Source: Bhargavaea sp. CC-171006
Lineage (GTDB): Bacteria; Bacillota; Bacilli; Bacillales_A; Planococcaceae
Assembly: GCF_009761675.1 (NCBI RefSeq)
Contig: NZ_QUZH01000027.1
Span: 1-64,000 of the forward strand
Length of the DNA stretch: 64,000 bases
Direction of reading: 5' to 3'
A model generated the notes under the pieces. It did not search any database, had not been told where the DNA came from, and saw nothing but the letters and a program-made list of their open reading frames with translations. The position numbers were made by a program, and so were the translations under genes. Below are positions 1 to 64,000 of this stretch, in pieces (position 1 is the stretch's first letter; the number at the start of each line of letters is the position of its first letter).

Positions 1-535
1 TCCACTACGATTCCGAAAGGAATGCCTATATCTGTCCGAACGGACAGGAACTCCGGTATTCGACCACCAATAAGCAGGGCTACCGGGAGTACAAATCGAA
101 CGGGGCCAAATGTGCAGGTTGTCCGCTGCTTGCTCAATGCACTCAAAGCAAGAATCATGTAAAAGTCATCACCCGGCATATCTGGCAGGACTACCTCGAT
201 CAGGCAGAGGCCATTCGGCTCACCCCAGAAAACAAAGAAATCTATGCAAGGCGGAAAGAGACCGTAGAACGCGGTTTCGGAGATGCCAAGGAGAAGTGTG
301 GCATGCGTTGGACAACCCTTCGTGGAAGGGCAAAAATGTCCATGCAGGCGATGCTTACTTTTGCTGCCCTGAATCTGAAGAGGTTGGCCTGCTGGACCTG
401 GGAGTCACCCGAACCGGCCTGACGGCCGGTCATTCCAAGGGGATTTAAGGAGAAAACCACGATAAATTTCCAATAAAATTACTAAACGGACCTAGAAAGA
501 TTTCATCTGGGTACGTTTTGTCTACAGTCTGAAGC
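1..535 (+). mobile_element. 3' end of an IS1182-type insertion sequence
   Basis: The window opens inside an insertion sequence. The transposase C-terminus ends at 422 and is followed by about 100 AT-richer non-coding bases. These end near a GTTTTGTCTACAGTCTGAA stretch (about 514-532) that looks like the terminal repeat of this IS group. The left end lies outside the window, so the matching repeat and any target duplication cannot be checked. Confidence 0.55.
3..422 (+). CDS. Transposase, C-terminal part (IS1182 family, cut by window edge)
   Basis: This frame is open from the first bases and gives 139 residues ending in TGA. It has no usable start because the 5' part lies outside the window. 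The visible part has a cysteine pair cluster (CAGCPLLAQC) and a VERGFGDAKEKCGMRW segment. In IS1182/DDE_Tnp_1_6 transposases this region holds the last catalytic glutamate and the Y-R-E/K-like motif. The protein would act on its own IS ends by DDE chemistry. I see no frameshift in the visible part, so whether the element is intact cannot be judged. The overlapping frame at 110-448 is a shadow. Confidence 0.8.
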   Translation, partial: HYDSERNAYICPNGQELRYSTTNKQGYREYKSNGAKCAGCPLLAQCTQSKNHVKVITRHIWQDYLDQAEAIRLTPENKEIYARRKETVERGFGDAKEKCGMRWTTLRGRAKMSMQAMLTFAALNLKRLACWTWESPEPA

Positions 536-563
536 ACTGGGATTAAAATCCCGGTGCTTTCCT
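532..563. terminator. Hairpin between IS end and yqkE
   Basis: AAGCACTGGGATT pairs with AATCCCGGTGCTT across a 2-nt loop, with one G-T pair. A short T run follows on the plus strand only. It lies just downstream of the yqkE stop and just after the IS end, so it may stop either transcript. Confidence 0.4.
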
Positions 564-579
564 GTTGGCCAATCGGCTT

Positions 580-831
580 TTAATACTTGGAACCCTTGTC
601 CCCGTATTTATCGAGCAGTTCTCCGAACGACATGTTTTTTTCCCGTTCACGGCGTTCCTTCGCCTTCTGCGCAAGGCGTTTTTCCTCTTCTTCCTTTTCG
701 GTTTGGAGAAGTGCCTGCTTGGCTTGTTTCAGCTTATCCAACGTGTCCCCGCCGAGTCCGTCGGCGAGTGTAGGACGGCTGTCCTGTTTTTGGGCGGCTG
801 TTTTCCGCTGCTGCGGTTTCTTTTTGGCCAC
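580..831 (-). CDS. yqkE: YqkE-like small charged protein (DUF3886)
   Basis: This 83-residue, highly charged protein starts at GTG, five bases after GAAGGTG. It begins MAKKKPQQRK, has a Lys/Glu-rich helix over residues 35-65, and ends with FGELLDKYGDKGSKY. That lysine-rich start plus C-terminal FGELL motif fits the DUF3886/YqkE family of Bacillales, whose function is unknown. There is no signal peptide or membrane segment. It follows the thiolase gene by 22 bases on the same strand, so the two are probably co-transcribed. The yqkD homologue lies 2.2 kb away, echoing the yqkD-yqkE neighbourhood of B. subtilis. The family call is from memory of its motifs. Confidence 0.7.
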   Translation of the reverse strand: MAKKKPQQRKTAAQKQDSRPTLADGLGGDTLDKLKQAKQALLQTEKEEEEKRLAQKAKERREREKNMSFGELLDKYGDKGSKY

Positions 832-853
832 AGACTCACCTTCTTTCAGTCAT

Positions 854-2038
854 TCAGGGACGGCGCACGACTGTCGCGACACCCTGGCCGCCGCCGATGC
901 AGAGTGTGGCAAGACCCGTCTTGGCGTCACGCCGCTTCATCTCATGAAGCAATGTCACGAGGATCCGCGCGCCGCTTGCGCCGATCGGATGGCCCAGCGC
1001 AATCGCACCGCCATTCACGTTCAGTTTATCATGGTCGAATTCGAGTTCGCGGTCCACAGCGATCGACTGGGCTGCAAACGCTTCGTTCGCTTCAACAAGG
1101 TCCATGTCCTTAAGTTCCAGTCCGGCTTTGTCCAGTGCTTTCCTGACTGCCTGGACCGGGCCGATGCCCATCACGGCAGGATCCACACCGGCATTGCCGT
1201 TGGCGGCAATCACCGCGAGAGGCTCGATGCCGAGCTCATCCGCCTTTTCTTTGGACATCACGACAAATGCCGCCGCGCCGTCATTGATGCCGGAAGCATT
1301 CCCGGCAGTGACGCTCCCCTCTTTTTTGAAAGCCGGGCGGAGCTTCGACAGCTTCTCAGCCGTGGATCCGGCTTTTACGTGCTCGTCCGTATCAAAGACG
1401 ATCGGGTCACCCTTACGCTGCGGGATTTCGACCGGCACGATTTCATCTTTGAATCGGCCTGCATCAATGGCTGCTGCCGCCCGCTCCTGTGAACGTGCCG
1501 CGAACTCATCCTGCTCCTCCCGGCTGATGCCGTATCGGTCGCAGAGGTTCTCTGCGGTGATTCCCATATGATAATCGTTGAATGCGCACCACAGACCGTC
1601 CGAAATCATGCTGTCGACCAATTTCTGGTCGCCCATCTTGAAGCCGTCACGTGCCCCTTTCAGGAGATGCGGTGCCTGACTCATATTTTCCATGCCGCCG
1701 GCCACGATGATATCGGCATCCCCTGCCTTGATAGCCTGGGCAGCCAGATGGACCGCCTTCAGACCGGAACCACAGACTTTATTGATCGTCAACGACGGCA
1801 CCGTTTCCGGAAGTCCGGCTTTGATGGATGCCTGTCGTGCCGGGTTCTGGCCGAGTCCCGCCTGAAGGACATTCCCCATGATGACTTCGTCTACCTGCTC
1901 CCCGGCCACACCAGCACGGGAAATCGCCTCACGGATTGCGATGCTTCCAAGTTCAGTTGCCGGGATGTCTTTAAGCGTCCCAAGGAATGTGCCGATTGCC
2001 GTACGGACCGCACTTACGATTACCACGTCTTTTGTCAT
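854..2038 (-). CDS. Acetyl-CoA C-acetyltransferase (thiolase)
   Basis: This 394-residue cytosolic enzyme condenses two acetyl-CoA, or cleaves acetoacetyl-CoA. It has the usual thiolase length and all catalytic elements: nucleophile Cys89 in NKVCGSG, NEAFA at 318-322, His350 in GHPIGASG, and Cys380 in CIGGGQG. The start is ATG behind AGGGGAGATGGGGAA. It is divergent from an HMG-CoA lyase gene, and the pair fits leucine, ketone body or fatty acid catabolism, where HMG-CoA lyase yields acetoacetate and thiolase completes breakdown to acetyl-CoA. It is closest to the biosynthetic/degradative thiolase II type (PhaA/AtoB/MmgA). Which of these roles applies cannot be fixed from sequence alone. Confidence 0.92.
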
Positions 2039-2075
2039 TTCCCCATCTCCCCTTTACACTCGTCTGTTAATTGCC

Positions 2076-2104
2076 TTGCCCCGCTCCGTCCGCATCCTTA
2101 CAAT
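2076..2104 (+). promoter_or_regulatory. Candidate sigma-A promoter for HMG-CoA lyase
   Basis: TTGCCC, a 17-bp spacer and TACAAT precede the AAGGAGGGGG ribosome site. They lie in the 88-bp region between the divergent thiolase and lyase genes. Confidence 0.45.
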
Positions 2105-2126
2105 GAAAACAAGGAGGGGGTTTGTC

Positions 2127-3035
2127 ATGTTAAGTCTACCAAAAAAAGTTGCGATTATCGAGGTAGGGCCGAGGGATGGCCTGCAGAATGAAAAAAACCA
2201 AGTCCCGACAGAGGTGAAGCTCAGGTTCATCCGTGCCCTGCAGAATGCGGGGGTCAGTGAAATGGAGCTCACCTCATTCGTTTCGCCGAAGTGGGTGCCG
2301 CAGATGGGGGATGCGGCAGACATCATGGTGGGGACAAAACGTACCGGCAGGCAGTTTGTGCTCGCCCCAAATGAGCGGGGAATCGCAAATGCGAGAGCCG
2401 CAGGCGCGGAAAACATCGCCGTGTTTGTCGGTGTAACAGATGCATTTAATAAGAAAAATATCAACAGAACAACAGATGAAAGCATGGAACAGCTGGCTCC
2501 GCAGATCCGGAAATTGAAAGAGGATGGCCTGTTCGTGCGGGCCTGCATCTCGACCGCGTTCCACTGCCCGTTTGAAGGTCCGGTAGATCCTGAACGCACG
2601 GTCAGTCTGTGCAAACAGTTTGCCGAACTGGGAGCAGATGAGCTGAGCGTCGCGGATACGATCGGAATGGCGACGCCCGAGGAAAGTTACCGACTATTCA
2701 GCCGGCTGAAAAAGGAACTGCCCGGTATTCTGCTGACAGCGCATTTCCATGACACCCGCAAGATGGCACTTGCCAATATATTCGCGGCGCTCCAGGCAGG
2801 TGTCGACCGGTTTGACGCATCTGCAGGCGGACTCGGCGGCTGCCCGTTCGCTCCGGGCGCCACGGGAAACGTCGCAACCGAAGATGTAGTCAATATGCTT
2901 GACCGCATGGGGATTGAAACCGGGATTTCGGTTGAGGGTATCTGCCGTGCGGTGGACGAAGTGGCTTCTCAAGTTTCGCGGCCGATTGACACGGGGATGT
3001 ATACACTGTATAAGAACGCACAACGTATAGGATAA
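2127..3035 (+). CDS. yngG: Hydroxymethylglutaryl-CoA lyase
   Basis: This 302-residue TIM-barrel lyase cleaves HMG-CoA to acetyl-CoA and acetoacetate, the last step of leucine breakdown. GPRDGLQNE at residues 14-22 holds the catalytic Arg16 and metal-binding Asp17. His206 and His208 in HFHDT are metal ligands. The family signature GGLGGCPFAPGATGN (234-248) includes catalytic Cys239. The start chosen is ATG at 2127, behind AAGGAGGGGG; the frame stays open upstream, but that part lies antisense within the thiolase gene and has no ribosome site. It is followed 28 bases later by yqkD. The family also contains related aldol-type lyases, but the cysteine signature points to HMG-CoA lyase. Confidence 0.93.
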   Translation: MLSLPKKVAIIEVGPRDGLQNEKNQVPTEVKLRFIRALQNAGVSEMELTSFVSPKWVPQMGDAADIMVGTKRTGRQFVLAPNERGIANARAAGAENIAVFVGVTDAFNKKNINRTTDESMEQLAPQIRKLKEDGLFVRACISTAFHCPFEGPVDPERTVSLCKQFAELGADELSVADTIGMATPEESYRLFSRLKKELPGILLTAHFHDTRKMALANIFAALQAGVDRFDASAGGLGGCPFAPGATGNVATEDVVNMLDRMGIETGISVEGICRAVDEVASQVSRPIDTGMYTLYKNAQRIG

Positions 3036-3063
3036 GAGCAATCCGCGGAAAGGAGGCCAATCA

Positions 3064-4029
3064 ATGGGAGACCGCATAAAACGCTGGCTGACTGCCACCG
3101 GCATTGTGACGGGAGTTTCGGCTGCTGTCGGCTCAGCGGTCGGCCTCCTTGCCACGAACCGGCTGATGTATATGAAAAAGAAAGAGGACGATGTGATCCT
3201 GCAGCGGGAGATTTCCGCAAAGCGCTTCGATGAAGGCTGGTACAATGCCGTCAACAAATCAGAACGCTGGGTCGACTCTCCAAACGGGTACCGGCTCAAG
3301 GCCGTGCTGCTGGAGCCACTGGACACCAATCATTATGTCGTCATTTCCCATGGCGTTACAGAAAACAAAATCAACTCGGTAAAATACGCCCGGATGTTCG
3401 AGCGTCTCGGCTTCAACTCCGTTATCTATGATCACCGCCGGCATGGGGATTCGGAGGGCCGGACCACCAGTTTTGGCCATTATGAAAAGACTGATCTCGG
3501 CGCGGTCATCGATGAGCTCCGGAATTACGCCGGCGAACATGCCATCATCGGCGTACATGGAGAATCCATGGGCGCGGCGACATCCCTCCTGTACGCAGGA
3601 AGTGTCGGAGACGAAGCGGACTTCTACATAGCCGACTGCCCGTTTTCGGATTTTACCGAGCAGGTCCTCCATATCCTGAGACGGTCCACGCCACTCCGGA
3701 CGGGTTTCGCCATCCGGCTCGCAAATGTGTTCCTGAAGGTGAGAGACGGCTACACGCTTGACCTCGTCTCCCCGAGACAGTCGGTCGTCGACATCCAGAG
3801 GCCGGTACTCTTCATCCACAGCCTGGAAGATGACTTTATCCTCCCCGAGATGACGAAGGAACTCTATGAGCTGAAGCCGGAACCGAAATCGATCCGGCTG
3901 TTCGACAAAGGCGGCCACGCACAGTCCTACAATGAAAACACCGAGGACTATGAACAGACGGTAAGTTCGTTTCTTGAGGAATACGGGCTGCTCCCTTCAG
4001 ACGCCGGCGACCGGCCGGGAATTGCCTGA
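3064..4029 (+). CDS. yqkD: Alpha/beta hydrolase YqkD, membrane-anchored
   Basis: This 321-residue hydrolase starts behind AAAGGAGG. A hydrophobic Ala/Gly/Val-rich segment at about residues 10-31 looks like a membrane anchor or uncleaved signal. The alpha/beta hydrolase fold follows: oxyanion region ISHGVTE at 94-100, nucleophile elbow GESMG with Ser168, an Asp at 256-257 (SLEDDF), and His285 (KGGHAQ). Length and layout fit the YqkD family, which is related to BEM46/FrsA-like serine hydrolases. The substrate is unknown. It is probably co-transcribed with HMG-CoA lyase. It ends convergent with yneF, with a bidirectional terminator between them. Confidence 0.8.
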   Translation: MGDRIKRWLTATGIVTGVSAAVGSAVGLLATNRLMYMKKKEDDVILQREISAKRFDEGWYNAVNKSERWVDSPNGYRLKAVLLEPLDTNHYVVISHGVTENKINSVKYARMFERLGFNSVIYDHRRHGDSEGRTTSFGHYEKTDLGAVIDELRNYAGEHAIIGVHGESMGAATSLLYAGSVGDEADFYIADCPFSDFTEQVLHILRRSTPLRTGFAIRLANVFLKVRDGYTLDLVSPRQSVVDIQRPVLFIHSLEDDFILPEMTKELYELKPEPKSIRLFDKGGHAQSYNENTEDYEQTVSSFLEEYGLLPSDAGDRPGIA

Positions 4030-4080
4030 TCCAATCGCGGGAAATGTGGCTCATGCGGCGCTCCACGCCGCCATTCCCGG

Positions 4081-4143
4081 CTTGATGATCTTTCGCGGGC
4101 CTTTATTGATCTTTCACCGCAGCTTAATGATTTTTCGTTTGGA
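4081..4143. repeat. Three phased 21-bp intergenic repeat units
   Basis: Three consecutive 21-base units (4081-4101, 4102-4122, 4123-4143) share the core CTT-xx-TGATCTTTC. They lie between the convergent yqkD and yneF genes. The same unit recurs four times, with the same period, at 46603-46686. The rest of the 225-bp intergenic stretch holds two terminators. Confidence 0.75.
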
Positions 4144-4157
4144 CGGCTGACATTTAA

Positions 4158-4199
4158 AACAAAGGGGCGTCACACCCGGATTTGTGTGACGCCCCTTTT
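4158..4199. terminator. Bidirectional terminator of yqkD
   Basis: AAAGGGGCGTCACAC (4161-4175) pairs with GTGTGACGCCCCTTTT across an 8-nt loop. There are T runs on the plus strand and A runs on the other side, so it can stop transcripts from both directions. Confidence 0.88.
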
Positions 4200-4219
4200 G
4201 CATGTCCGCGGGAAGCAAT

Positions 4220-4250
4220 AATAAAACGCCCTTCCGCGGGGAAGGACGCT
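4220..4250 (-). terminator. Terminator of yneF
   Basis: On the minus strand CGTCCTTCC pairs with GGAAGGGCG (one G-U) around a 4-nt loop and is followed by TTTTATTATT. It lies directly after the yneF stop. Confidence 0.75.
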
Positions 4251-4254
4251 GTCA

Positions 4255-4476
4255 TTATTTGTCGTTCATCTTGTTCATCTGTGCCAGCATCTGATTGATT
4301 TTCTTCTGGGAAGGTTTCATCCCCATTTGCATCATCAGCATACGCAGCATCTGTTCGTTGATCGGCGGGTTCTCTTTCAGGTAATTCATCATATATCTTC
4401 GCGCGATGAAAAAGCCGAGAGCCACCCCGGCGAGCAACGCGACGATGAGCAGAATGATCCACCAAACGGTCGCCAT
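4255..4476 (-). CDS. yneF: YneF, small membrane protein (UPF0154)
   Basis: This 73-residue protein has one N-terminal membrane helix (about residues 4-25, [19 protein letters not shown]). A cytosolic tail rich in Met and Lys follows, including [17 protein letters not shown], the hallmark of the UPF0154/YneF family. A good ribosome site (AGGAGG) precedes ATG. The function is unknown. In B. subtilis it sits between sirA and the transketolase region as here. It has its own terminator downstream. Confidence 0.88.
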
Positions 4477-4545
4477 TGTGGTTCCTCCTTCGTGCCATCA
4501 GTTTCACGGAATGTGCACCAAGGAGAAGTATACAACATTCCGGAG

Positions 4546-5001
4546 TCAGATACTACTATTTCCGCATAATTGGCGACTTGCTCCGACCCCATTTTCCCAG
4601 AACCGGACCGGCTTCAGCCAGCCACATTCTCCGCTCCCCCCGCGGACTGCAAAGTAGCTCCCGCTGATGCCGGACAAACCGGCAAACAGGTCCAGGTCCA
4701 GCATTCTGGTACCTTCGCATCGGGCAGTGATGCTGTACTCGCCGAACCCGATCCGGATGGTGCCCTTAACCGGATGATGGAGGCGGAACAGGCCCCCCTC
4801 CCGTCCCACCTCCGGAAATCGCCTGTCCATCCTGCGTTTCAGCTGAAACGTAACCCGTTCGGGATCAACCTCGTGACAGAGAAAACGCACTTCCGGGCTT
4901 TCTTCCCCTTCCATTGCCAGCAGCTCTTCCAGCATCCGCTCCCGTCCCAGAATAAACGGCTGGTGGTCGTTTTTCACTTCGTAAATGATGTATTCGCGCA
5001 T
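4546..5001 (-). CDS. sirA: Sporulation inhibitor of replication SirA
   Basis: This 151-residue protein matches SirA (YneE) in size, position between yneF and tkt, and the C-terminal GWLKPVR motif. SirA binds the N-terminal domain of DnaA and stops new rounds of replication when cells commit to sporulation. I chose ATG at 5001, spaced correctly from AAGGGGTGG; an upstream GTG at 5010 overlaps that site. Sequence conservation is low, as is usual for SirA outside the C-terminus. The upstream region carries a Spo0A box and a long-spaced sigma-A promoter, which supports the assignment. Confidence 0.8.
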   Translation of the reverse strand: MREYIIYEVKNDHQPFILGRERMLEELLAMEGEESPEVRFLCHEVDPERVTFQLKRRMDRRFPEVGREGGLFRLHHPVKGTIRIGFGEYSITARCEGTRMLDLDLFAGLSGISGSYFAVRGGSGECGWLKPVRFWENGVGASRQLCGNSSI

Positions 5002-5022
5002 GACTGCCACCCCTTTTTCAAC

Positions 5023-5091
5023 ATCATATCCCGGTTGGGGAAAAAAAGATGTCAGAGTGCGGAGAAGAACCCCTCTAGTTTTGTCGAATTA
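5023..5091 (-). promoter_or_regulatory. Spo0A-type promoter of sirA
   Basis: On the minus strand CTGACA (5055-5050) and TATGAT (5028-5023) are separated by 21 bases. That is the long spacing known for Spo0A-activated sigma-A promoters such as spoIIG and spoIIE. A full 0A box, TTTTGTCGAATTA (5079-5091, core TGTCGAA), lies upstream. TGTCAGA (5050-5056), a 5/7 match, overlaps the -35. Confidence 0.65.
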
Positions 5092-5120
5092 TCCGGAGCG
5101 GGAGGTGCCCGCACCGATGC

Positions 5121-5155
5121 ACAAAAAAGGAAGGCCCCAATGGGACCTTCCTTCA
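5121..5155 (-). terminator. Terminator of tkt
   Basis: On the minus strand AAGGAAGG pairs with CCTTCCTT, with extra pairs inside, and is followed by six T. It begins just after the transketolase stop. Confidence 0.88.
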
Positions 5156-5159
5156 ATGA

Positions 5160-7157
5160 TCAGAGTTGTTTATATCTTGCTGTCACATTTTCAGGTGTGA
5201 AGCCGTATTCCTTCATGACTGTGCCTCCCGGCGCACTTGCACCGAATGTATCGATGGCGAGCACGTCGCCTTCGAAACCGGTGTACTTGTGCCATCCGAG
5301 GGAAGCACCCATCTCGATTGCAAGGCGCTTCGTGACGGACTTAGGAAGAATTTCTTCCTTGTACGCTGCATCCTGTTCTTCGAAGCGGTCCCATGAAGGC
5401 ATCGATACGACGCGGACACGGATGCCTTCCTCAAGAAGCTGCTTTTGTGCATCGACTGCGAGGCTGACTTCCGATCCGGTTGCGAGAAGGATCCCATCCG
5501 GGTTCCCTCCGTCCGCCTCGGAGACGATGTAGGCTCCCTTTTCGACACCTTCCATCGCCCGCTCCGCGGAGTTTTCGAGGACCGGCAGGTTCTGGCGGGA
5601 AAGCACGAGGACCGTCGGTTTGTTTTCCGATGATACCGCCAGTTTCCAGGCAGCTGCCGTTTCGTTCCCATCCGCAGGACGGATGACCGAGAGGCCCGGC
5701 ATCGCGCGAAGAGAAGCAAGATGTTCGACCGGCTCGTGGGTAGGCCCGTCTTCTCCGACAGCGATACTGTCATGTGTGAACACATAAGTGACCGGAACAC
5801 CCATCAGTGCCGACAGGCGGACTGCCGGACGCACATAATCACTGAAGACGAAGAACGTGCCGCCGAATACCCGGAGTCCTCCGTGGAGGGCCATGCCGTT
5901 TAGCGCTGCACCCATCGCAAATTCACGGACGCCGAACCAGATATTGCGGCCGCTGTAGTTGTCCGGCAGGAAGTCACCCGCACCCTTGATTGTCGTCTTG
6001 TTCGAACCTGCAAGGTCAGCACTTCCGCCAAACAGGGAAGGAACCGATTCCGCCAGGGCGTTGATCATATCGCCGGACGCACTGCGCGTCGCGACGGATT
6101 TTCCGGTTTCATAGACCGGCAGTTTTTCTGCAAAGCCTTCCGGAAGTTTGCCTTCAAGCGCTGCTTTCAGCCGGGCCGCCTCTTCCGGATAAGCTTCCTC
6201 ATAGGCTGCAAACCGGTCGTTCCATTGTTTCTCGGCCTGCTCGCCATTTTCTTCCGCGGCCTTGCGGAACGTTTCGTACACTTCCTCCGGCACGCAGAAG
6301 TCTTCCTCGAACGTCCAGTTGTAGTACTCCTTGACGAGTTTCATTTCATCTTCGCCAAGCGGGGCACCATGAACATCGGATTTTCCGGATTTGTTCGGCG
6401 AGCCGTAACCGATGATCGTTTTCACTTCAATGATTGTCGGCCCGTCCCCATTCCCTTTTGCCTCTTCAATGGCACGGGATACGGCGTCGATGTCGTTTCC
6501 GTCATCAACACGGAGGTAGTTCCATCCGTAAGATTCAAAGCGTTTCCGGACGTCTTCAGAAAAACTCATATCGAGTTCCCCGTCCAGGGAGATGTCATTG
6601 CTGTCATACAAGACGATCAGTTTGTCGAGCTCAAGGTGTCCGGCAAGAGAAATTGCCTCGGAAGCGACACCTTCCATGAGATCCCCATCACCGCAAAGTG
6701 CATATGTGTAATGGTCGACAACTTCATGGCCGTCCCTATTGTAAGTTGCAGCCAGATGGCGTTCTGCCATCGCCATGCCCACCGCCATGCCGATTCCCTG
6801 GCCGAGCGGTCCCGTGGTCGCTTCAACGCCATCGGTATGTCCGTATTCCGGATGGCCCGGAGTCTTTGAACCCCACTGTCGGAAGTTCTTGATCTCGTCC
6901 ATCGGCAGGTCATATCCGCCAAGATGGAGGAGGGAATAAAGAAGCATCGACCCGTGCCCTGCAGAGAGGACAAACCGGTCCCTGTTGAACCATTGCGGGT
7001 TCGAAGGGTTGTGCTTCATGTGTTTTGTCCAGAGGGTGTAAGCCATCGGGGCGGCGCCCATAGGGAGACCCGGGTGGCCGGAGTTGGCTTTTTCGATTGC
7101 ATCGATGGACAGAGTCCGGATCGTGGTGATTGCAAGTGCATCGGCATGATTCGCCAT
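5160..7157 (-). CDS. tkt: Transketolase
   Basis: This 665-residue thiamine diphosphate enzyme transfers two-carbon units in the pentose phosphate pathway. GHPGLPMG (about 27-34) is in the N-terminal Pyr/PP region. [13 protein letters not shown] with downstream DSNDISLDG is the ThDP-binding motif. [15 protein letters not shown] is the transketolase-specific segment of the second domain. The start chosen is ATG at 7157 ([12 protein letters not shown]) behind AAAGGATG; an eight-codon in-frame extension upstream is not needed. Length is normal. A strong promoter precedes it and a strong terminator follows, so it is a single-gene unit. Confidence 0.96.
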
Positions 7158-7198
7158 CTTTCGACATCCTTTCACGAACAATTAGTTGAACCTTTTTA

Positions 7199-7227
7199 AG
7201 TGTAGACGAGCCCGGCATTCTTTACAA
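7199..7227 (-). promoter_or_regulatory. Sigma-A promoter of tkt
   Basis: TTGTAA, a 17-base spacer and TACACT lie on the minus strand, 42 bases before the tkt start. Confidence 0.65.
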
Positions 7228-7250
7228 CCGGATTCCGTCCCCCATGCAGC

Positions 7251-7484
7251 TCAGTTCGGGAATTTGTCGTTCCTGAGCTGTTTTACTTTATCCGGAGTGA
7301 TGTCATTGCCCTCTGGATCGATGACCGTGACGTTTTCAATTGTCTTCTTCATATTCGAACGGAAGACATCCAAATATTCCTTGCGGAGTGAGGTTTGTTC
7401 TTTCGCTTCTTCCATTGTCAATCCGATCGTTTTCTTCTTTTTCGCCAATTCGTTGATACGGGCGAGCTTTCCGGGTGAAAGCAT
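7251..7484 (-). CDS. ynzC: YnzC (UPF0291) small cytosolic protein
   Basis: This 77-residue protein starts at ATG 7484, behind GAAAGGGGAGATTTC. It begins MLSPGKLARINELAKKKK and contains GLTMEEAKEQTSLRKEYL, the helical-hairpin signature of the YnzC family. The family is implicated in the SOS yneA operon of B. subtilis but has no assigned biochemical activity. It follows yneB by 56 bases and is probably the last gene of the yneA-yneB-ynzC transcript. An upstream in-frame Met exists without a ribosome site. Confidence 0.88.
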   Translation of the reverse strand: MLSPGKLARINELAKKKKTIGLTMEEAKEQTSLRKEYLDVFRSNMKKTIENVTVIDPEGNDITPDKVKQLRNDKFPN

Positions 7485-7540
7485 GAAATCTCCCCTTTCC
7501 ATTTCTCCTAAAGATAAGAAAAAAAAGAGACGAGCGCAAC

Positions 7541-8511
<971 letters not shown>

Positions 8512-8535
8512 ATCCGGTCCCTCCTGTCGAAAATT

Positions 8536-8549
8536 CGAATGTCTGTTCG
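8536..8549. promoter_or_regulatory. LexA box 1 (yneA side)
   Basis: CGAATGTCTGTTCG fits the Gram-positive LexA consensus CGAACnnnnGTTCG with one mismatch. It sits downstream of the yneA transcription start. Confidence 0.8.
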
Positions 8550-8561
8550 CATGTTAACCTC

Positions 8562-8590
8562 ATCGTAATGCGAACAGATGTTTTTGTCAA
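8562..8590 (-). promoter_or_regulatory. yneA promoter with embedded LexA box 2
   Basis: TTGACA, a 17-base spacer and TACGAT lie on the minus strand. The spacer holds CGAACAGATGTTTT (8571-8584), a second LexA site, so bound LexA would block RNA polymerase directly. Confidence 0.8.
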
Positions 8591-8600
8591 GACGTTTTCT

Positions 8601-8640
8601 CGAACCTATGTTTGCATTTCATTGAGACGGCTGATATACT
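8601..8640 (+). promoter_or_regulatory. lexA promoter with LexA box 3
   Basis: TTGCAT (8612-8617), a 17-base spacer and TATACT (8635-8640) precede lexA. CGAACCTATGTTTG (8601-8614) overlaps the -35, giving autorepression. Confidence 0.8.
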
Positions 8641-8680
8641 TGTACCAATCAGAAAACGTGAAAAGAAGAGGTGAATCCGT

Positions 8681-9298
8681 TTGAAGAAAATGTCGAAGAG
8701 GCAGGAAGCGATCCTGACCTTCATCAAGGAGGAGGTCCGGACAAAAGGCTACCCGCCGTCCGTCCGTGAAATCGGCGAAGCAGTCGGGCTCGCTTCCAGC
8801 TCGACGGTCCACGGCCACCTGGCACGGCTTGAGAACAAGGGGCTGATCCGCCGGGACCCGACCAAACCGCGCGCCATCGAAATCCTTGAGGCCGGCGATA
8901 CCATCCCGAAAGCAAGTGTCGTCCAGGTGCCGGTAGTCGGCAAGGTCACGGCAGGCCAGCCGATCACGGCTGTCGAGAATATCGAGGAGTACTTTCCCCT
9001 CCCCGATCAGTACGGCAGTTCAGACGACCAGCTCTTCATGCTGGAGATCATGGGTGAATCCATGATCGAGGCCGGCATCCTGAACGGAGACTACGTCGTC
9101 GTCCGTCAGCAGAGCACTGCCAATAACGGTGAAATCGTTGTCGCGATGACCGAGGACGATGAAGCGACCGTCAAGCGCTTCTTCAAGGAGCATGGACATT
9201 TCCGCCTCCAGCCGGAAAACGCCTCGATGGACCCGATCATTGTGGATCAGGTGTCCATCCTCGGAAAAGTCGTCGGTGTTTACCGCCACATTCAGTGA
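8681..9298 (+). CDS. lexA: SOS repressor LexA
   Basis: This 205-residue repressor and self-cleaving peptidase starts at TTG behind AAGAGGTG; the first residues ([11 protein letters not shown]) align with known LexA starts. A winged-helix DNA-binding domain covers residues 1-65 ([22 protein letters not shown]). The autocleavage site is Ala91-Gly92. The catalytic dyad is Ser127 (GESM) and Lys165 (ATVKRF). RecA filaments trigger cleavage and release the yneA, lexA and recA promoters, all of which carry boxes in this window. Confidence 0.97.
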
Positions 9299-9312
9299 TA
9301 AACGGATAATCA

Positions 9313-9349
9313 GACAGCCTGCAGCGTAAACCGCTGCAGGCTGTTTTTA
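9313..9349 (+). terminator. Terminator of lexA
   Basis: ACAGCCTGCAGC pairs with GCTGCAGGCTGT and is followed by TTTT. Confidence 0.9.
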
Positions 9350-9435
9350 GGTTTCGGCAAGAAGCTTTTCTTTTTGACCCGCAAATTCGTTCCGTTATAG
9401 TGGAATTATCAGCAGGAAAGGAGAGGTGGACGAAT

Positions 9436-10080
9436 ATGAATGTACTGGTGATCGGAGCAAACGGCAAGATCGGTAAGCAACTGGTCAGGCTGTTGAGTGA
9501 GAGCGGGGAGCATTCACCGACCGCCATGATCCGTGACGACAAGCAGAAACCTGCTTTTGAAGAATTGGGAGCCAAAACAGCAGTGGTCGACCTGGAAGAC
9601 CGGACTGAAGCTTTGGCTTCGGCGATGGACGGCATGGATGCAGTCGTCTTTACGGCAGGGAGCGGCGGCAGTACCGGCCCGGACAAAACCCTTCTTATTG
9701 ACCTTGACGGTGCCGCGAAAGCGATTGAGGCGGCAAGAAGGAAGGGCATCAAGCGCTTCCTGATGGTGAGTGCAATCGGAGCCGATGACCGGGAACGCTG
9801 GTCGGATCAGATCCGGCCCTACTACGTGGCCAAGCACCATGCCGACAACATTCTTCGCGGGAGCGGGCTCGATTACACAATCATCCGGCCCGGCCTTCTT
9901 CTGGATGAACCGGGAACCGGGCTCATCTCGGCCGCAGAACACCTGGAGCCGGGCGGCGTACCGCGTGAGGATGTGGCTCGTGTTCTGTTCGAGGCTCTGG
10001 ACTCGGAAAACACGCGCAACCGTTCTTTTGATGTCGTATCGGGAGACTCACCGGTCAAGGAAGCACTGGAACAACTATAA
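9436..10080 (+). CDS. NAD(P)-binding atypical SDR (YhfK-like)
   Basis: This 214-residue protein is an atypical short-chain dehydrogenase/NmrA-like fold. The nucleotide-binding motif GANGKIGK covers residues 7-14 and VFTAG is near 72-76. YYVAKHHADNILRGSGLDYTIIRPG replaces the classical YxxxK region with YVAKHHAD, as in the YhfK/YwnB group. The start is ATG at 9436 behind AAAGGAGAGGTGG. The substrate is unknown; family members act as oxidoreductases or redox-sensing NAD(P) binders. It is a single gene with its own terminator, convergent with glnA. Confidence 0.85.
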   Translation: MNVLVIGANGKIGKQLVRLLSESGEHSPTAMIRDDKQKPAFEELGAKTAVVDLEDRTEALASAMDGMDAVVFTAGSGGSTGPDKTLLIDLDGAAKAIEAARRKGIKRFLMVSAIGADDRERWSDQIRPYYVAKHHADNILRGSGLDYTIIRPGLLLDEPGTGLISAAEHLEPGGVPREDVARVLFEALDSENTRNRSFDVVSGDSPVKEALEQL

Positions 10081-10083
10081 TGA

Positions 10084-10120
10084 AAAAGGGAGCGCAGCAT
10101 CTTTTGCTGCGCTCCCTTTG
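10084..10120. terminator. Bidirectional terminator between YhfK-like gene and glnA
   Basis: AAAGGGAGCGCAGCA pairs with TGCTGCGCTCCCTTT. Poly-A precedes and poly-T follows, so it serves both convergent genes. Confidence 0.92.
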
Positions 10121-10126
10121 CTATTA

Positions 10127-11461
10127 TCAATACATTTTCATGTATTGTTCTCTTTCCCATGGATGGACTGTTGTGCGGAACATATTCCACTCTGCTTCTT
10201 TCGTGTCCACGAAGTTTTTGTAGATGTGGCTGCCGAGTGCATGCTGGATGACCTTGTCTCCGGCCAGTGCGTCCAGCGCTTCCTTCAGGCTTGCCGGCAG
10301 ATCCTCGATGCCCATGCTCCGGCGTTCACGGAGACTCATCTCATAAATGTTCTGGTCGACGGACTCAGGCGGCTCCATGCCGCTGCGGATGCCTTCGAGG
10401 CCCGCACCGAGCAGGACGGCCATCGCCATGTACGGGTTGGCAGCCGGATCGACCGAACGCACCTCGATGCGGGTGCTCAGTCCCCGGGATGTCGGGATGC
10501 GGATCAGCGGGCTGCGGTTCGTACCGGACCAGGCAACATAAACCGGTGCCTCATAGCCCGGAACCAGGCGCTTGTACGAGTTCACTGTCGGGTTGGCGAT
10601 CGCCGTGAAGCCGTGTGCGTGCTGAAGCAGTCCGGCCATGAACTGGTATGCGACTTTGCTCAGGCCCTCTTCGCCATCGGGATCCTCGAACACGTTTTCG
10701 CTTCCCTTGAACAGCGACATGTTGACATGCATGCCCGATCCGGCCACTCCGAACAGCGGCTTCGGCATAAAGGTGGCATGGAGGCCATGTTTACGGGCGA
10801 TGGTCTTGACGACAAGCTTGAATGTCTGGATATTATCGCAAGCCCTAATGGCGTCCGCGTATTTGAAATCAATCTCATGCTGGCCCGGGGCGTTCTCATG
10901 GTGGGAAGCTTCGATTTCGAAGCCGAGCGCTTCCAGTTCAAGCACGATGTCCCTGCGGCAGTTTTCGCCGAGATCGGTCGGAGCCAGGTCAAAGTAGCCG
11001 CCATAGTCGTTCAGCTCGAGACTCGGCTCGCCGTTCATATCAAGCTTGAACAGGAAAAATTCCGGTTCCGGCCCGATGTTGAACTTTGTATACCCGAGAT
11101 CTTCCATTTCTTTGAGGATCCGCTTCAGATTGCTTCGGGGATCCCCCTCGAACGGAGTGCCGTCCGCACGGTGAACATCGCAGATCAGGCGGGCGACCTT
11201 GCCGGAGCCCGTATCCCACTGGAACACCGTCCAGGTGTCAAGGTCCGGAACCAGATACATATCCGACTCCTCGATCCGGACAAAGCCTTCAATCGACGAA
11301 CCATCGAACATCATTTTATTGTCCATCGCCTTGTCGATCTGCGAAACCGGGATTTCGACGTTCTTCACAGTCCCGAGAATATCCGTGAACTGCAGGCGGA
11401 TAAAATTCACATTCTGCTTTTGTATGTCGTTTTTAATGTCTTCCTTCGTAATTTTGGCCAC
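10127..11461 (-). CDS. glnA: Glutamine synthetase, type I
   Basis: This 444-residue dodecameric enzyme makes glutamine from glutamate, ammonia and ATP. The length is typical of GSI-alpha, which lacks the adenylylation loop of the larger GSI-beta forms. [10 protein letters not shown] is at 51-60. Arg62, the residue used by B. subtilis GlnA for feedback inhibition and for contact with GlnR/TnrA, is conserved. [17 protein letters not shown] forms the ammonia/glutamate site. It follows ynbB with only 19 bases between, so it is co-transcribed. The glnR gene that normally lies between them is absent, and I see no clear TGTNAN7TNACA operator upstream. Confidence 0.97.
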
Positions 11462-11480
11462 GTTACCATCCTTTCGGTTT

Positions 11481-12746
11481 TTAAAGCAGGCCTTCCTCCA
11501 TCAGCGCGCCAAGGGCGCCAAGAATCGCGATCTGTACATGTTCGTATGTAAGACCGCCCTGGACATAAGCGGTATAAGGCGGACGGATCGGTCCGTCTGC
11601 CGTCAGCTCGATGCTTGAACCTTGCACGAATGTGCCGGCCGCCATGATGACATCATCCTCGTAGCCCGGCATATAGGACGGCTCGGGCGCGAAGTGCGCG
11701 TTGACCGGCGAATTCGCCTGGATCTCCCTGCAGAACCGTATCATCTGGGCGGCAACATCAAATGAAACCGACTGGATCAGATCCGTGCGCTCTGCGGAAA
11801 AGTGCGGTGATGTCGTCATACCGGCTGCCTCAAGCATCGCCGAGGTGAAAATGGCTCCCTTGACGGCCTGGGCCGTCACGTGAGGCGCCAGGAAAAAGCC
11901 CTGATACATATCCGGGAGCGTTCCAAGAGAAGCACCCGCCTCTGCTCCTATACCCGGAGAAGTCATCCGGTAAGCACATTTTTCAATCAGATCTGCGCGC
12001 CCGGCCAAATATCCGCCGGTTTTGGCCAGCCCCCCGCCCGGGTTTTTGATGAGGGATCCGGCCATCAGGTCGACGCCCACTTCGGTCGGTTCGATCATCT
12101 CAACGAATTCGCCATAGCAGTTGTCTGTGAAGATGACGGCATGAGGCGCGAATTCCCTGACCTTTTGCACCATCTCGCCGATCTGCCCGACGGTAAAGCT
12201 CGGCCGGAGCGAGTATCCCTTCGAGCGCTGAATCGCAATCATCTTCGTTTTTTCTGTCACCGCTCTCCGCACTGCCTCAAAATCGACCGTACCGTCGTCT
12301 TTTAAATCGATGTGGCGGTAGGAGATTCCAAAATCACTCAGTGCCCCTGTATCTTTGCCTTCAGGGCCCGAAACGATTGAGGCGAGTGTGTCATATGGTT
12401 CACCGGTGATGTATAGCAATTCATCCCCGGGGCGCAGCACACCAAAGAGAGCGATGGAAATTGCATGGGTGCCGGAAATGATCTGATTGCGGACCAATGC
12501 CGCTTCAGAGCCGAACGCAGTCGCATATACCCGCTCCAGGACATCCCTGCCTTCATCGTCATATCCATACCCGGTGGACGGGTTCATATGGTGGTCGGAA
12601 ACCCGGTTCTCCCTGAAGGCTGTGAGCACTTTCGCCTGATTGGCTATCGCCACTTCATCAATGCGCTTCAGGAAAGGGGCAATTTTCTCTTCCGCATCTT
12701 TTTTCCAGTTTTCGATCTGTTTTGTGTGATTCATGATGTCGGCCAT
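11481..12746 (-). CDS. ynbB: YnbB, PLP enzyme of the methionine gamma-lyase/aluminium resistance family
   Basis: This 421-residue fold-type I PLP-dependent protein (Met_gamma_lyase family, PF06838) has the same length as B. subtilis YnbB. The likely PLP lysine is in [19 protein letters not shown], and [11 protein letters not shown] supplies the cofactor-binding Asp. The start chosen is ATG 12746 ([10 protein letters not shown]) behind AGAGGAAAG; longer in-frame starts lack a ribosome site. The physiological substrate is unknown despite the family name. It is directly upstream of glnA, as in many Firmicutes. Confidence 0.88.
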
Positions 12747-12837
12747 CAAACTCTTTCCTCTCTGTTGCATAGTCACCGTTCCAGTATACCGTATTGACGG
12801 CATGCCGCCTCTCAATATGGACACGCAGCGACCGGGA

Positions 12838-12896
12838 AAATGACGGACGGGCTGTCAGGAAGCATGGCATTTCTGCTTCCCGGCAACCCGTCTTTT
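12838..12896 (-). terminator. Possible terminator of hfq
   Basis: Just after the hfq stop, GACGGG and GAAGCA pair with CCCGTC and TGCTTC in a long imperfect hairpin, followed by ATTTT. It is weaker than the other terminators here. Confidence 0.4.
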
Positions 12897-13142
12897 TCAT
12901 ACTGTTTCTTCTGCCTGTTCTTCCTTTGGGACGAGGTTGACCGGGCGTGCGGGGACAAACGTGGAAATCGCATGCTTGTAGATCAGCTGCTGCTTCCCGT
13001 CGGTTTCGAGCAGCACAGTGAAGTTGTCGTACGACTTCACCTGTCCCTTCAGCTGGAATCCATTGGTCAGGAACACGGTCACATAAACCCCGTTTTTACG
13101 GATCTGGTTCAGGAATGTATCCTGAATGTTTGCCGACTTCAT
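12897..13142 (-). CDS. hfq: RNA chaperone Hfq
   Basis: This 81-residue Sm-like protein forms hexamers that bind small RNAs and mRNA. The Sm1 motif ([17 protein letters not shown]) and Sm2 motif ([11 protein letters not shown]) are present; the YKHA signature is intact. The tail is short and acidic, typical of Gram-positive Hfq. The ribosome site GGAGGAATAG precedes ATG. It lies 108 bases after miaA, as in B. subtilis, and probably has its own promoter in that gap. Confidence 0.97.
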
Positions 13143-13250
13143 TGCACCTATTCCTCCGCTCTCTCTTTATATTGCCCAACGCTTGCGCTTTTGGGCACAG
13201 TCGCCGCTCATCACGGCGCCGCTGCCGCGGTAGTTGGCATGGGCCCTCTT

Positions 13251-14204
13251 TTATGTATTCCGTCCCGATGGCCCAAAATCCTTCATCAATGCGAGTATTT
13301 TTTCGGTATTCTGACGGGTTCCTTCCAAAGCTTCCAACCAGTGCACGTCCAGCTTGTTCCGGAAATAGGTGAATTGCCGTTTGGCGTAGCGCCTCGTGTT
13401 CCGTTTTGTCAGCTCCAGTGCCTGCTCCAAATCCGTCTCGCCTTTCAGATAGGCCTCAATCTCCCGGTACCCGATCGCCTTCATGGACTGGCTCTCCCCG
13501 AAACCGGCTTCCACCAGACGGCGTACTTCCCCGATCCATCCGGCTTCCACCATCAGGTCCACCCTGCGGTTGATCCGCTCATACAGAATGCTCCGGTCCA
13601 GTGACAGACCGATCAGCAGATGGTCATAGAGCGGTGCGGCACCATCCGCTCCCTCGGCTTCCTTTTTTGTCTTGCCGGTCATGGACGCGATTTCGAGCGC
13701 GCGCATCACCCTTCTCGTATTGTTCGGGTGGATTTCCGAGGCAGACACAGGATCCAGCTCCACAAGAAGCTCATGGAGGCGCTCCGGTCCCTCTTCCCCG
13801 AGCACCCGCTCAAGGTTTCGCCTGAGCTCGGGATCATGCTTCTGTTCAGTGAAGCGGAAATCATACAGAACCGACTGCACATAGAGGCCGGTGCCTCCGG
13901 CGATGATCGGCAGGCGTCCCCTGGAACGGATTTCCGAGATTTTCTCCCTGACGAGCCGCTGGTAGTCGGCCACTGAAAAATCGTCCCCCGGCCCGAGAAT
14001 ATCAAACAAATGGTGCGGCACGCCCCGCATTTCATCCGGAGTAATCTTTGCGGTACCTATATCCAGACCGCGGTACACCTGGAATGCATCACCATTGATG
14101 ACTTCTCCGCCTGTTGCTTCGGCAAGGCTGACGCTCAGGTCGGTCTTGCCTGATGCTGTCGGTCCGACGATCGCCACTACTTCAGGAACGCTATAGCCGC
14201 TCAT
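13251..14204 (-). CDS. miaA: tRNA dimethylallyltransferase MiaA
   Basis: This 317-residue enzyme adds a dimethylallyl group to A37 of tRNAs reading UNN codons. The P-loop is GPTASGKT. GDAFQVYRGLDIGTAK and the substrate region GGTGLYVQSVLY follow, with a C-terminal TKRNTRRYAKRQFTYFRN block for tRNA binding. I chose ATG 14204, whose ATGA overlaps the stop of the preceding lipase gene and is spaced from GGAGTGG; a GTG at 14216 is also possible. Its usual partner MiaB is not encoded in this window. Confidence 0.96.
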   Translation of the reverse strand: MSGYSVPEVVAIVGPTASGKTDLSVSLAEATGGEVINGDAFQVYRGLDIGTAKITPDEMRGVPHHLFDILGPGDDFSVADYQRLVREKISEIRSRGRLPIIAGGTGLYVQSVLYDFRFTEQKHDPELRRNLERVLGEEGPERLHELLVELDPVSASEIHPNNTRRVMRALEIASMTGKTKKEAEGADGAAPLYDHLLIGLSLDRSILYERINRRVDLMVEAGWIGEVRRLVEAGFGESQSMKAIGYREIEAYLKGETDLEQALELTKRNTRRYAKRQFTYFRNKLDVHWLEALEGTRQNTEKILALMKDFGPSGRNT

Positions 14205-15112
14205 GATTCCAGCCACTCCGTGATGTATTTGGTGATGCGGCTTTTTTTCGGGGAGTGGAGGATTTCGTGCCGTCCCTCCTCCACCAGATAGACGGTGACA
14301 TCGCGGATCCCGTTCTCAGAATACTGCCGGGCGATATTCCAGATGCCGTCGCCATTCTTGCCTACCGGATCAGAGCCTCCTGAAATCAGGAGAATCGGCA
14401 AATCGTCGGGCGTCCTGCGTATTTCACGGTCGTCGTGGATCAGGTCCAGTCCGTCGAAAAGATCGGAGAAAAATCCGGTCGTGGAGACGAATCCCGATTC
14501 TTCATCATCCAGATACGCCCTGACCGCCTCATGGTCTTCGTTCAGCCAGTCAAACGGCGTCTCCGCATCCGGAAACTGAAGGTTGTACCGGCCGAAGGTG
14601 AGGGAGTTCAGCAGCTGATTCGGCTCCTTTTTCAACCCTGCTGCTATATATCCGGCAGCCACCATCCGCCCGGCCCTGATGGCAGGTCCGGGGTGATCCC
14701 CCGATCCCATGAAGATCGCGCGGTCCAGCAGATGACCGTAGCGCTGGGAATAGCGTCTCGCGACAAATGAGCCCATGCTGTGCCCGAAAATCGTGAAGGC
14801 AGGGGAAGGATGGCTGTCGCGAAGGAGCGAAGTCACTTCGTGGACGTCCTGGACCACCCTCTCGAATCCGTCCTCTTCCGCGAAGTAGCCCCTGACCCCG
14901 TTGAGCCTGACAGTACTCCCATGGCCTCTGTGGTCGTGTCCGCTTACGATATAACCGGCTTTCCGGAGTGCACCGGCAAACTCCGCGTAGCGGCCGATAT
15001 GCTCCGCCATTCCGTGGAGCAAGTGAATATGACCTTTCGGCGGCCCATCCGGCTCTGCCAGAAAGGCACTCACCATATGGCCATCGGTCATGTGGATGGT
15101 CATTCTGTCCAA
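14201..15112 (-). CDS. Monoacylglycerol lipase/lysophospholipase-like alpha/beta hydrolase
   Basis: This 303-residue cytosolic serine hydrolase is of the Hydrolase_4 (monoglyceride lipase) type. HLLHGMAEH holds the oxyanion turn and GHDHRGHGST is the family-typical loop. The nucleophile elbow is GHSMGS, and a late Asp (GGSDPVG) and His (EGRHEIL) complete the triad. The start is unusual but well supported: TTG at 15112, eight bases after AAGGAGG, rather than the ATG at 15103. It is four bases from glpD and overlaps miaA. Placement after glpK-glpD suggests it releases glycerol from glycerides; this is inference. Confidence 0.85.
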   Translation of the reverse strand: MDRMTIHMTDGHMVSAFLAEPDGPPKGHIHLLHGMAEHIGRYAEFAGALRKAGYIVSGHDHRGHGSTVRLNGVRGYFAEEDGFERVVQDVHEVTSLLRDSHPSPAFTIFGHSMGSFVARRYSQRYGHLLDRAIFMGSGDHPGPAIRAGRMVAAGYIAAGLKKEPNQLLNSLTFGRYNLQFPDAETPFDWLNEDHEAVRAYLDDEESGFVSTTGFFSDLFDGLDLIHDDREIRRTPDDLPILLISGGSDPVGKNGDGIWNIARQYSENGIRDVTVYLVEEGRHEILHSPKKSRITKYITEWLES

Positions 15113-15116
15113 TCGG

Positions 15117-16757
15117 TCAGCCTCCTTGCAGACCTGCCGCCTGACTGGTGGCATGGTCGAGTTCTTGAAACATCCGTGCCTTCTCTTCTTCGGTCAGGAA
15201 AAGCAGGTCCGCCATGTATTCTGTAATTTTCTTGCCTTCAATCCGTACCTTGCCGGCATCGAAAAACATCCAGCTGGTTCTTCTGACAAGGAAGTCGGCC
15301 GGCGTGGCTGCCATTTCTCCGTGGATGGCATAAAGGATCCGGCCCCTGACAGCGGCACTCAGTCCGGCACCTTCCCCGGCAGCGTGGGCAAAACGGAACA
15401 CCACATCGGCATTCGTTCCGTAGAATGCGGCAATCTCACGCCCTTCTTCCCGGGTCAATCCGTAAAGTTCCGCTTCGTTGGCCTTGCCTTCGATAAACAG
15501 TTCCAGTTCACCGGGTTCGTCGAAATCGCCGCCCGACAGGCGGAGCGCTTTGGTGATGCAGGGTCCATATGTGCGGTCCTTTGAACGCCGGACGATCCGG
15601 TCGACGGCATCTTCGGCCATTTTCCTGTAACCGGTCAGCTTGCCCCCGGCCATCGTCAGAAGCCCTGATTCAGATTCCCAGATTTCATCCTTCCGCGAAA
15701 TCTCCGATGGGTCCTTGCCTTCTTCATGGATCAGCGGCCGGACACCTGCCCAGGTGGATTCCACATCCTCTCTGCCCAGACCGCGACCCGGGAACATGCC
15801 GTTCGCCGCCTTCAGCAGATAATCCACATCGTCTGCCGCTGCCGCAACATCTTCAGGATTCCCGCCGTAGAACGTATCGGTCGTACCGACATAGGCCTTC
15901 CCGTCTCTCGGTATGGCGAAGATCATCCTCCCGTCGGCACTGTCAAAATAAACAGCCTGCCTGAGCGGAAAACGCGACTGGCTAATCACAATATGGACAC
16001 CCTTCGAGAGCTTGAGATGCTTGTCGTTGTCGATGGCATCCAAGCCCCTCACCTCATCCACCCAGGGACCGGCAGCATTGATGACATGGTCCGCATCGGT
16101 CCGGAACAGGCTCCCATCCAGCCGGTCTCGGATTTCAGCCCCGGCAACCTTTCCGTCTCCGTCATAGATCAGCTTTTCCGCCTTGCAGTGGTTCAGGCAG
16201 AGCGCGCCTTTCTCCGCCGCCTTTTTGAGAACCTCAATGGTCAGCCGGGCATCATCCGTCCGGTATTCTACGTAGTGGCCTCCGCCGAGAAGGCCTTCAC
16301 GCTTCAGCAGCGGTTCCAGCCGGAGGGTTTCTTCCGGTGACAGCATCGTCCGGCGCTCATCTTTCTCAACACCTGCCAGCCGGTCGTACACGGCGAGCCC
16401 GGCAGAAGTCATGTGCGGTCCGAACGTGCCACCCTTGTGGAACGGAAGCAACATCCGCTCCGGCTCTGTTACGTGGGGGGCGTTCTCATAAACCACTTTC
16501 CGCTCACGCCCGGTTTCCGATACAATCTTCAGCTCCATCTGCTTCAGATACCGGAGTCCCCCGTGGATGAGTTTTGTCGACCGGCTGGATGTGCCTGCCG
16601 CGAAATCCTGCATGTCGACCAGCAGGACGGACATTCCCCGGGTGACGGCATCCAGTGCGATTCCCGCACCGGTGATCCCGCCACCGATAACCAGGAGGTC
16701 AAAACGGAACCTCGTGGCATGCTGCTTCATCTTCGGCCTGAGCAATGTTGAAAACAT
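15117..16757 (-). CDS. glpD: Aerobic glycerol-3-phosphate dehydrogenase
   Basis: This 546-residue membrane-associated flavoprotein oxidises glycerol-3-phosphate to DHAP and feeds electrons to quinone. The FAD motif VIGGGITGAGIALDA is near the N-terminus, and SSRSTKLIHGGLRYL is the GlpD signature. A C-terminal domain includes DFLVRRTSWMFFD. The start chosen is ATG 16757 behind AGGGAGTGG. It is 14 bases downstream of glpK with no leader, so the GlpP antitermination hairpin found before B. subtilis glpD is absent here. Confidence 0.96.
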   Translation of the reverse strand: MFSTLLRPKMKQHATRFRFDLLVIGGGITGAGIALDAVTRGMSVLLVDMQDFAAGTSSRSTKLIHGGLRYLKQMELKIVSETGRERKVVYENAPHVTEPERMLLPFHKGGTFGPHMTSAGLAVYDRLAGVEKDERRTMLSPEETLRLEPLLKREGLLGGGHYVEYRTDDARLTIEVLKKAAEKGALCLNHCKAEKLIYDGDGKVAGAEIRDRLDGSLFRTDADHVINAAGPWVDEVRGLDAIDNDKHLKLSKGVHIVISQSRFPLRQAVYFDSADGRMIFAIPRDGKAYVGTTDTFYGGNPEDVAAAADDVDYLLKAANGMFPGRGLGREDVESTWAGVRPLIHEEGKDPSEISRKDEIWESESGLLTMAGGKLTGYRKMAEDAVDRIVRRSKDRTYGPCITKALRLSGGDFDEPGELELFIEGKANEAELYGLTREEGREIAAFYGTNADVVFRFAHAAGEGAGLSAAVRGRILYAIHGEMAATPADFLVRRTSWMFFDAGKVRIEGKKITEYMADLLFLTEEEKARMFQELDHATSQAAGLQGG

Positions 16758-16771
16758 GGTCGCCACTCCCT

Positions 16772-20225
<3,454 letters not shown>

Positions 20226-20229
20226 CCGA

Positions 20230-22815
20230 TCACCTTCCGTTCCGTTTCAGTCTTTCCTGCATGCCGTGGAGCCATTGGAAAGCATCCATCGGCGTCATGC
20301 GCAGAAGATCCAGGCCTTCGATCTCGACGGCCAGCCCGGAGTCGTCTGCATCTTCCTTAGCGGGGCCCTTTTCTCCCGCGTTTTCGTCGAAGAGCGACAG
20401 CTGGCCTTCCGGTTCCGTACGCGTCTCTGAGTCAGGCCTTTCAGCTTCAAATTCACCAAGCAGTTCTTCAGCCCGGCGGATAACGTTATCCGGAAGTCCC
20501 GCAAGTTCCGCAACCTGGATTCCATAGCTCTTGTCCGCCGCACCGTCTTTCACTTTATGAAGGAAAATGACACGGCCGCTTTGTTCGGCTGCTGCCACAT
20601 GCACGTTTTTCAGCCGGCCGAGCGTCTCAGAAAGCCCGGTCAGTTCATGATAGTGCGTGGAGAACAGCGTATTGGCCCCGATATGATCATGGATATGTTC
20701 CATCATCGCCTGAGCAAGTGCCATACCGTCATAAGTGGATGTCCCCCTCCCGATCTCGTCAAAGAGAAGCAGGCTGTCCGGAGTCGCGTTCGCAAGGGCC
20801 AACCTGGATTCCATCATCTCGACCATGAACGTGCTTTGGCCGCCGGCCAGATCATCTGCAGCTCCGATGCGCGTGAAAATCTGATCGGTCACCGGAAGTT
20901 CGGCTCGGTCAGCGGGGACAAAACAGCCGATCTGCGCCATGATGACAGTCAGCGCAACCTGCCTCATGTATGTACTCTTGCCTGACATATTCGGTCCCGT
21001 GATCAGCAGCATGTTAGACCCTTCATCCAGAACGCAGTCGTTCGGGACATACGTTCCGTCATCCAGCATCTTTTCCACCACCGGGTGCCGGCCTCCGATG
21101 ATTTTCATCTCCCGCCCTTCATTGAAGACGGGTTTTACAAACCGGTATTTCTCTGAAACTTCCGCAAACGCGGTGAGGACATCCAGCGTGCTCAGCCGGT
21201 CAGCCAATGCCTGGATGGCCGGGATATGGCGCTTCACCTCATCCCTCACCGCCTGGAACAGCTCCGCTTCGAGAGTGAGCGCCTCCTCGTCGGCGTTAAG
21301 GATGATCGCTTCCTTCTCCTTGAGTTCCGGCGTGATGTACCGCTCCGCATTGGCAAGCGTCTGCTTCCTCTCGTAGCGTTCCGGGTCCACCAGGTGGACG
21401 TTCGACTTGGTGACCTCGATATAGTAACCGAATACCCTGTTGTAGCCGATCTTAAGCGATTTGACGCCGGTCTTTCGGCGTTCTTCCGCTTCGAGGGCTG
21501 CGATCCAGTCCTTGCCGTTTTTGGAGGCATCCCGCAGTTCGTCCAGGCGGGCATGATACCCTTCCCGGATAACTCCGCCTTCCTTGTTGCTGATCGGCGG
21601 ATCATCAGTGATCGCCCGCTCGAGAATGGTGAGGACATCTGCGCACGGATCGATCATGCCGGCCAGCCGTCTCAGCTTCTCACCATCAGAAGCTTCAAGA
21701 GATTCCCGGATCGGGTGTGCCTGGGAAAGGGACCGTCTCAGCTGTGACAGTTCCCGGCCCGTCGCACTGCCTAGCGCCACCTTTCCTGCAAGCCGTTCGA
21801 TATCATAGACACCCTTCAGCAGTTCCCGGACTTCGCCGCGGACAAAAAAGTCTTCAATCAATTCTTCAACGGCATCAGTCCGTTCAAGGATTGCGGCCTT
21901 TCCGGCCAGCGGTTCATGGATCCATTGTTTGAGTCTCCTGCCGCCCATGGCCGTCACCGTTTCATCCAGCAGCCAGAAAAGCGAGCCTTTCTCACCGCCG
22001 CCGCGTATTGACTGGACCAGCTCCAGATTCCTTCTGGAGTTCGGATCGATCGACAGTACGGATTTCTGCTCCCTGTAGACGATCGGCTGAAGATGGGACA
22101 GCGACCTCTTCTGTGTACGCTCCAGATAGCGGAGAAGGCGGGAAGCGCATGGCCTGATCCGGGCAGGACAGGAGCCCGTGACCGACATTTCCCAGTCCCG
22201 GGCCGCTTCCTCGTTCTCGATGGAAAGCAATATGGAACGGGCCTGTGCATGCTCGTGCAGTTCCAGATACAGCTCGTCCGGCACGACGATTTCCCGGATT
22301 TGGAGTGCTTCCGCCTCCGATACGAGCGATTTCGGCTCGCGCCCGGCGTAGGTCGCCGTTCCCTCGCCGGTTGACAGGTCAATTCGCACAAGTGCATAGT
22401 CACCATCTTCTGTCCTTCCGGCAGAGCCGATGTAGATGTTCGACTTTTCCCCGATTGTCCGGCCCTCCGTCAATGTCCCCGGAGTGATCAGCTGGATGAC
22501 CTCCCGCCGGACGATCCCCTTGGCCAGTGCCGGGTCTTCCGTCTGCTCACATATTGCAACCTTATATCCCTTGCGGACAAGCGTCTCGATATATCCGGCC
22601 GATGAATGATACGGAACACCGCACATCGGAATTTTACCGGACTGGCCGCCATCCCTGGATGTCAGGGTGATTTCAAGAATCTGCGAAGCATTCAGCGCAT
22701 CCTCGAAAAACATCTCGTAGAAATCGCCGAGCCTGAAAAACAGGAAGGCGTCTTTATAATCTTCTTTGATCTCCAGATACTGTCTCATCATTGGTGTCAA
22801 TGTTTTCACTGCCAT
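20230..22815 (-). CDS. mutS: DNA mismatch repair protein MutS
   Basis: This 861-residue protein recognises mispairs. The mismatch-binding Phe-X-Glu is in GDFYEMF near the N-terminus. The Walker A motif is TGPNMSGKST (about 606-615) and Walker B is LLLFDEIGRGT. A clamp-binding QLSLF sits at about 805-809, and a C-terminal helical tail ends the protein. The start chosen is ATG 22815 (MAVKTLTPMMRQ) behind GGGAG; a longer in-frame start exists upstream without a ribosome site. It is the first gene of a mutS-mutL unit that appears to run on into the glycerol genes. Confidence 0.96.
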   Translation of the reverse strand: MAVKTLTPMMRQYLEIKEDYKDAFLFFRLGDFYEMFFEDALNASQILEITLTSRDGGQSGKIPMCGVPYHSSAGYIETLVRKGYKVAICEQTEDPALAKGIVRREVIQLITPGTLTEGRTIGEKSNIYIGSAGRTEDGDYALVRIDLSTGEGTATYAGREPKSLVSEAEALQIREIVVPDELYLELHEHAQARSILLSIENEEAARDWEMSVTGSCPARIRPCASRLLRYLERTQKRSLSHLQPIVYREQKSVLSIDPNSRRNLELVQSIRGGGEKGSLFWLLDETVTAMGGRRLKQWIHEPLAGKAAILERTDAVEELIEDFFVRGEVRELLKGVYDIERLAGKVALGSATGRELSQLRRSLSQAHPIRESLEASDGEKLRRLAGMIDPCADVLTILERAITDDPPISNKEGGVIREGYHARLDELRDASKNGKDWIAALEAEERRKTGVKSLKIGYNRVFGYYIEVTKSNVHLVDPERYERKQTLANAERYITPELKEKEAIILNADEEALTLEAELFQAVRDEVKRHIPAIQALADRLSTLDVLTAFAEVSEKYRFVKPVFNEGREMKIIGGRHPVVEKMLDDGTYVPNDCVLDEGSNMLLITGPNMSGKSTYMRQVALTVIMAQIGCFVPADRAELPVTDQIFTRIGAADDLAGGQSTFMVEMMESRLALANATPDSLLLFDEIGRGTSTYDGMALAQAMMEHIHDHIGANTLFSTHYHELTGLSETLGRLKNVHVAAAEQSGRVIFLHKVKDGAADKSYGIQVAELAGLPDNVIRRAEELLGEFEAERPDSETRTEPEGQLSLFDENAGEKGPAKEDADDSGLAVEIEGLDLLRMTPMDAFQWLHGMQERLKRNGR

Positions 22816-22877
22816 CGTTGCCACAACTCCCGTAAACCTCAGTATTCCTTCAATTATATCAGAGACCCGGCACAACA

Positions 22878-22903
22878 GAAAAAGCCGGGGAAGCTCCCCG
22901 GCC
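22878..22903 (-). terminator. Terminator of cotE
   Basis: GCCGGGGA and TCCCCGGC form a perfect stem with a 3-nt loop followed by TTTTT on the minus strand. Confidence 0.92.
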
Positions 22904-22905
22904 TC

Positions 22906-23496
22906 TTAATACGAACTGGAATCCTTGTCTGAATCGCCCTTTTCGCTGCCAAAGTCTTTTTTATAGTCCTTTTCTTCCCCATGTCCCCCTGATGAAGATG
23001 AAGAGGAAGAGGAACTCTCATCGTCAAAACGCCATTCTTCCTCAAAATCAACCGGATGGACCTGTACGCACACCTTCGTCTCCCCGACCACCTCGGCAAG
23101 GAGTTCACGCTCGACCGAAACGCTGAATTTCTCTCCGCATTTGGTGATGATCGCTTCGGTGCAGTTCGGCTGCTGGATGACCTTGATGTACACATCTTCC
23201 TGGCCGCCGGTCGCTCCATCACGATAATGAAGCCGGACACGGTCCTTGTAGCTGATCGTTTCCGTGTAAACCGACGTCTTCGAATGATCATGGTGAGAGT
23301 ACCAGACGTTGATGTCGAACTTGCCGTACACCTCCACATACTTGCCATACTTCTTGGACTGATGGGTGTGATTGATGATCCAGCAGCCCAGGATGCCCGA
23401 CGGCTTATTCGGCGGCCGGAGCACCTCCGTCGACTCCGATCTCTTCTTCCCTTTGGCAACTACCGCTTTCGTGACAATCTGCCGTAAGTTTTTCAG
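22906..23496 (-). CDS. cotE: Outer spore coat morphogenetic protein CotE
   Basis: CotE organises the outer coat of the spore. The conserved core is clear: REIITKAVVAKG-like QIVTKAVVAKG, ILGCWIINH, DINVWYSHHDHSKT, QQPNCTEA and LLAEVVGETKVCVQV. The tail differs from the Asp/Glu-rich tail of B. subtilis: nine consecutive Ser, then a Lys/Asp/Ser-rich end. The start is probably CTG at 23496, seven bases after AAGGAGG and aligned with the known CotE N-terminus. The TTG at 23502 is only one base from that site. A sigma-E-like CATAGGAT lies upstream but no convincing -35. It stands alone between two terminators. Confidence 0.9.
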   Translation of the reverse strand: MKNLRQIVTKAVVAKGKKRSESTEVLRPPNKPSGILGCWIINHTHQSKKYGKYVEVYGKFDINVWYSHHDHSKTSVYTETISYKDRVRLHYRDGATGGQEDVYIKVIQQPNCTEAIITKCGEKFSVSVERELLAEVVGETKVCVQVHPVDFEEEWRFDDESSSSSSSSSGGHGEEKDYKKDFGSEKGDSDKDSSSY

Positions 23497-23552
23497 GGTC
23501 AACCCTCCTTCTTCGGTTCACTTCCATCCTATGCAACATTCGCCCAGGAAGT

Positions 23553-23588
23553 GAAAAAAGCCCAAAGGAAATTCTTCCTTCGGACTTT
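23553..23588 (-). terminator. Terminator of ricA
   Basis: A stem formed by AAGTCCGAAGGAA with TTTCCTTTGGGCTT (two G-U pairs) is followed by TTTTTT on the minus strand. It separates ricA from cotE. Confidence 0.82.
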
Positions 23589-23592
23589 CTTT

Positions 23593-24024
23593 TTATTTCT
23601 TGCCGCCGGGAGCATTGCGGACCATGGAGCCGGTCTCGCCGCGGAGCACGTCGCCGCCGGTCGACTCGATGATATGATTGGTCACATTGTTTGCGATCGT
23701 GTTGGACACAAGCTGAAGCAGCTGATTCACATCGATCTGGGACTGCTTGAACTCCTGCACGATCGGAACTTCGTCTATTTCTTTCTCGATTTGTTCGATT
23801 TTATTTTCCACGAGTCCGAGTGCACGTTCCTTGCCGTACTGCTGGAAGTTGACAGCCTGTTTTTGAAGGCTCTTCAGACTGGCGATCTTTTCCCTGATTT
23901 TCTGGTTGTCGTTGATTTGAGCTTCTGCACGCTTGAAGAAGTCAACCTCTTCCGTCTGTGCAATCATCTCGGCAAGTTCTTTCGCCTTTTCGATGATTTC
24001 GTGTTTTGTGTATGTCTTTTCCAT
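23593..24024 (-). CDS. ricA: RicA (YmcA), subunit of the RicAFT complex
   Basis: This 143-residue helical protein has exactly the B. subtilis YmcA length. ETEEVDFFKRAEAQIN, LQKQAVN, LLQLVSNTI and the ending STGGDVLRGETGS are conserved. With YlbF and YaaT it forms the iron-sulfur RicAFT complex that promotes sporulation, competence, biofilm and mRNA processing by RNase Y; rny is encoded 1.4 kb away. The start chosen is the second of two adjacent ATGs, five bases after AAGGTGG. In B. subtilis the gene follows miaB; that gene is missing here. Confidence 0.92.
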   Translation of the reverse strand: MEKTYTKHEIIEKAKELAEMIAQTEEVDFFKRAEAQINDNQKIREKIASLKSLQKQAVNFQQYGKERALGLVENKIEQIEKEIDEVPIVQEFKQSQIDVNQLLQLVSNTIANNVTNHIIESTGGDVLRGETGSMVRNAPGGKK

Positions 24025-24193
24025 CATATCCACCTTTTCTGCCGTCCGCTCTTTGCCGGGGCGGCAATCGGACAAATTTAACCGGCCGGAAACCGGATGT
24101 TTTCCCCATTATACGAGACAGTGACGCGGCCAGACAAGCCGGGCGCCCGAATGTCGGCACATTGACACATCTCGTTCCCTCGCCGGCATCTCA

Positions 24194-24227
24194 GAAAACC
24201 GAACGGCCCCCCGAAGAGGGAGGCCGA
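24194..24227 (-). terminator. Terminator of spoVS
   Basis: CGGCCTCCC pairs with GGGGGGCCG (one G-U) and is followed by TTCGGTTTTC on the minus strand. Confidence 0.6.
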
Positions 24228-24231
24228 CAGT

Positions 24232-24498
24232 TCATCGTTTTCTTTTTTCCACGAGCAGTTTCATCGCTGTCCGTTCCTCTCCGGCGATCAGGATGTCGGT
24301 GAAGGCAGGCGAGCAGGTCAGGTCATTGCCGCTTGGTGCGACAAATCCTCTTGCAATAGCGACGGCCTTGACGGCCTGGTTGAGCGCTCCGGCCCCTACA
24401 GCCTGCATTTCCGCATATCCTTTCTCCCGGATAACCGCGACGAGTGCTCCTGCGACAGAATTCGGATTGGATCGTGAGGATACTTTCAATGAGTCCAT
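24232..24498 (-). CDS. spoVS: Stage V sporulation protein S
   Basis: This 88-residue Alba-like protein carries the highly conserved SSPNSVAGALxxVxRExG-type start and GAGALNQAVKAVAIARGFVAPSG core. PAFTDILIAGEERTAMKL follows. SpoVS is needed for spore coat and core maturation and probably binds nucleic acid. AGGAGGGATAGGC precedes ATG. It is 102 bases after ymdB, with no gene in between, and has its own terminator downstream. Confidence 0.95.
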   Translation of the reverse strand: MDSLKVSSRSNPNSVAGALVAVIREKGYAEMQAVGAGALNQAVKAVAIARGFVAPSGNDLTCSPAFTDILIAGEERTAMKLLVEKRKR

Positions 24499-24600
24499 GC
24501 CTATCCCTCCTGTTTTTCCGCTTTCATGGAACCGGTCTCTTCCATGCCTTATTGTATGCGAGGTGCGGATAGCGCATGAACACCCAGCCAGATGGCTGTA

Positions 24601-25398
24601 TCAGTACTTTAGAGGATGGTCGTCATTGATAAGTATGCGTTCGCAGCGGATCGCCTTACCGGATCCCGCATCCGCTTCTACGAAAAATCCGCCAAGCTGT
24701 GTGCGTCCTTTTTTCGGAACTTCAAAGCGGGCAGGAAGATTTGTTCGGAAGCGGTAAAGCACTTCTTCTTTTTTCATGCCGAGAATCCCATCATATGGTC
24801 CGGTCATACCTGCATCTGTGAGATATGCAGTTCCGCCAGGCAGAATCCGCTCATCCGCCGTCTGCACGTGGGTATGCGTTCCGACCACGGCAGACACCCG
24901 GCCGTCCAGATGCCATCCCATCGCAATTTTCTCGCTTGTCGCTTCCGCATGGAAATCGACGAACACCAGCGGAGACTCCTCCCTGGCCTGGGCAATCAGC
25001 CGGTCTGCCGCTTCAAACGGATCGTCATGGGGCGGCATGAATGCGCGCCCATGCAGATTGATGACCGTCAGCAGGCCAGCTTCCTTAGAAATGGTCGTCA
25101 TTCCGCGGCCCGGCGCTTCCGGCGAGAAGTTCGCCGGCCTGATAAGTCCGTCGGCACCGTCGATAAAATCGAAAATCTCTTTTTTGTCCCATGTGTGGTT
25201 TCCCATCGTGATGACGTCAACGCCCCCGAAGATGAGGTCATCATAATCCTGGCGCCTCAGCCCCTTGCCGGATGCTGCGTTTTCTCCGTTGGCGATCACT
25301 ACGTCGGGTGCATACTTTCTCCGAAGGCCCGGCAATGTACGCCTGACCATTTCCATGCCGGGCTCGCCGACAATATCTCCGATGAACAGAATTTTCAC
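24601..25398 (-). CDS. ymdB: YmdB metallophosphoesterase
   Basis: This 265-residue protein has the YmdB/DR1281 family metal site: IGDIVGEPG near residue 6, NGEN (37-40), GNHTWDKKE (about 66-74), DFHAEATSEK and GTHTHVQTADE. Family members hydrolyse 2',3'-cyclic nucleotides and in B. subtilis influence late adaptive gene expression and biofilm choice. It follows rny on the same strand with a terminator between them, so expression may be partly uncoupled. ATG follows an AGAGAACC stretch; the ribosome site is weak. Confidence 0.93.
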   Translation of the reverse strand: MKILFIGDIVGEPGMEMVRRTLPGLRRKYAPDVVIANGENAASGKGLRRQDYDDLIFGGVDVITMGNHTWDKKEIFDFIDGADGLIRPANFSPEAPGRGMTTISKEAGLLTVINLHGRAFMPPHDDPFEAADRLIAQAREESPLVFVDFHAEATSEKIAMGWHLDGRVSAVVGTHTHVQTADERILPGGTAYLTDAGMTGPYDGILGMKKEEVLYRFRTNLPARFEVPKKGRTQLGGFFVEADAGSGKAIRCERILINDDHPLKY

Positions 25399-25427
25399 TT
25401 GGTTCTCTCCCGTCCTGTTTCAGCAAT

Positions 25428-25462
25428 GAAAAAGGCTTCCCGGACATTTTCCAGGAAGCCTG
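25428..25462 (-). terminator. Terminator between rny and ymdB
   Basis: AGGCTTCC pairs with GGAAGCCT and is followed by TTTTT on the minus strand. Confidence 0.85.
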
Positions 25463-25471
25463 TTCATGCTG

Positions 25472-27037
25472 TTATTTTGCGTATTCGACCGCCCGGGTCT
25501 CCCGGATGACAGTCACTTTGATATGGCCCGGATAATCCAGTTCGCTTTCGATCCGTTTCCGGATATCCCTCGCGAGCCTGTGGGCCGTGATGTCGTCCAC
25601 CTGATCCGGACGTACGATGATGCGGACTTCCCGTCCTGCCTGGATGGCGTAGGACTTCTCGACACCATCGTAGTCTTCGGCAATTTCCTCGAGTTTTTCA
25701 AGACGGCGGATGTAGTTCTCCAGCGTCTCGCTCCTTGCACCCGGGCGCGCAGCCGACAGGGCGTCTGCGGCCGCCACAAGAATGGCGATGACCGATGTCG
25801 GCTCCGTATCCCCGTGGTGGGATGCGATGCTGTTGATGACAACCGGATGCTCCTTGTACTTGGTGGCGAGCTCGACTCCGATTTCGACGTGGCTGCCTTC
25901 GACTTCGTGGTCGATCGCCTTCCCGATGTCATGAAGCAGTCCCGCGCGCCGCGCAAGCGCGATGTCGGAATCCTTGAACCCGAGCTCGGCTGCGAGAAGT
26001 CCGGACAGGTAGGCCACTTCCTTCGAGTGTTTCAGGACATTCTGGCCATAGCTTGTCCGATACTTGAGGCGGCCGATGATCTTGATGAGATCCGGATGGA
26101 GGTTGTGGATCCCGAGATCGAAGGTCGTCTGCTCGCCCGCTTCGCGGATCTGCTCGTCGACCTCCTTGCGGGATTTCTCCACCATCTCTTCGATGCGTGC
26201 CGGATGGATCCGCCCGTCCTGCACCAGCTTCTCGAGAGCCAGCCGGGCAATTTCACGGCGGATCGGATCGAAGCCTGAAAGGATCACCGCTTCCGGTGTA
26301 TCGTCGATGATGAGATCGATGCCGGTCAGTGTTTCCAAAGTACGGATGTTGCGCCCTTCCCGTCCGATGATCCTGCCCTTCATCTCATCATTCGGCAGAT
26401 TGACCACCGATACAGTCGTTTCCGCCACGTGGTCGGCAGCAAAACGCTGCAGGGCCAGTGACAGGATTTCGCGGGCCTTCTTGTCTGAATCTTCCTTCGC
26501 CCGCAGTTCGGCCTCCCTGGTCATGACAGCGATGTCCGTCGAAAGCTCTGTTTCCACTTCCGAAAGGATCAGCTGCCGTGCCTCTTCCCGGGTAAGGGCC
26601 GATATGCGTTCCAGCTCAGTCTGCTGATCGCTCATAAGCTGTTCCGCCTTGCTCTCCATCTGTGCGATATGCTGTTGTCGTTCGGCCAAAGCGTCTTCCT
26701 TGCGCTCCAGACCCGCTTCACGTTTGTTCAGCGCATCCTCCTTGCGGTCAAGATTCTCTTCCTTCTGCAACAGCCGGTTTTCCTGCCGCTGAAGTTCTGA
26801 GCGGCGTTCCCGGATGTCCGATTCGGCTTCTGTCCGTAGTTTGTGAGTTTCATCTTTCGCTTCAAGTAGCGCTTCTTTTTTCAGTGCCTCCGCTTCGCGC
26901 CTGCCGTCTTCCACGATGGATTCGGCAGACTGCTTCGCACCGGTCACTTTGGAATCGTTCACTTGTTTTAAGGCAAAATAGCCAACAACTGCACCGACGA
27001 TGAGTCCGAGCAAAGCGGAGATGATCACTTCAACCAT
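25472..27037 (-). CDS. rny: Ribonuclease Y
   Basis: This 521-residue membrane-bound endoribonuclease starts bulk mRNA decay. An N-terminal helix spans about residues 4-22. A long charged coiled coil (about 30-200) follows, then a KH domain with [20 protein letters not shown], and an HD domain with [17 protein letters not shown]. The C-terminus ends [12 protein letters not shown], as in the family. The ribosome site is GGGGGAGGTGA. A near-consensus promoter lies 130 bases upstream. RicA, which works with RNase Y, is encoded nearby. Confidence 0.97.
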
Positions 27038-27166
27038 TTAGGTCACCTCCCCCTGCTTTCATTCGTCTGTTAAACCATCCCGGCGTCAAGCCGGGCATTC
27101 ATGCTGTTCATGCCGGTCTTGCATAAAATTGTCATGATGGTCATTGGATAAATCTATCCATCTTCA

Positions 27167-27195
27167 ATTGTACCGGCGGTAAAAAGCGCTGTCAA
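27167..27195 (-). promoter_or_regulatory. Sigma-A promoter of rny
   Basis: TTGACA, 17 bases and TACAAT lie on the minus strand. The leader of about 125 nt holds a CCCGGCGTCAAGCCGGG hairpin near 27090. Confidence 0.8.
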
Positions 27196-27243
27196 GGTGG
27201 GAAGAAAGCCGTTTCCGGCCTTTTCCTGTGCGGCAGTCCGCAA

Positions 27244-27327
27244 TGAAAATAGACCGGCAGCCGCACCTCAATTCTCAGGAGAGAAGAGGCGCCGCTGCCG
27301 GCCGTCAACGGTCCGAAGCCGGACCGG
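27244..27327 (-). terminator. Terminator region of recA
   Basis: Directly after the recA stop come CGGTCCG/CGGACCG and a longer stem of CCGGCAGC with GCTGCCGG, the latter followed by TCTATTTTC on the minus strand. Confidence 0.55.
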
Positions 27328-27330
27328 TTC

Positions 27331-28392
27331 TTACTTGTCTTCTTCGATGAGCAGGTCGAAGATTTCGTCTTCTGACTCTTCTTCCTCTTCAATAGCCACC
27401 TGAGGACCGTTCAGGCCATAGGCATCACGGATTTTCCCGGCGATCTCCTGGCGGATATCCGGGTTTTCCTTCAGGAACTGTTTCGCATTCTCGCGGCCCT
27501 GACCAAGGCGTTCGCCATTGTATGAGTACCAGGAACCGCTTTTCTGGACGACATCCTCTTCTGCGCCAAGGTCGATGATTTCGCCTTCCTTGGAAATCCC
27601 TTCACCGTACATGATGTCGACTTCCGCCGTACGGAACGGTGGAGCCACCTTGTTTTTGACGACCTTGATCCTTGTGCGGTTGCCGACGAAGTCATTGCCC
27701 TGCTTGATCGACTCCGCACGGCGCACTTCAAGACGGACGGAACTGTAGAACTTCAACGCACGGCCGCCCGGTGTGGTTTCCGGGTTGCCGAACATGACGC
27801 CGACCTTTTCACGGATCTGGTTGATGAAGATTGCAATGGTCTTCGATTTATTGATCGCACCGGAAAGCTTCCGGAGCGCCTGGGACATGAGACGGGCCTG
27901 GAGGCCGACATGGGAATCGCCCATTTCGCCTTCGATTTCCGCTTTCGGCACGAGCGCCGCAACGGAGTCGATGACGATGATGTCGATCGCGCCGCTGCGT
28001 ACAAGCGCTTCTGCGATTTCAAGAGCCTGTTCTCCCGTGTCCGGCTGGGAAAGGAGGAGCTCGTCGATATTGACGCCCAGTTTCTGTGCGTAGACCGGGT
28101 CAAGAGCATGCTCGGCATCGATGAAGGCGGCCTGTCCGCCTGCCGCCTGGGCTTCCGCGATGGCATGGAGCGCAACCGTCGTCTTACCCGAGCTCTCCGG
28201 GCCGTAGATTTCTACGACCCGTCCGCGCGGGTATCCGCCTACGCCGAGTGCGGCGTCAAGCGTGAGGGAACCGCTCGAGGACGTCGAGATCTCACGGTCC
28301 GTCTTCTCGCCCAGTTTCATGACAGAACCCTTCCCGAATTGTTTTTCAATCTGTTTCAGTGCCATATCCAATGCAGCTTTGCGATCGCTCAA
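27331..28392 (-). CDS. recA: Recombinase RecA
   Basis: This 353-residue protein forms filaments on single-stranded DNA, catalyses strand exchange and activates LexA cleavage. The Walker A motif GPESSGKTT is at 64-72, [11 protein letters not shown] is Walker B, and [20 protein letters not shown] is the L2 region. The start is TTG behind GAGGAGG. The C-terminus is acidic. The promoter carries a LexA box. No intein or intron is visible. Confidence 0.98.
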
Positions 28393-28437
28393 ACTTGTTC
28401 CTCCTCATGGGTATATGCTGGTTTTCTATCTGTCTCT

Positions 28438-28488
28438 ACTATACTCGGTTATTGAGAAAAACACAAGAAAAAAGCGAACATCCATTCG
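28438..28488 (-). promoter_or_regulatory. recA promoter and LexA box
   Basis: TTGTGT (28466-28461), 17 bases and TATAGT (28443-28438) lie on the minus strand. A LexA box, CGAACATCCATTCG on the plus strand (28475-28488), lies just upstream of the -35. Confidence 0.8.
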
Positions 28489-28554
28489 ATTTTTATACAG
28501 GCGATATTTGAAACTTGTGCGTATCATACTTCCCGTTTTTTGATTTTCGCATCG

Positions 28555-28589
28555 GAAAAGGCGCCGAAATTGAATTTTGCGGCGCCTCA
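28555..28589 (-). terminator. Terminator of cinA
   Basis: AGGCGCCG pairs with CGGCGCCT across a 12-nt loop, followed by TTTT, on the minus strand. Confidence 0.85.
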
Positions 28590-28599
28590 TCATAATTAA

Positions 28600-29853
28600 T
28601 TATTTATTCCCGATGGCTGTGTCGCCGATCATCCGGATCAGCATATGCATGGCTGATTTCACCGCCCGGATCCGGTTGGTATTCCTCATTCCGGACAGCA
28701 GCAGTTCCCGTGTCCGGACGTCCCGGCCGGATGCTATTGCGACCCAGACCGTGCCGCCCGGCTTCCCGTCATGCGGATCCGGCCCTGCCGCCCCCGTCAG
28801 TCCGACCCCGTAATCAGTGCCGAACTTTTCACGGACCGCTTTTGCCATTGCCGAGGCCGTTTCCTCGCTGACGACTCCCTTTTCTTCCAAAATCGAAGCG
28901 GGTATACCAAGCTGTGCTTTTTTTGCATCTGCAGTATAGGTCACGACACCCCCCGCCAGCGCGCCGCTGATGCCGGGCTGTTCGGCAAGCTCGGACATGA
29001 ACAGTCCGGCGGTGAGGCTTTCTGCAGCGGAGATGGTGAGCCCGTTTCCGAGCAGGAGTGAAGCGGCCTTCGAGACCAGAGTCTCATCATCGTAACCGTA
29101 CAGGTACTGGCCGACAATTTTGCGGATTTCGGTTTCCGCGCCATCGAGCAATCCTGCCGCTTCCTCTACAGTGTCCGCCTTCGCGGTCGCACGGATGGTC
29201 ACTTCACCGTCAGAAGCAAGCGGGGCAAGTGTCGGATTTGTCTGGTTATCCAGAAGAGCCGACAAGCGATGCTCCAGTTCGGCTTCCCCGATTCCGTAGA
29301 ACCGGAACACACGCGAGACGATCGGACCTGTGAAGCCGGCGATCCGGGCAAGTAGCGGTTTTGCCTGTACAGTGAACATCGGTTCCATTTCTTTGGGCGG
29401 TCCGGGCATGAGAAGATAGTGGCGGTTGCCTGCGGAAAACAGCATGCCAGGCGCCATCCCATGATGGTTCTGCAGAACTGTTGCCCCCTCAAGGATCAGT
29501 GCCTGCTTTTTGTTGTTGTCCGTCATTTCACGGCCCATTCGTTCAAACCACGCACGGATCGATACGAGCGCCTCATCGTCATAGACCAGTCGGGTACCGG
29601 CATGACGGGCAATGGTTTCCTTCGTCAGATCATCCTTCGTCGGTCCAAGCCCTCCTGTGAAGATCAGCAAGTCTGAACGGGATTCTGCGATTCTGATCGC
29701 TTCCTCCAGTCTTCCGGCATTGTCCCCGACCACGGTATGGAAGTGCACGCTGATGCCCAGTTCGGCAAGCCCTGATGAAATGTAGCGGGCATTCGTGTTA
29801 TTGATCTGCCCCAGAAGCAATTCGGAACCGACAGCAATGATTTCGGCTTTCAC
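28600..29853 (-). CDS. cinA: CinA, competence/damage-inducible protein
   Basis: This 417-residue two-domain protein has an N-terminal molybdopterin-binding-like domain (COG1058): GSELLLGQINNTNARYIS, and TGGLGPTKDDLTKE. The C-terminal CinA/PncC nicotinamide-nucleotide amidase domain has SAAESLTAGLFMSELA and GLTGAAGPDPHDGKPGGTVW. Family activities are ADP-ribose pyrophosphatase and NMN deamidase. As in B. subtilis it lies directly before recA and after pgsA, but a terminator and a separate LexA-controlled promoter split it from recA. Confidence 0.95.
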   Translation of the reverse strand: MKAEIIAVGSELLLGQINNTNARYISSGLAELGISVHFHTVVGDNAGRLEEAIRIAESRSDLLIFTGGLGPTKDDLTKETIARHAGTRLVYDDEALVSIRAWFERMGREMTDNNKKQALILEGATVLQNHHGMAPGMLFSAGNRHYLLMPGPPKEMEPMFTVQAKPLLARIAGFTGPIVSRVFRFYGIGEAELEHRLSALLDNQTNPTLAPLASDGEVTIRATAKADTVEEAAGLLDGAETEIRKIVGQYLYGYDDETLVSKAASLLLGNGLTISAAESLTAGLFMSELAEQPGISGALAGGVVTYTADAKKAQLGIPASILEEKGVVSEETASAMAKAVREKFGTDYGVGLTGAAGPDPHDGKPGGTVWVAIASGRDVRTRELLLSGMRNTNRIRAVKSAMHMLIRMIGDTAIGNK

Positions 29854-29865
29854 ATTGACTCCCCC

Positions 29866-30444
29866 TTACATAGAATCCAGCAGAACACGGCGGTTTTTAT
29901 AGAAATAGTCCACACCCGACCAGACCGTGAAGACGAGCGCGACATATAGCATGATCGTGCCGAACGGGATGCCGGCCGCTTCAAAGAAGATATTGTGGAG
30001 CAGCAGGAAGATGGTGGCAAGAAGCTGTGCGGTCGTTTTGATCTTCCCAAGCATATTTGCCGCCACGACTTCACCGCCGCCGGCAAGGATCAGACGCAGG
30101 CCGGTCACCGCAAATTCGCGGCTGATGATGATAATGACAATCCATGAAGGCGCAAAGCCCATTTCAACGAGGATGATCAGTGCCGAGGATACAAGCAGCT
30201 TATCTGCCAAGGGGTCAAGGAACTTGCCCATGTTCGTGACAAGATTATATTTGCGGGCCAGATGGCCGTCGAACCAGTCGGTCAGCGCCGCGACAATAAA
30301 GATAAGGCCGCCGATCAGGTGTTCGGCCGGAAGTTCCACACCGCCTGCACGGATATTGCCCATTCCGAAGTCGACCAGCATGAACAGGATGAATACCGGA
30401 ATGAGCAGGACTCTGGCCACTGTGATTTTATTGGGTAAATTCAT
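29866..30444 (-). CDS. pgsA: Phosphatidylglycerophosphate synthase
   Basis: This 192-residue integral membrane enzyme transfers phosphatidyl from CDP-diacylglycerol to glycerol-3-phosphate, the committed step to phosphatidylglycerol. The CDP-alcohol phosphotransferase signature [11 protein letters not shown], then [12 protein letters not shown], carries all the metal-binding Asp residues. About five or six hydrophobic helices span the chain. It is 12 bases from cinA and follows the rodZ-like gene after a hairpin terminator. Confidence 0.96.
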
Positions 30445-30460
30445 GAATTACTCCGCCTTT

Positions 30461-30490
30461 CAAAAAAAATAAGTCATCCCTGGAGATGAC
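30461..30490 (-). terminator. Hairpin between rodZ-like gene and pgsA
   Basis: AGTCATC pairs with GATGACT and is followed by TTATTTTTTTT on the minus strand. It may only reduce read-through into pgsA. Confidence 0.8.
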
Positions 30491-31383
30491 TATTGTTCAG
30501 CACCGAGCTGGATAATGATGTTTTGCGTAACCCGTTCCTTTCCGGAAATTGCATAGTCGAGCGGACTTCCGTTCACTGTGATTTCCACGCCCGGCACATA
30601 ACCGATCCGGAAGCGGAGCCACTGTATACCCTCTGCCTCGATGGTCTCTGTCTGTCCTTTTTCGAGGCTCTTGCTCAAGTACTGCTTCCCGGTATTGTCA
30701 GTGACGGAGAGCCAGGACCGGCCCTTTCCGGACAATTCGACGCTCACCTTGTCGGTGCCCTTCAGGTTGTAAAAGGTGTTCTCTCCTTCGGACTTGTCCA
30801 CTGCAAGTTCGGTTTTCGGTTCTGCGGGCTCATCCGCTTCTTCAGAAGGCTTTTCCTGTGCGGACTCTTCTTCATCAGAATCGGCGTCTTCTGCAGGCGC
30901 CGCATCTTCTGCGTCTTCAGGACCGATTTGTTCCACCTGGACAGTGCTCTCCGTTTCGTTGATTTCTTCTGCAGGTTCCATATCCGCGGCCTGGTTGGCC
31001 TTCAGGAACCAGACGATACCGATGGCCACCACGATGAAAAGCGCAAGAATGATCTTTGGCATCGCTTCTGCAGCCTTGCCTGCGCGCCTCATGGACGTCC
31101 GTCTCATCGCCGGGGCTGACATGCCGGCGCTTTCACCCGTAATCAGCGGTTCAGGTGCCTCCGCCTTATACATGGCCAGCATCTCATCAGCATCCAGGCT
31201 CACCGCTTCCGCGTATTGCTTGATAAATGCCCGTACATAGAATGTCCCCGGCATGATGCTGAACTTGCCTTCCTCGATGGCGGCAAGATAGCGTTTCTGA
31301 ATTTTTGTGATTTCCTGTAAATCTTCAAGCGAGTAACCTTTCTCCATCCTCGCCTGTTTTAGCCGAGCGCCCAATTCGGACAA
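30490..31383 (-). CDS. ymfM: RodZ-like helix-turn-helix membrane protein (YmfM)
   Basis: This protein of about 297 residues has an N-terminal XRE-type helix-turn-helix (about 4-60, LGARLKQARMEKGYSLEDL). One membrane helix spans about 109-127, followed by a Glu/Asp/Ala-rich linker and a C-terminal DUF4115 beta domain. That is the layout of RodZ, which links MreB filaments to cell wall synthesis during rod growth. I chose TTG 31383, giving MSELGARLKQ, spaced from CAGGTG. The long in-frame stretch upstream overlaps ymfK and is not coding. It is followed by pgsA, as in other Bacillales. Confidence 0.88.
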   Translation of the reverse strand: MSELGARLKQARMEKGYSLEDLQEITKIQKRYLAAIEEGKFSIMPGTFYVRAFIKQYAEAVSLDADEMLAMYKAEAPEPLITGESAGMSAPAMRRTSMRRAGKAAEAMPKIILALFIVVAIGIVWFLKANQAADMEPAEEINETESTVQVEQIGPEDAEDAAPAEDADSDEEESAQEKPSEEADEPAEPKTELAVDKSEGENTFYNLKGTDKVSVELSGKGRSWLSVTDNTGKQYLSKSLEKGQTETIEAEGIQWLRFRIGYVPGVEITVNGSPLDYAISGKERVTQNIIIQLGAEQ

Positions 31384-31399
31384 CAAAAACACCTGCCTA

Positions 31400-32191
31400 T
31401 CAAATATTGAACCCGAAATCCATCCCGCTCCGGCTCGACATCCTGTCGTTTTTCTCCAGTATCTCGTAAGTGATTTCTTCATCTTCATCACGGCGGATCT
31501 CAATGATGTAGTCAAAATCATCCATCGTGTACTCAGAAAGACGCACGAACATGTCAGGATGTTCCACGACCTTGATCGCGGGCAGGCGCATGATTTCCCG
31601 GACAAGCTGCATATGCCGCTCGTCGCTCGCCTTCCTCGTCACGATCCCGTCCAGGATAAAGACATTGTCCGCTGAAAACTCATCACCGGCAAGCTGGCTC
31701 CGGACCGTCTGGCGGAGCATCGTCGAAGAAAGGAAAATCCACTTTTTGTTCGCGCTCACACTCGCGGCGACGACTGACTCTGTCTTGCCCACGCGCGGCA
31801 TGCCCCGAACGCCAATCAGCTTGTGTCCTTCCTGTTTGAATATCTCGGCCATGAAATCGACGAGGATACCGAGTTCGTCCCGTACAAACCTGAATGTCTT
31901 TTTGTCATCGGCATCACGCTGGATGTACCGGCCGTGCCGGACCGCCAGGACGTCACGAAGTTTGGGATGCCTCAGTTTCCTGACATTGATCATATCCATC
32001 GTCGAGGCGATCAGTTCAAACCGCTCGATGGCATCATCGTTCTCAGTCCGGAGCAGCATGCCCCTCCTGCCCTGATCCACACCGTTGATTGTCACGATGT
32101 TGACACGCAACAGTCCGAGAAGGGAGGAGATTTCTCCCAAAAGCCCCGGCCGGTTCACTTCAATCTCATATTCCATGTACCACTCACTCAA
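31400..32191 (-). CDS. ymfK: YmfK (DUF3388) with ACT-like and P-loop regions
   Basis: This 263-residue protein starts at TTG 32191, about eight bases after GGAGGCG, giving MSEWYMEYEIEVNRPG. Residues 5-75 resemble an ACT-type ligand domain (RPGLLGEISSLLGLLRVNIVTINGV). Residues 127-139 (GVRGMPRVGKTES) form a P-loop-like motif. The family is conserved in Bacillales between ymfI and ymfM, but its function is unknown. In B. subtilis a DUF3243 gene, ymfJ, precedes it; I find no such gene here. Confidence 0.82.
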   Translation of the reverse strand: MSEWYMEYEIEVNRPGLLGEISSLLGLLRVNIVTINGVDQGRRGMLLRTENDDAIERFELIASTMDMINVRKLRHPKLRDVLAVRHGRYIQRDADDKKTFRFVRDELGILVDFMAEIFKQEGHKLIGVRGMPRVGKTESVVAASVSANKKWIFLSSTMLRQTVRSQLAGDEFSADNVFILDGIVTRKASDERHMQLVREIMRLPAIKVVEHPDMFVRLSEYTMDDFDYIIEIRRDEDEEITYEILEKNDRMSSRSGMDFGFNI

Positions 32192-32485
32192 TTTGGGTCG
32201 CCTCCATCGGCGCCGGATGCGCAATGTATTTCTATCATATCGGATTTGTCATTTGAAGAAAAGGGATAGCCAGAACAATATATTGATATACAATCCACCG
32301 GTTTCCCGCTTTGGACCCTCGCTTTGTCAACCCCACTCTGGTGAATAGTTAACTGCTTCAGTTTCTTATTCCTCATGTCAAAATGCGTTCTCGTTCCTAT
32401 CTATATCTTGGTGTATGGGGATTCACCAAAAATCATTCCAATCAAACAGCGGACCGGAGCTTGTGGGCACCGGTCCGCCGTCTGT
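32192..32485. other. AT-rich spacer between ymfI and ymfK
   Basis: This 294-bp stretch is clearly lower in G+C than its surroundings. It holds the ymfI terminator near 32447-32483 and a TATGAT (minus strand, 32239-32234) that could be the ymfK -10. No coding frame with a ribosome site is visible; this is where ymfJ lies in B. subtilis. Confidence 0.6.
32446..32483 (-). terminator. Terminator of ymfI
   Basis: GCGGACCGG pairs with CCGGTCCGC across a 12-nt loop, followed by TGTTTG on the minus strand. Confidence 0.65.
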
Positions 32486-33220
32486 TCAGATATACCATCC
32501 GCCATTGACTTTGATGATTTCTCCAGTGATGTAGCGTGACTGTTCGCCCAGCAGGAAATCCACCGTTCCGGCCACATCTTCAGGGGTGCCCGGACGCATA
32601 AGCGGGATCTCTCCGAACGCCATCCTGCGCTCTTCCTCATCAAGGTGACTGTTCATCTGTGTCTCGATCCACCCTGGTGAGACGGCATTTACCAGCACAT
32701 TCGAGGCAGCCGCTTCCTTTGCGTACGCCTTGACGAACGCATGGACCGCCCCCTTGACCGATGAGTAGGCCACTTCCCCGGCGGCTCCGGCATCGCCCCA
32801 GATCGAGCCGATCATGACCACATGGGAAACAGGATGCCGCCGCAGTTTTTCTGAAACCAATCCGATAAAACGCATGGGATTGGCCGCATGGACACGCCAG
32901 AGTTCATCCATGTCATTCATGTCGGTGTCCGTCAGCAGCTTGGTCATCCCCTGGCCTGTGCAGGAGACGACGGCCCGAAGATCTCCGGTGACGGCAGCAA
33001 GACGTTCTCCTCCATCCGGAGCGGCAAAATCCGCCTGCACCGCAATGAACCTTTGTTCCGGATACGCCTTTGCCAGACGGAGCTCCAGCTCTGCCGCGGA
33101 CTGCCGGGAGGAATTGTAATGGAGATAAAGCGACCAGCCGGAAGCGGCAAGCCGCTCCGCTACCGCAGTACCGATTCCGCCGGAGGCTCCGAGCACCGCC
33201 GCCGTCTTGAGCGGGATCAC
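32486..33220 (-). CDS. ymfI: SDR oxidoreductase YmfI
   Basis: This 244-residue short-chain dehydrogenase/reductase carries GASGGIG for NAD(P) binding, catalytic Ser in MIGSIWG, and the YSSVKGA Tyr-Lys pair. It ends ITGEIIKVNGGWYI. In B. subtilis YmfI is the reductase in modification of elongation factor P (5-aminopentanol group); that role follows from family and location and is not shown here. It starts at GTG overlapping the ymfH stop, so it is translationally coupled. FabG-like reductases are the main alternative. Confidence 0.88.
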   Translation of the reverse strand: MIPLKTAAVLGASGGIGTAVAERLAASGWSLYLHYNSSRQSAAELELRLAKAYPEQRFIAVQADFAAPDGGERLAAVTGDLRAVVSCTGQGMTKLLTDTDMNDMDELWRVHAANPMRFIGLVSEKLRRHPVSHVVMIGSIWGDAGAAGEVAYSSVKGAVHAFVKAYAKEAAASNVLVNAVSPGWIETQMNSHLDEEERRMAFGEIPLMRPGTPEDVAGTVDFLLGEQSRYITGEIIKVNGGWYI

Positions 33221-34515
33221 CCTTTGTTCGCCGGAGGTTTTACCGTAAATACGGTGCGCGCCTTCTCATCTGTGAGCGGCACGAGGACTTCCTGGAGATC
33301 CTTCACTTCCAGCGCCTCCAGTGCTGTGACGGTGTCAAACAGGTTCATCCCATTGAATGCATAGCGGGTGAACTGGTTCGCGATGTATTCAACAGAGTTC
33401 AGTGCGCGCATGAAGAAGCCGATGCGTCTTCTCCGCTGACGGTCGAGGTCTTCCTGGCCGAACGGGAATTTCTCGGAAGCCCACTGCAGGGTGTCCTGAA
33501 TCTTCCGCGTCAGTTCCTCCGGTTTGGCACTGTCAGAGCCGATCACCGAAAAGGCAAATCCTTCTTCCGCTGTAAAGTCGGTGGAGAACGATTCGTCGAT
33601 CAGGCCCTCTTCATATGCGTCCGTGTAGAACTTGGAAGTCTTTCCGAACAGGAGATCCATCATGATCTGATAAGAAAGCTCCTGCTTCAGACCCTCCAAT
33701 CCCTCTTGCGCGAGTGCCGGAAGCTTGATGCCGAGATGGACTTTCGGTTTTGAAACATCCATTTCGAGACTGCCTTCCTTCACTGCCGCTTCCATCTTCT
33801 CCTGAGGGAATTGGCGGACGATCCGCTCCGGCTTATCAAATGTCTTCGCTGCCTGGTTGTCCCGGATGAACGTCATCATCTCTTCGGGATCAACCGCTCC
33901 AACCGCGAATACGAGCATGTTGGATGGATGGTAGAACGTGTGGTAGCACTCATACAGGTGATCCGCGGTAATTTTGGAAATCGACTCGACCGTTCCGGCA
34001 ATGTCGATCTTCACCGGGTGCTCCTTGTAGAGATTCTCAATCGTACCGAAGTAGGCACGCCAGTCCGGCAGGTCGTCATACATCGTGATTTCCTGCCCAA
34101 TGATTCCTTTCTCCTTTTCGACGGTCTCCTCTGTGAAATAAGGCGCCTGAACGAAATTCAGAAGAAGTTCAGTGTTCGGATAGAGATTCTCCGTCGCAGA
34201 AAACAGATAGGCGGTACGGGTAAATGATGTAAAGGCGTTTGCGGACGCCCCGTTCATCCCGAACTTCTGGAAGACATCCCCATCTTCCTTTTCGAACATC
34301 TTGTGTTCGAGGAAGTGAGCGATGCCATCGGGGACCCGGACAATTTCATCCTTGCCCAGCGGGATGAAGGTGTTGTCCACGGAGCCGTATCTGGTCGTGA
34401 ATGAGACATAGGTCTTGGAAAAACCGGATTTCGGCAGGATAAACACCTGCAGCCCATTCGGCAGGGTCTCATGGTAAAGCGTTTCGTTGACTCGGCTGTA
34501 CTCAAGCGTTTTCAT
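33217..34515 (-). CDS. ymfH: YmfH, M16 family zinc peptidase
   Basis: This 432-residue protein has the inverted zinc motif HXXEH as HFLEHKMF (about residues 68-75). A distal Glu lies in EKGIIGQEI, as in M16B peptidases. It is the catalytic-type partner of YmfF, whose gene overlaps its start by 14 bases. Processing-peptidase-like pairs of this kind form a heterodimer with one active and one inactive subunit. The substrate is unknown. It lies just before ymfI, as in B. subtilis. Confidence 0.9.
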   Translation of the reverse strand: MKTLEYSRVNETLYHETLPNGLQVFILPKSGFSKTYVSFTTRYGSVDNTFIPLGKDEIVRVPDGIAHFLEHKMFEKEDGDVFQKFGMNGASANAFTSFTRTAYLFSATENLYPNTELLLNFVQAPYFTEETVEKEKGIIGQEITMYDDLPDWRAYFGTIENLYKEHPVKIDIAGTVESISKITADHLYECYHTFYHPSNMLVFAVGAVDPEEMMTFIRDNQAAKTFDKPERIVRQFPQEKMEAAVKEGSLEMDVSKPKVHLGIKLPALAQEGLEGLKQELSYQIMMDLLFGKTSKFYTDAYEEGLIDESFSTDFTAEEGFAFSVIGSDSAKPEELTRKIQDTLQWASEKFPFGQEDLDRQRRRRIGFFMRALNSVEYIANQFTRYAFNGMNLFDTVTALEALEVKDLQEVLVPLTDEKARTVFTVKPPANKG

Positions 34516-35782
34516 CTGCCGATTCCTCCTTTCCGGAAAGCAGGTAGACCAGCTGGCGGTCGATCTTCCCGGCCATGTTCCGGATATCGTCTGCCGTCAC
34601 AGGCTCCCACTTCGCGATCCATCCTTCAGGGGTGAAACCGCCGGGCAAGTCCTTATACTGATCAAAGATCTCGATCTGGCCCCTAGAGGAATCCAGCGCT
34701 TCACGAAGCTGGTTGGCGAGCATGGCCTTTGTCTGGCCAAGCTCGGTGTCCGTAATTTCCCCTGCCCTCATCGCTTCCAGCTGTTCATCGATCAGTTTCA
34801 CCGCTTTGTCGGCGAGGTCCGCATCGATTCCTGCCGAAACGGTGATGAGCCCGTAGCGGGACAGATAGGAACTGGCGGCATAGTATGCCATGCTCTCCTT
34901 TTCCCGGACGTTCATGAACAGCTTGGAGTGAGGGAAACCTCCGAAAATGCCGTTTGTCAGCTGCATCTTCGGGAAGTCCTCCGTGCCGAACATCACAGGT
35001 GTGCTGAATCCGATATGGAGCTTGCCCTGCTTCATGTTCTGCTTTTCCGAAACCCGGCCCTGCTTGCCGGTTCCGCGGACGGCCTTTTCAGGAAGTACGG
35101 CCGGAACACGCTCCTCGAAGTGGAAAGCTTCCTTAAGCGAGGTGGTGATCGCTTCCTCATCGACCGCCCCAACGACATAGATCTCTATCTCATCTTCGCT
35201 GATCATCCGGCGATATGCCTCCATGACTTTCTCGGGAGTCAGCGCTTCCAGATGGGTTTCTTCACCGGTGGCCCTGATGGACTCGGGTCCCTCCGGCCGC
35301 AGCAATGTCAGCAGCCGCTGCTGTGCATAGCGGGTCTTATCATCGTACAGGGAGCGGACGCGCTCCAGAACGGTCTGCTTTTCCCGCTCAAACACCTGGG
35401 ATTTGAAAGTGCCGTCCTGGAGATTCGGGCGGAGAACGGCATCGGCCAGAAGGCGGATCGTCCAATCGGCGATGTCTTCATCACGGATCAGGCGGTCATC
35501 CACACATTCCGCGTTCAATGATAAGTAATGGTAGCCGCCGCGTTTGCCGACATCTGTATAGTAAAGAGTTCCATACATCGTCTCGAGTGCCTGCCGGAGT
35601 GCGGCCCGGCTCGGATAGGCCTCTGTGCTGTCTTCCAGAATATTGGCCAGAACAGCCCGCTCGGAAGCCCCTTCCGCAGTGAGCGGCTGCTTGAAGCGGA
35701 TGGAGAACGTCAACGTCTTAAACTGTTCGGTCCTTCGTACATACAGTCGGACGCCTTGAGTCAATCGAGTTTCCGTAAACAT
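34502..35782 (-). CDS. ymfF: YmfF, catalytically inactive M16 partner
   Basis: This 426-residue M16-fold protein lacks HXXEH; the equivalent N-terminal region reads LANILEDSTEAYPSRAALRQ. The C-terminal half has the fold's glycine-rich LTNGIFGGFPHSKLFMNVREKESMAYY, matching the R/Y motif of M16 proteins. It therefore probably forms the non-catalytic half of a dimer with YmfH. The start is ATG 35782 behind CGAGGTG; an ATG at 35800 has no ribosome site. A promoter lies about 50-80 bases upstream, so this is probably the first gene of ymfF-ymfH-ymfI. Confidence 0.9.
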   Translation of the reverse strand: MFTETRLTQGVRLYVRRTEQFKTLTFSIRFKQPLTAEGASERAVLANILEDSTEAYPSRAALRQALETMYGTLYYTDVGKRGGYHYLSLNAECVDDRLIRDEDIADWTIRLLADAVLRPNLQDGTFKSQVFEREKQTVLERVRSLYDDKTRYAQQRLLTLLRPEGPESIRATGEETHLEALTPEKVMEAYRRMISEDEIEIYVVGAVDEEAITTSLKEAFHFEERVPAVLPEKAVRGTGKQGRVSEKQNMKQGKLHIGFSTPVMFGTEDFPKMQLTNGIFGGFPHSKLFMNVREKESMAYYAASSYLSRYGLITVSAGIDADLADKAVKLIDEQLEAMRAGEITDTELGQTKAMLANQLREALDSSRGQIEIFDQYKDLPGGFTPEGWIAKWEPVTADDIRNMAGKIDRQLVYLLSGKEESADENA

Positions 35783-35830
35783 GGGACACCTCGTTTTCAT
35801 TCAAATTTGTATCAAGTATTCACCAATTTA

Positions 35831-35860
35831 ACTATACCCAACCCGGCAGTTGCATGGCAA
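35831..35860 (-). promoter_or_regulatory. Sigma-A promoter of ymfF-ymfH-ymfI
   Basis: TTGCCA, 18 bases and TATAGT lie on the minus strand, upstream of ymfF. Confidence 0.55.
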
Positions 35861-35878
35861 ACTTTGGAGAGATTTTAG

Positions 35879-35990
35879 TACGAAAGCGCAAGCGCCCGTT
35901 CAGCAACGTACGAACTGGAGCCCTTCGCAATGAGATCAAGGAAACACGGTGAGGAACGAGCCGATGTTGACTTATCGCAATGGAGAAGGG
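35879..35990. repeat. Bacillales-type intergenic repeat with AAAGCGCAAGCG core
   Basis: The stretch GTACGAAAGCGCAAGCGCCC, then GATCAAGGAAACACG and ATGTTGACTTA, resembles a dispersed repeat I recall from many Bacillus and Geobacillus intergenic regions. GTACG and CGTAC flank its left hairpin. The 12-mer AAAGCGCAAGCG also occurs between miaA and hfq (13180-13191, opposite strand). Confidence 0.5.
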
Positions 35991-36039
35991 TGAAGTTTGC
36001 CATATGGAATCAACTAAAGAAAGTTCCCCATGAAGAAAG

Positions 36040-36171
36040 GGCGGTTGCTTTCCGTTCCAGCACTCACTTTCCGCGGGCATGGCCTTAGCCCCCTCGTCGC
36101 TGCACTCCTGCGGGTTCTTCGGCTCATGCTATTCCCGCAGGAGTCTCGTGCTTCCACTCCAAGCAATCGCC
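36040..36171. repeat. Long imperfect palindromic element, copy A
   Basis: The ends GGCGGTTGCTT and AAGCAATCGCC are inverted with one mismatch. Inside, CTTTCCGCGGGC and CCCGCAGGAGTCTC face each other, with TGGCCTTAGCC and TTCTTCGGCTCATGCTATTC between. The same internal blocks recur in copy B at 46761-46918. Confidence 0.75.
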
Positions 36172-36290
36172 ATAGAAAATTCCTCCGTTCGATTCAATTG
36201 TTCGTTTTATATAGTTCTGTGCGCCGGAACTGGAGGTGGCTTACATGAGAATAATAATTGTCCGCAGCGTAAAGTTTTATATTTCCTGAG

Positions 36291-36323
36291 CCAAAATAAA
36301 AAGCGGGCCCTAAGGACCCGCTC
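36291..36323 (-). terminator. Terminator of the nup operon
   Basis: AGCGGGTCC pairs with GGGCCCGCT (one G-U) and is followed by TTTTTATTTT on the minus strand. Confidence 0.88.
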
Positions 36324-36332
36324 CGGCCGGAA

Positions 36333-37292
36333 TTACCGGCTGCCTTTGATATATGGTTTTCCGTTCGCCTTCGGACCGGTCGCTTTGCCGATAAAGCCGG
36401 CAAGGGCGAGGATCGTGACGACGTACGGGAGTGCGTGGAGATATCCTGTCGGGATTTCTTTGATGAGCGGAATGCTCGGCCCGACGACTGCCAGCGCCTG
36501 GGCGAATCCGAAGAAGATGGCCGCCCCCATGGCACCGATCGGATGCCATTTCCCGAAGATCATCGCGGCGAGGGCCATGAAGCCCTGCCCGTTGATCGTC
36601 GCATGACCGAAGTCGCGGGTCATCGTCTGGGAATAGATGGCTCCGCCGATTCCCGCCAGTGCGCCGGAAATGATGACGGCGATATAACGGATCTTGTTGA
36701 CGTTGACCCCCATTGTGTCCGCCGCCATCGGATGTTCCCCTACCGACCGGAGACGCAGGCCGAATGGCGTCTTGTAGATCACATACCAGGTGATGATTGC
36801 CGCGACGATTGCAAGAATGCTCGAACCGTAGATGCCTGTGAAGAGCATCGGGCCGATCACCGGGATGTCTGACAGGAACGGTACATCAAAATTCGGGATT
36901 GCTTTCTTGATGAAGTCGGTCTGTCCCTTGTCAAAAATCATTTTCGTCAGGAACAGCGCTATGGCAAGGCCGAGCATGTTGATGGCGACACCCGAGACGA
37001 CCTGGTCGGCCCGGAATGAGATCGACGCGACCGCATGCAGGATGGCAAACACACCGGATACGACCATTGCGGCGATCAGTGCGATCCACGGCGTCCAATC
37101 TCCAAACGTATCATAGAAAAACAGATTGAATAGGATTCCGATGAATGCACCCATGACCATGAGCCCTTCCAATGCGATGTTGACGACACCGGACCGTTCG
37201 GAAAAGACGCCCCCGAGCGCTGTGAAAATCAATGGTGCTGCATAGGCGATGGACACCGGCACCATGAAGTAAAGGATATCGAGGAAGCCCAT
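36333..37292 (-). CDS. nupQ: Nucleoside ABC transporter permease NupQ
   Basis: This 319-residue permease has about eight to nine hydrophobic helices and belongs to the BPD_transp_2 family. Signature segments are ALGGVFSERSGVVNIALEGLM near the N-terminus and EHPMAADTMGVNVNKIRYIAVIISGALAGIGG. It forms the transmembrane pore with NupP. Its start lies one base after the nupP stop, with AAGGGG inside the end of nupP, so translation is coupled. It is the last gene of the operon before a strong terminator. Confidence 0.92.
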   Translation of the reverse strand: MGFLDILYFMVPVSIAYAAPLIFTALGGVFSERSGVVNIALEGLMVMGAFIGILFNLFFYDTFGDWTPWIALIAAMVVSGVFAILHAVASISFRADQVVSGVAINMLGLAIALFLTKMIFDKGQTDFIKKAIPNFDVPFLSDIPVIGPMLFTGIYGSSILAIVAAIITWYVIYKTPFGLRLRSVGEHPMAADTMGVNVNKIRYIAVIISGALAGIGGAIYSQTMTRDFGHATINGQGFMALAAMIFGKWHPIGAMGAAIFFGFAQALAVVGPSIPLIKEIPTGYLHALPYVVTILALAGFIGKATGPKANGKPYIKGSR

Positions 37293-37293
37293 G

Positions 37294-38340
37294 TCACTTC
37301 GCCCCCTTATTCTTGGAGATCTTGGTCAGGAAGAGACGGATTGCATACCCGCACGCCACGAAGAAGATGACGAGGGCGATGACGATCTGGACAACCTCTT
37401 CCGGAATCTGTGCGGCGTTCGGCATGTTGAGCGATCCGTATTTCAGGGAGCCGAACAGGACCGCACCGAAAATGACGCCAATCGGGGTATTTGCCCCGAG
37501 GAGCGCAACAGCAATTCCGTCAAACCCGATGCCGGTGAAGCCGCCGCGCGTATACATATTGCCGAATGTACCGAGCCCTTCCATTGCACCCGCAAGGCCG
37601 GCGAAAGCGCCGGAAATGACCATTGACAAAATGATGTTCTTGCCGATTTTCATGCCTGCGTACTCGGATGCATGCTCGTTGAAGCCGACTGCCTTCAACT
37701 CAAAGCCGGTTGTGGTCTTTTCAAGGATGAACCACATGACGACCACCATCAGCAGTGCCACAAGAATCCCGTAGTGCAGCCGCGAATAATCGGTCAGTGA
37801 AGATAGGAATTCGGAACGCAGGGAAGCCGATTCTAGGATCCGGTCTGTTTTGTCCCCGCCGCCTGACCACGTTTTAATCAGTGCGTTGACTACGTGGAGC
37901 GCAATATAGTTCATCATGATTGTCACGATGACCTCATGGATTTTCATCTTCGCCTTAAGAAGACCCGGCAGGAAGGCCCATAGTGCCCCTGCTGCAGCCC
38001 CCGCCAGGATGGCAAGGGGAAGATGGATGAATTTCGGGAGATCAAAAGCCGCTCCCACATAGACTGATGCGAACCAGCCAACGATCAGCTGCCCTTCCAC
38101 TCCGATGTTGAAAAGGCCGGTGCGGAAAGCGAAGGCCACCGCAAGGCCCGCCAGAATGTATGGCGTGATCTGGCGGATGGTTTCCCCGATGGCATAAGAG
38201 TCACCGAAAATTCCGTGCCAGAGTGCGATATACCCCGCGACCGGATCATAGCCGCTCAACAGCATGACGATCGCCCCGACCAGCAGGCCGAGGATGACGG
38301 CAATGGCCGGCACGAGGAGATTAATCATTCTATTCGACAT
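37294..38340 (-). CDS. nupP: Nucleoside ABC transporter permease NupP
   Basis: This 348-residue membrane protein of the BPD_transp_2 family has FRTGLFNIGVEGQLIVGWFASV. A second conserved segment is KAVGFNEHASEYAGMKIGKN, the loop thought to contact the ATPase. The start chosen is ATG 38340, nine bases after AAGGTG; a GTG at 38352 is in frame but overlaps that site. It overlaps the end of nupO by 11 bases. It pairs with NupQ. Confidence 0.92.
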   Translation of the reverse strand: MSNRMINLLVPAIAVILGLLVGAIVMLLSGYDPVAGYIALWHGIFGDSYAIGETIRQITPYILAGLAVAFAFRTGLFNIGVEGQLIVGWFASVYVGAAFDLPKFIHLPLAILAGAAAGALWAFLPGLLKAKMKIHEVIVTIMMNYIALHVVNALIKTWSGGGDKTDRILESASLRSEFLSSLTDYSRLHYGILVALLMVVVMWFILEKTTTGFELKAVGFNEHASEYAGMKIGKNIILSMVISGAFAGLAGAMEGLGTFGNMYTRGGFTGIGFDGIAVALLGANTPIGVIFGAVLFGSLKYGSLNMPNAAQIPEEVVQIVIALVIFFVACGYAIRLFLTKISKNKGAK

Positions 38341-39886
38341 GTTTGCTGACACCTTCTTCCGCCTGCCGGGCAGCCGCTTCTCTTGAATGGCCGGCCATGA
38401 GCAGACCGAGTTCCTGTTCGTCGGTCTCCGCCGGGAGCACCGTATCTATGATCGAACCGTCATAGATGACTGCAATCCGGTCAGAAACATTCATGACTTC
38501 ATCCAGTTCAAACGACACGAGCAGGACCGCTTTGCCGCTATCCCGCTGCTCGATCAGCCGGCGATGGATGAATTCAATGGCCCCGACATCGAGCCCGCGT
38601 GTCGGCAGTGCCGCTATCAGAAGATCGGGATCCCGCTCGACTTCCCGCCCGATGATCGCTTTTTGCTGGTTCCCTCCGGAAAGCGCGCGTGCGGGTTCAT
38701 GCGGGCCCTGCGTCCGGACATCATATTGGGCAATGATTTCTTCCGCTTTTTTCTCGATGGCGGAATAGTCCATGATCCCTCCTTTGGAATAAGGAGGCCG
38801 GTAGTATGTCTGAAGACCAATGTTGTGGCCGATCGGGAAATCAAGCACCAGTCCGTGCTTGTGGCGGTCCTGCGGAATATGGCCGATTCCGCTTTCCGTG
38901 ATTTCCCGCGGCTTTCGGTTCGTGATGTCTTTGCCGCTGATCAGGATTTTTCCCGATTTCACTTTGCGCAGGCCGGTGATCGCCTCGATCAGTTCCGACT
39001 GCCCGTTGCCGTCAATACCGGCGATGCCGACGATTTCACCCTTTCGGATGCTGAGGCTTAGGTTTTTGACCTTGGCAATCCCGCGGATGTCCTCCACGGT
39101 GAGCCCATCAATCTGCAAGACCTCCTCTTTCGGAAATGCCGGTCCTTTTTCGGTCTTGAATGTAACTTGGCGTCCGACCATCATCGATGCCAGCTGCTCC
39201 GGATTCGTTTCAGCTGTCTCGACCGTTCCGATTCCCTTGCCTTTCCGGATGACGGTCACCCGGTCGGATACATCCATGATTTCCTGAAGCTTGTGGGTAA
39301 TGAGGATGATCGACTTCCCTTCGGCGATCAGTTTTTTCATGATACCGATCAGCTCGCTGATTTCCTGAGGGGTCAGTGAGGCAGTCGGTTCATCGAAGAT
39401 CAGGATATCCGCGCCGCGGTATAGCGTCTTCAGGATTTCAACACGCTGTTGCATTCCGACGGAAATGTCTTCGATCTTTGCGGTGGGGTCAACGTTCAGA
39501 CCATACTGCCTTGACAGTTCTGCCACTTTCTTCGCGGCACCTGCCACATTGACGCTTCCGTTCTTTTTCGGCTCGTTGCCAAGAATGATATTTTCGGTAA
39601 CTGTAAAATTTTCGACCAGCATGAAATGCTGGTGGACCATTCCGATTCCCAGTTTGTTCGCGACGTTCGGATCGGTGATGTCCGCTTTCTTGCCGCGGAC
39701 CCGGATTTCTCCGCCTTCCGGCTGGTAAAGTCCGAAAAGCACGTTCATAAGCGTGGATTTCCCGGCACCGTTCTCGCCGAGAAGCGCATGGATCTCACCC
39801 TTGCGGAGCTGCAGGGTGATATTATCGTTAGCCACGAAATTGCCGAACTCCTTGCGGATGTTGAGCATTTCGATCACGTATTCCAA
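38330..39886 (-). CDS. nupO: Nucleoside ABC transporter ATPase NupO
   Basis: This 518-residue protein has two ABC domains in tandem. The first has an intact Walker A GENGAGKST (37-45) and QQRVEILKTLYRGADILIFDEPTASLTPQE. The second has a degenerate Walker A, GIDGNGQSELIEAI, but a good ALSGGNQQK signature, as usual in RbsA/NupO-like ATPases. The start is TTG 39886, eight bases after AAAGGAG; the upstream GTG at 39895 abuts that site. It powers NupP-NupQ. Confidence 0.93.
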   Translation of the reverse strand: MEYVIEMLNIRKEFGNFVANDNITLQLRKGEIHALLGENGAGKSTLMNVLFGLYQPEGGEIRVRGKKADITDPNVANKLGIGMVHQHFMLVENFTVTENIILGNEPKKNGSVNVAGAAKKVAELSRQYGLNVDPTAKIEDISVGMQQRVEILKTLYRGADILIFDEPTASLTPQEISELIGIMKKLIAEGKSIILITHKLQEIMDVSDRVTVIRKGKGIGTVETAETNPEQLASMMVGRQVTFKTEKGPAFPKEEVLQIDGLTVEDIRGIAKVKNLSLSIRKGEIVGIAGIDGNGQSELIEAITGLRKVKSGKILISGKDITNRKPREITESGIGHIPQDRHKHGLVLDFPIGHNIGLQTYYRPPYSKGGIMDYSAIEKKAEEIIAQYDVRTQGPHEPARALSGGNQQKAIIGREVERDPDLLIAALPTRGLDVGAIEFIHRRLIEQRDSGKAVLLVSFELDEVMNVSDRIAVIYDGSIIDTVLPAETDEQELGLLMAGHSREAAARQAEEGVSKHVE

Positions 39887-39999
39887 TGGTTTCACTCCTT
39901 TGTCCTATAAACCTTCCAAGCGCCTGTAAACTGATACAGGAAAGACTTCCTGAAAGGAAATCTTTCATCTATCATTTACAAAATGTCTTTTTACATAAG

Positions 40000-40036
40000 G
40001 AAGCATGAAGACCGGACATTCCGGCCCCCATGCTGA
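40000..40036 (-). terminator. Hairpin between bmpA-type gene and nupO
   Basis: On the minus strand GCATG and CCGG pair with CATGC and CCGG in a broken stem, followed by TTCCTTATG. It probably lowers read-through, so that the binding protein is made in excess over the transporter. Confidence 0.5.
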
Positions 40037-40045
40037 ACACATCCA

Positions 40046-41137
40046 TTACTTAGGTTCTTTGCCTTCCGGGTATTCCTTGACTTCGATTTCGCCGGAAGCA
40101 ATTTTTTCCTGATACTCTTCAATCTGAGCCATGACATCCTCAGGGATGTTGCCACGGGAATCCGCGAGTGCGACGCCGTCATCAGCGATGCCGTAAGTGA
40201 TCACTTCGCCGCCAGGGAATTCGCCGTTCATCGCTTTTTCAGAAATATCCTTGACCGCTACGTCAACGCGCTTCAGCATCGAAGTGAGCGTAACGTTCGT
40301 GTCTCCCACCGCACCTTCATCGTACTGATCGGAGTCGACACCGATCACCCAAACGTTTGCATCCGGGTCATTCGATTTGCGTTCTTTTGCTTCGGAGAAG
40401 ACACCATTGCCCGTTCCGCCCGCTGCGTGGAAGATGACATCAACGCCGCTGGAGTACATGCGGTTGGCAGTCGTCTTGCCAAGCTCCGCTTTGTCAAATG
40501 CGCCAGTGTACTGGATATCGACCTCGATGGATGGGTCAACTGCCTCTACACCCTGTACGAAACCGGATTCGAAGCGGTGGATAACTTCGTTTTCCATGCC
40601 GCCGACAAAGCCGACTTTCTTGCTTTCTGTTGTGAGCGCCGCTGCGACGCCTGCCAGGAAGGAACCTTCATGCTCTTTGAAAAGGAGGCTGACCGTGTTT
40701 GGCTGCTCGACAACCGCGTCGATGATCGCAAACTCCGTGTCTTTCTGTTGGGAAGCGATCTCATCAAGCGCATCCTGCATCATGAAGCCGACACCGAAAA
40801 CGAGGTTGAAGTCACGACGCGCAAGTGCGTTCAGGTTCGGGATGTAGTCTTCTTCACCGGCAGACTGGAGATAGTCAAACCCGCCGTCGCCTTTTTCGAG
40901 GCCATTGTCTTCGCCGAACTCCTGAATCCCTTTCCAGGCAGCCTGGTTGAACGATTTATCGTCAACACCGCCGACGTCAGTGACCATCGCTACGGAAAAC
41001 TCGGAAGCGGACTCTCCGCCGCCGGAGTTGTTGCCTTCGTTTTGTGCTTCTTCACCGTTGTCGGAGCCGCATGCGCCGAGGAGCGTGCCCGCAGCCAAGA
41101 GAACCGACAGCGCAAGACCAAACTTGCGTTTTGCCAT
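40046..41137 (-). CDS. nupN: BMP-family nucleoside-binding lipoprotein NupN
   Basis: This 363-residue secreted lipoprotein has a type II signal peptide ending in the lipobox LLGAC (Cys at about residue 23), then a Gly/Ser/Asn-rich linker. The BMP (PnrA-like) domain has VTDVGGVDDKSFNQAAWKGIQ and a hinge region with VGGMENEVIHRFESGFVQG. Such proteins capture purine nucleosides outside the membrane for the NupOPQ transporter. GGGGGT precedes ATG. It lies 60 bases after nupR on the same strand. Confidence 0.93.
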   Translation of the reverse strand: MAKRKFGLALSVLLAAGTLLGACGSDNGEEAQNEGNNSGGGESASEFSVAMVTDVGGVDDKSFNQAAWKGIQEFGEDNGLEKGDGGFDYLQSAGEEDYIPNLNALARRDFNLVFGVGFMMQDALDEIASQQKDTEFAIIDAVVEQPNTVSLLFKEHEGSFLAGVAAALTTESKKVGFVGGMENEVIHRFESGFVQGVEAVDPSIEVDIQYTGAFDKAELGKTTANRMYSSGVDVIFHAAGGTGNGVFSEAKERKSNDPDANVWVIGVDSDQYDEGAVGDTNVTLTSMLKRVDVAVKDISEKAMNGEFPGGEVITYGIADDGVALADSRGNIPEDVMAQIEEYQEKIASGEIEVKEYPEGKEPK

Positions 41138-41197
41138 TTGTGGTACCCCCTAAATGTTGTTGTAAATGTGCTTTTGATAGCAGGAAGGTTGTCTGTT

Positions 41198-41926
41198 TTA
41201 CATCCGTTTCCGCAAAACGTGGAAGTTGAATTTATCGCCCTTGAAATAGTTGCGGGAGTAGAGAATGACCTCTTCCCCCTCCGCGTAATGGGACTGCCGC
41301 AACATAAGCAGCGCGGTCTCCGGTTCGCATTCGAGGATCGGAGATGCCTCCTCGTCGTACCCGACCGGTTCAATCTGGGCCACCGCCTGTGTAATCCTCA
41401 GGTTCCCCGTCCGTTCAATCGCCTCGAAGATGGATTCGTCTTCCTGTTTCAGGAATTCCTCACTGACGTAACGGGACGGGAAGACATCGATGCAGTAAAC
41501 AACCGGCTCGCCATCCGCTGTCCTGACTCGCTTGATCGTCATGATCTGCTCATCCGGACCGCACCCGAAACGCTCCATGTCTTCCTCCGCAGCAAGTTCC
41601 TCGGAAGAACTGATGAAGTTTGTCCCCGGTGTCATGCCCACCTGGCGGATCATATCCGATACGCTGGCCAGCTCTTCGATGCCGGCCGAAAACAGCGGTC
41701 TCGGATTAATGAAAGTCCCGACACCATGCCTTCGGACAATATAGTGCTCTTCCTCCAGCAGGCGGAGCGCCTCCCGGAGAGTTGCCCTGGACACACCCAT
41801 GATCTTGGCGAGTTCAAACTCGGAAGGGAGTTTTTCTTTCTCTTTGAAAACCCCCGACGCAATGTCCCGTTTAAGCTGCTCGATAACCTGAAGATACAAG
41901 TGCCGGTGGTCCGCCTTTACCGTCAT
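41198..41926 (-). CDS. nupR: GntR/HutC-type regulator, likely NupR (YmfC)
   Basis: This 242-residue repressor has an N-terminal winged helix (about 8-75: LPSEFELAKIMGVSRATLREALRLLEEE). A UTRA ligand-binding domain follows (about 95-238). In B. subtilis the equivalent gene ymfC lies next to spoIIIE and encodes the repressor of nupNOPQ; here it lies directly upstream of that operon, which strengthens the link. A palindrome ATCAGACATCTGAT and a half-site lie between its -10 and start, consistent with autorepression. The identity of the ligand is not visible. Confidence 0.85.
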   Translation of the reverse strand: MTVKADHRHLYLQVIEQLKRDIASGVFKEKEKLPSEFELAKIMGVSRATLREALRLLEEEHYIVRRHGVGTFINPRPLFSAGIEELASVSDMIRQVGMTPGTNFISSSEELAAEEDMERFGCGPDEQIMTIKRVRTADGEPVVYCIDVFPSRYVSEEFLKQEDESIFEAIERTGNLRITQAVAQIEPVGYDEEASPILECEPETALLMLRQSHYAEGEEVILYSRNYFKGDKFNFHVLRKRM

Positions 41927-41949
41927 GACATCACCACCAAATTATAGAG

Positions 41950-41995
41950 ATCAGACATCTGATGTAAAACCTTCCTCCTAATCAGACATACTATA
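41950..41995 (-). promoter_or_regulatory. nupR promoter and candidate NupR operator
   Basis: A TATAGT -10 (41995-41990, minus strand) is abutted by ATCAGACAT (41981-41989). It is followed downstream by the perfect palindrome ATCAGA-CA-TCTGAT (41950-41963), 24 bases from the start codon. The -35 (TTCCAC) is weak. Confidence 0.5.
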
Positions 41996-42211
41996 TCATT
42001 TTTGCTACCCTAGTGGAATACCTTTCTTTCTAAATATGAAGACAAATTCATACTTACGCCCCATACAGGTTAACAATCCGTCATGATTAAGCGCTTACTT
42101 TCCAAATAAACCGCTTTCAACATTTCATCCGGATTGCAGAAGAGGTCCCCCTAATTTAATATTAGGTCCTCCTGAGATAAGCCTGAGTCTCCTTATTGCC
42201 AATATGGAGCA

Positions 42212-42263
42212 ATTAAAAAGCTGCAGACAAAGGAGAAACACACTCACTTTGTCTGCAGCTTTA
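42212..42263. terminator. Terminator of spoIIIE
   Basis: AAAGCTGCAGACAAAG and CTTTGTCTGCAGCTTT form a perfect 16-bp stem around a 15-nt loop, with TTTTAATT on the minus strand. Confidence 0.93.
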
Positions 42264-42281
42264 AGTTTAATGTTCTACAGT

Positions 42282-44654
42282 TCATGGTTCATCCGGATGG
42301 TCTTGGATAAGGACCTGGCGCGGTTTGCTGCCTTCATGCGGGCCGACCACCCCTCGCATTTCCATCTGATCGACGATACGTGCGGCTCTGGAGTAGCCGA
42401 TCCTAAATCTCCTCTGGAGCATCGAGACCGATGCCTGATTCATGCTCCTCACAAGGTCGACCGCCTCATCGTACAATTCATCCGTCTCTTCATGCGGCGC
42501 GACTTCTTCCACTTCCGTCGGAATCATCGATTCCTCATACTGCGCTTTTTGCTGGCTGATTACAAAGTCGACGACTTCCTCGACTTCCTGATCGGATAGG
42601 AAGGCGCCCTGGATACGGGTCGGCTTGGAGGCTCCGGCCGGAAGATACAGCATATCGCCGCGGCCGAGGAGTTTCTCTGCCCCGCCGGAGTCAAGGATTG
42701 TCCGTGAATCTACGGCCGACGAGACAGCAAAGGCGATTCTGGACGGGATGTTCGCCTTGATGATGCCGGTGATGACATCGACGCTCGGACGCTGTGTCGC
42801 GATGATCAGGTGGATACCGGCAGCCCTGGCCATCTGGGCGATCCTGGTGATTGAGTCCTCGACATCGCTTGAAGCGACCATCATGAGGTCCGCGAGTTCA
42901 TCGACAATGACGACTATATAAGGAAGGCGCGGATGCTTTTCTTCGTTTTCCTCGTTCCATTCATCAATATGGTGGTTATAGCCCTCGATATTCCTCGTGC
43001 CTGTATGCGAAAACAGATCGTAGCGCCGCTCCATTTCCGCAACCACCTTTTTAAGCGCCTGGGAAGCCTTCCTCGGATCCGTGACGACCGGAGCAAGAAG
43101 ATGCGGCACACCATTGTAGACATTGAGCTCAACCATCTTCGGGTCAATCATCATCAGCTTCACTTCATGCGGCTTCGCCCTCATGAGGATACTGATGATG
43201 ATTCCGTTGATGCATACACTCTTCCCGCTGCCGGTCGCTCCGGCAACGAGCATATGGGGCATTTTATTGAGCTCGGCCATGACCGCATCACCTGAGATGT
43301 CCCTTCCGAGCGCGACCATGAGTTTGGAGTCTGGCCGGTTATTGTTGCGGGATTCCAGCACCTCGCGCAGCGATACCATCGCCACCTCGGTGTTCGGCAC
43401 TTCTATGCCCACTGCCGATTTGCCCGGAATCGGCGCTTCGATCCGGATATCGCGTGCGGCAAGCGCAAGGGCGATATCGTCCGAAAGACTGACAATCCGG
43501 CTGACCTTTACCCCCGTAGCAGGCATCACTTCATATTTGGTGACAGCCGGGCCGAGATGCACTTCCGTGACGCTCGCCTTCACGCCGAAGCTGTTGAATG
43601 TTTTCTCAAGCTTTTCGGCATTGTGCTGGATCATATTGTATTCGCCGCTTTGGTCATTTTCAGGCGGCGGATTCAACAGAGAAACAGGAGGCAGCACAAA
43701 ATCCTCGTTCACAGGCTGCGCATCGCCAATGTCCCGTATTTCTGCATCCGTGTCCTGTTCTTCTTCCTTTTGGCTGGCTGACGCCTTTTCTTTGACCGGC
43801 TCTTCCTTTACCCGCTCTGTAAAGGAAGAAATAATGGGCTGGATCCGGACTGGTTCGGGCTCCGGAACGCGACTGTCGTTTGCATCATCGCGTGAATCCG
43901 TATCCGGAGCTCCGATGCCGGCGGATGCGGCTTCCTCATCAGCAGCGGCCCGGCGTGATTTCCGGGGTTCTTTCATTTTCTGTGCTTTTGGTGCCTTATC
44001 CGGCTTTGGCCGAGCGGGCTTGCGTTCCCTGGTAAACCAATCCCCGATGGTTTCCATCATTTCAGGGACTTTTTCCGCGAGATACGGGACGAGTGCCTTT
44101 CCTGACAGCAAAATCAGCCCCATCGAAAGCATGATCACTCCTGCAATGGTGGCTCCTGCGGAATCGAACAGCACATGGAACATGGCAAACAGGAATCCCC
44201 CGACAATCCCGCCTCCGAGCGAGACTGACGGATCCGTGATGCCCCCGTCTGTGACCAGGATGAGCCATGTTTCCCTCAGGGCCGAAGTGGTCTGCAGACG
44301 GCCGCTCTCATACCGCTCCGTAAACAGCAGAACATGGCTGAAGAGCGTCAGGCTTCCGAGAATGAGGAGCAGCCCCCCGACTATTCGGTTCCTGAGATCC
44401 GGAATTTCCCGCTTCACCATCAAAAGAAGCGCGAATATCAGGAAAAGAAACGGCAGTGATGCATGCCAGTTTCCGAACAGGAACCGGCCGGCACTGCCGA
44501 GTGCCTTCCCGACAAATCCAAGATCAAAAAATGTGATGATGGCAAGCCCGGTCATGACAAGGCCCGACAGTTCGTACCCGAGCGGATAGAGTCCGGATTT
44601 CTTCTTTTTTGCAGTGGTCCTGCGCTTTTTCTTCTTGCTGCGTTTGGTTGCCAT
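42282..44654 (-). CDS. spoIIIE: DNA translocase SpoIIIE/FtsK
   Basis: This 790-residue pump moves chromosome DNA through the septum during sporulation. After a Lys-rich start come four membrane helices (about residues 20-190) and a charged linker. The motor has Walker [12 protein letters not shown] and Walker [18 protein letters not shown]-terminal gamma winged helix (about 725-785, [22 protein letters not shown]) reads KOPS/SRS-like DNA signals. Length matches B. subtilis SpoIIIE (787). The start is ATG 44654 behind GGGGGTG. B. subtilis tepA and ylzJ, normally upstream, are missing. Confidence 0.95.
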
Positions 44655-44675
44655 CTGGTTCACCCCCATCGATGA

Positions 44676-44719
44676 AAACGGGATTTCCCGCCAGTGACGG
44701 CGAAGAAATCCCGTTTTGT
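44676..44719 (-). terminator. Terminator of rnjB
   Basis: AACGGGATTT pairs with AAATCCCGTT across a loop holding GCC/GGC, followed by TTTTC on the minus strand. Confidence 0.8.
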
Positions 44720-44739
44720 TCTATCTCTGTTGCGTCGCC

Positions 44740-46407
44740 TCAGTATTCCATGATGATCGGGATGATCATCGGGCGTCGCTTCGTCTTCTGGTAGAGGTAT
44801 GAATTGAGTGTATCGCGGATTTCCTGCTTGATGCTCGTCCATTCAAACGAGTCTTTATTGGAATACTTGCCGACGATCTTCTTTACGAGCTCTTCGGCTT
44901 CGCCGATCAGTTCACGGGAATCGCGCACATAGACAAAGCCGCGGGACAGGATTTCCGGTCCGGCTGCAATCGTCTTTTTCTTGCGGTTGAGCGTGATTAC
45001 GACAATGAAGATGCCATCCTCGGAAAGGAGTTTACGGTCGCGCAGGACGATGTTGCCAATGTCCCCGATTCCGCTTCCGTCAATCAGTACATTGCCTGCG
45101 GTGACCCTTCCGGTCATGCGCATCTTGCCGTTCTTGTACTCAACGATATCCCCTTTGTCCGCAATGAAGATGCGGGACTTCGGAAGGCCGGTCTGCTGGG
45201 CAAGTTTGGAGTGGGCAATGAGCATCCTGTACTCACCCTGGATCGGGATGAAGAATTTCGGCTTCATCAGGTTGAGCATCAGCTTCAGGTCTTCCTGGCT
45301 GCCGTGTCCTGATACGTGCACCTTCCGGCTCGAGGTCAGGACATCGGCACCCGCCTTCGCCAGCTCGTTCATCGTGTTGTACATCCCGACTTCCATGCCC
45401 GGCGATGGGGTGAAGGTGATGAGGACCGTGTCGGTCTCCTTGATCCGGATGTCCTTGTGCTGCCGCTTCACGATGCGCTCGAGCGCATGGAGGGGCTCGC
45501 CCTGATTGCCTGTGACGATGATCGCCACTTCTGAATCATCGTATTTGCCGATTTCCTTGACCGGAATGACGAGGCCGTCGGCAACATTCAGATAGCCGAG
45601 CTTCATGCCGACCTCGAAGTAGGTTTCGAGTGATTTGCCGATGACCGCGACTTTGCGGCCTGATTCGGCGGCCCTGTCGAAGACCTGCTGCATGCGGATG
45701 AAGTTGGAGGCATAAAGGGCGATGAGGATGCGGCCCTGTGCCTTGTGGAAGGTCTTGGACAGTTGCTCAGCGACAACGGACTCCGGTGTCGTATGGCCCG
45801 GGCGCTCCGCTTCCGACGAGTCGGACATCAGGATGAAGACACCTTCATCGCCGATCGCGGCCATTTTCGAGATATCCGGACGGTACTTGCCTTTTGCTGA
45901 CTGGTCGAACTTGAATTCCCCTGTGTGAACAATGGCGCCCTCGCTCGTATGGAACACGATTCCGAGGGAGTCCGGAATGCTGTGGGTCGTATTGAAGAAC
46001 GTCACATACGTCCGCCCGAAGTTCATCCGGCTCCTGTTCGATACTTCGAAGAACTTGATGTTCTTGGGTGCCTGCTTGTCCTTCAGATGTTCTTTTGCCA
46101 AGGCGATGGTCAGTTTCGAGCCATAGACAGGCGCCTGGACTTTGCCGAGCAGGTAGGCGATCGATCCGATCGCATCTTCATGGCCATGCGTCAGGAAGAT
46201 TCCTTTCAGCCGGTCTTTGTTTTCTTCGATGTAGGTCGTATCCGGGATAACGATATCAATGCCGAGCATTTCCCCTTCCGGGAACATGAGGCCGCTGTCG
46301 ACGATGAACAGTTCATCATCGATCTCGACCACATACATCGCCTTCCCGATCTCCCCCACTCCTCCGAGGGGGATGACCCTGATGTTTTCATTTTTTGTCT
46401 TGGTCAA
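44740..46407 (-). CDS. rnjB: Ribonuclease J2
   Basis: This 555-residue metallo-beta-lactamase/beta-CASP RNase is conserved between the dapA region and spoIIIE, where B. subtilis has rnjB. The metal motif reads HGHEDAIG (74-81): the final His of HxHxDH is Ala79. That degeneration is expected of the low-activity J2 subunit, which works in complex with RNase J1. Other motifs are present: NTTHSIPDSLG, HTGEFKFDQ, SDSSEAERPGHT and VSGHGSQEDLKLM. A strong promoter lies 45 bases upstream. Confidence 0.92.
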   Translation of the reverse strand: MTKTKNENIRVIPLGGVGEIGKAMYVVEIDDELFIVDSGLMFPEGEMLGIDIVIPDTTYIEENKDRLKGIFLTHGHEDAIGSIAYLLGKVQAPVYGSKLTIALAKEHLKDKQAPKNIKFFEVSNRSRMNFGRTYVTFFNTTHSIPDSLGIVFHTSEGAIVHTGEFKFDQSAKGKYRPDISKMAAIGDEGVFILMSDSSEAERPGHTTPESVVAEQLSKTFHKAQGRILIALYASNFIRMQQVFDRAAESGRKVAVIGKSLETYFEVGMKLGYLNVADGLVIPVKEIGKYDDSEVAIIVTGNQGEPLHALERIVKRQHKDIRIKETDTVLITFTPSPGMEVGMYNTMNELAKAGADVLTSSRKVHVSGHGSQEDLKLMLNLMKPKFFIPIQGEYRMLIAHSKLAQQTGLPKSRIFIADKGDIVEYKNGKMRMTGRVTAGNVLIDGSGIGDIGNIVLRDRKLLSEDGIFIVVITLNRKKKTIAAGPEILSRGFVYVRDSRELIGEAEELVKKIVGKYSNKDSFEWTSIKQEIRDTLNSYLYQKTKRRPMIIPIIMEY

Positions 46408-46452
46408 TGGTTCTCCTCCTAAATCATACCCGTTCCATATCCGCTAACCTCC

Positions 46453-46481
46453 ATTATACGGTAGCCGTACAATCTAGACAA
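46453..46481 (-). promoter_or_regulatory. Sigma-A promoter of rnjB
   Basis: TTGTCT, 17 bases and a perfect TATAAT lie on the minus strand. Confidence 0.75.
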
Positions 46482-46602
46482 ATTAAAAAAGTGATGAAAT
46501 TGGTGTTCGTTCCGCACGGAACTGATTGGCGCACCGCGGAGGGGTACTCCGGCTTTCCTGCTTTGGCACCGACGGGGATGATGGGTGCATCATCTATGTA
46601 CA

Positions 46603-46686
46603 TATGTTGATCTGTCATCTGGGCTTGGTGATCTTTGAAAGACCCTTATTGATCTTTCGCTTACTCTTGTTGATCTTTCGAAACCT
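46603..46686. repeat. Four phased 21-bp intergenic repeat units
   Basis: Units at 46603-46623, 46624-46644, 46645-46665 and 46666-46686 share CTT-xx-TGATCTTTC, the first being the most diverged. The period and core match the units at 4081-4143. Confidence 0.75.
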
Positions 46687-46721
46687 TTCCCGTCCGGATA
46701 TGCACTACGATTTCCGTTTTA

Positions 46722-46958
46722 AAAAAGGGCTGTCCGAAAAGTATATTTCCAGCAGAAAAAGCAAACAGCAGTGGCTCTGGTCGCTTTCCGCGGGCGTTGC
46801 CTTAGCCGGCGCCAGTACGCAGACTGGCGTCTGTGCGCATCGCGAAGCGTTGCGCAACATCCGGGGTCTTCGGCTAACGCTATTCCCGCAGGAGTCTCCC
46901 GACGCCACTGCTGTTTGCATAGATACAAGAATTAATTACTTATTGGACATCCCCTTTT
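46722..46958. repeat. Nested hairpin element, copy B
   Basis: Outer ends AAAAAGGGCTGTCC and GGACATCCCCTTTT are inverted (12 of 14 match). Within lies a perfect 15-bp inverted repeat, GCAAACAGCAGTGGC (46761-46775) and GCCACTGCTGTTTGC (46904-46918). This encloses the CTTTCCGCGGGC ... CCCGCAGGAGTCTC blocks shared with copy A, and an extra segment with its own small hairpins. Confidence 0.75.
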
Positions 46959-46986
46959 GGCAGATGCCTGTAGAACATGCGGCATG

Positions 46987-47874
46987 TCACGTCCTCGTCG
47001 CCGCCCGGAAACCGGACATTGCCTGCCCCACAATCGTGCACCCTTCCCCGTCCAGGGGCATGATCGGAAGCCGCACCGTACCGGGGTCAAATCCGGCCAG
47101 TTTCAATGCATGCTTAACCGGAGACGGGCTAGGGCGGGAAAACAGGGCTTCTGATAAACGGCTGATTTCCGCATGGAGGCGTGCGGCCTCTTCAAGATCA
47201 CCATTCTTGTAAGCACGGACCATCCGCTGCATCTCGGGTCCGGCCACATGCGAGGCGACTGAGACCACGCCGTGCCCGCCGATTGCCAGCACCGGAAGCG
47301 TCAGGCCGTCATCCCCGCTATACAGGCGGAATCCCTCGTCCGTCCCCGCAATGATGCGGGTCATGGCGCCGAGATCTCCTCCCGCCTCCTTGACAGCCCG
47401 AATATTCGGGACACCCGACAGGGAGATGACCGTCTCGGGTTCCAGCCGGGATGCGGTCCTGCCGGGCACATTATAAAGCATGACCGGAAGCTTCGTGCTT
47501 CCCGCCGCTTCAGTGAAATGCGCATGCATGCCCCGCTGGTCCGGCCGGTTATAGTACGGTGCCACCAACATGATGCCATCGGCTCCCGCTGCCTCCGCCC
47601 TTTTCGTCATGGCGACCGTCGCGGCGGTGCTGTTGCTCCCGGTGCCTGCGATGACAGGAATCCTGCCACCGGCCGCCTCGACGGACAGCCTGATGACCCG
47701 CTCCTTCTCGTCGTCGGTCAGCGTGGGCGCTTCCCCAGTCGTCCCACAGACCACAATGGAGTCCGATCCTTTCTGTATCAAAATATCAACGAGGGCGGTC
47801 AGGCGGCCCTCGTCAACATTTCCATCCTTATCGAACGGCGTGACCATCGCCGTCGCTATGCTGCCGAGTTCCAT
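46987..47874 (-). CDS. dapA: 4-hydroxy-tetrahydrodipicolinate synthase
   Basis: This 295-residue TIM-barrel aldolase condenses aspartate semialdehyde with pyruvate, the first step towards diaminopimelate, lysine and dipicolinate. CGTTGEAPTL covers 43-52, catalytic Tyr134 is in LYNVPGRT, and Schiff-base Lys162 is in AVKEAGG. The start MELGSIATAMVTPFD is typical, so the 47-base overlap with the end of asd is real. AAGGGGAAGACGCCG precedes ATG. The aspartokinase gene dapG, which separates asd and dapA in B. subtilis, is absent. Confidence 0.96.
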   Translation of the reverse strand: MELGSIATAMVTPFDKDGNVDEGRLTALVDILIQKGSDSIVVCGTTGEAPTLTDDEKERVIRLSVEAAGGRIPVIAGTGSNSTAATVAMTKRAEAAGADGIMLVAPYYNRPDQRGMHAHFTEAAGSTKLPVMLYNVPGRTASRLEPETVISLSGVPNIRAVKEAGGDLGAMTRIIAGTDEGFRLYSGDDGLTLPVLAIGGHGVVSVASHVAGPEMQRMVRAYKNGDLEEAARLHAEISRLSEALFSRPSPSPVKHALKLAGFDPGTVRLPIMPLDGEGCTIVGQAMSGFRAATRT

Positions 47875-48922
47875 CGGCGTCTTCCCCTTTCAGCAACCCG
47901 TCCGCGATTAGTGCTTCAGCGATCTGGATCGAGTTGAGGGCAGCTCCCTTCAGAAGGTTATCTGCGACAACCCAGAAGTGGAAGGCGCCCGGGGTGTCGA
48001 GATCCCTACGGAGGCGTCCGACAAATACATCGTCTTTTCCTTCTGCGAACAGTGGCATCGGGTACGCCTGGTTTTCCGGATCATCCATTACGGTGATGCC
48101 TTCCGCGGCATGCAGGGATTCCCGGATGCCTGCCGTATCAGCAGACGGATTGCCCGTCTCGAAATACACAGATTCGGAGTGGCCGGTCACGACCGGAAGG
48201 CGGACACATGTTGCCGCTACGGAAAGTTCTGGCATTCCCATGATCTTCTTTGTCTCATTGATCATTTTCCACTCTTCAAATGTATAGCCGTCCTCGCTGA
48301 AGACATCAATTTGCGGTACCGCGTTGAACGCGATCGGGTAATGTTTCTTATCACCCTTGACCGGCAGAAGCTCCGCCTCTGCCCCGGCCCTGTTGTCCAT
48401 GTCCTCACTTTGTTTGCCCAGCTCGCCGATTGCGGCGGCTCCCGCACCGGATACAGCCTGATAAGTCGATACGATCACTTTCTTCAGTCCGTACTTCCTG
48501 CGGACCGGTTCCAGTGCCGCAACCATCTGGATGGTCGAGCAGTTCGGATTGGCGATGAGGCCCCGGTGTTCCTTGAGCGCCTCGCGGTTCACTTCGGGAA
48601 CGACAAGCGGAGTGTCCGGATCCATGCGGAATGCGCTCGTATTGTCGATGACGACTGCCCCCCGGCGGACCGCTTCTGGCGCAAGCTGCTTGGAAACGCT
48701 CCCTCCTGCACTGAAGAAGGCGATATCTACGCCTTCAAAACGTTCAGGCACCGCTTCTTCAACAGTAAATTCCTTACCGCCGAACTCCACTTTGCTTCCT
48801 GCGGATCGGGCAGAGGCAAGGAAAAGAATTTCATCTGCGGGGAATTTCCTTTCTTCAAGCTTCTTAGCGATTCTCTGGCCGACCGCGCCTGTAGCTCCGA
48901 CAATTGCAACACGATATCCCAT
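47828..48922 (-). CDS. asd: Aspartate-semialdehyde dehydrogenase
   Basis: This 364-residue enzyme makes aspartate semialdehyde from aspartyl phosphate. VGATGAVG (8-15) binds NADP, catalytic Cys128 is in PNCST, and the late GHSESVYFE holds the active-site His. The family usually ends shortly after AALNSIQIAEALI (about 346 residues); here about 20 extra residues rich in Asp, Gly and His run on, and they overlap dapA. The start is ATG 48922 behind GAGGAGTG. An extended -10 promoter lies upstream, apart from dpaB. Confidence 0.95.
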   Translation of the reverse strand: MGYRVAIVGATGAVGQRIAKKLEERKFPADEILFLASARSAGSKVEFGGKEFTVEEAVPERFEGVDIAFFSAGGSVSKQLAPEAVRRGAVVIDNTSAFRMDPDTPLVVPEVNREALKEHRGLIANPNCSTIQMVAALEPVRRKYGLKKVIVSTYQAVSGAGAAAIGELGKQSEDMDNRAGAEAELLPVKGDKKHYPIAFNAVPQIDVFSEDGYTFEEWKMINETKKIMGMPELSVAATCVRLPVVTGHSESVYFETGNPSADTAGIRESLHAAEGITVMDDPENQAYPMPLFAEGKDDVFVGRLRRDLDTPGAFHFWVVADNLLKGAALNSIQIAEALIADGLLKGEDADGTRQHSDGDGHAVR

Positions 48923-48961
48923 GGTTAAACACTCCTCAAATTTCATGATCGAATGTTCAGT

Positions 48962-48970
48962 ATTATAGCA
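48962..48970 (-). promoter_or_regulatory. Extended -10 promoter of asd
   Basis: TGCTATAAT on the minus strand, 40 bases before asd, fits TGnTATAAT. The -35 is weak. Confidence 0.55.
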
Positions 48971-49003
48971 TGTTTTAGTGGGCTTTCGGTGAAATATACG
49001 TGA

Positions 49004-49594
49004 TTAAGTATTTTCATGCCTGATCAGGAGCGGCTGAAGCTGTTCTCCTCTCATCGCGGCCTCCACCGTATCAACCATCTTGGTGAAATCACTGATGAGG
49101 GAATTCGGCTTTTTGACCGGGTCATCCTGTCCGAACGGGATGCAGTAGATGTTCTTCGTATTCAGCAGTTTCATGATATTTGTTCCGTTCAGGCCGAGCG
49201 CATCGTTGGTGGAGATTCCGATAACGACCGGCGTACCGTTCCTGAGTGTCGCCTTTGCCGCCATGAGCACGGGTGAGTCCGTGATGGCATTGGCAAACCG
49301 TGAGATTGAATTCCCCGTCATCGGGGCAATCACCATGCAGTCGACCGGTGTCTTTGGTCCAAACGGCTCAGCCCCCGCAATGGTCGTGATGATATCCGCG
49401 CCTGCCGCTTCGCGGATTTTTTCCATCCATTCTTCGCCTGTCCCGAAACGGGTCGCGGCGGTCAGCACAGAATTGGTGATGACCGGGACGACCGTAGCCC
49501 CCCTGTCGGTGAACGCCTTGATCTTCGGAATCACATCCGCATAAGTGCAGTGGGATGCGGTAATCCCGAAACCGATTCTCTTGCCGTCGAGCAT
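49004..49594 (-). CDS. dpaB: Dipicolinate synthase subunit B
   Basis: This 196-residue flavoprotein-like subunit (SpoVFB) helps convert the DapA product to dipicolinic acid in the mother cell. GFGITASHCTYADV near the N-terminus and DCMVIAPMTGNSISRFANAITDSPV are typical of the flavodoxin-like/LabA-like fold of the family. The start is ATG 49594 (MLDGKRIGFG) behind GGAAGGAGAG; longer in-frame sequence overlaps dpaA and is not coding. It is 16 bases from dpaA. Sigma-K control is expected from the family, but I could not place a clear sigma-K promoter. Confidence 0.93.
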   Translation of the reverse strand: MLDGKRIGFGITASHCTYADVIPKIKAFTDRGATVVPVITNSVLTAATRFGTGEEWMEKIREAAGADIITTIAGAEPFGPKTPVDCMVIAPMTGNSISRFANAITDSPVLMAAKATLRNGTPVVIGISTNDALGLNGTNIMKLLNTKNIYCIPFGQDDPVKKPNSLISDFTKMVDTVEAAMRGEQLQPLLIRHENT

Positions 49595-49610
49595 CCTGAC
49601 TCTCCTTCCG

Positions 49611-50381
49611 CTAGCTGTCCATTCTGCACAGCGCCTCCGAGAGGATCCGGGCTGCATCGTCCGGAAATATACGTCCCGGCAGCGCAGGCAGTAACCTATA
49701 GTATTCATGGGCGGCTCCGGGCTTTAGGCACCCGGGCGCAGAAGCCAGGTCATAAATGTGTGAGGGGTTGTACTGCCCGGAGAGTTCCAGCCACTGTGAC
49801 GGTATCGTGTTGACCAAAATACCGCCCGGCAGACCTGCCTCATGAAAATCCAGGATGCCGAATCCTTCGGTCAAGGCTTCTGCAGTCTGTGATGGAGAAC
49901 GGGCAAGCACGGAAACCTCCGCCCCCATCGCACGCAGCAGCCGCGCCGTGGTTTTCCCGACCCGCCCGTAGCCCGCGACGATCCATTGCCTGCCGGCTAC
50001 GGGACCTGCCCCGGAACGGTAGAACATGGCAAGAAAACCTTCTGCAGTCAGGACGGCATTTTCCCAGATGAATCTCTCCTCCTGCAGGTAAAGACGGGGC
50101 AGTTTTCCTGCTAATTCCGTTGCCTTTTCCCATTCGGCATTTAGCCTTCCAACAAACAGCCGGTCCACTTTTTCCAGCAAGCCGGGGGCCGGCTGGCCTT
50201 CCGGCGGATGGATCGGCAGGACCACCCGAACGGGCTTTTCATTTTTCAGGAGTTCATCAGTCTTGCTGTCCCACGTGTCACGGGCATCGTGAATAACCGT
50301 GTACCCCTTTTTACGGAGATGGTCCGCAGCTTTCGGGAAACGGGCATCGGATCCGATGATCAGCCAATCCGGTCGGTTCAT
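49611..50381 (-). CDS. dpaA: Dipicolinate synthase subunit A
   Basis: This 256-residue subunit (SpoVFA) has a central Rossmann dinucleotide motif VAGYGRVGKTTARLLRAMGAEV and the preceding TAEGFLAMFY helix. It is some 40 residues shorter than B. subtilis SpoVFA, mainly in the N-terminal domain and a shortened C-terminal end. It joins DpaB to make dipicolinate for the spore core. It overlaps ymxH by four bases (ATGA), so it can be read from a ymxH transcript. Confidence 0.9.
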   Translation of the reverse strand: MNRPDWLIIGSDARFPKAADHLRKKGYTVIHDARDTWDSKTDELLKNEKPVRVVLPIHPPEGQPAPGLLEKVDRLFVGRLNAEWEKATELAGKLPRLYLQEERFIWENAVLTAEGFLAMFYRSGAGPVAGRQWIVAGYGRVGKTTARLLRAMGAEVSVLARSPSQTAEALTEGFGILDFHEAGLPGGILVNTIPSQWLELSGQYNPSHIYDLASAPGCLKPGAAHEYYRLLPALPGRIFPDDAARILSEALCRMDS

Positions 50382-50647
50382 TCAAATAGCCCCTCATGGA
50401 TCGGGTGGGTCCGCCGGAACAAAATTCGGTCATCACCGATCAGCACGATTTCCTCCCAAGGGATGTATTCCGCTTCTCCGGCTGATTTCCGGCCGCCCTG
50501 CAGCCATCCTGCGCGGCGTTTCAGTTCGAAACCGTGGATCCGGCCACTCTTCGGATCAAACAGCATCTCCGTGTCGGCAAGAAGCCCGTAGCGTACGCCG
50601 TCTTCCATCTGGATCAGTTCTTTTTCGGCCATTGTCGACAGCAGCAT
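50378..50647 (-). CDS. ymxH: YlmC/YmxH PRC-barrel protein
   Basis: This 89-residue protein has a PRC-barrel-like fold: LADTEMLFDPKSGRIHGFELKRR followed by IPWEEIVLIGDDRILFR. It is the YlmC/YmxH family of sporulating Firmicutes, of unknown function. The start ATG 50647 is eight bases after GGGGGAGTGG; an inner ATG at 50632 is less well placed. Gene order ymxG-ymxH-dpaA is the same as in B. subtilis. Confidence 0.88.
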   Translation of the reverse strand: MLLSTMAEKELIQMEDGVRYGLLADTEMLFDPKSGRIHGFELKRRAGWLQGGRKSAGEAEYIPWEEIVLIGDDRILFRRTHPIHEGLFE

Positions 50648-50712
50648 CTTCCACTCCCCCTTCTCCTAAACTATATGCACCGCCCGGGCGGATGTTCCGT
50701 CCCAAACGGTAT

Positions 50713-50743
50713 ATGAAAAACCGGAAGGCCATAGCCTTCCGGT
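50713..50743 (-). terminator. Terminator of ymxG
   Basis: ACCGGAAGGC pairs with GCCTTCCGGT around a 4-nt loop and is followed by TTTTT on the minus strand. Confidence 0.92.
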
Positions 50744-50748
50744 CGGTT

Positions 50749-51966
50749 TCAGTTCGGGATGATGCTTGACTCTGCCGGCGGCCCTGAAAAGATCCTTTCA
50801 GCAATGCGCCGGATCTTTTTGCCGTCCACACGGCGAAATTCATCCATCACTTCATCAATATTCCTATGTTCTCCGGTAAAAAGTTCATTTTTCGCATTCC
50901 GGCTCATTCTTGAAGCAGGTGATTCAAGGCCCAGCAGGAGACTCCCCTTCATCTGGCCGACTGCACTTTCGATCTCGGTATCGTATACGCCATCCCGGAG
51001 GAGCAGGGATATTTCATTCCGTATGACTGTCCGTGTCTCCTCAAGGCGGGACGGAGAGGTGCCAGCGTAGATGGTGACCGATCCCGAATCGGCATGGGAT
51101 GAATGATACGAATAAACGGAATAGGCAAGCCCCCTCTCCTCACGGATCCGCTGGAAGAGCCTTGAGCTCATACTACCGCCAAAGAGCGCGTTCAGAATGA
51201 TCATTCCATAGATATCGGAATCGTTCGCATCCATCCCCGGATAGCCGAGGCACAAATGGGCCTGCTCCGTGTCTTTCCGCTTGCGTACCGCTCCAGGAGT
51301 GAACTCCGGCCTTTCTATGGAAATAGGGGTTTCGGATCCTCCCGTGAACATCCCGAAGCTTTGTTCAAGCCGGGTAATCAGATCATCATCCACATTGCCT
51401 GCCGCGGAGATGACCAGCCGTTCCGGCCGGTACTCCCGCTTCATGAATGAGAGGGTTTCTTCCCTGGTAAACTCGCTGACCGTTTCCGGATAGCCGAGGA
51501 TCGGACGCCCCATCGGATGGCCCGGATACATCGCGGCCTGCAGCTGTTCATGGACGTCATCATCCGGTGTGTCGGCGACCATCGCGATTTCTTCGAGAAT
51601 GACGGAGTTTTCCTTCCGCATTTCCTGCTCATCAAAGGCTGAGTTGAAGAACATGTCCGCCAGCACATCAACTGCCTGGGGGGCGTCTTCCGCGAGCACA
51701 TTGACATAAAAGCAGGTTTCTTCCATGGCAGTGTAGGCGTTGATCTCTCCGCCTGTCCGGTCAATCGTTTCAGCAATCTCTTTGGCCGTCCGTCCGGCCG
51801 TACCCTTAAACAGCATATGCTCGATAAAGTGGGCCATGCCGGCTTCTCCCGAGGCTTCATTCCTGGCACCGGCCTTGACCCAAATGCCGATCGAAACCGA
51901 GCGGACATGCGGCATTTTTTCTGTGACGATCCGCACACCGTTCGGACATTTCCTGGTCTGGATCAT
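50749..51966 (-). CDS. ymxG: M16 zinc protease YmxG (MlpA-like)
   Basis: This 405-residue peptidase has the inverted zinc motif HFIEHMLF (HXXEH) and a distal Glu in ENSVILEEIAMV. The C-terminal SSRLFQRIREERGLAYSVYSY is the paired M16 motif. The start is ATG 51966 (MIQTRKCPNG) behind AAGGGGGGAG. The family is related to mitochondrial processing peptidase; in Bacillus it has been linked to exoenzyme control, and its substrate is not known. It lies between pnp and ymxH. Confidence 0.93.
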   Translation of the reverse strand: MIQTRKCPNGVRIVTEKMPHVRSVSIGIWVKAGARNEASGEAGMAHFIEHMLFKGTAGRTAKEIAETIDRTGGEINAYTAMEETCFYVNVLAEDAPQAVDVLADMFFNSAFDEQEMRKENSVILEEIAMVADTPDDDVHEQLQAAMYPGHPMGRPILGYPETVSEFTREETLSFMKREYRPERLVISAAGNVDDDLITRLEQSFGMFTGGSETPISIERPEFTPGAVRKRKDTEQAHLCLGYPGMDANDSDIYGMIILNALFGGSMSSRLFQRIREERGLAYSVYSYHSSHADSGSVTIYAGTSPSRLEETRTVIRNEISLLLRDGVYDTEIESAVGQMKGSLLLGLESPASRMSRNAKNELFTGEHRNIDEVMDEFRRVDGKKIRRIAERIFSGPPAESSIIPN

Positions 51967-52027
51967 TTTCTCCCCCCTTTTAGTAATCTTTATGTTTCCG
52001 GCACGGCCATGAGAGCCTGCCCGGCCG

Positions 52028-52063
52028 GAAAAAGAGGGCAGGCCGATCCCGGCCGCCCTCTGG
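52028..52063 (-). terminator. Terminator of pnp
   Basis: AGAGGGC pairs with GCCCTCT, with further GGCC/GGCC pairing inside, followed by TTTTT on the minus strand. Confidence 0.9.
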
Positions 52064-52069
52064 TGATGG

Positions 52070-54193
52070 TTATTCCGTTTTGCCGGATTCTTCCGCAACT
52101 TCCTTCTCTTCTTTCAGGACCGCCTTGCGGGACAGGTTCACCCGGTTGTGGTTGTCGATTTCGACGACCTTTACACGCACGACATCGCCGATCGACAGGA
52201 CGTCTTCGACTTTGTTCGTCCTCTGCTCCTGGATTTCCGAGATGTGGAGCAGGCCGTCCTTGCCAGGGAAAATTTCGAGGAAAGCCCCGAACTTCTCGAT
52301 CCGCTTGACCTTGCCGTCGTAGTATTCGCCGACCTTCGCCTCACGGACGATGTTTTCGATCATCGACTTGGCCTTCTCGTTCATTTCCTGGTCGATCGAG
52401 GAAATGTAAATCGTGCCGTCCTGTTCGGTATCGATCTTGACGCCGGTCTCGTCGATGATTTTGTTGATCTGCTTGCCTCCAGGCCCGATCACGTCGCGGA
52501 TCTTCTCAGGCTTGATCTGAATGACGACAATCTTCGGAGCGTGGTCGGACAGTTGCTTGCGCGGTTCGGAAATTGCCGACATCATGTTTTCCATGATATG
52601 CATCCGGCCCGCCTTCGCCTGTTCCAGCGCTTCTTCGAGGATTTCCCGAGACAGCCCCTCCACTTTGATGTCCATCTGCAGGGCCGTGATTCCCTTTTCG
52701 GTGCCGGCCACCTTGAAGTCCATGTCCCCGAGAGCGTCTTCCATCCCCTGGATGTCGGAAAGGACGGTATAGTTGTCGCCCTTTTTGACAAGACCCATGG
52801 CAATGCCTGCGACAGGCGCCTTGATCGGTACCCCGGCATCCATCATCGCCATCGTGGATGCGCAGATGGATGCCTGTGAGGAGGAACCGTTGGATTCGAG
52901 GACTTCCGAGACAAGACGGATCGTGTACGGGAAGTCATCCTCGGACGGTACGATCGGCGCAAGGGCCCTTTCGCCGAGTGCGCCGTGGCCGATCTCCCTG
53001 CGGCCAGGAGAGCGGATCGGTCCTGTCTCGCCGACACTGAACTGAGGGAAGTTGTAATGGTGCATGAATCGCTTGGATTCCTCGAGGCCGAGGCCATCGA
53101 TGATCTGCACATCCCCAAGCGCGCCGAGTGTACAGATGCTGAGTACCTGCGTCTGCCCGCGGGTGAACAAAGCGGAACCGTGTGTCCGGCTCAGGATTCC
53201 GGCCTCGGATGAAAGCGGGCGGATTTCATCCGGTTTCCGTCCATCCGGGCGGATCTTTTCATCAGTGATCAGGCGGCGGACTTCATCCTTGACGAGTTTG
53301 TCCAGAATGGCACGGACCTGTCCAAGATCTGCCTCATCGTCCGATTCCGCATATGCCTCAACCACGGATGTCTTTACTTCCCTGATGGCCTCTTCGCGTG
53401 CATGCTTTTCTTTTGTCTGGATGGCGTCGTGCAGACGGGCTTCAGCTTTTTCCCGAACTTCTTCCGTCAGGGACGGATCCAGTTCGAACAAGGCGATTTC
53501 CCTGTTCTCCTTGCCGTTTTCGCGAGCGATTTCTTCCTGGAAGGCGACGAGGCGCTTGATTTCTTCATGACCGAACATGATTGCTTCAAGCATGACAGAT
53601 TCTTCGACTTCGTCAGCACCGGCCTCCACCATGTTGATGGCGTCCTTGGTTCCGGCGACAATCAGGTCTATGTCGCTTTTCGCCTCCTGCTCTACAGTCG
53701 GGTTGATGATAAACTTGCCATCAATGCGGCCTACCTGCACACCCGCGATCGGTCCGCCGAACGGAATGTCCGACACCATCAGGGCAAGTGAGGAACCGAA
53801 CATCGCGGCCATCTCGGACGAGCAGTCCTGGTCGACCGACATCACCATCGAGATGACCTGCACTTCATTCCGGAAACCGTCCGGGAAAAGCGGGCGGATC
53901 GGGCGGTCGATCAGACGGCTGGTCAGAACAGCCTTCTCGGAAGGACGGCCTTCCCGCTTGATGAAGCCGCCCGGGATTTTACCCACTGCATAGAGCCGCT
54001 CCTCATAGTTGACTGTGAGGGGGAAGAAATCCAGCGGCTTCGGCTCCTTGGACGCTGTCGCTGTCGATAGGACCGCAGTGTCCCCGTAACGGATGAGCAC
54101 GCCTCCGTTCGCCTGTTTCGCGAATTTGCCCGTTTCGACAATGAGCTTTCTTCCAGCCCAGTCGAATTCGTAAGTTTTGTGATTCTCGTTCAT
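52070..54193 (-). CDS. pnp: Polyribonucleotide nucleotidyltransferase
   Basis: This 707-residue 3'-5' phosphorolytic exoribonuclease has two RNase PH domains. [24 protein letters not shown] lies in the first; FTRGQTQVL and [13 protein letters not shown] lie in the second. A KH domain ([20 protein letters not shown]) and an S1 domain ([28 protein letters not shown]) follow. Length matches the family. AGAGGAG precedes ATG. An extended -10 promoter and a strongly structured leader separate it from rpsO. Confidence 0.97.
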
Positions 54194-54221
54194 TATGGGG
54201 CTCCTCTCTTCTGTGCATAAC

Positions 54222-54284
54222 GCTATCCCGGGTGCCTGTCCGTCTGCATACGCAGACGCTTGGAGCGTCGGCAGACCCGGACAG
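54222..54284 (-). promoter_or_regulatory. Structured leader of pnp mRNA
   Basis: On the minus strand CTGTCCG and CGGACAG enclose GACGCT-CCA-AGCGTC and GTCTGC-GTAT-GCAGAC. These share bases, so alternative folds compete. It lies 30-90 bases before the pnp start, after the promoter. Confidence 0.6.
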
Positions 54285-54312
54285 CCGTCAAACGTATGTA
54301 CTCACTCCCCAT

Positions 54313-54342
54313 AGTGTACCAAAATTCCCATAGTGATGCGAA
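54313..54342 (-). promoter_or_regulatory. Promoter of pnp
   Basis: TTCGCA, 18 bases and TGG-TACACT (an extended -10) lie on the minus strand, between the rpsO terminator and the structured leader. Confidence 0.55.
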
Positions 54343-54383
54343 AGGATTTGTGGGGAGCGGATTTATTATGAACAGTTTTACGC

Positions 54384-54415
54384 ATTAAAAAAAAACGGGC
54401 CGAGGCCCGTTTTTC
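54384..54415 (-). terminator. Terminator of rpsO
   Basis: AACGGGCC pairs with GGCCCGTT around two bases, followed by a long T run on the minus strand. Confidence 0.93.
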
Positions 54416-54427
54416 ATATGTGCGGTC

Positions 54428-54697
54428 TTATCGGCGAAGGCCGAGCTTCGCGATGAGGTCACGATAACGCTGAACGTCGTTTTCACGAAGATACTTGAGC
54501 AGATTCCGGCGACGGCCGACCATTTTGTAAAGGCCGCGGCGGGAGTGGTGGTCTTTCTTGTGTGTGCGCAAGTGCTCGTTCAGGTTGTTGATCTCTTCCG
54601 TGAGGATAGCGATCTGGATATCAGGGGATCCCGTATCCGATTCATGTGTGCGGAACTCTTGGATGAGTTCGTTTTTACGCTCTTTTGTAAGTGCCAT
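54428..54697 (-). CDS. rpsO: Ribosomal protein S15
   Basis: This 89-residue protein binds 16S rRNA early in small-subunit assembly. [50 protein letters not shown] carries the universal S15 signature. The start is ATG 54697 behind GGAGGTGAACAGG; five upstream in-frame codons are not used. It has its own promoter inside the end of ribF, and a leader of about 94 nt that may hold an S15 autoregulatory structure. Confidence 0.98.
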
Positions 54698-54797
54698 CCT
54701 GTTCACCTCCAAATCAGTTAGTTAAAAATCCCCAATTCCCGAGCAAACGTTGGTGAGTCGATTGCCAAGCAATGGTTAGGTGCATCAGCACATGAGT

Positions 54798-54826
54798 ATC
54801 ATACCACAGCCCGGAGGCCGATTCAA
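54798..54826 (-). promoter_or_regulatory. Sigma-A promoter of rpsO
   Basis: TTGAAT, 17 bases and TATGAT, with TGG before the -10, lie on the minus strand. The -35 overlaps the ribF stop codon. Confidence 0.72.
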
Positions 54827-55770
54827 CTGTCAGGATGCGTTGCAAGAATCCGCCGTGCCTCTTCCTTGTCTCGGCCGATCTGGGTTTTCAGCTCTTCGAT
54901 CCCGGAGAACTTCCGTTCTTCCCGGATTCGTCTGATCCAGCTCACCCGCACATCCTTTCCGTAAAGATCGCCTTCAAAGTCGAGGAGGTGAACCTCGACC
55001 GACAGAAAGGTATCGGACGGATCTTTGAAAGTGGGCCGGTAGCCGGCATTGAGAACGCCGGCATGGATCACGCCGTCCGTTTCAAACGTGGCGGCATACA
55101 CACCGGGAGCGGGAAGGCATGAACCCGGCACCGGATCGACATTAGCCGTCGGGAATCCGATCAGCCGTCCCCGCTTGTCACCTTCGATCACCTTTCCGTC
55201 GGTCATGAGCGGGCGTCCGAGAAGTCCCGCAGCCCCAACGACATCGCCTTCGCTGAGCAATGAACGGATGCGTGTCGAGCTGATTTTCTCTTCTTCTTCA
55301 ATGACTTTTCCGATCACGGATACACCATAATCCCCACCGGACAACCTCTCCAGGTCGGCAGGTTTTCCCTTACCGAAATGCCCGAAGGAAAAATCGAAAC
55401 CGCAAGTGATGTGGCGGACTCCAAGCTTGCGGATATAGCAATCGATAAACTGTTCCGGAAGCATCGATGCGAATTCCCTGGTGAAGCTGATGACGAACAC
55501 TGTATCCGTCCCCATCTCTTCAAGCAACTGCATTTTCTGCTCGTAAGGCGTGATGTATGTGACTTCGTGCCGGTTACCGAGCACCGCAGAGGGGTGGGGG
55601 TCAAACGTCATGACTGCCGGGATCAGGCCCTTCTCAAGAGCCACATCCATGGCATGGCCGATCACTTCCTGATGCCCACGGTGAATCCCATCAAAAAAAC
55701 CGGCTGCCACCGAGTATTCCCTGCCATCCGTTTCCGGGATTTCGGGATATTTAATATGTTGAATCTTCAA
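54823..55770 (-). CDS. ribF: Bifunctional riboflavin kinase/FAD synthetase
   Basis: This 315-residue enzyme makes FMN and FAD. The N-terminal nucleotidyltransferase domain has GFFDGIHRGHQEVI and FDPHPSAVL, and KISSTRIRSLL is the ISSTxIR motif. The C-terminal kinase domain has GFPTANV and GVYAATF. The start is probably TTG 55770, six bases after AGAGGTG, so the protein begins (M)KIQHI like B. subtilis RibC; a GTG at 55779 lacks spacing. It follows truB by five bases. Confidence 0.95.
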   Translation of the reverse strand: MKIQHIKYPEIPETDGREYSVAAGFFDGIHRGHQEVIGHAMDVALEKGLIPAVMTFDPHPSAVLGNRHEVTYITPYEQKMQLLEEMGTDTVFVISFTREFASMLPEQFIDCYIRKLGVRHITCGFDFSFGHFGKGKPADLERLSGGDYGVSVIGKVIEEEEKISSTRIRSLLSEGDVVGAAGLLGRPLMTDGKVIEGDKRGRLIGFPTANVDPVPGSCLPAPGVYAATFETDGVIHAGVLNAGYRPTFKDPSDTFLSVEVHLLDFEGDLYGKDVRVSWIRRIREERKFSGIEELKTQIGRDKEEARRILATHPDS

Positions 55771-55775
55771 TTTGC

Positions 55776-56699
55776 TCACCTCTTGTCTTCAGCCATGCCA
55801 AACATTTTCTCGGGCTTCATCAACCCGTTTTTTTCAGGATGGCGCCGATAAACGGCCACCGCCCGGCCGCCATCATAAATGACAATCCTCGGGTGATCAG
55901 CAAGCAGCGGATGCGCAGGCAGCACCTGGCCGTTCCTTATTTTGGCAAGAAGAACGTCATCCGCCTTCAAGGTAGGAAACTCGGACAGCGCCCGTTCAAC
56001 GGGAAGCAGTGCCGCTTCCAGGATGCCGCGATCCCGCTGCTGTTCGACTTCCGACAGTGTCAGGCAGTCTTCTGCCATGAAGGGACCGGATGCGGTTCGC
56101 ACAAGGGAAGCCATATGGGACGGAAAGCCCAGCTTTTCGCCGATTTGCACAGCGAGCGTGCGAATATAGGTACCCTTACCGCAGACGACCCTGATCCGAA
56201 ATTCCACTTCATTGCCTTCAAACAACTGCCCATGAGACAAAAGTTCAATCTCTCTAATCAGAACCCTTCGCGAAGGCCGCTCGACAGATTGTCCCTGACG
56301 CGCATACTCATACAGCCGCTTCCCGTTCACCTTCACCGCCGAATACATCGGAGGGATCTGTGTGATTTCACCGGTCAGCGCCTGGAGCACTTCCCGGATT
56401 TCCGAGCCGGAGAAACGCTTTGGGGTCAGATCCTGTTCCACTGTCGCTCCCGAGGCATCCTCGGTCTCCGTGGAACGGCCGATGCTGACGACGGCCTCGT
56501 ATGTCTTTCCCATGTCCGTCACATACTCGGCCGCCTTTGTCGCTCGGCCGAGGCAGATCGGAAGGACGCCTTCGACATCCGGATCGAGTGTGCCCGTATG
56601 GCCGATGCGTTTCATCCCGAGAATCTTCCTGAGCCGGAAAACACAGTCGTGTGAAGTCATCCCCTTTTCTTTCCAGAGAGGCAGGATTCCCTCAAGCAT
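55776..56699 (-). CDS. truB: tRNA pseudouridine synthase B
   Basis: This 307-residue enzyme makes pseudouridine 55 in the T loop of tRNAs. GHTGTLDPDVEGVLP holds the catalytic Asp, TKTYEA-like GKTYEAVVSIG follows, and a C-terminal PUA-like region (about 235-300) is visible. The start is ATG 56699 (MLEGILPLWKEKGMTSHD) behind AAAGGAGGAG. A hairpin separates it from rbfA, but the genes are otherwise arranged as an operon. Confidence 0.96.
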   Translation of the reverse strand: MLEGILPLWKEKGMTSHDCVFRLRKILGMKRIGHTGTLDPDVEGVLPICLGRATKAAEYVTDMGKTYEAVVSIGRSTETEDASGATVEQDLTPKRFSGSEIREVLQALTGEITQIPPMYSAVKVNGKRLYEYARQGQSVERPSRRVLIREIELLSHGQLFEGNEVEFRIRVVCGKGTYIRTLAVQIGEKLGFPSHMASLVRTASGPFMAEDCLTLSEVEQQRDRGILEAALLPVERALSEFPTLKADDVLLAKIRNGQVLPAHPLLADHPRIVIYDGGRAVAVYRRHPEKNGLMKPEKMFGMAEDKR

Positions 56700-56724
56700 G
56701 GCGTTCTCCTCCTTTCCTATGTAC

Positions 56725-56762
56725 GGAAAACAAGCCTGCATGCCGGAAAGGCTGCAGGCTTA
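56725..56762 (-). terminator. Hairpin between rbfA and truB
   Basis: AAGCCTGCA pairs with TGCAGGCTT and is followed by GTTTTCC on the minus strand. It could be a partial terminator in the long operon. Confidence 0.7.
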
Positions 56763-56765
56763 TTC

Positions 56766-57119
56766 TCAGTCTTCCGGATTCGCTTCGTTTACCTCACGGA
56801 GAAGCGATTCGATCCGGTTGCCGTAGTCGACGGACTCATCAAATTCGAAAAGCAGCTCCGGCGTCTTTCGCAGGCGGATCCGATTTCCGATCTCAGAACG
56901 GATGAATCCCTTGGCCTTTGTCAGGCCTTTTAGCGTATCTTCCTTCTGACGGTCATCGCCAAGAACCGAGATAAACACTGTCGCCTGCTGAAGGTCGCCG
57001 GTCACCTCGACGTCGGTAACCGTGACGAACCCGATTCTCGGGTCCTTCAGCTTTCGGCCGATAATGTCGCCCATTTCTTTTTTCATCTGTTCCGCCACGC
57101 GGTTTGCCCTCATTGTCAT
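56766..57119 (-). CDS. rbfA: Ribosome-binding factor A
   Basis: This 117-residue KH-like protein is needed for late 30S maturation and cold adaptation. [40 protein letters not shown] matches the family nearly throughout its N-terminal half. [21 protein letters not shown] is the C-terminal signature. The start is ATG 57119 (MTMRANRV), six bases after GAGGTG. It lies 20 bases after ylxP. Confidence 0.97.
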
Positions 57120-57139
57120 ATAGAACACCTCGGCTTCCG

Positions 57140-57418
57140 CTATAAATGATACTTCTTGCTGCTTGTCATCTCCCAGCCCGAGTGGGACATCAGGAAGTTC
57201 AGCACCCGGTCGATCTCACGCTCGGCCACGGTCCCCGAGGAAGATACCGCAGCCAGGGTGAGACCGGCACGCTGCCAAAGGTCCTGATGGTCCGTTTCGG
57301 CGATGGAGATGTTGTACTGCTGACGGGCCCTGGTGAGCATGCGCTGCAGAATCGCCCGCTTTTCCTTTAGCGAATGTGTTTCGTACAGGAAGAATTCACA
57401 TTCGGCGGCGACAATCAC
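57140..57418 (-). CDS. ylxP: YlxP (DUF503)
   Basis: This 92-residue protein has [44 protein letters not shown], the DUF503 signature. The family is conserved between infB and rbfA in Firmicutes and has been linked to ribosome assembly; the detailed activity is not established. It starts at GTG overlapping the infB stop (GTGA), so translation is coupled. Confidence 0.92.
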
Positions 57419-59793
57419 TTCCGCTCGACTTCTTCCATTACAAACGCTTCGATGACATCGCCTTCTTGGATGTCGTTATAGTTTTTGACGGTCAGGCCGC
57501 ATTCATACCCGCGGGAGACTTCTTTAACATCATCCTTGAAGCGTTTGAGCGTATCCAGCTCGCCTTCAAAGATGACCACGCCGTCGCGGATCACCCGCAC
57601 GCCGGAGTCTCTTGTGACTTTGCCGTCGGTGACATAGCCGCCTGCGATCGTGCCCACTTTGGAAACCTTGAAGGTTTCACGCACTTCCACCTGGCCGATG
57701 ATCTTCTCTTCGAACTCCGGATCCAGCATTCCCTTCATCGCGGATTCGATCTCTTCGATCACCTTATAGATGATGCGGTGAAGCCGGACATCAACGCCCT
57801 CTGCCTCAGCGGCGCGTTTCGCGTTTACATCAGGACGGACGTTGAATCCGATGACGATGGCATTGGATGCAGCCGCCAAAGTGATATCCGATTCAGTGAT
57901 GGCACCGACACCGGTATGGATGATCTTGACGTTGACGCCTTCAACCTCGATTTTCATGAGGGAAGCGGCAAGCGCCTCGACCGTACCCTGAACATCAGCT
58001 TTGACGATCAGGTTGATATCTTTCATTTCACCCTGCTTCATATGTTCGAAGAGGTTATCAAGGGTGACGCGGTTCTTTTCGCCGCGCTGTTCTTGAAGGT
58101 CGTCCATCGCGCGTGATTCACCGACCTGGCGAGCCGTCTTTTCGTCCTCGAAGACGACGAAACGGTCACCCGCGAACGGTACATCACTCAGGCCTGTGAT
58201 TTCAACAGGAGCCGAAGGGAGCGCTTCTTTAACCCGTCGGCCGACATCATTGACCATTGCCCGGACACGCCCGAATGTGGAGCCGACAACAATCGGATCA
58301 CCGACTTTGAGTGTTCCCTCCTGCACAAGCAGGGTTGCAACGGCGCCGCGGCCCTTATCCAGTTGTGCCTCAATGACGGTTCCGCGGGCATTCTGGTCAG
58401 GGTTGGCCTTCAGTTCTTCCACTTCGGAAACGAGCACGACCATTTCGAGCAGGGTATCAATCCCTTCGCCTTTCAGAGCGGACACCGGTACGAAGATCGT
58501 GTCTCCGCCCCAGTCCTCCGGTACGAGACCGTGCTCGGTCAGTTCCTGGATGACACGGTCAGGGTTTGCCGTCGGCTTGTCGACCTTATTCACCGCCACG
58601 ATGATCGGCACTTCTGCAGCCTTTGCGTGGTTGATCGCTTCGACAGTCTGGGGCATGACACCGTCATCCGCCGCAACGACGAGAATGGTAATGTCGGTGA
58701 TTTTCGCACCGCGTGCACGCATGGTTGTAAACGCAGCGTGTCCCGGTGTATCGAGGAAGGTGATTTTCTTGCCGTTCGCTTCGACTTGATAGGCACCGAT
58801 GTGCTGGGTGATGCCTCCCGCTTCTCCTTCGGTCACTTTCGTGTTCCGGATGGAGTCAAGAAGCGTCGTCTTCCCGTGGTCAACGTGGCCCATGATCGTG
58901 ACGACAGGCGGACGTTCTTCCTTAAGCTCTTCTGCACCTTCTTCTTCTTCGAAGTAGGTCTCAAGGTCTGTGCGGTCGATGCGGATTTCTTCTTCCACTT
59001 CCACACCATAGTCGGCACAGATCAGTTCGATCGCATCTTTATCAAGCTCCTGGTTGATCGTCGCCATGACGCCGAGCATAAAGAGCTTCTTGATGATCTC
59101 GGATGGTTCCCTGCCAAGCTTTTTCGCGAGTTCCGCAACGCTCAGGGACTCATAGAAAGTGATTTTCTCCGGTAGCGGCTTTGGTGTGCGAGGAGCCTGC
59201 TGCTGGCTGTAGTTTCTCTTTTTCCCTTGGTGGGTACCGCGGATCTTGCGGCCCCCGCCACGGCGATTGCCGCCTTGGCCCCCGGGACGGTTGTTGCCGC
59301 CAGGACGGTTGCCGCCGCCTTGGCCCGCCGGACGGTTGCCGCCGCCCTGGCCTGACGGACGATTGCCGCTGCCCTGGCCTGACGGACGATTGCTGCCGCC
59401 CTGGCCTGACGGACGGTTGCCGCCGCCCTGGCCTGACGGACGGTTGCCGCCGCCTTGGCCTGACGGACGATTGCCGCTGCCCTGGCCTGACGGACGATTG
59501 CCGCCGCCTTGGCCTGCCGGACGGTTGCCGCCGCCCTGGCCTGCCGGACGATTGCCGCCGCCTTGACCACCCTGGCGGTTACCGCCGTTTTGGCCTGCCG
59601 GACGATTGCCGCTCTGATTGTTCGGACGGCTCCCGCCCTGACCGAATTTACGGTCCAGCTTTGATGTTACATCACTGTCAAGCACCGACATATGGTTCTT
59701 GACGTCCACCTTCATTTTGTCCAGCTCGTCAATGACTTCACGGCTCGACTTATTCACCTTTTTCGCATATTCATGAACTCTCATTTTCGTCAT
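57415..59793 (-). CDS. infB: Translation initiation factor IF-2
   Basis: This 792-residue GTPase places initiator tRNA on the ribosome. The N-terminal IF2_N motif is [24 protein letters not shown] Gly/Asn/Arg/Pro/Gln-rich linker of tandem nonapeptides covers about 63-161, followed by a second IF2_N motif. The G domain has [17 protein letters not shown] and NKVDK; domains II-IV follow, ending in the tRNA-binding C2 domain. It is some 75 residues longer than B. subtilis IF-2 because of the repeats. The start ATG is nine bases after GAGGAGG. Confidence 0.98.
59311..59607 (-). repeat. 27-bp tandem repeats within infB
   Basis: About eleven in-frame 27-bp units encode NRPxGQGGG-type nonapeptides (x is A or S; G at the seventh to ninth places sometimes N or S). 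They form an unstructured positively charged linker in IF-2. Confidence 0.85.
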
Positions 59794-59797
59794 TCAG

Positions 59798-60115
59798 TCA
59801 GTCCTCCTCTGGTTCCTCAAGCAGGCTGGACAGCTTTTTCGCAAAGCCGCTGTCCAATATCGCCAGTGTGACGCGCGCCTCCTTTCCGATTGCATGGCCC
59901 AGTTCGTATCTCGTCCCGAACTCATGCACTGGAATTCCGTAATGGGCACCCTTGTCAGTGACTTTGCCACGGGTATTGTCCGAAGCATCGCCAGACAGAA
60001 TGACAAGCTTCGCTTTTCCCGAACGGATCGCTTCGATGGCGAGATCCTCGCCTGTCGCAATTTTGCGGGCGCGCGCCGCCAGCCCCAATAGGCTGTAAAT
60101 CTTTTGTTCGTTCAT
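59798..60115 (-). CDS. ylxQ: YlxQ, L7Ae-family RNA-binding protein
   Basis: This 105-residue protein has the L7Ae/L30e fold: LLGLAARARKIATGEDLAIEAIRSGKAKLVILSGDASDNT. These proteins bind kink-turn RNA. The gene always sits between ylxR and infB in Bacillales; it overlaps ylxR by four bases and ends five bases before infB. The exact RNA target in this organism is not visible. Confidence 0.93.
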   Translation of the reverse strand: MNEQKIYSLLGLAARARKIATGEDLAIEAIRSGKAKLVILSGDASDNTRGKVTDKGAHYGIPVHEFGTRYELGHAIGKEARVTLAILDSGFAKKLSSLLEEPEED

Positions 60116-60390
60116 AGCAGTTTTTCTCTCAGGATGAGGCGCAGTACCTCATCGTAGATTTCTTCAGGAACTTTGACGCCCAGCTGGCTGTCCAGCGATT
60201 TCCGCTTTTTCGCCATTTCAACAGCCTTTTCCGATTTGGAGATGTAGGTGCCGCGGCCCGACTTCTTTCCTGTCGGATCCACGGAAACTTCGCCTTCCTT
60301 TGTCCGGACGACGCGGATCATCTCTTTTTTCGGGAACATTTCGCCGGTTGCCGAGCATCTCCGGAGAGGGATTTTCTTGCCGTTCCCCAT
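60112..60390 (-). CDS. ylxR: YlxR (RnpM), RNA-binding protein
   Basis: This 92-residue protein has RRCSATGEMFPKKEMIRVVR and GRGTYISKS, the YlxR family signature for nucleic acid binding. In B. subtilis it was recently described as a modulator of RNase P (RnpM). I chose ATG 60390, eight bases after AAAGGA; an ATG at 60399 overlaps that site. It lies between nusA and ylxQ, 20 bases after nusA. Confidence 0.93.
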   Translation of the reverse strand: MGNGKKIPLRRCSATGEMFPKKEMIRVVRTKEGEVSVDPTGKKSGRGTYISKSEKAVEMAKKRKSLDSQLGVKVPEEIYDEVLRLILREKLL

Positions 60391-60410
60391 TGCTCCCATC
60401 CTTTCAAGAG

Positions 60411-61625
60411 TCAGTCTTCTTTCGATTCAGCTTCGTCTTCATCCCGTACGTCTTCGTACAGGTCGATATTTTCCGGGTTCCGATCGCCTATGCCCGGTTC
60501 ATCATACAGGCCGCCGGCATCTTCGGTCCACTCTTCGTCTTCCCATTGTTCTTCCGGCTCATCGGTCACCGTTCGGGGGTAGATGCCAAGTTCCGTTGCA
60601 TCCGCCTCACTCTTGATGTCGATCTTCCAGCCGGTAAGTTTTGCCGCAAGGCGGGCGTTCTGCCCGCGTTTGCCGATGGCGAGGGAAAGCTGGTAGTCAG
60701 GAACGACGACTGTAGTCGACTTGTCCTCTTCATTGACGAGTACATCCAGCACTTTGGCAGGGCTCAGTGCATTCGCCACAAAAATTTCCGGATTCTCGGA
60801 CCATTCCACGATATCGATCTTTTCCCCGGACAATTCATCCACGATCGTCTGTACCCGGTTGCCCCGGGCTCCGACGCAGGAACCGACAGGATCGACATCT
60901 TCATCATGGGCATAGACTGAAATTTTGGAGCGGTCGCCGGCCTCACGGGCAATTGACTTGATCTCGACGATGCCGTCATAGATTTCCGGCACTTCCATCT
61001 CGAACAGTCGGCGCAGCAGGCCGGGATGAGTCCGCGAAACGAACACTTGCGGGCCACGGGAAGCACGCTCCACTTTCGTGATATATACCTTGATGCGGTC
61101 ATGCGGGCGGTAGGTTTCGGATGGGATCTGCTCATTCTGGGGAAGAACCGCTTCCACCTTGCCCAGGCTCACATAGATGTTGCGCGGATCCAAGCGTTCG
61201 ACGACACCGTTGACGATGTCGTCTTGCCGGTCCACATACTCATCGTAGATCATGCCGCGTTCAGCCTCGCGTACACGTTGCGTGACAACCTGTTTCGCCG
61301 TCTGGGCTGCGATGCGGCCGAAGTTCCGTGGAGTCACTTCCTCTTCCAGCACGTCACCGATCTCATACAGAGGATTGACTTTGCGAGCTTCCTCAAGCGA
61401 GACCTGCAGGCGGTCATCCTCGACCTCCTCGACGACATCCTTGCGCGAGTACACTTTCATCGTGCCTGCGTCCATGTTCAAATCGACACGGACGTTCTGC
61501 GCCTGGTTGAAATTGCGGCGGTATGCGGTGACGAGGGCGGTTTCAATCGCCTCGACAAGCACATCCCTCGAAATGCCCTTTTGTTGCTCAAGGGCGTTGA
61601 GCGCTTCAAGAAGATCGCTGCTCAT
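60411..61625 (-). CDS. nusA: Transcription termination/antitermination factor NusA
   Basis: This 404-residue RNA polymerase-binding factor has an N-terminal domain (1-125). An S1 domain (about 135-200, [20 protein letters not shown]) and two KH domains ([49 protein letters not shown]) follow. The tail of about 55 residues is strongly acidic, longer than in B. subtilis (371 residues). It is the second gene of rimP-nusA-ylxR-ylxQ-infB. Confidence 0.97.
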
Positions 61626-61649
61626 CTGTATTTCACTCCTATCCCGACA

Positions 61650-62126
61650 TTATGCCGAAAAATCGATGGCCAAACGTGCAAATGCAATTTTGTCCTTCGC
61701 AATCAGCACTTTCACTTTGCGTGTTTTCACTTTCATTTCAATTTCCGCACCATCTTCGCCGTAAGAAAGGAGATAACCTTCGAACTCTTTTCTTCCGTCG
61801 ATCTGCTCATAAGTCCTGATATGGACATACTGGCCGACCGCGCGTTCCATGTCCTGCTCTTTTTTGAGCGGGCGCTCGGCACCCGGCGAAGAGACTTCCA
61901 GGAAGTAGTTTTGCGAAATCGGGTCCGCCTCATCAAGCTTGACGCTCAGCTGTTCGCTGACAGCCGCGCACTGCTCGATGTCGATGCCTCCCCCGGGCGT
62001 GTCGATGAACACCCGCAGGAACCAATCGCGTCCCTCTTTAACAAATTCGATGTCGACAAGTTCCAGATCCTGCTCTTCGAGGATCGGCGTGACCAATGTT
62101 TCGACTTCTTGTGTAACTTTGCTCAT
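61650..62126 (-). CDS. rimP: Ribosome maturation factor RimP
   Basis: This 158-residue protein acts in 30S subunit assembly. [46 protein letters not shown] and [11 protein letters not shown] are the RimP signatures. AAGGAGG precedes ATG by seven bases. It opens the nusA-infB operon; a strong promoter lies just after the polC stop, and a hairpin lies in the leader. Confidence 0.96.
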
Positions 62127-62163
62127 AAGGACCTCCTTGTTTACAGGGAATTTCCCCCGACAA

Positions 62164-62193
62164 ACAGAAAAGAGCGGGGGACCCCACTCTTCT
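62164..62193 (-). terminator. polC terminator / rimP leader attenuator
   Basis: AGAGTGGGG pairs with CCCCGCTCT (one G-U) around TC, then TTTTCTG on the minus strand. It lies downstream of the rimP promoter, so it can stop both polC read-through and transcripts starting at that promoter. Confidence 0.78.
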
Positions 62194-62222
62194 GTGCGCG
62201 ACTATCCGAACTTGTTGAATCC

Positions 62223-62251
62223 ATTTTACCATAGCCGCACGGCTGTTGCAA
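62223..62251 (-). promoter_or_regulatory. Promoter of the rimP-nusA-infB operon
   Basis: TTGCAA, 17 bases and TAAAAT, with TGG before the -10, lie on the minus strand. The -35 ends five bases from the polC stop. Confidence 0.75.
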
Positions 62252-62255
62252 CAAA

Positions 62256-64000
62256 TCAGAAAAGCGAGAGCTGGTTGGCTTCGGGCATGCCTTCGAGGCA
62301 TCCGAGCTCATCCAGGTAGTCGATAATGGCTCTCGAAACACGGCCGCGCTGCTGGAGATCTTCCTTGGAAAGGAACTCCCCATTTTCTCTTGCTTCCGCA
62401 ATTGCGCGGGCCACGTTATTCCCGAGGCCGGGTACCGCGTTAAATGGCGGGATCAGTGAATCGCCTTCGATGACGAACTCGGTCGCCTTAGATTTGTAGA
62501 GATCCACCTTACCAAATTTATACCCGCGTTCGCACATTTCAAGCGCAAGCTCAAGGACGGTCAGGAGACTCTTTTCCTTCGGCGATGCATCCAGTCCCTT
62601 GGCCTCGATTTCGTCGATGCGGGCCCTGATCGTCGCAGATCCCTTGTTCATCGCGATCAGATCAAAGTCGGATGCGCGGACGGTGAAGTACGCCGCATAG
62701 TAGAGCAGCGGCTTATGGACCTTGAACCACGCAATCCGTACTGCCATGAGGACATAGGCGGCGGCGTGTGCCTTCGGGAACATGTACTTGATTTTTTTGC
62801 AGGAGTCGATGTACCAGTCCGGAACGCCATTCTTCTTCATCTCCGCTTCAAACTCGGGAGTGAGTCCGCGGCCTTTCCGCACCGACTCCATGATTTTGAA
62901 CGCAAGCGATGGCTCAAGACCTTTGTGCATCAGGTAGACCATGATATCATCCCGGCAGCCGATCACTTCGGACAGCACGCAGGTCTTGTTGTGGATCAGT
63001 TCCTGCGCATTGCCGAGCCAGACGTCAGTTCCGTGGGACAGCCCGGAAATTTGGACGAGTTCCGAGAACGTGGACGGCCTCGTATCCTCCAGCATCTGTC
63101 GGACAAAGCGGGTGCCGAATTCAGGGATGCCGAGCGTACCGGTTTTACACCTGATCTGCTCCTCGGTGACCCCAAGAGATTCAGGTGTGCTGAATATCTT
63201 CATGACTTCCTGGTCGTCGACCGGAATCTTTTTCGGATCCAGGCCGGACAGATCCTGAAGCATTCGGATGACCGTAGGATCATCGTGCCCGAGGATGTCC
63301 AGCTTCAGCAGGTTATCGTGGATCGAATGGAAGTCAAAATGAGTCGTCTTCCACGACGCCTCCTGGTCGTCCGCCGGGAACTGCACGGGGCTGAAATCAT
63401 AGATATCCATCGTGTCCGGCACAACAATGATTCCCCCCGGGTGCTGACCGGTGTTCCGCTTGACGCCGCTGCAGCCCTGGACAAGACGGTCGATTTCCGC
63501 ATTTCTCATCGTCAGGCCATTGTCGTTCATGTAACCGCGCACGTAACCGTATGCCGTCTTTTCGGCTACCGTGCCGATGGTGCCCGCACGGTACACATAG
63601 TCTTCACCAAACAGCTCTTTTGTATAATTGTGCGCGCGAGGCTGGTATTCGCCGCTGAAGTTCAGGTCGATATCCGGGACCTTGTCGCCCTTGAAGCCGA
63701 GGAATGTCTCGAACGGAATATCATGGCCGTCTTTTGTCATTGCGACTCCGCAGGTTTCACAATCTTTTCGCGGAAGGTCGAAGCCGGAGCCGATGGAACC
63801 GTCTGTGATGAATTCCGACTTTTTGCAGGACGGGCATACATAGTGCGGCGGAAGCGGATTGACTTCGGTGATTTCCATCATCGTCGCGACAAGCGACGAG
63901 CCGACCGACCCCCGGGATCCGACAAGGTAGCCGTCGTCCAGCGACTTTTTGACCAGCTTGTGCGAAATCAGATAAATGACCCCGAAGCCGTGTCCGATGA
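62256..64000 (-). CDS. polC: DNA polymerase III alpha subunit PolC, C-terminal part
   Basis: This is the Gram-positive replicative polymerase; 581 complete codons are visible and the 5' part runs past the window end. The zinc-binding region has CPSCKKSEF and CETCG. The palm has [16 protein letters not shown] with catalytic Asp residues, preceded by [26 protein letters not shown] and the fingers and helix-hairpin-helix region follow. The protein ends EANQLSLF, a C-terminal clamp-binding QLSLF motif. The frame is open to base 64000, so the methionine at 63881 is internal. No intein is visible. Confidence 0.97.

What the first reader, a model, noticed from the sequence alone, without database searches (positions are those of the whole stretch)
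36040..36171. Two copies of the palindrome keep self-complementary but different arms
Copy A (here) and copy B (46761-46918) share inner blocks CTTTCCGCGGGC, GCCTTAGCC, CTTCGGCT and CCCGCAGGAGTCTC. Their outer arms differ in sequence, GGCGGTTGCTT/AAGCAATCGCC versus GCAAACAGCAGTGGC and its exact complement. Changing sequence while keeping pairing is the signature of selection on secondary structure, or of a copying mechanism that makes inverted arms. I recall similar CCGCGGG...CCCGCAGGAGTCT stretches in other Bacillales, but no established function.
Basis: partly seen in the sequence, partly recalled or inferred. Interest (0 to 1): 0.6.

Follow-up and report, generated by a model that had tools for sequence, protein, structure and literature searches.

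The report
Mobile palindromes that preserve pairing
Both copies belong to a large family of small, non-coding, probably mobile palindromes scattered by the dozen through Bacillus-type genomes, whose two arms change in step so that they can always pair, apparently as DNA rather than as RNA.

Summary
Copy B's 15-nt arms are exactly complementary. Copy A's 11-nt arms pair at 10 of 11 positions plus one G·T. The inner blocks are shared exactly. A covariance model finds 36 copies in the window's genome and 2-88 copies in 21 of 30 relatives, all in class Bacilli (outside it, 0 of about 288 genomes). On 116 copies, mostly from named Bacillales, 28 of 31 pairs show double compensatory changes and 89.8% of cells pair, against 71% when shuffled and 35-50% when slid. 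Wobble pairs are not favoured: G·T 83 versus A·C 85, while tRNA stems of relatives give 167 versus 14. One-strand RNA selection is therefore unlikely for the arms.

The surroundings explain the copies. Copy B is the inside of a 229-bp MITE (46726-46954) with ends GGGGCTGTCC...GGACAGCCCC. A sister genome has an IS1182-family transposon with those ends. Another sister has several full 187-bp MITEs, mostly 98-99% identical. At two sites a MITE sits where sisters carry a terminator hairpin. The same core also entered the leader of a second IS1182 group at two or more points. Close inverted pairs are tail-to-tail 34:1. The core matches Rfam tsr24 (S. aureus sRNA) below threshold. What the core does is unproven.

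The parts
36002..36214 (+). Copy A, larger repeat unit: palindrome with about 38-43 bp AT-rich flanks; end motif TATATAAAATSAAC is clear in the G003 relative, weaker here on the left
   Evidence: 91% match over this stretch to G003:C5:214778-214990; end sequences compared; extent inferred
36040..36171 (+). Copy A palindrome (finding)
   Evidence: R1 match 36039-36170, 122.5 bits; fold z -3.6/-3.1 as ssDNA
36040..36050 (+). Copy A left outer arm GGCGGTTGCTT
36161..36171 (+). Copy A right outer arm AAGCAATCGCC (one G.T with the left arm)
36067..36147 (+). Copy A conserved core, from CTTTCCGCGGGC to CCCGCAGGAGTCTC
   Evidence: exact shared blocks; Rfam RF02577 tsr24 match 36059-36152 on the minus strand, E 5.9e-5, 29.7 bits, below gathering 50
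46726..46954 (+). MITE that contains copy B: ends [A]GGGCTGTCCGAAAAG ... CTTATTGGACATCCCC, 229 bp
   Evidence: one of 20 units found in the held loci; orthologous site in G003 lacks it and has a terminator hairpin
46761..46918 (+). Copy B palindrome
   Evidence: R1 match 46756-46921
46761..46775 (+). Copy B left outer arm GCAAACAGCAGTGGC
46904..46918 (+). Copy B right outer arm GCCACTGCTGTTTGC, exact complement
46808..46867 (+). Copy B apical insert with its own inverted repeats (CGCCAGTACGCAGACTGGCG, GTGCGCATCGCGAAGCGTTGCGCA)
   Evidence: sequence; present also in L019 and related copies, absent from short copies
3..419 (+). C-terminal fragment of an IS1182-family transposase at the contig edge, from the IS group whose other copies carry the palindrome upstream of the gene
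   Evidence: 96% identity to the intact 455-aa transposase; NCBIfam NF033551 163 bits on the fragment

Best explanation
The palindrome is the conserved inside of a family of small non-autonomous mobile elements (MITE-like, about 190-310 bp) that has spread through Bacilli. Copy B lies in a MITE with ends GGGGCTGTCC...GGACAGCCCC, and an IS1182-family transposase that recognises such ends is its likely mover. Copy A carries the same core in a unit with different ends. Insertion favours intergenic DNA, for the copy B type at transcription terminators, and avoids divergent promoters. The core with its arms is most likely kept as a DNA hairpin or cruciform: the shape, not the arm sequence, is constrained, so arms drift by paired changes inherited along subfamilies. 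Shown: mobility pattern, shared ends with an IS1182 IS, covariation, conserved mismatch loops, no wobble bias, terminator sites (two cases). Inferred: that IS1182 transposase moves the MITE in trans, that selection acts on the DNA hairpin, and what the hairpin does (best guess: it is read by the transposition or insertion process itself).
For: Dispersed copies: 36 in the own genome, 2-88 in 21 of 30 relatives, named genera across Bacillales, plasmids. MITE unit with exact ends. Autonomous IS with the same ends, including the 17-nt right end ACTTATTGGACAGCCCC. Presence or absence at orthologous sites, with a terminator hairpin in the sisters. Insertion into IS1182 leaders at two or more points. 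Covariation 28 of 31 pairs, 0 of 500 shuffles; G.T 83 versus A.C 85, against 167 versus 14 in tRNA. Loop 1 keeps GNA/GNA mismatches in 77 of 108 copies. Divergent contexts 8 of 99 against 24% of background, no orientation bias in tandem contexts, 36:26.
Against: Only one autonomous IS with GGGGCTGTCC ends was seen, and it lacks the palindrome, so the MITE is not a simple internal deletion of it. The core occurs with several different ends, so one transposase cannot explain all copies. No clean target duplication was found for the GGGGCTGTCC MITEs. After insertion, neutral decay would also give G.T equal to A.C, which weakens that test. Some apical pairs are fixed as T.G on the + strand, as an RNA might have, and S. 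aureus tsr24 is listed by Rfam as an sRNA.
Confidence: 0.6

Rival explanations
1. The element makes a structured regulatory RNA and selection on that RNA keeps the arms paired.
For: Core matches Rfam tsr24, an S. aureus small RNA, on the minus strand. Purine-rich GNA/GNA loops lie on the minus strand. Some inner pairs are fixed as T.G on the + strand. In Lysinibacillus IS1182 elements the palindrome lies between the apparent promoter and the transposase start.
Against: G.T does not exceed A.C in the arms (35 versus 47) or overall, unlike tRNA at 12:1. No orientation preference relative to neighbouring tandem genes (36:26). The tsr24 matches are below the gathering score. The two hints about the strand disagree.
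Confidence: 0.2
2. Arms stay complementary without selection: template switching inside the quasi-palindrome during replication copies one arm onto the other (quasipalindrome correction, known from bacterial mutagenesis; from general knowledge).
For: Paired changes with few wobble intermediates and equal G.T and A.C mismatches are what simultaneous arm copying would give.
Against: The conserved 3x3 mismatch loops next to the arms persist across genera (77 of 108), although copying would erase them. Arms are shared by whole subfamilies.
Confidence: 0.25
3. The copies are REP or REPIN elements moved by a RAYT (Y1 HUH) transposase.
For: Palindromic, intergenic, many copies, and close inverted pairs are tail-to-tail 34:1.
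Against: No Y1_Tnp in any of the 8 genus genomes, which hold 10-44 copies each. Ten loci with weak RAYT-like genes in relatives, and four further Y1_Tnp loci, carry no copy. Inverted partners are as different as unrelated copies.
Confidence: 0.04
4. The palindromes are bidirectional transcription terminators that spread as useful parts.
For: GGGGCTGTCC MITEs sit where sisters have terminators, often with A-runs to the left and T-runs to the right. Enriched between convergent genes (29 of 99 against 19% of background).
Against: Copy A and most GATTTCC-type copies have no T-run after the arm. No terminator pattern was found at copy B.
Confidence: 0.1

Closest known systems
MITEs of Bacilli such as bcr1 (B. 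cereus group) and the stem-loop families Bhal-1 and Bant-1 listed in BMC Genomics 2008, 9:20 (PMC2267715)
   Same: Short, non-coding, intergenic, foldable, dozens of copies, terminal inverted repeats in the GGGGCTGTCC type
   Different: bcr1 is reported as specific to the B. cereus group (title of the 2004 paper cited in PMC2267715); this core crosses many genera and sits inside units with unrelated ends. Bhal-1 or Bant-1 may be the same family; their sequences could not be read here.
IS1182 family insertion sequences (NCBIfam NF033551)
   Same: MITE ends equal those of an IS1182-family IS in a sister genome; a second IS1182 group carries the palindrome before its transposase gene
   Different: The palindrome codes for nothing and is missing from close IS1182 relatives (L384, L415-L418)
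Rfam RF02577 tsr24 (S. aureus small RNA)
   Same: Core aligns along sequence and structure, E 5.9e-5 to 2e-3
   Different: 30-32 bits against a gathering score of 50; only model positions 130-203 of 238; outer arms not shared
REP elements and REPINs
   Same: Palindromes in inverted doublets
   Different: No Y1 transposase in the genus, longer (about 130 bp), partners of a doublet unlike each other

Membership tests
MITE | short, no coding capacity | tested here: met
   186-310 bp units; longest open stretches in five of the larger units 54-95 aa
MITE | terminal inverted repeats shared with an autonomous IS | tested here: met
   copy B type: GGGGCTGTCC ends as in L160:17993-19912 with a 614-aa IS1182 transposase; not shown for copy A's ends
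MITE | many near-identical copies at unrelated sites | tested here: met
   full 187-bp units in G006, mostly 98-99% identical, starting and ending at the same bases
MITE | target site duplication | tested here: inconclusive
   no clear duplication at 20 units; 11-bp (10/11) repeat around the insertion in Peribacillus IS1182 leaders
IS1182 family | IS1182 transposase gene inside the unit | tested here: not met
   the copies in the window have no gene; some relatives have the palindrome within IS1182 elements
REP/REPIN with RAYT | Y1 (HUH) transposase in the genome, flanked by the repeats | tested here: not met
   PF01797 absent in 8 genus genomes; RAYT-like loci of relatives without copies
Rfam tsr24 | score at or above the gathering threshold | tested here: not met
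   29.7-31.7 bits against 50
Rfam tsr24 | transcribed as a small RNA | not testable with these tools
   no RNA data held
Intrinsic terminator | GC-rich hairpin followed by a T-run | tested here: not met
   none found around copy B by pattern; copy A is followed by ATAGAAAA
bcr1 | sequence identity with bcr1 | not tested
   bcr1 sequence not held in the tools used

The most novel reading that the evidence does not exclude
A structure-defined DNA module that moves between transposon families: the hairpin core is captured inside units with unrelated ends and inside IS1182 leaders (at least two independent gains, each time in the same orientation), goes into terminator hairpins by hairpin-for-hairpin replacement, and keeps its arms matched by a DNA-level process.
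Probability: 0.25. Interest if true: 0.75.

Novelty: new variant of a known kind. Interest (0 to 1): 0.5.

Why it matters
Covariation is usually read as proof of a functional RNA. Here it is very strong, yet the wobble test points to DNA, so repeats like this can mislead RNA discovery pipelines; Rfam's tsr24 may be such a case. It also gives a testable system in which an IS1182 transposase, a MITE and a hairpin can be separated, and it gives an identity to a repeat that recurs across Bacillales genomes and is sometimes annotated as a small hypothetical protein.

Tried and rejected
RAYT/REPIN origin. Rfam at gathering threshold: nothing. tRNA or tmRNA in the window: none. Phage carriage: no match in the phage records and one IMG/VR contig, where the copy sits in front of an IS1182 transposase. 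Literature searches by sequence string or family name found no description of this family. Doublets as recent inverted duplications: rejected, because partners have arm identity 0.26-0.70, like copies from different species. Arms made anew at each insertion: rejected, because arms are shared by subfamilies. First tRNA control failed for lack of tRNAs and was redone.

Full report
OBSERVATION. Copy B's arms are exact complements over 15 nt. Copy A's arms pair at 10 of 11 positions, with one G·T. Copy A folds better as DNA than every one of 200 shuffles on either strand. Copy A lies between a yfmF gene and an ABC permease gene, copy B between RNase J and dapA, all on the minus strand.

FAMILY. 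A pattern search found 27 sites in the own genome. A covariance model R1, built from 14 copies, finds 36 copies in the own genome and 2-88 copies in 21 of 30 relatives, including other families of the class. In 299 genomes drawn from the phylum, only 3, all of class Bacilli, have it. Plasmids of Peribacillus, Priestia, Niallia and others carry copies.

COVARIATION. On 116 copies from the named loci and one viral contig, 28 of 31 pairs have compensatory double changes. 89.8% of cells pair, against 70.8% in shuffles (0 of 500 reach it) and 35-50% when partners are slid. The covariation score is 0.43 against 0.05-0.07 for slid versions. Caveats: the alignment was fitted to the model, the copies are related, and the named loci were selected by the core sequence, although not by the arms. 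A cleaner case is the MITE family with GGGGCTGTCC ends in one genus: three homologous 15-nt arms differ at several positions and each meets a perfect complement.

DNA OR RNA. If one strand worked as RNA, G·U should be tolerated and A·C not. Leaving out three columns that are largely fixed as G·T, the copies show G·T 83 and A·C 85; in the arms alone 35 and 47. The acceptor and T stems of 180 tRNAs from the relatives give 167 and 14. Orientation relative to tandem neighbouring genes is not biased, 36:26 (crude ORF calls). This favours a DNA-level constraint or arm copying. Neutral decay after insertion could also equalise the two mismatches, so this is strong but not final. Next to the arms, a 3x3 loop that reads GNA/GNA on the minus strand is kept unpaired in 77 of 108 copies. 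A second loop is either GNA/GNA (50 of 95) or often fully Watson-Crick paired. Simple arm copying would erase such loops.

MOBILE UNITS. Flank comparison shows larger units. Copy B is the inside of a 229-bp unit with ends GGGGCTGTCC...GGACAGCCCC; 20 such units of 186-310 bp are in the held sequences. In G006, full 187-bp units, mostly 98-99% identical, start and end at exactly the same bases. In G003 an IS with the same ends, including the 17-nt right end ACTTATTGGACAGCCCC, encodes a 614-aa transposase. NCBIfam calls it IS1182 at 428 bits. R1 finds no palindrome in that IS.

TERMINATORS. At copy B's site, G003 lacks the MITE and has a terminator-like hairpin with the same A- and T-rich shoulders. 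At G003 block position 87557 a MITE sits where four sister genomes have a terminator-like hairpin. So the MITE appears to take the hairpin's place; two sites only. Overall, copies avoid divergent intergenic regions (8 of 99 against 24% of background) and are enriched in convergent ones (29 of 99 against 19%).

SECOND IS1182 GROUP. Another IS1182 group (ends near CAGACTGTAGACAAA; in several copies the target duplication is a whole terminator hairpin) carries the palindrome between left end and transposase in the window's genus, in Peribacillus and in Lysinibacillus. Close relatives lack it (L384, L415-L418). In Peribacillus it lies upstream of the apparent promoter and is bracketed by an 11-bp repeat (10 of 11). 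In Lysinibacillus it lies between the apparent promoter and the gene. The two places imply at least two gains, both in the same orientation. Copy A's unit has other ends again.

DOUBLETS. Neighbouring copies within about 0.8 kb are tail-to-tail (+ then -) 34 times and head-to-head once; 11 are tandem (some pairs are related by descent, so the p-value is only indicative). Inverted partners are as unlike as copies from different species, while tandem neighbours are near duplicates. This recalls REPINs, but no Y1 transposase is present in the genus, and the RAYT-like loci of relatives have no copy nearby.

SITE 91K. Four genomes of the genus share the left flank (G000:C23 near 91180), yet each has a different subtype there. 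Three share outer arms CTGATT/AATCAG and one has CAGATT/AATCTG; G002 is empty. Gene conversion of cores or repeated insertion could explain this; it was not resolved.

VERDICT. Real, widespread and strongly covarying; best read as a MITE-like mobile palindrome. IS1182-type movement is likely for copy B's type, and the constraint on the arms is probably at the DNA level. The role of the core is not established.

Noticed in passing
window 35880-36002: A second dispersed repeat of about 120 bp (GTACGAAAGCGCAAGCGCCCGTTCAGC...) lies directly next to copy A and has dozens of copies at 85-96% identity in the genus. Unrelated in sequence to the palindrome.
   Followed up: no
window 3-419: The contig begins inside an IS1182 transposase; several contigs of this genome and its sisters also break at this IS.
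   Followed up: partly
G000:C23 about 91120-91380 and orthologous places in G003, G005, G007: Same left flank but four different element subtypes at one site, with outer arms changing in step; G002 is empty.
   Followed up: partly
L281:4643-5316: Four copies in tandem at regular spacing (about 185 bp) in Peribacillus frigoritolerans.
   Followed up: no
L241, L418: Records named Arthrobacter (an actinobacterium) carry the palindrome or a Bacillales-type IS1182 transposase; contamination or a misnamed strain is likely.
   Followed up: no
L423:1485-1622: The palindrome is annotated as a 45-aa hypothetical protein (WP_205664564.1) on a Priestia megaterium plasmid; probably a spurious gene call.
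   Followed up: no
L348:7148-8915: IS1182 copy flanked by a duplicated terminator hairpin (AGATCCCGAAAACCGGGATCCC); in G168 identical IS1182 copies likewise duplicate hairpin-like palindromes, so whole hairpins act as target duplications.
   Followed up: partly
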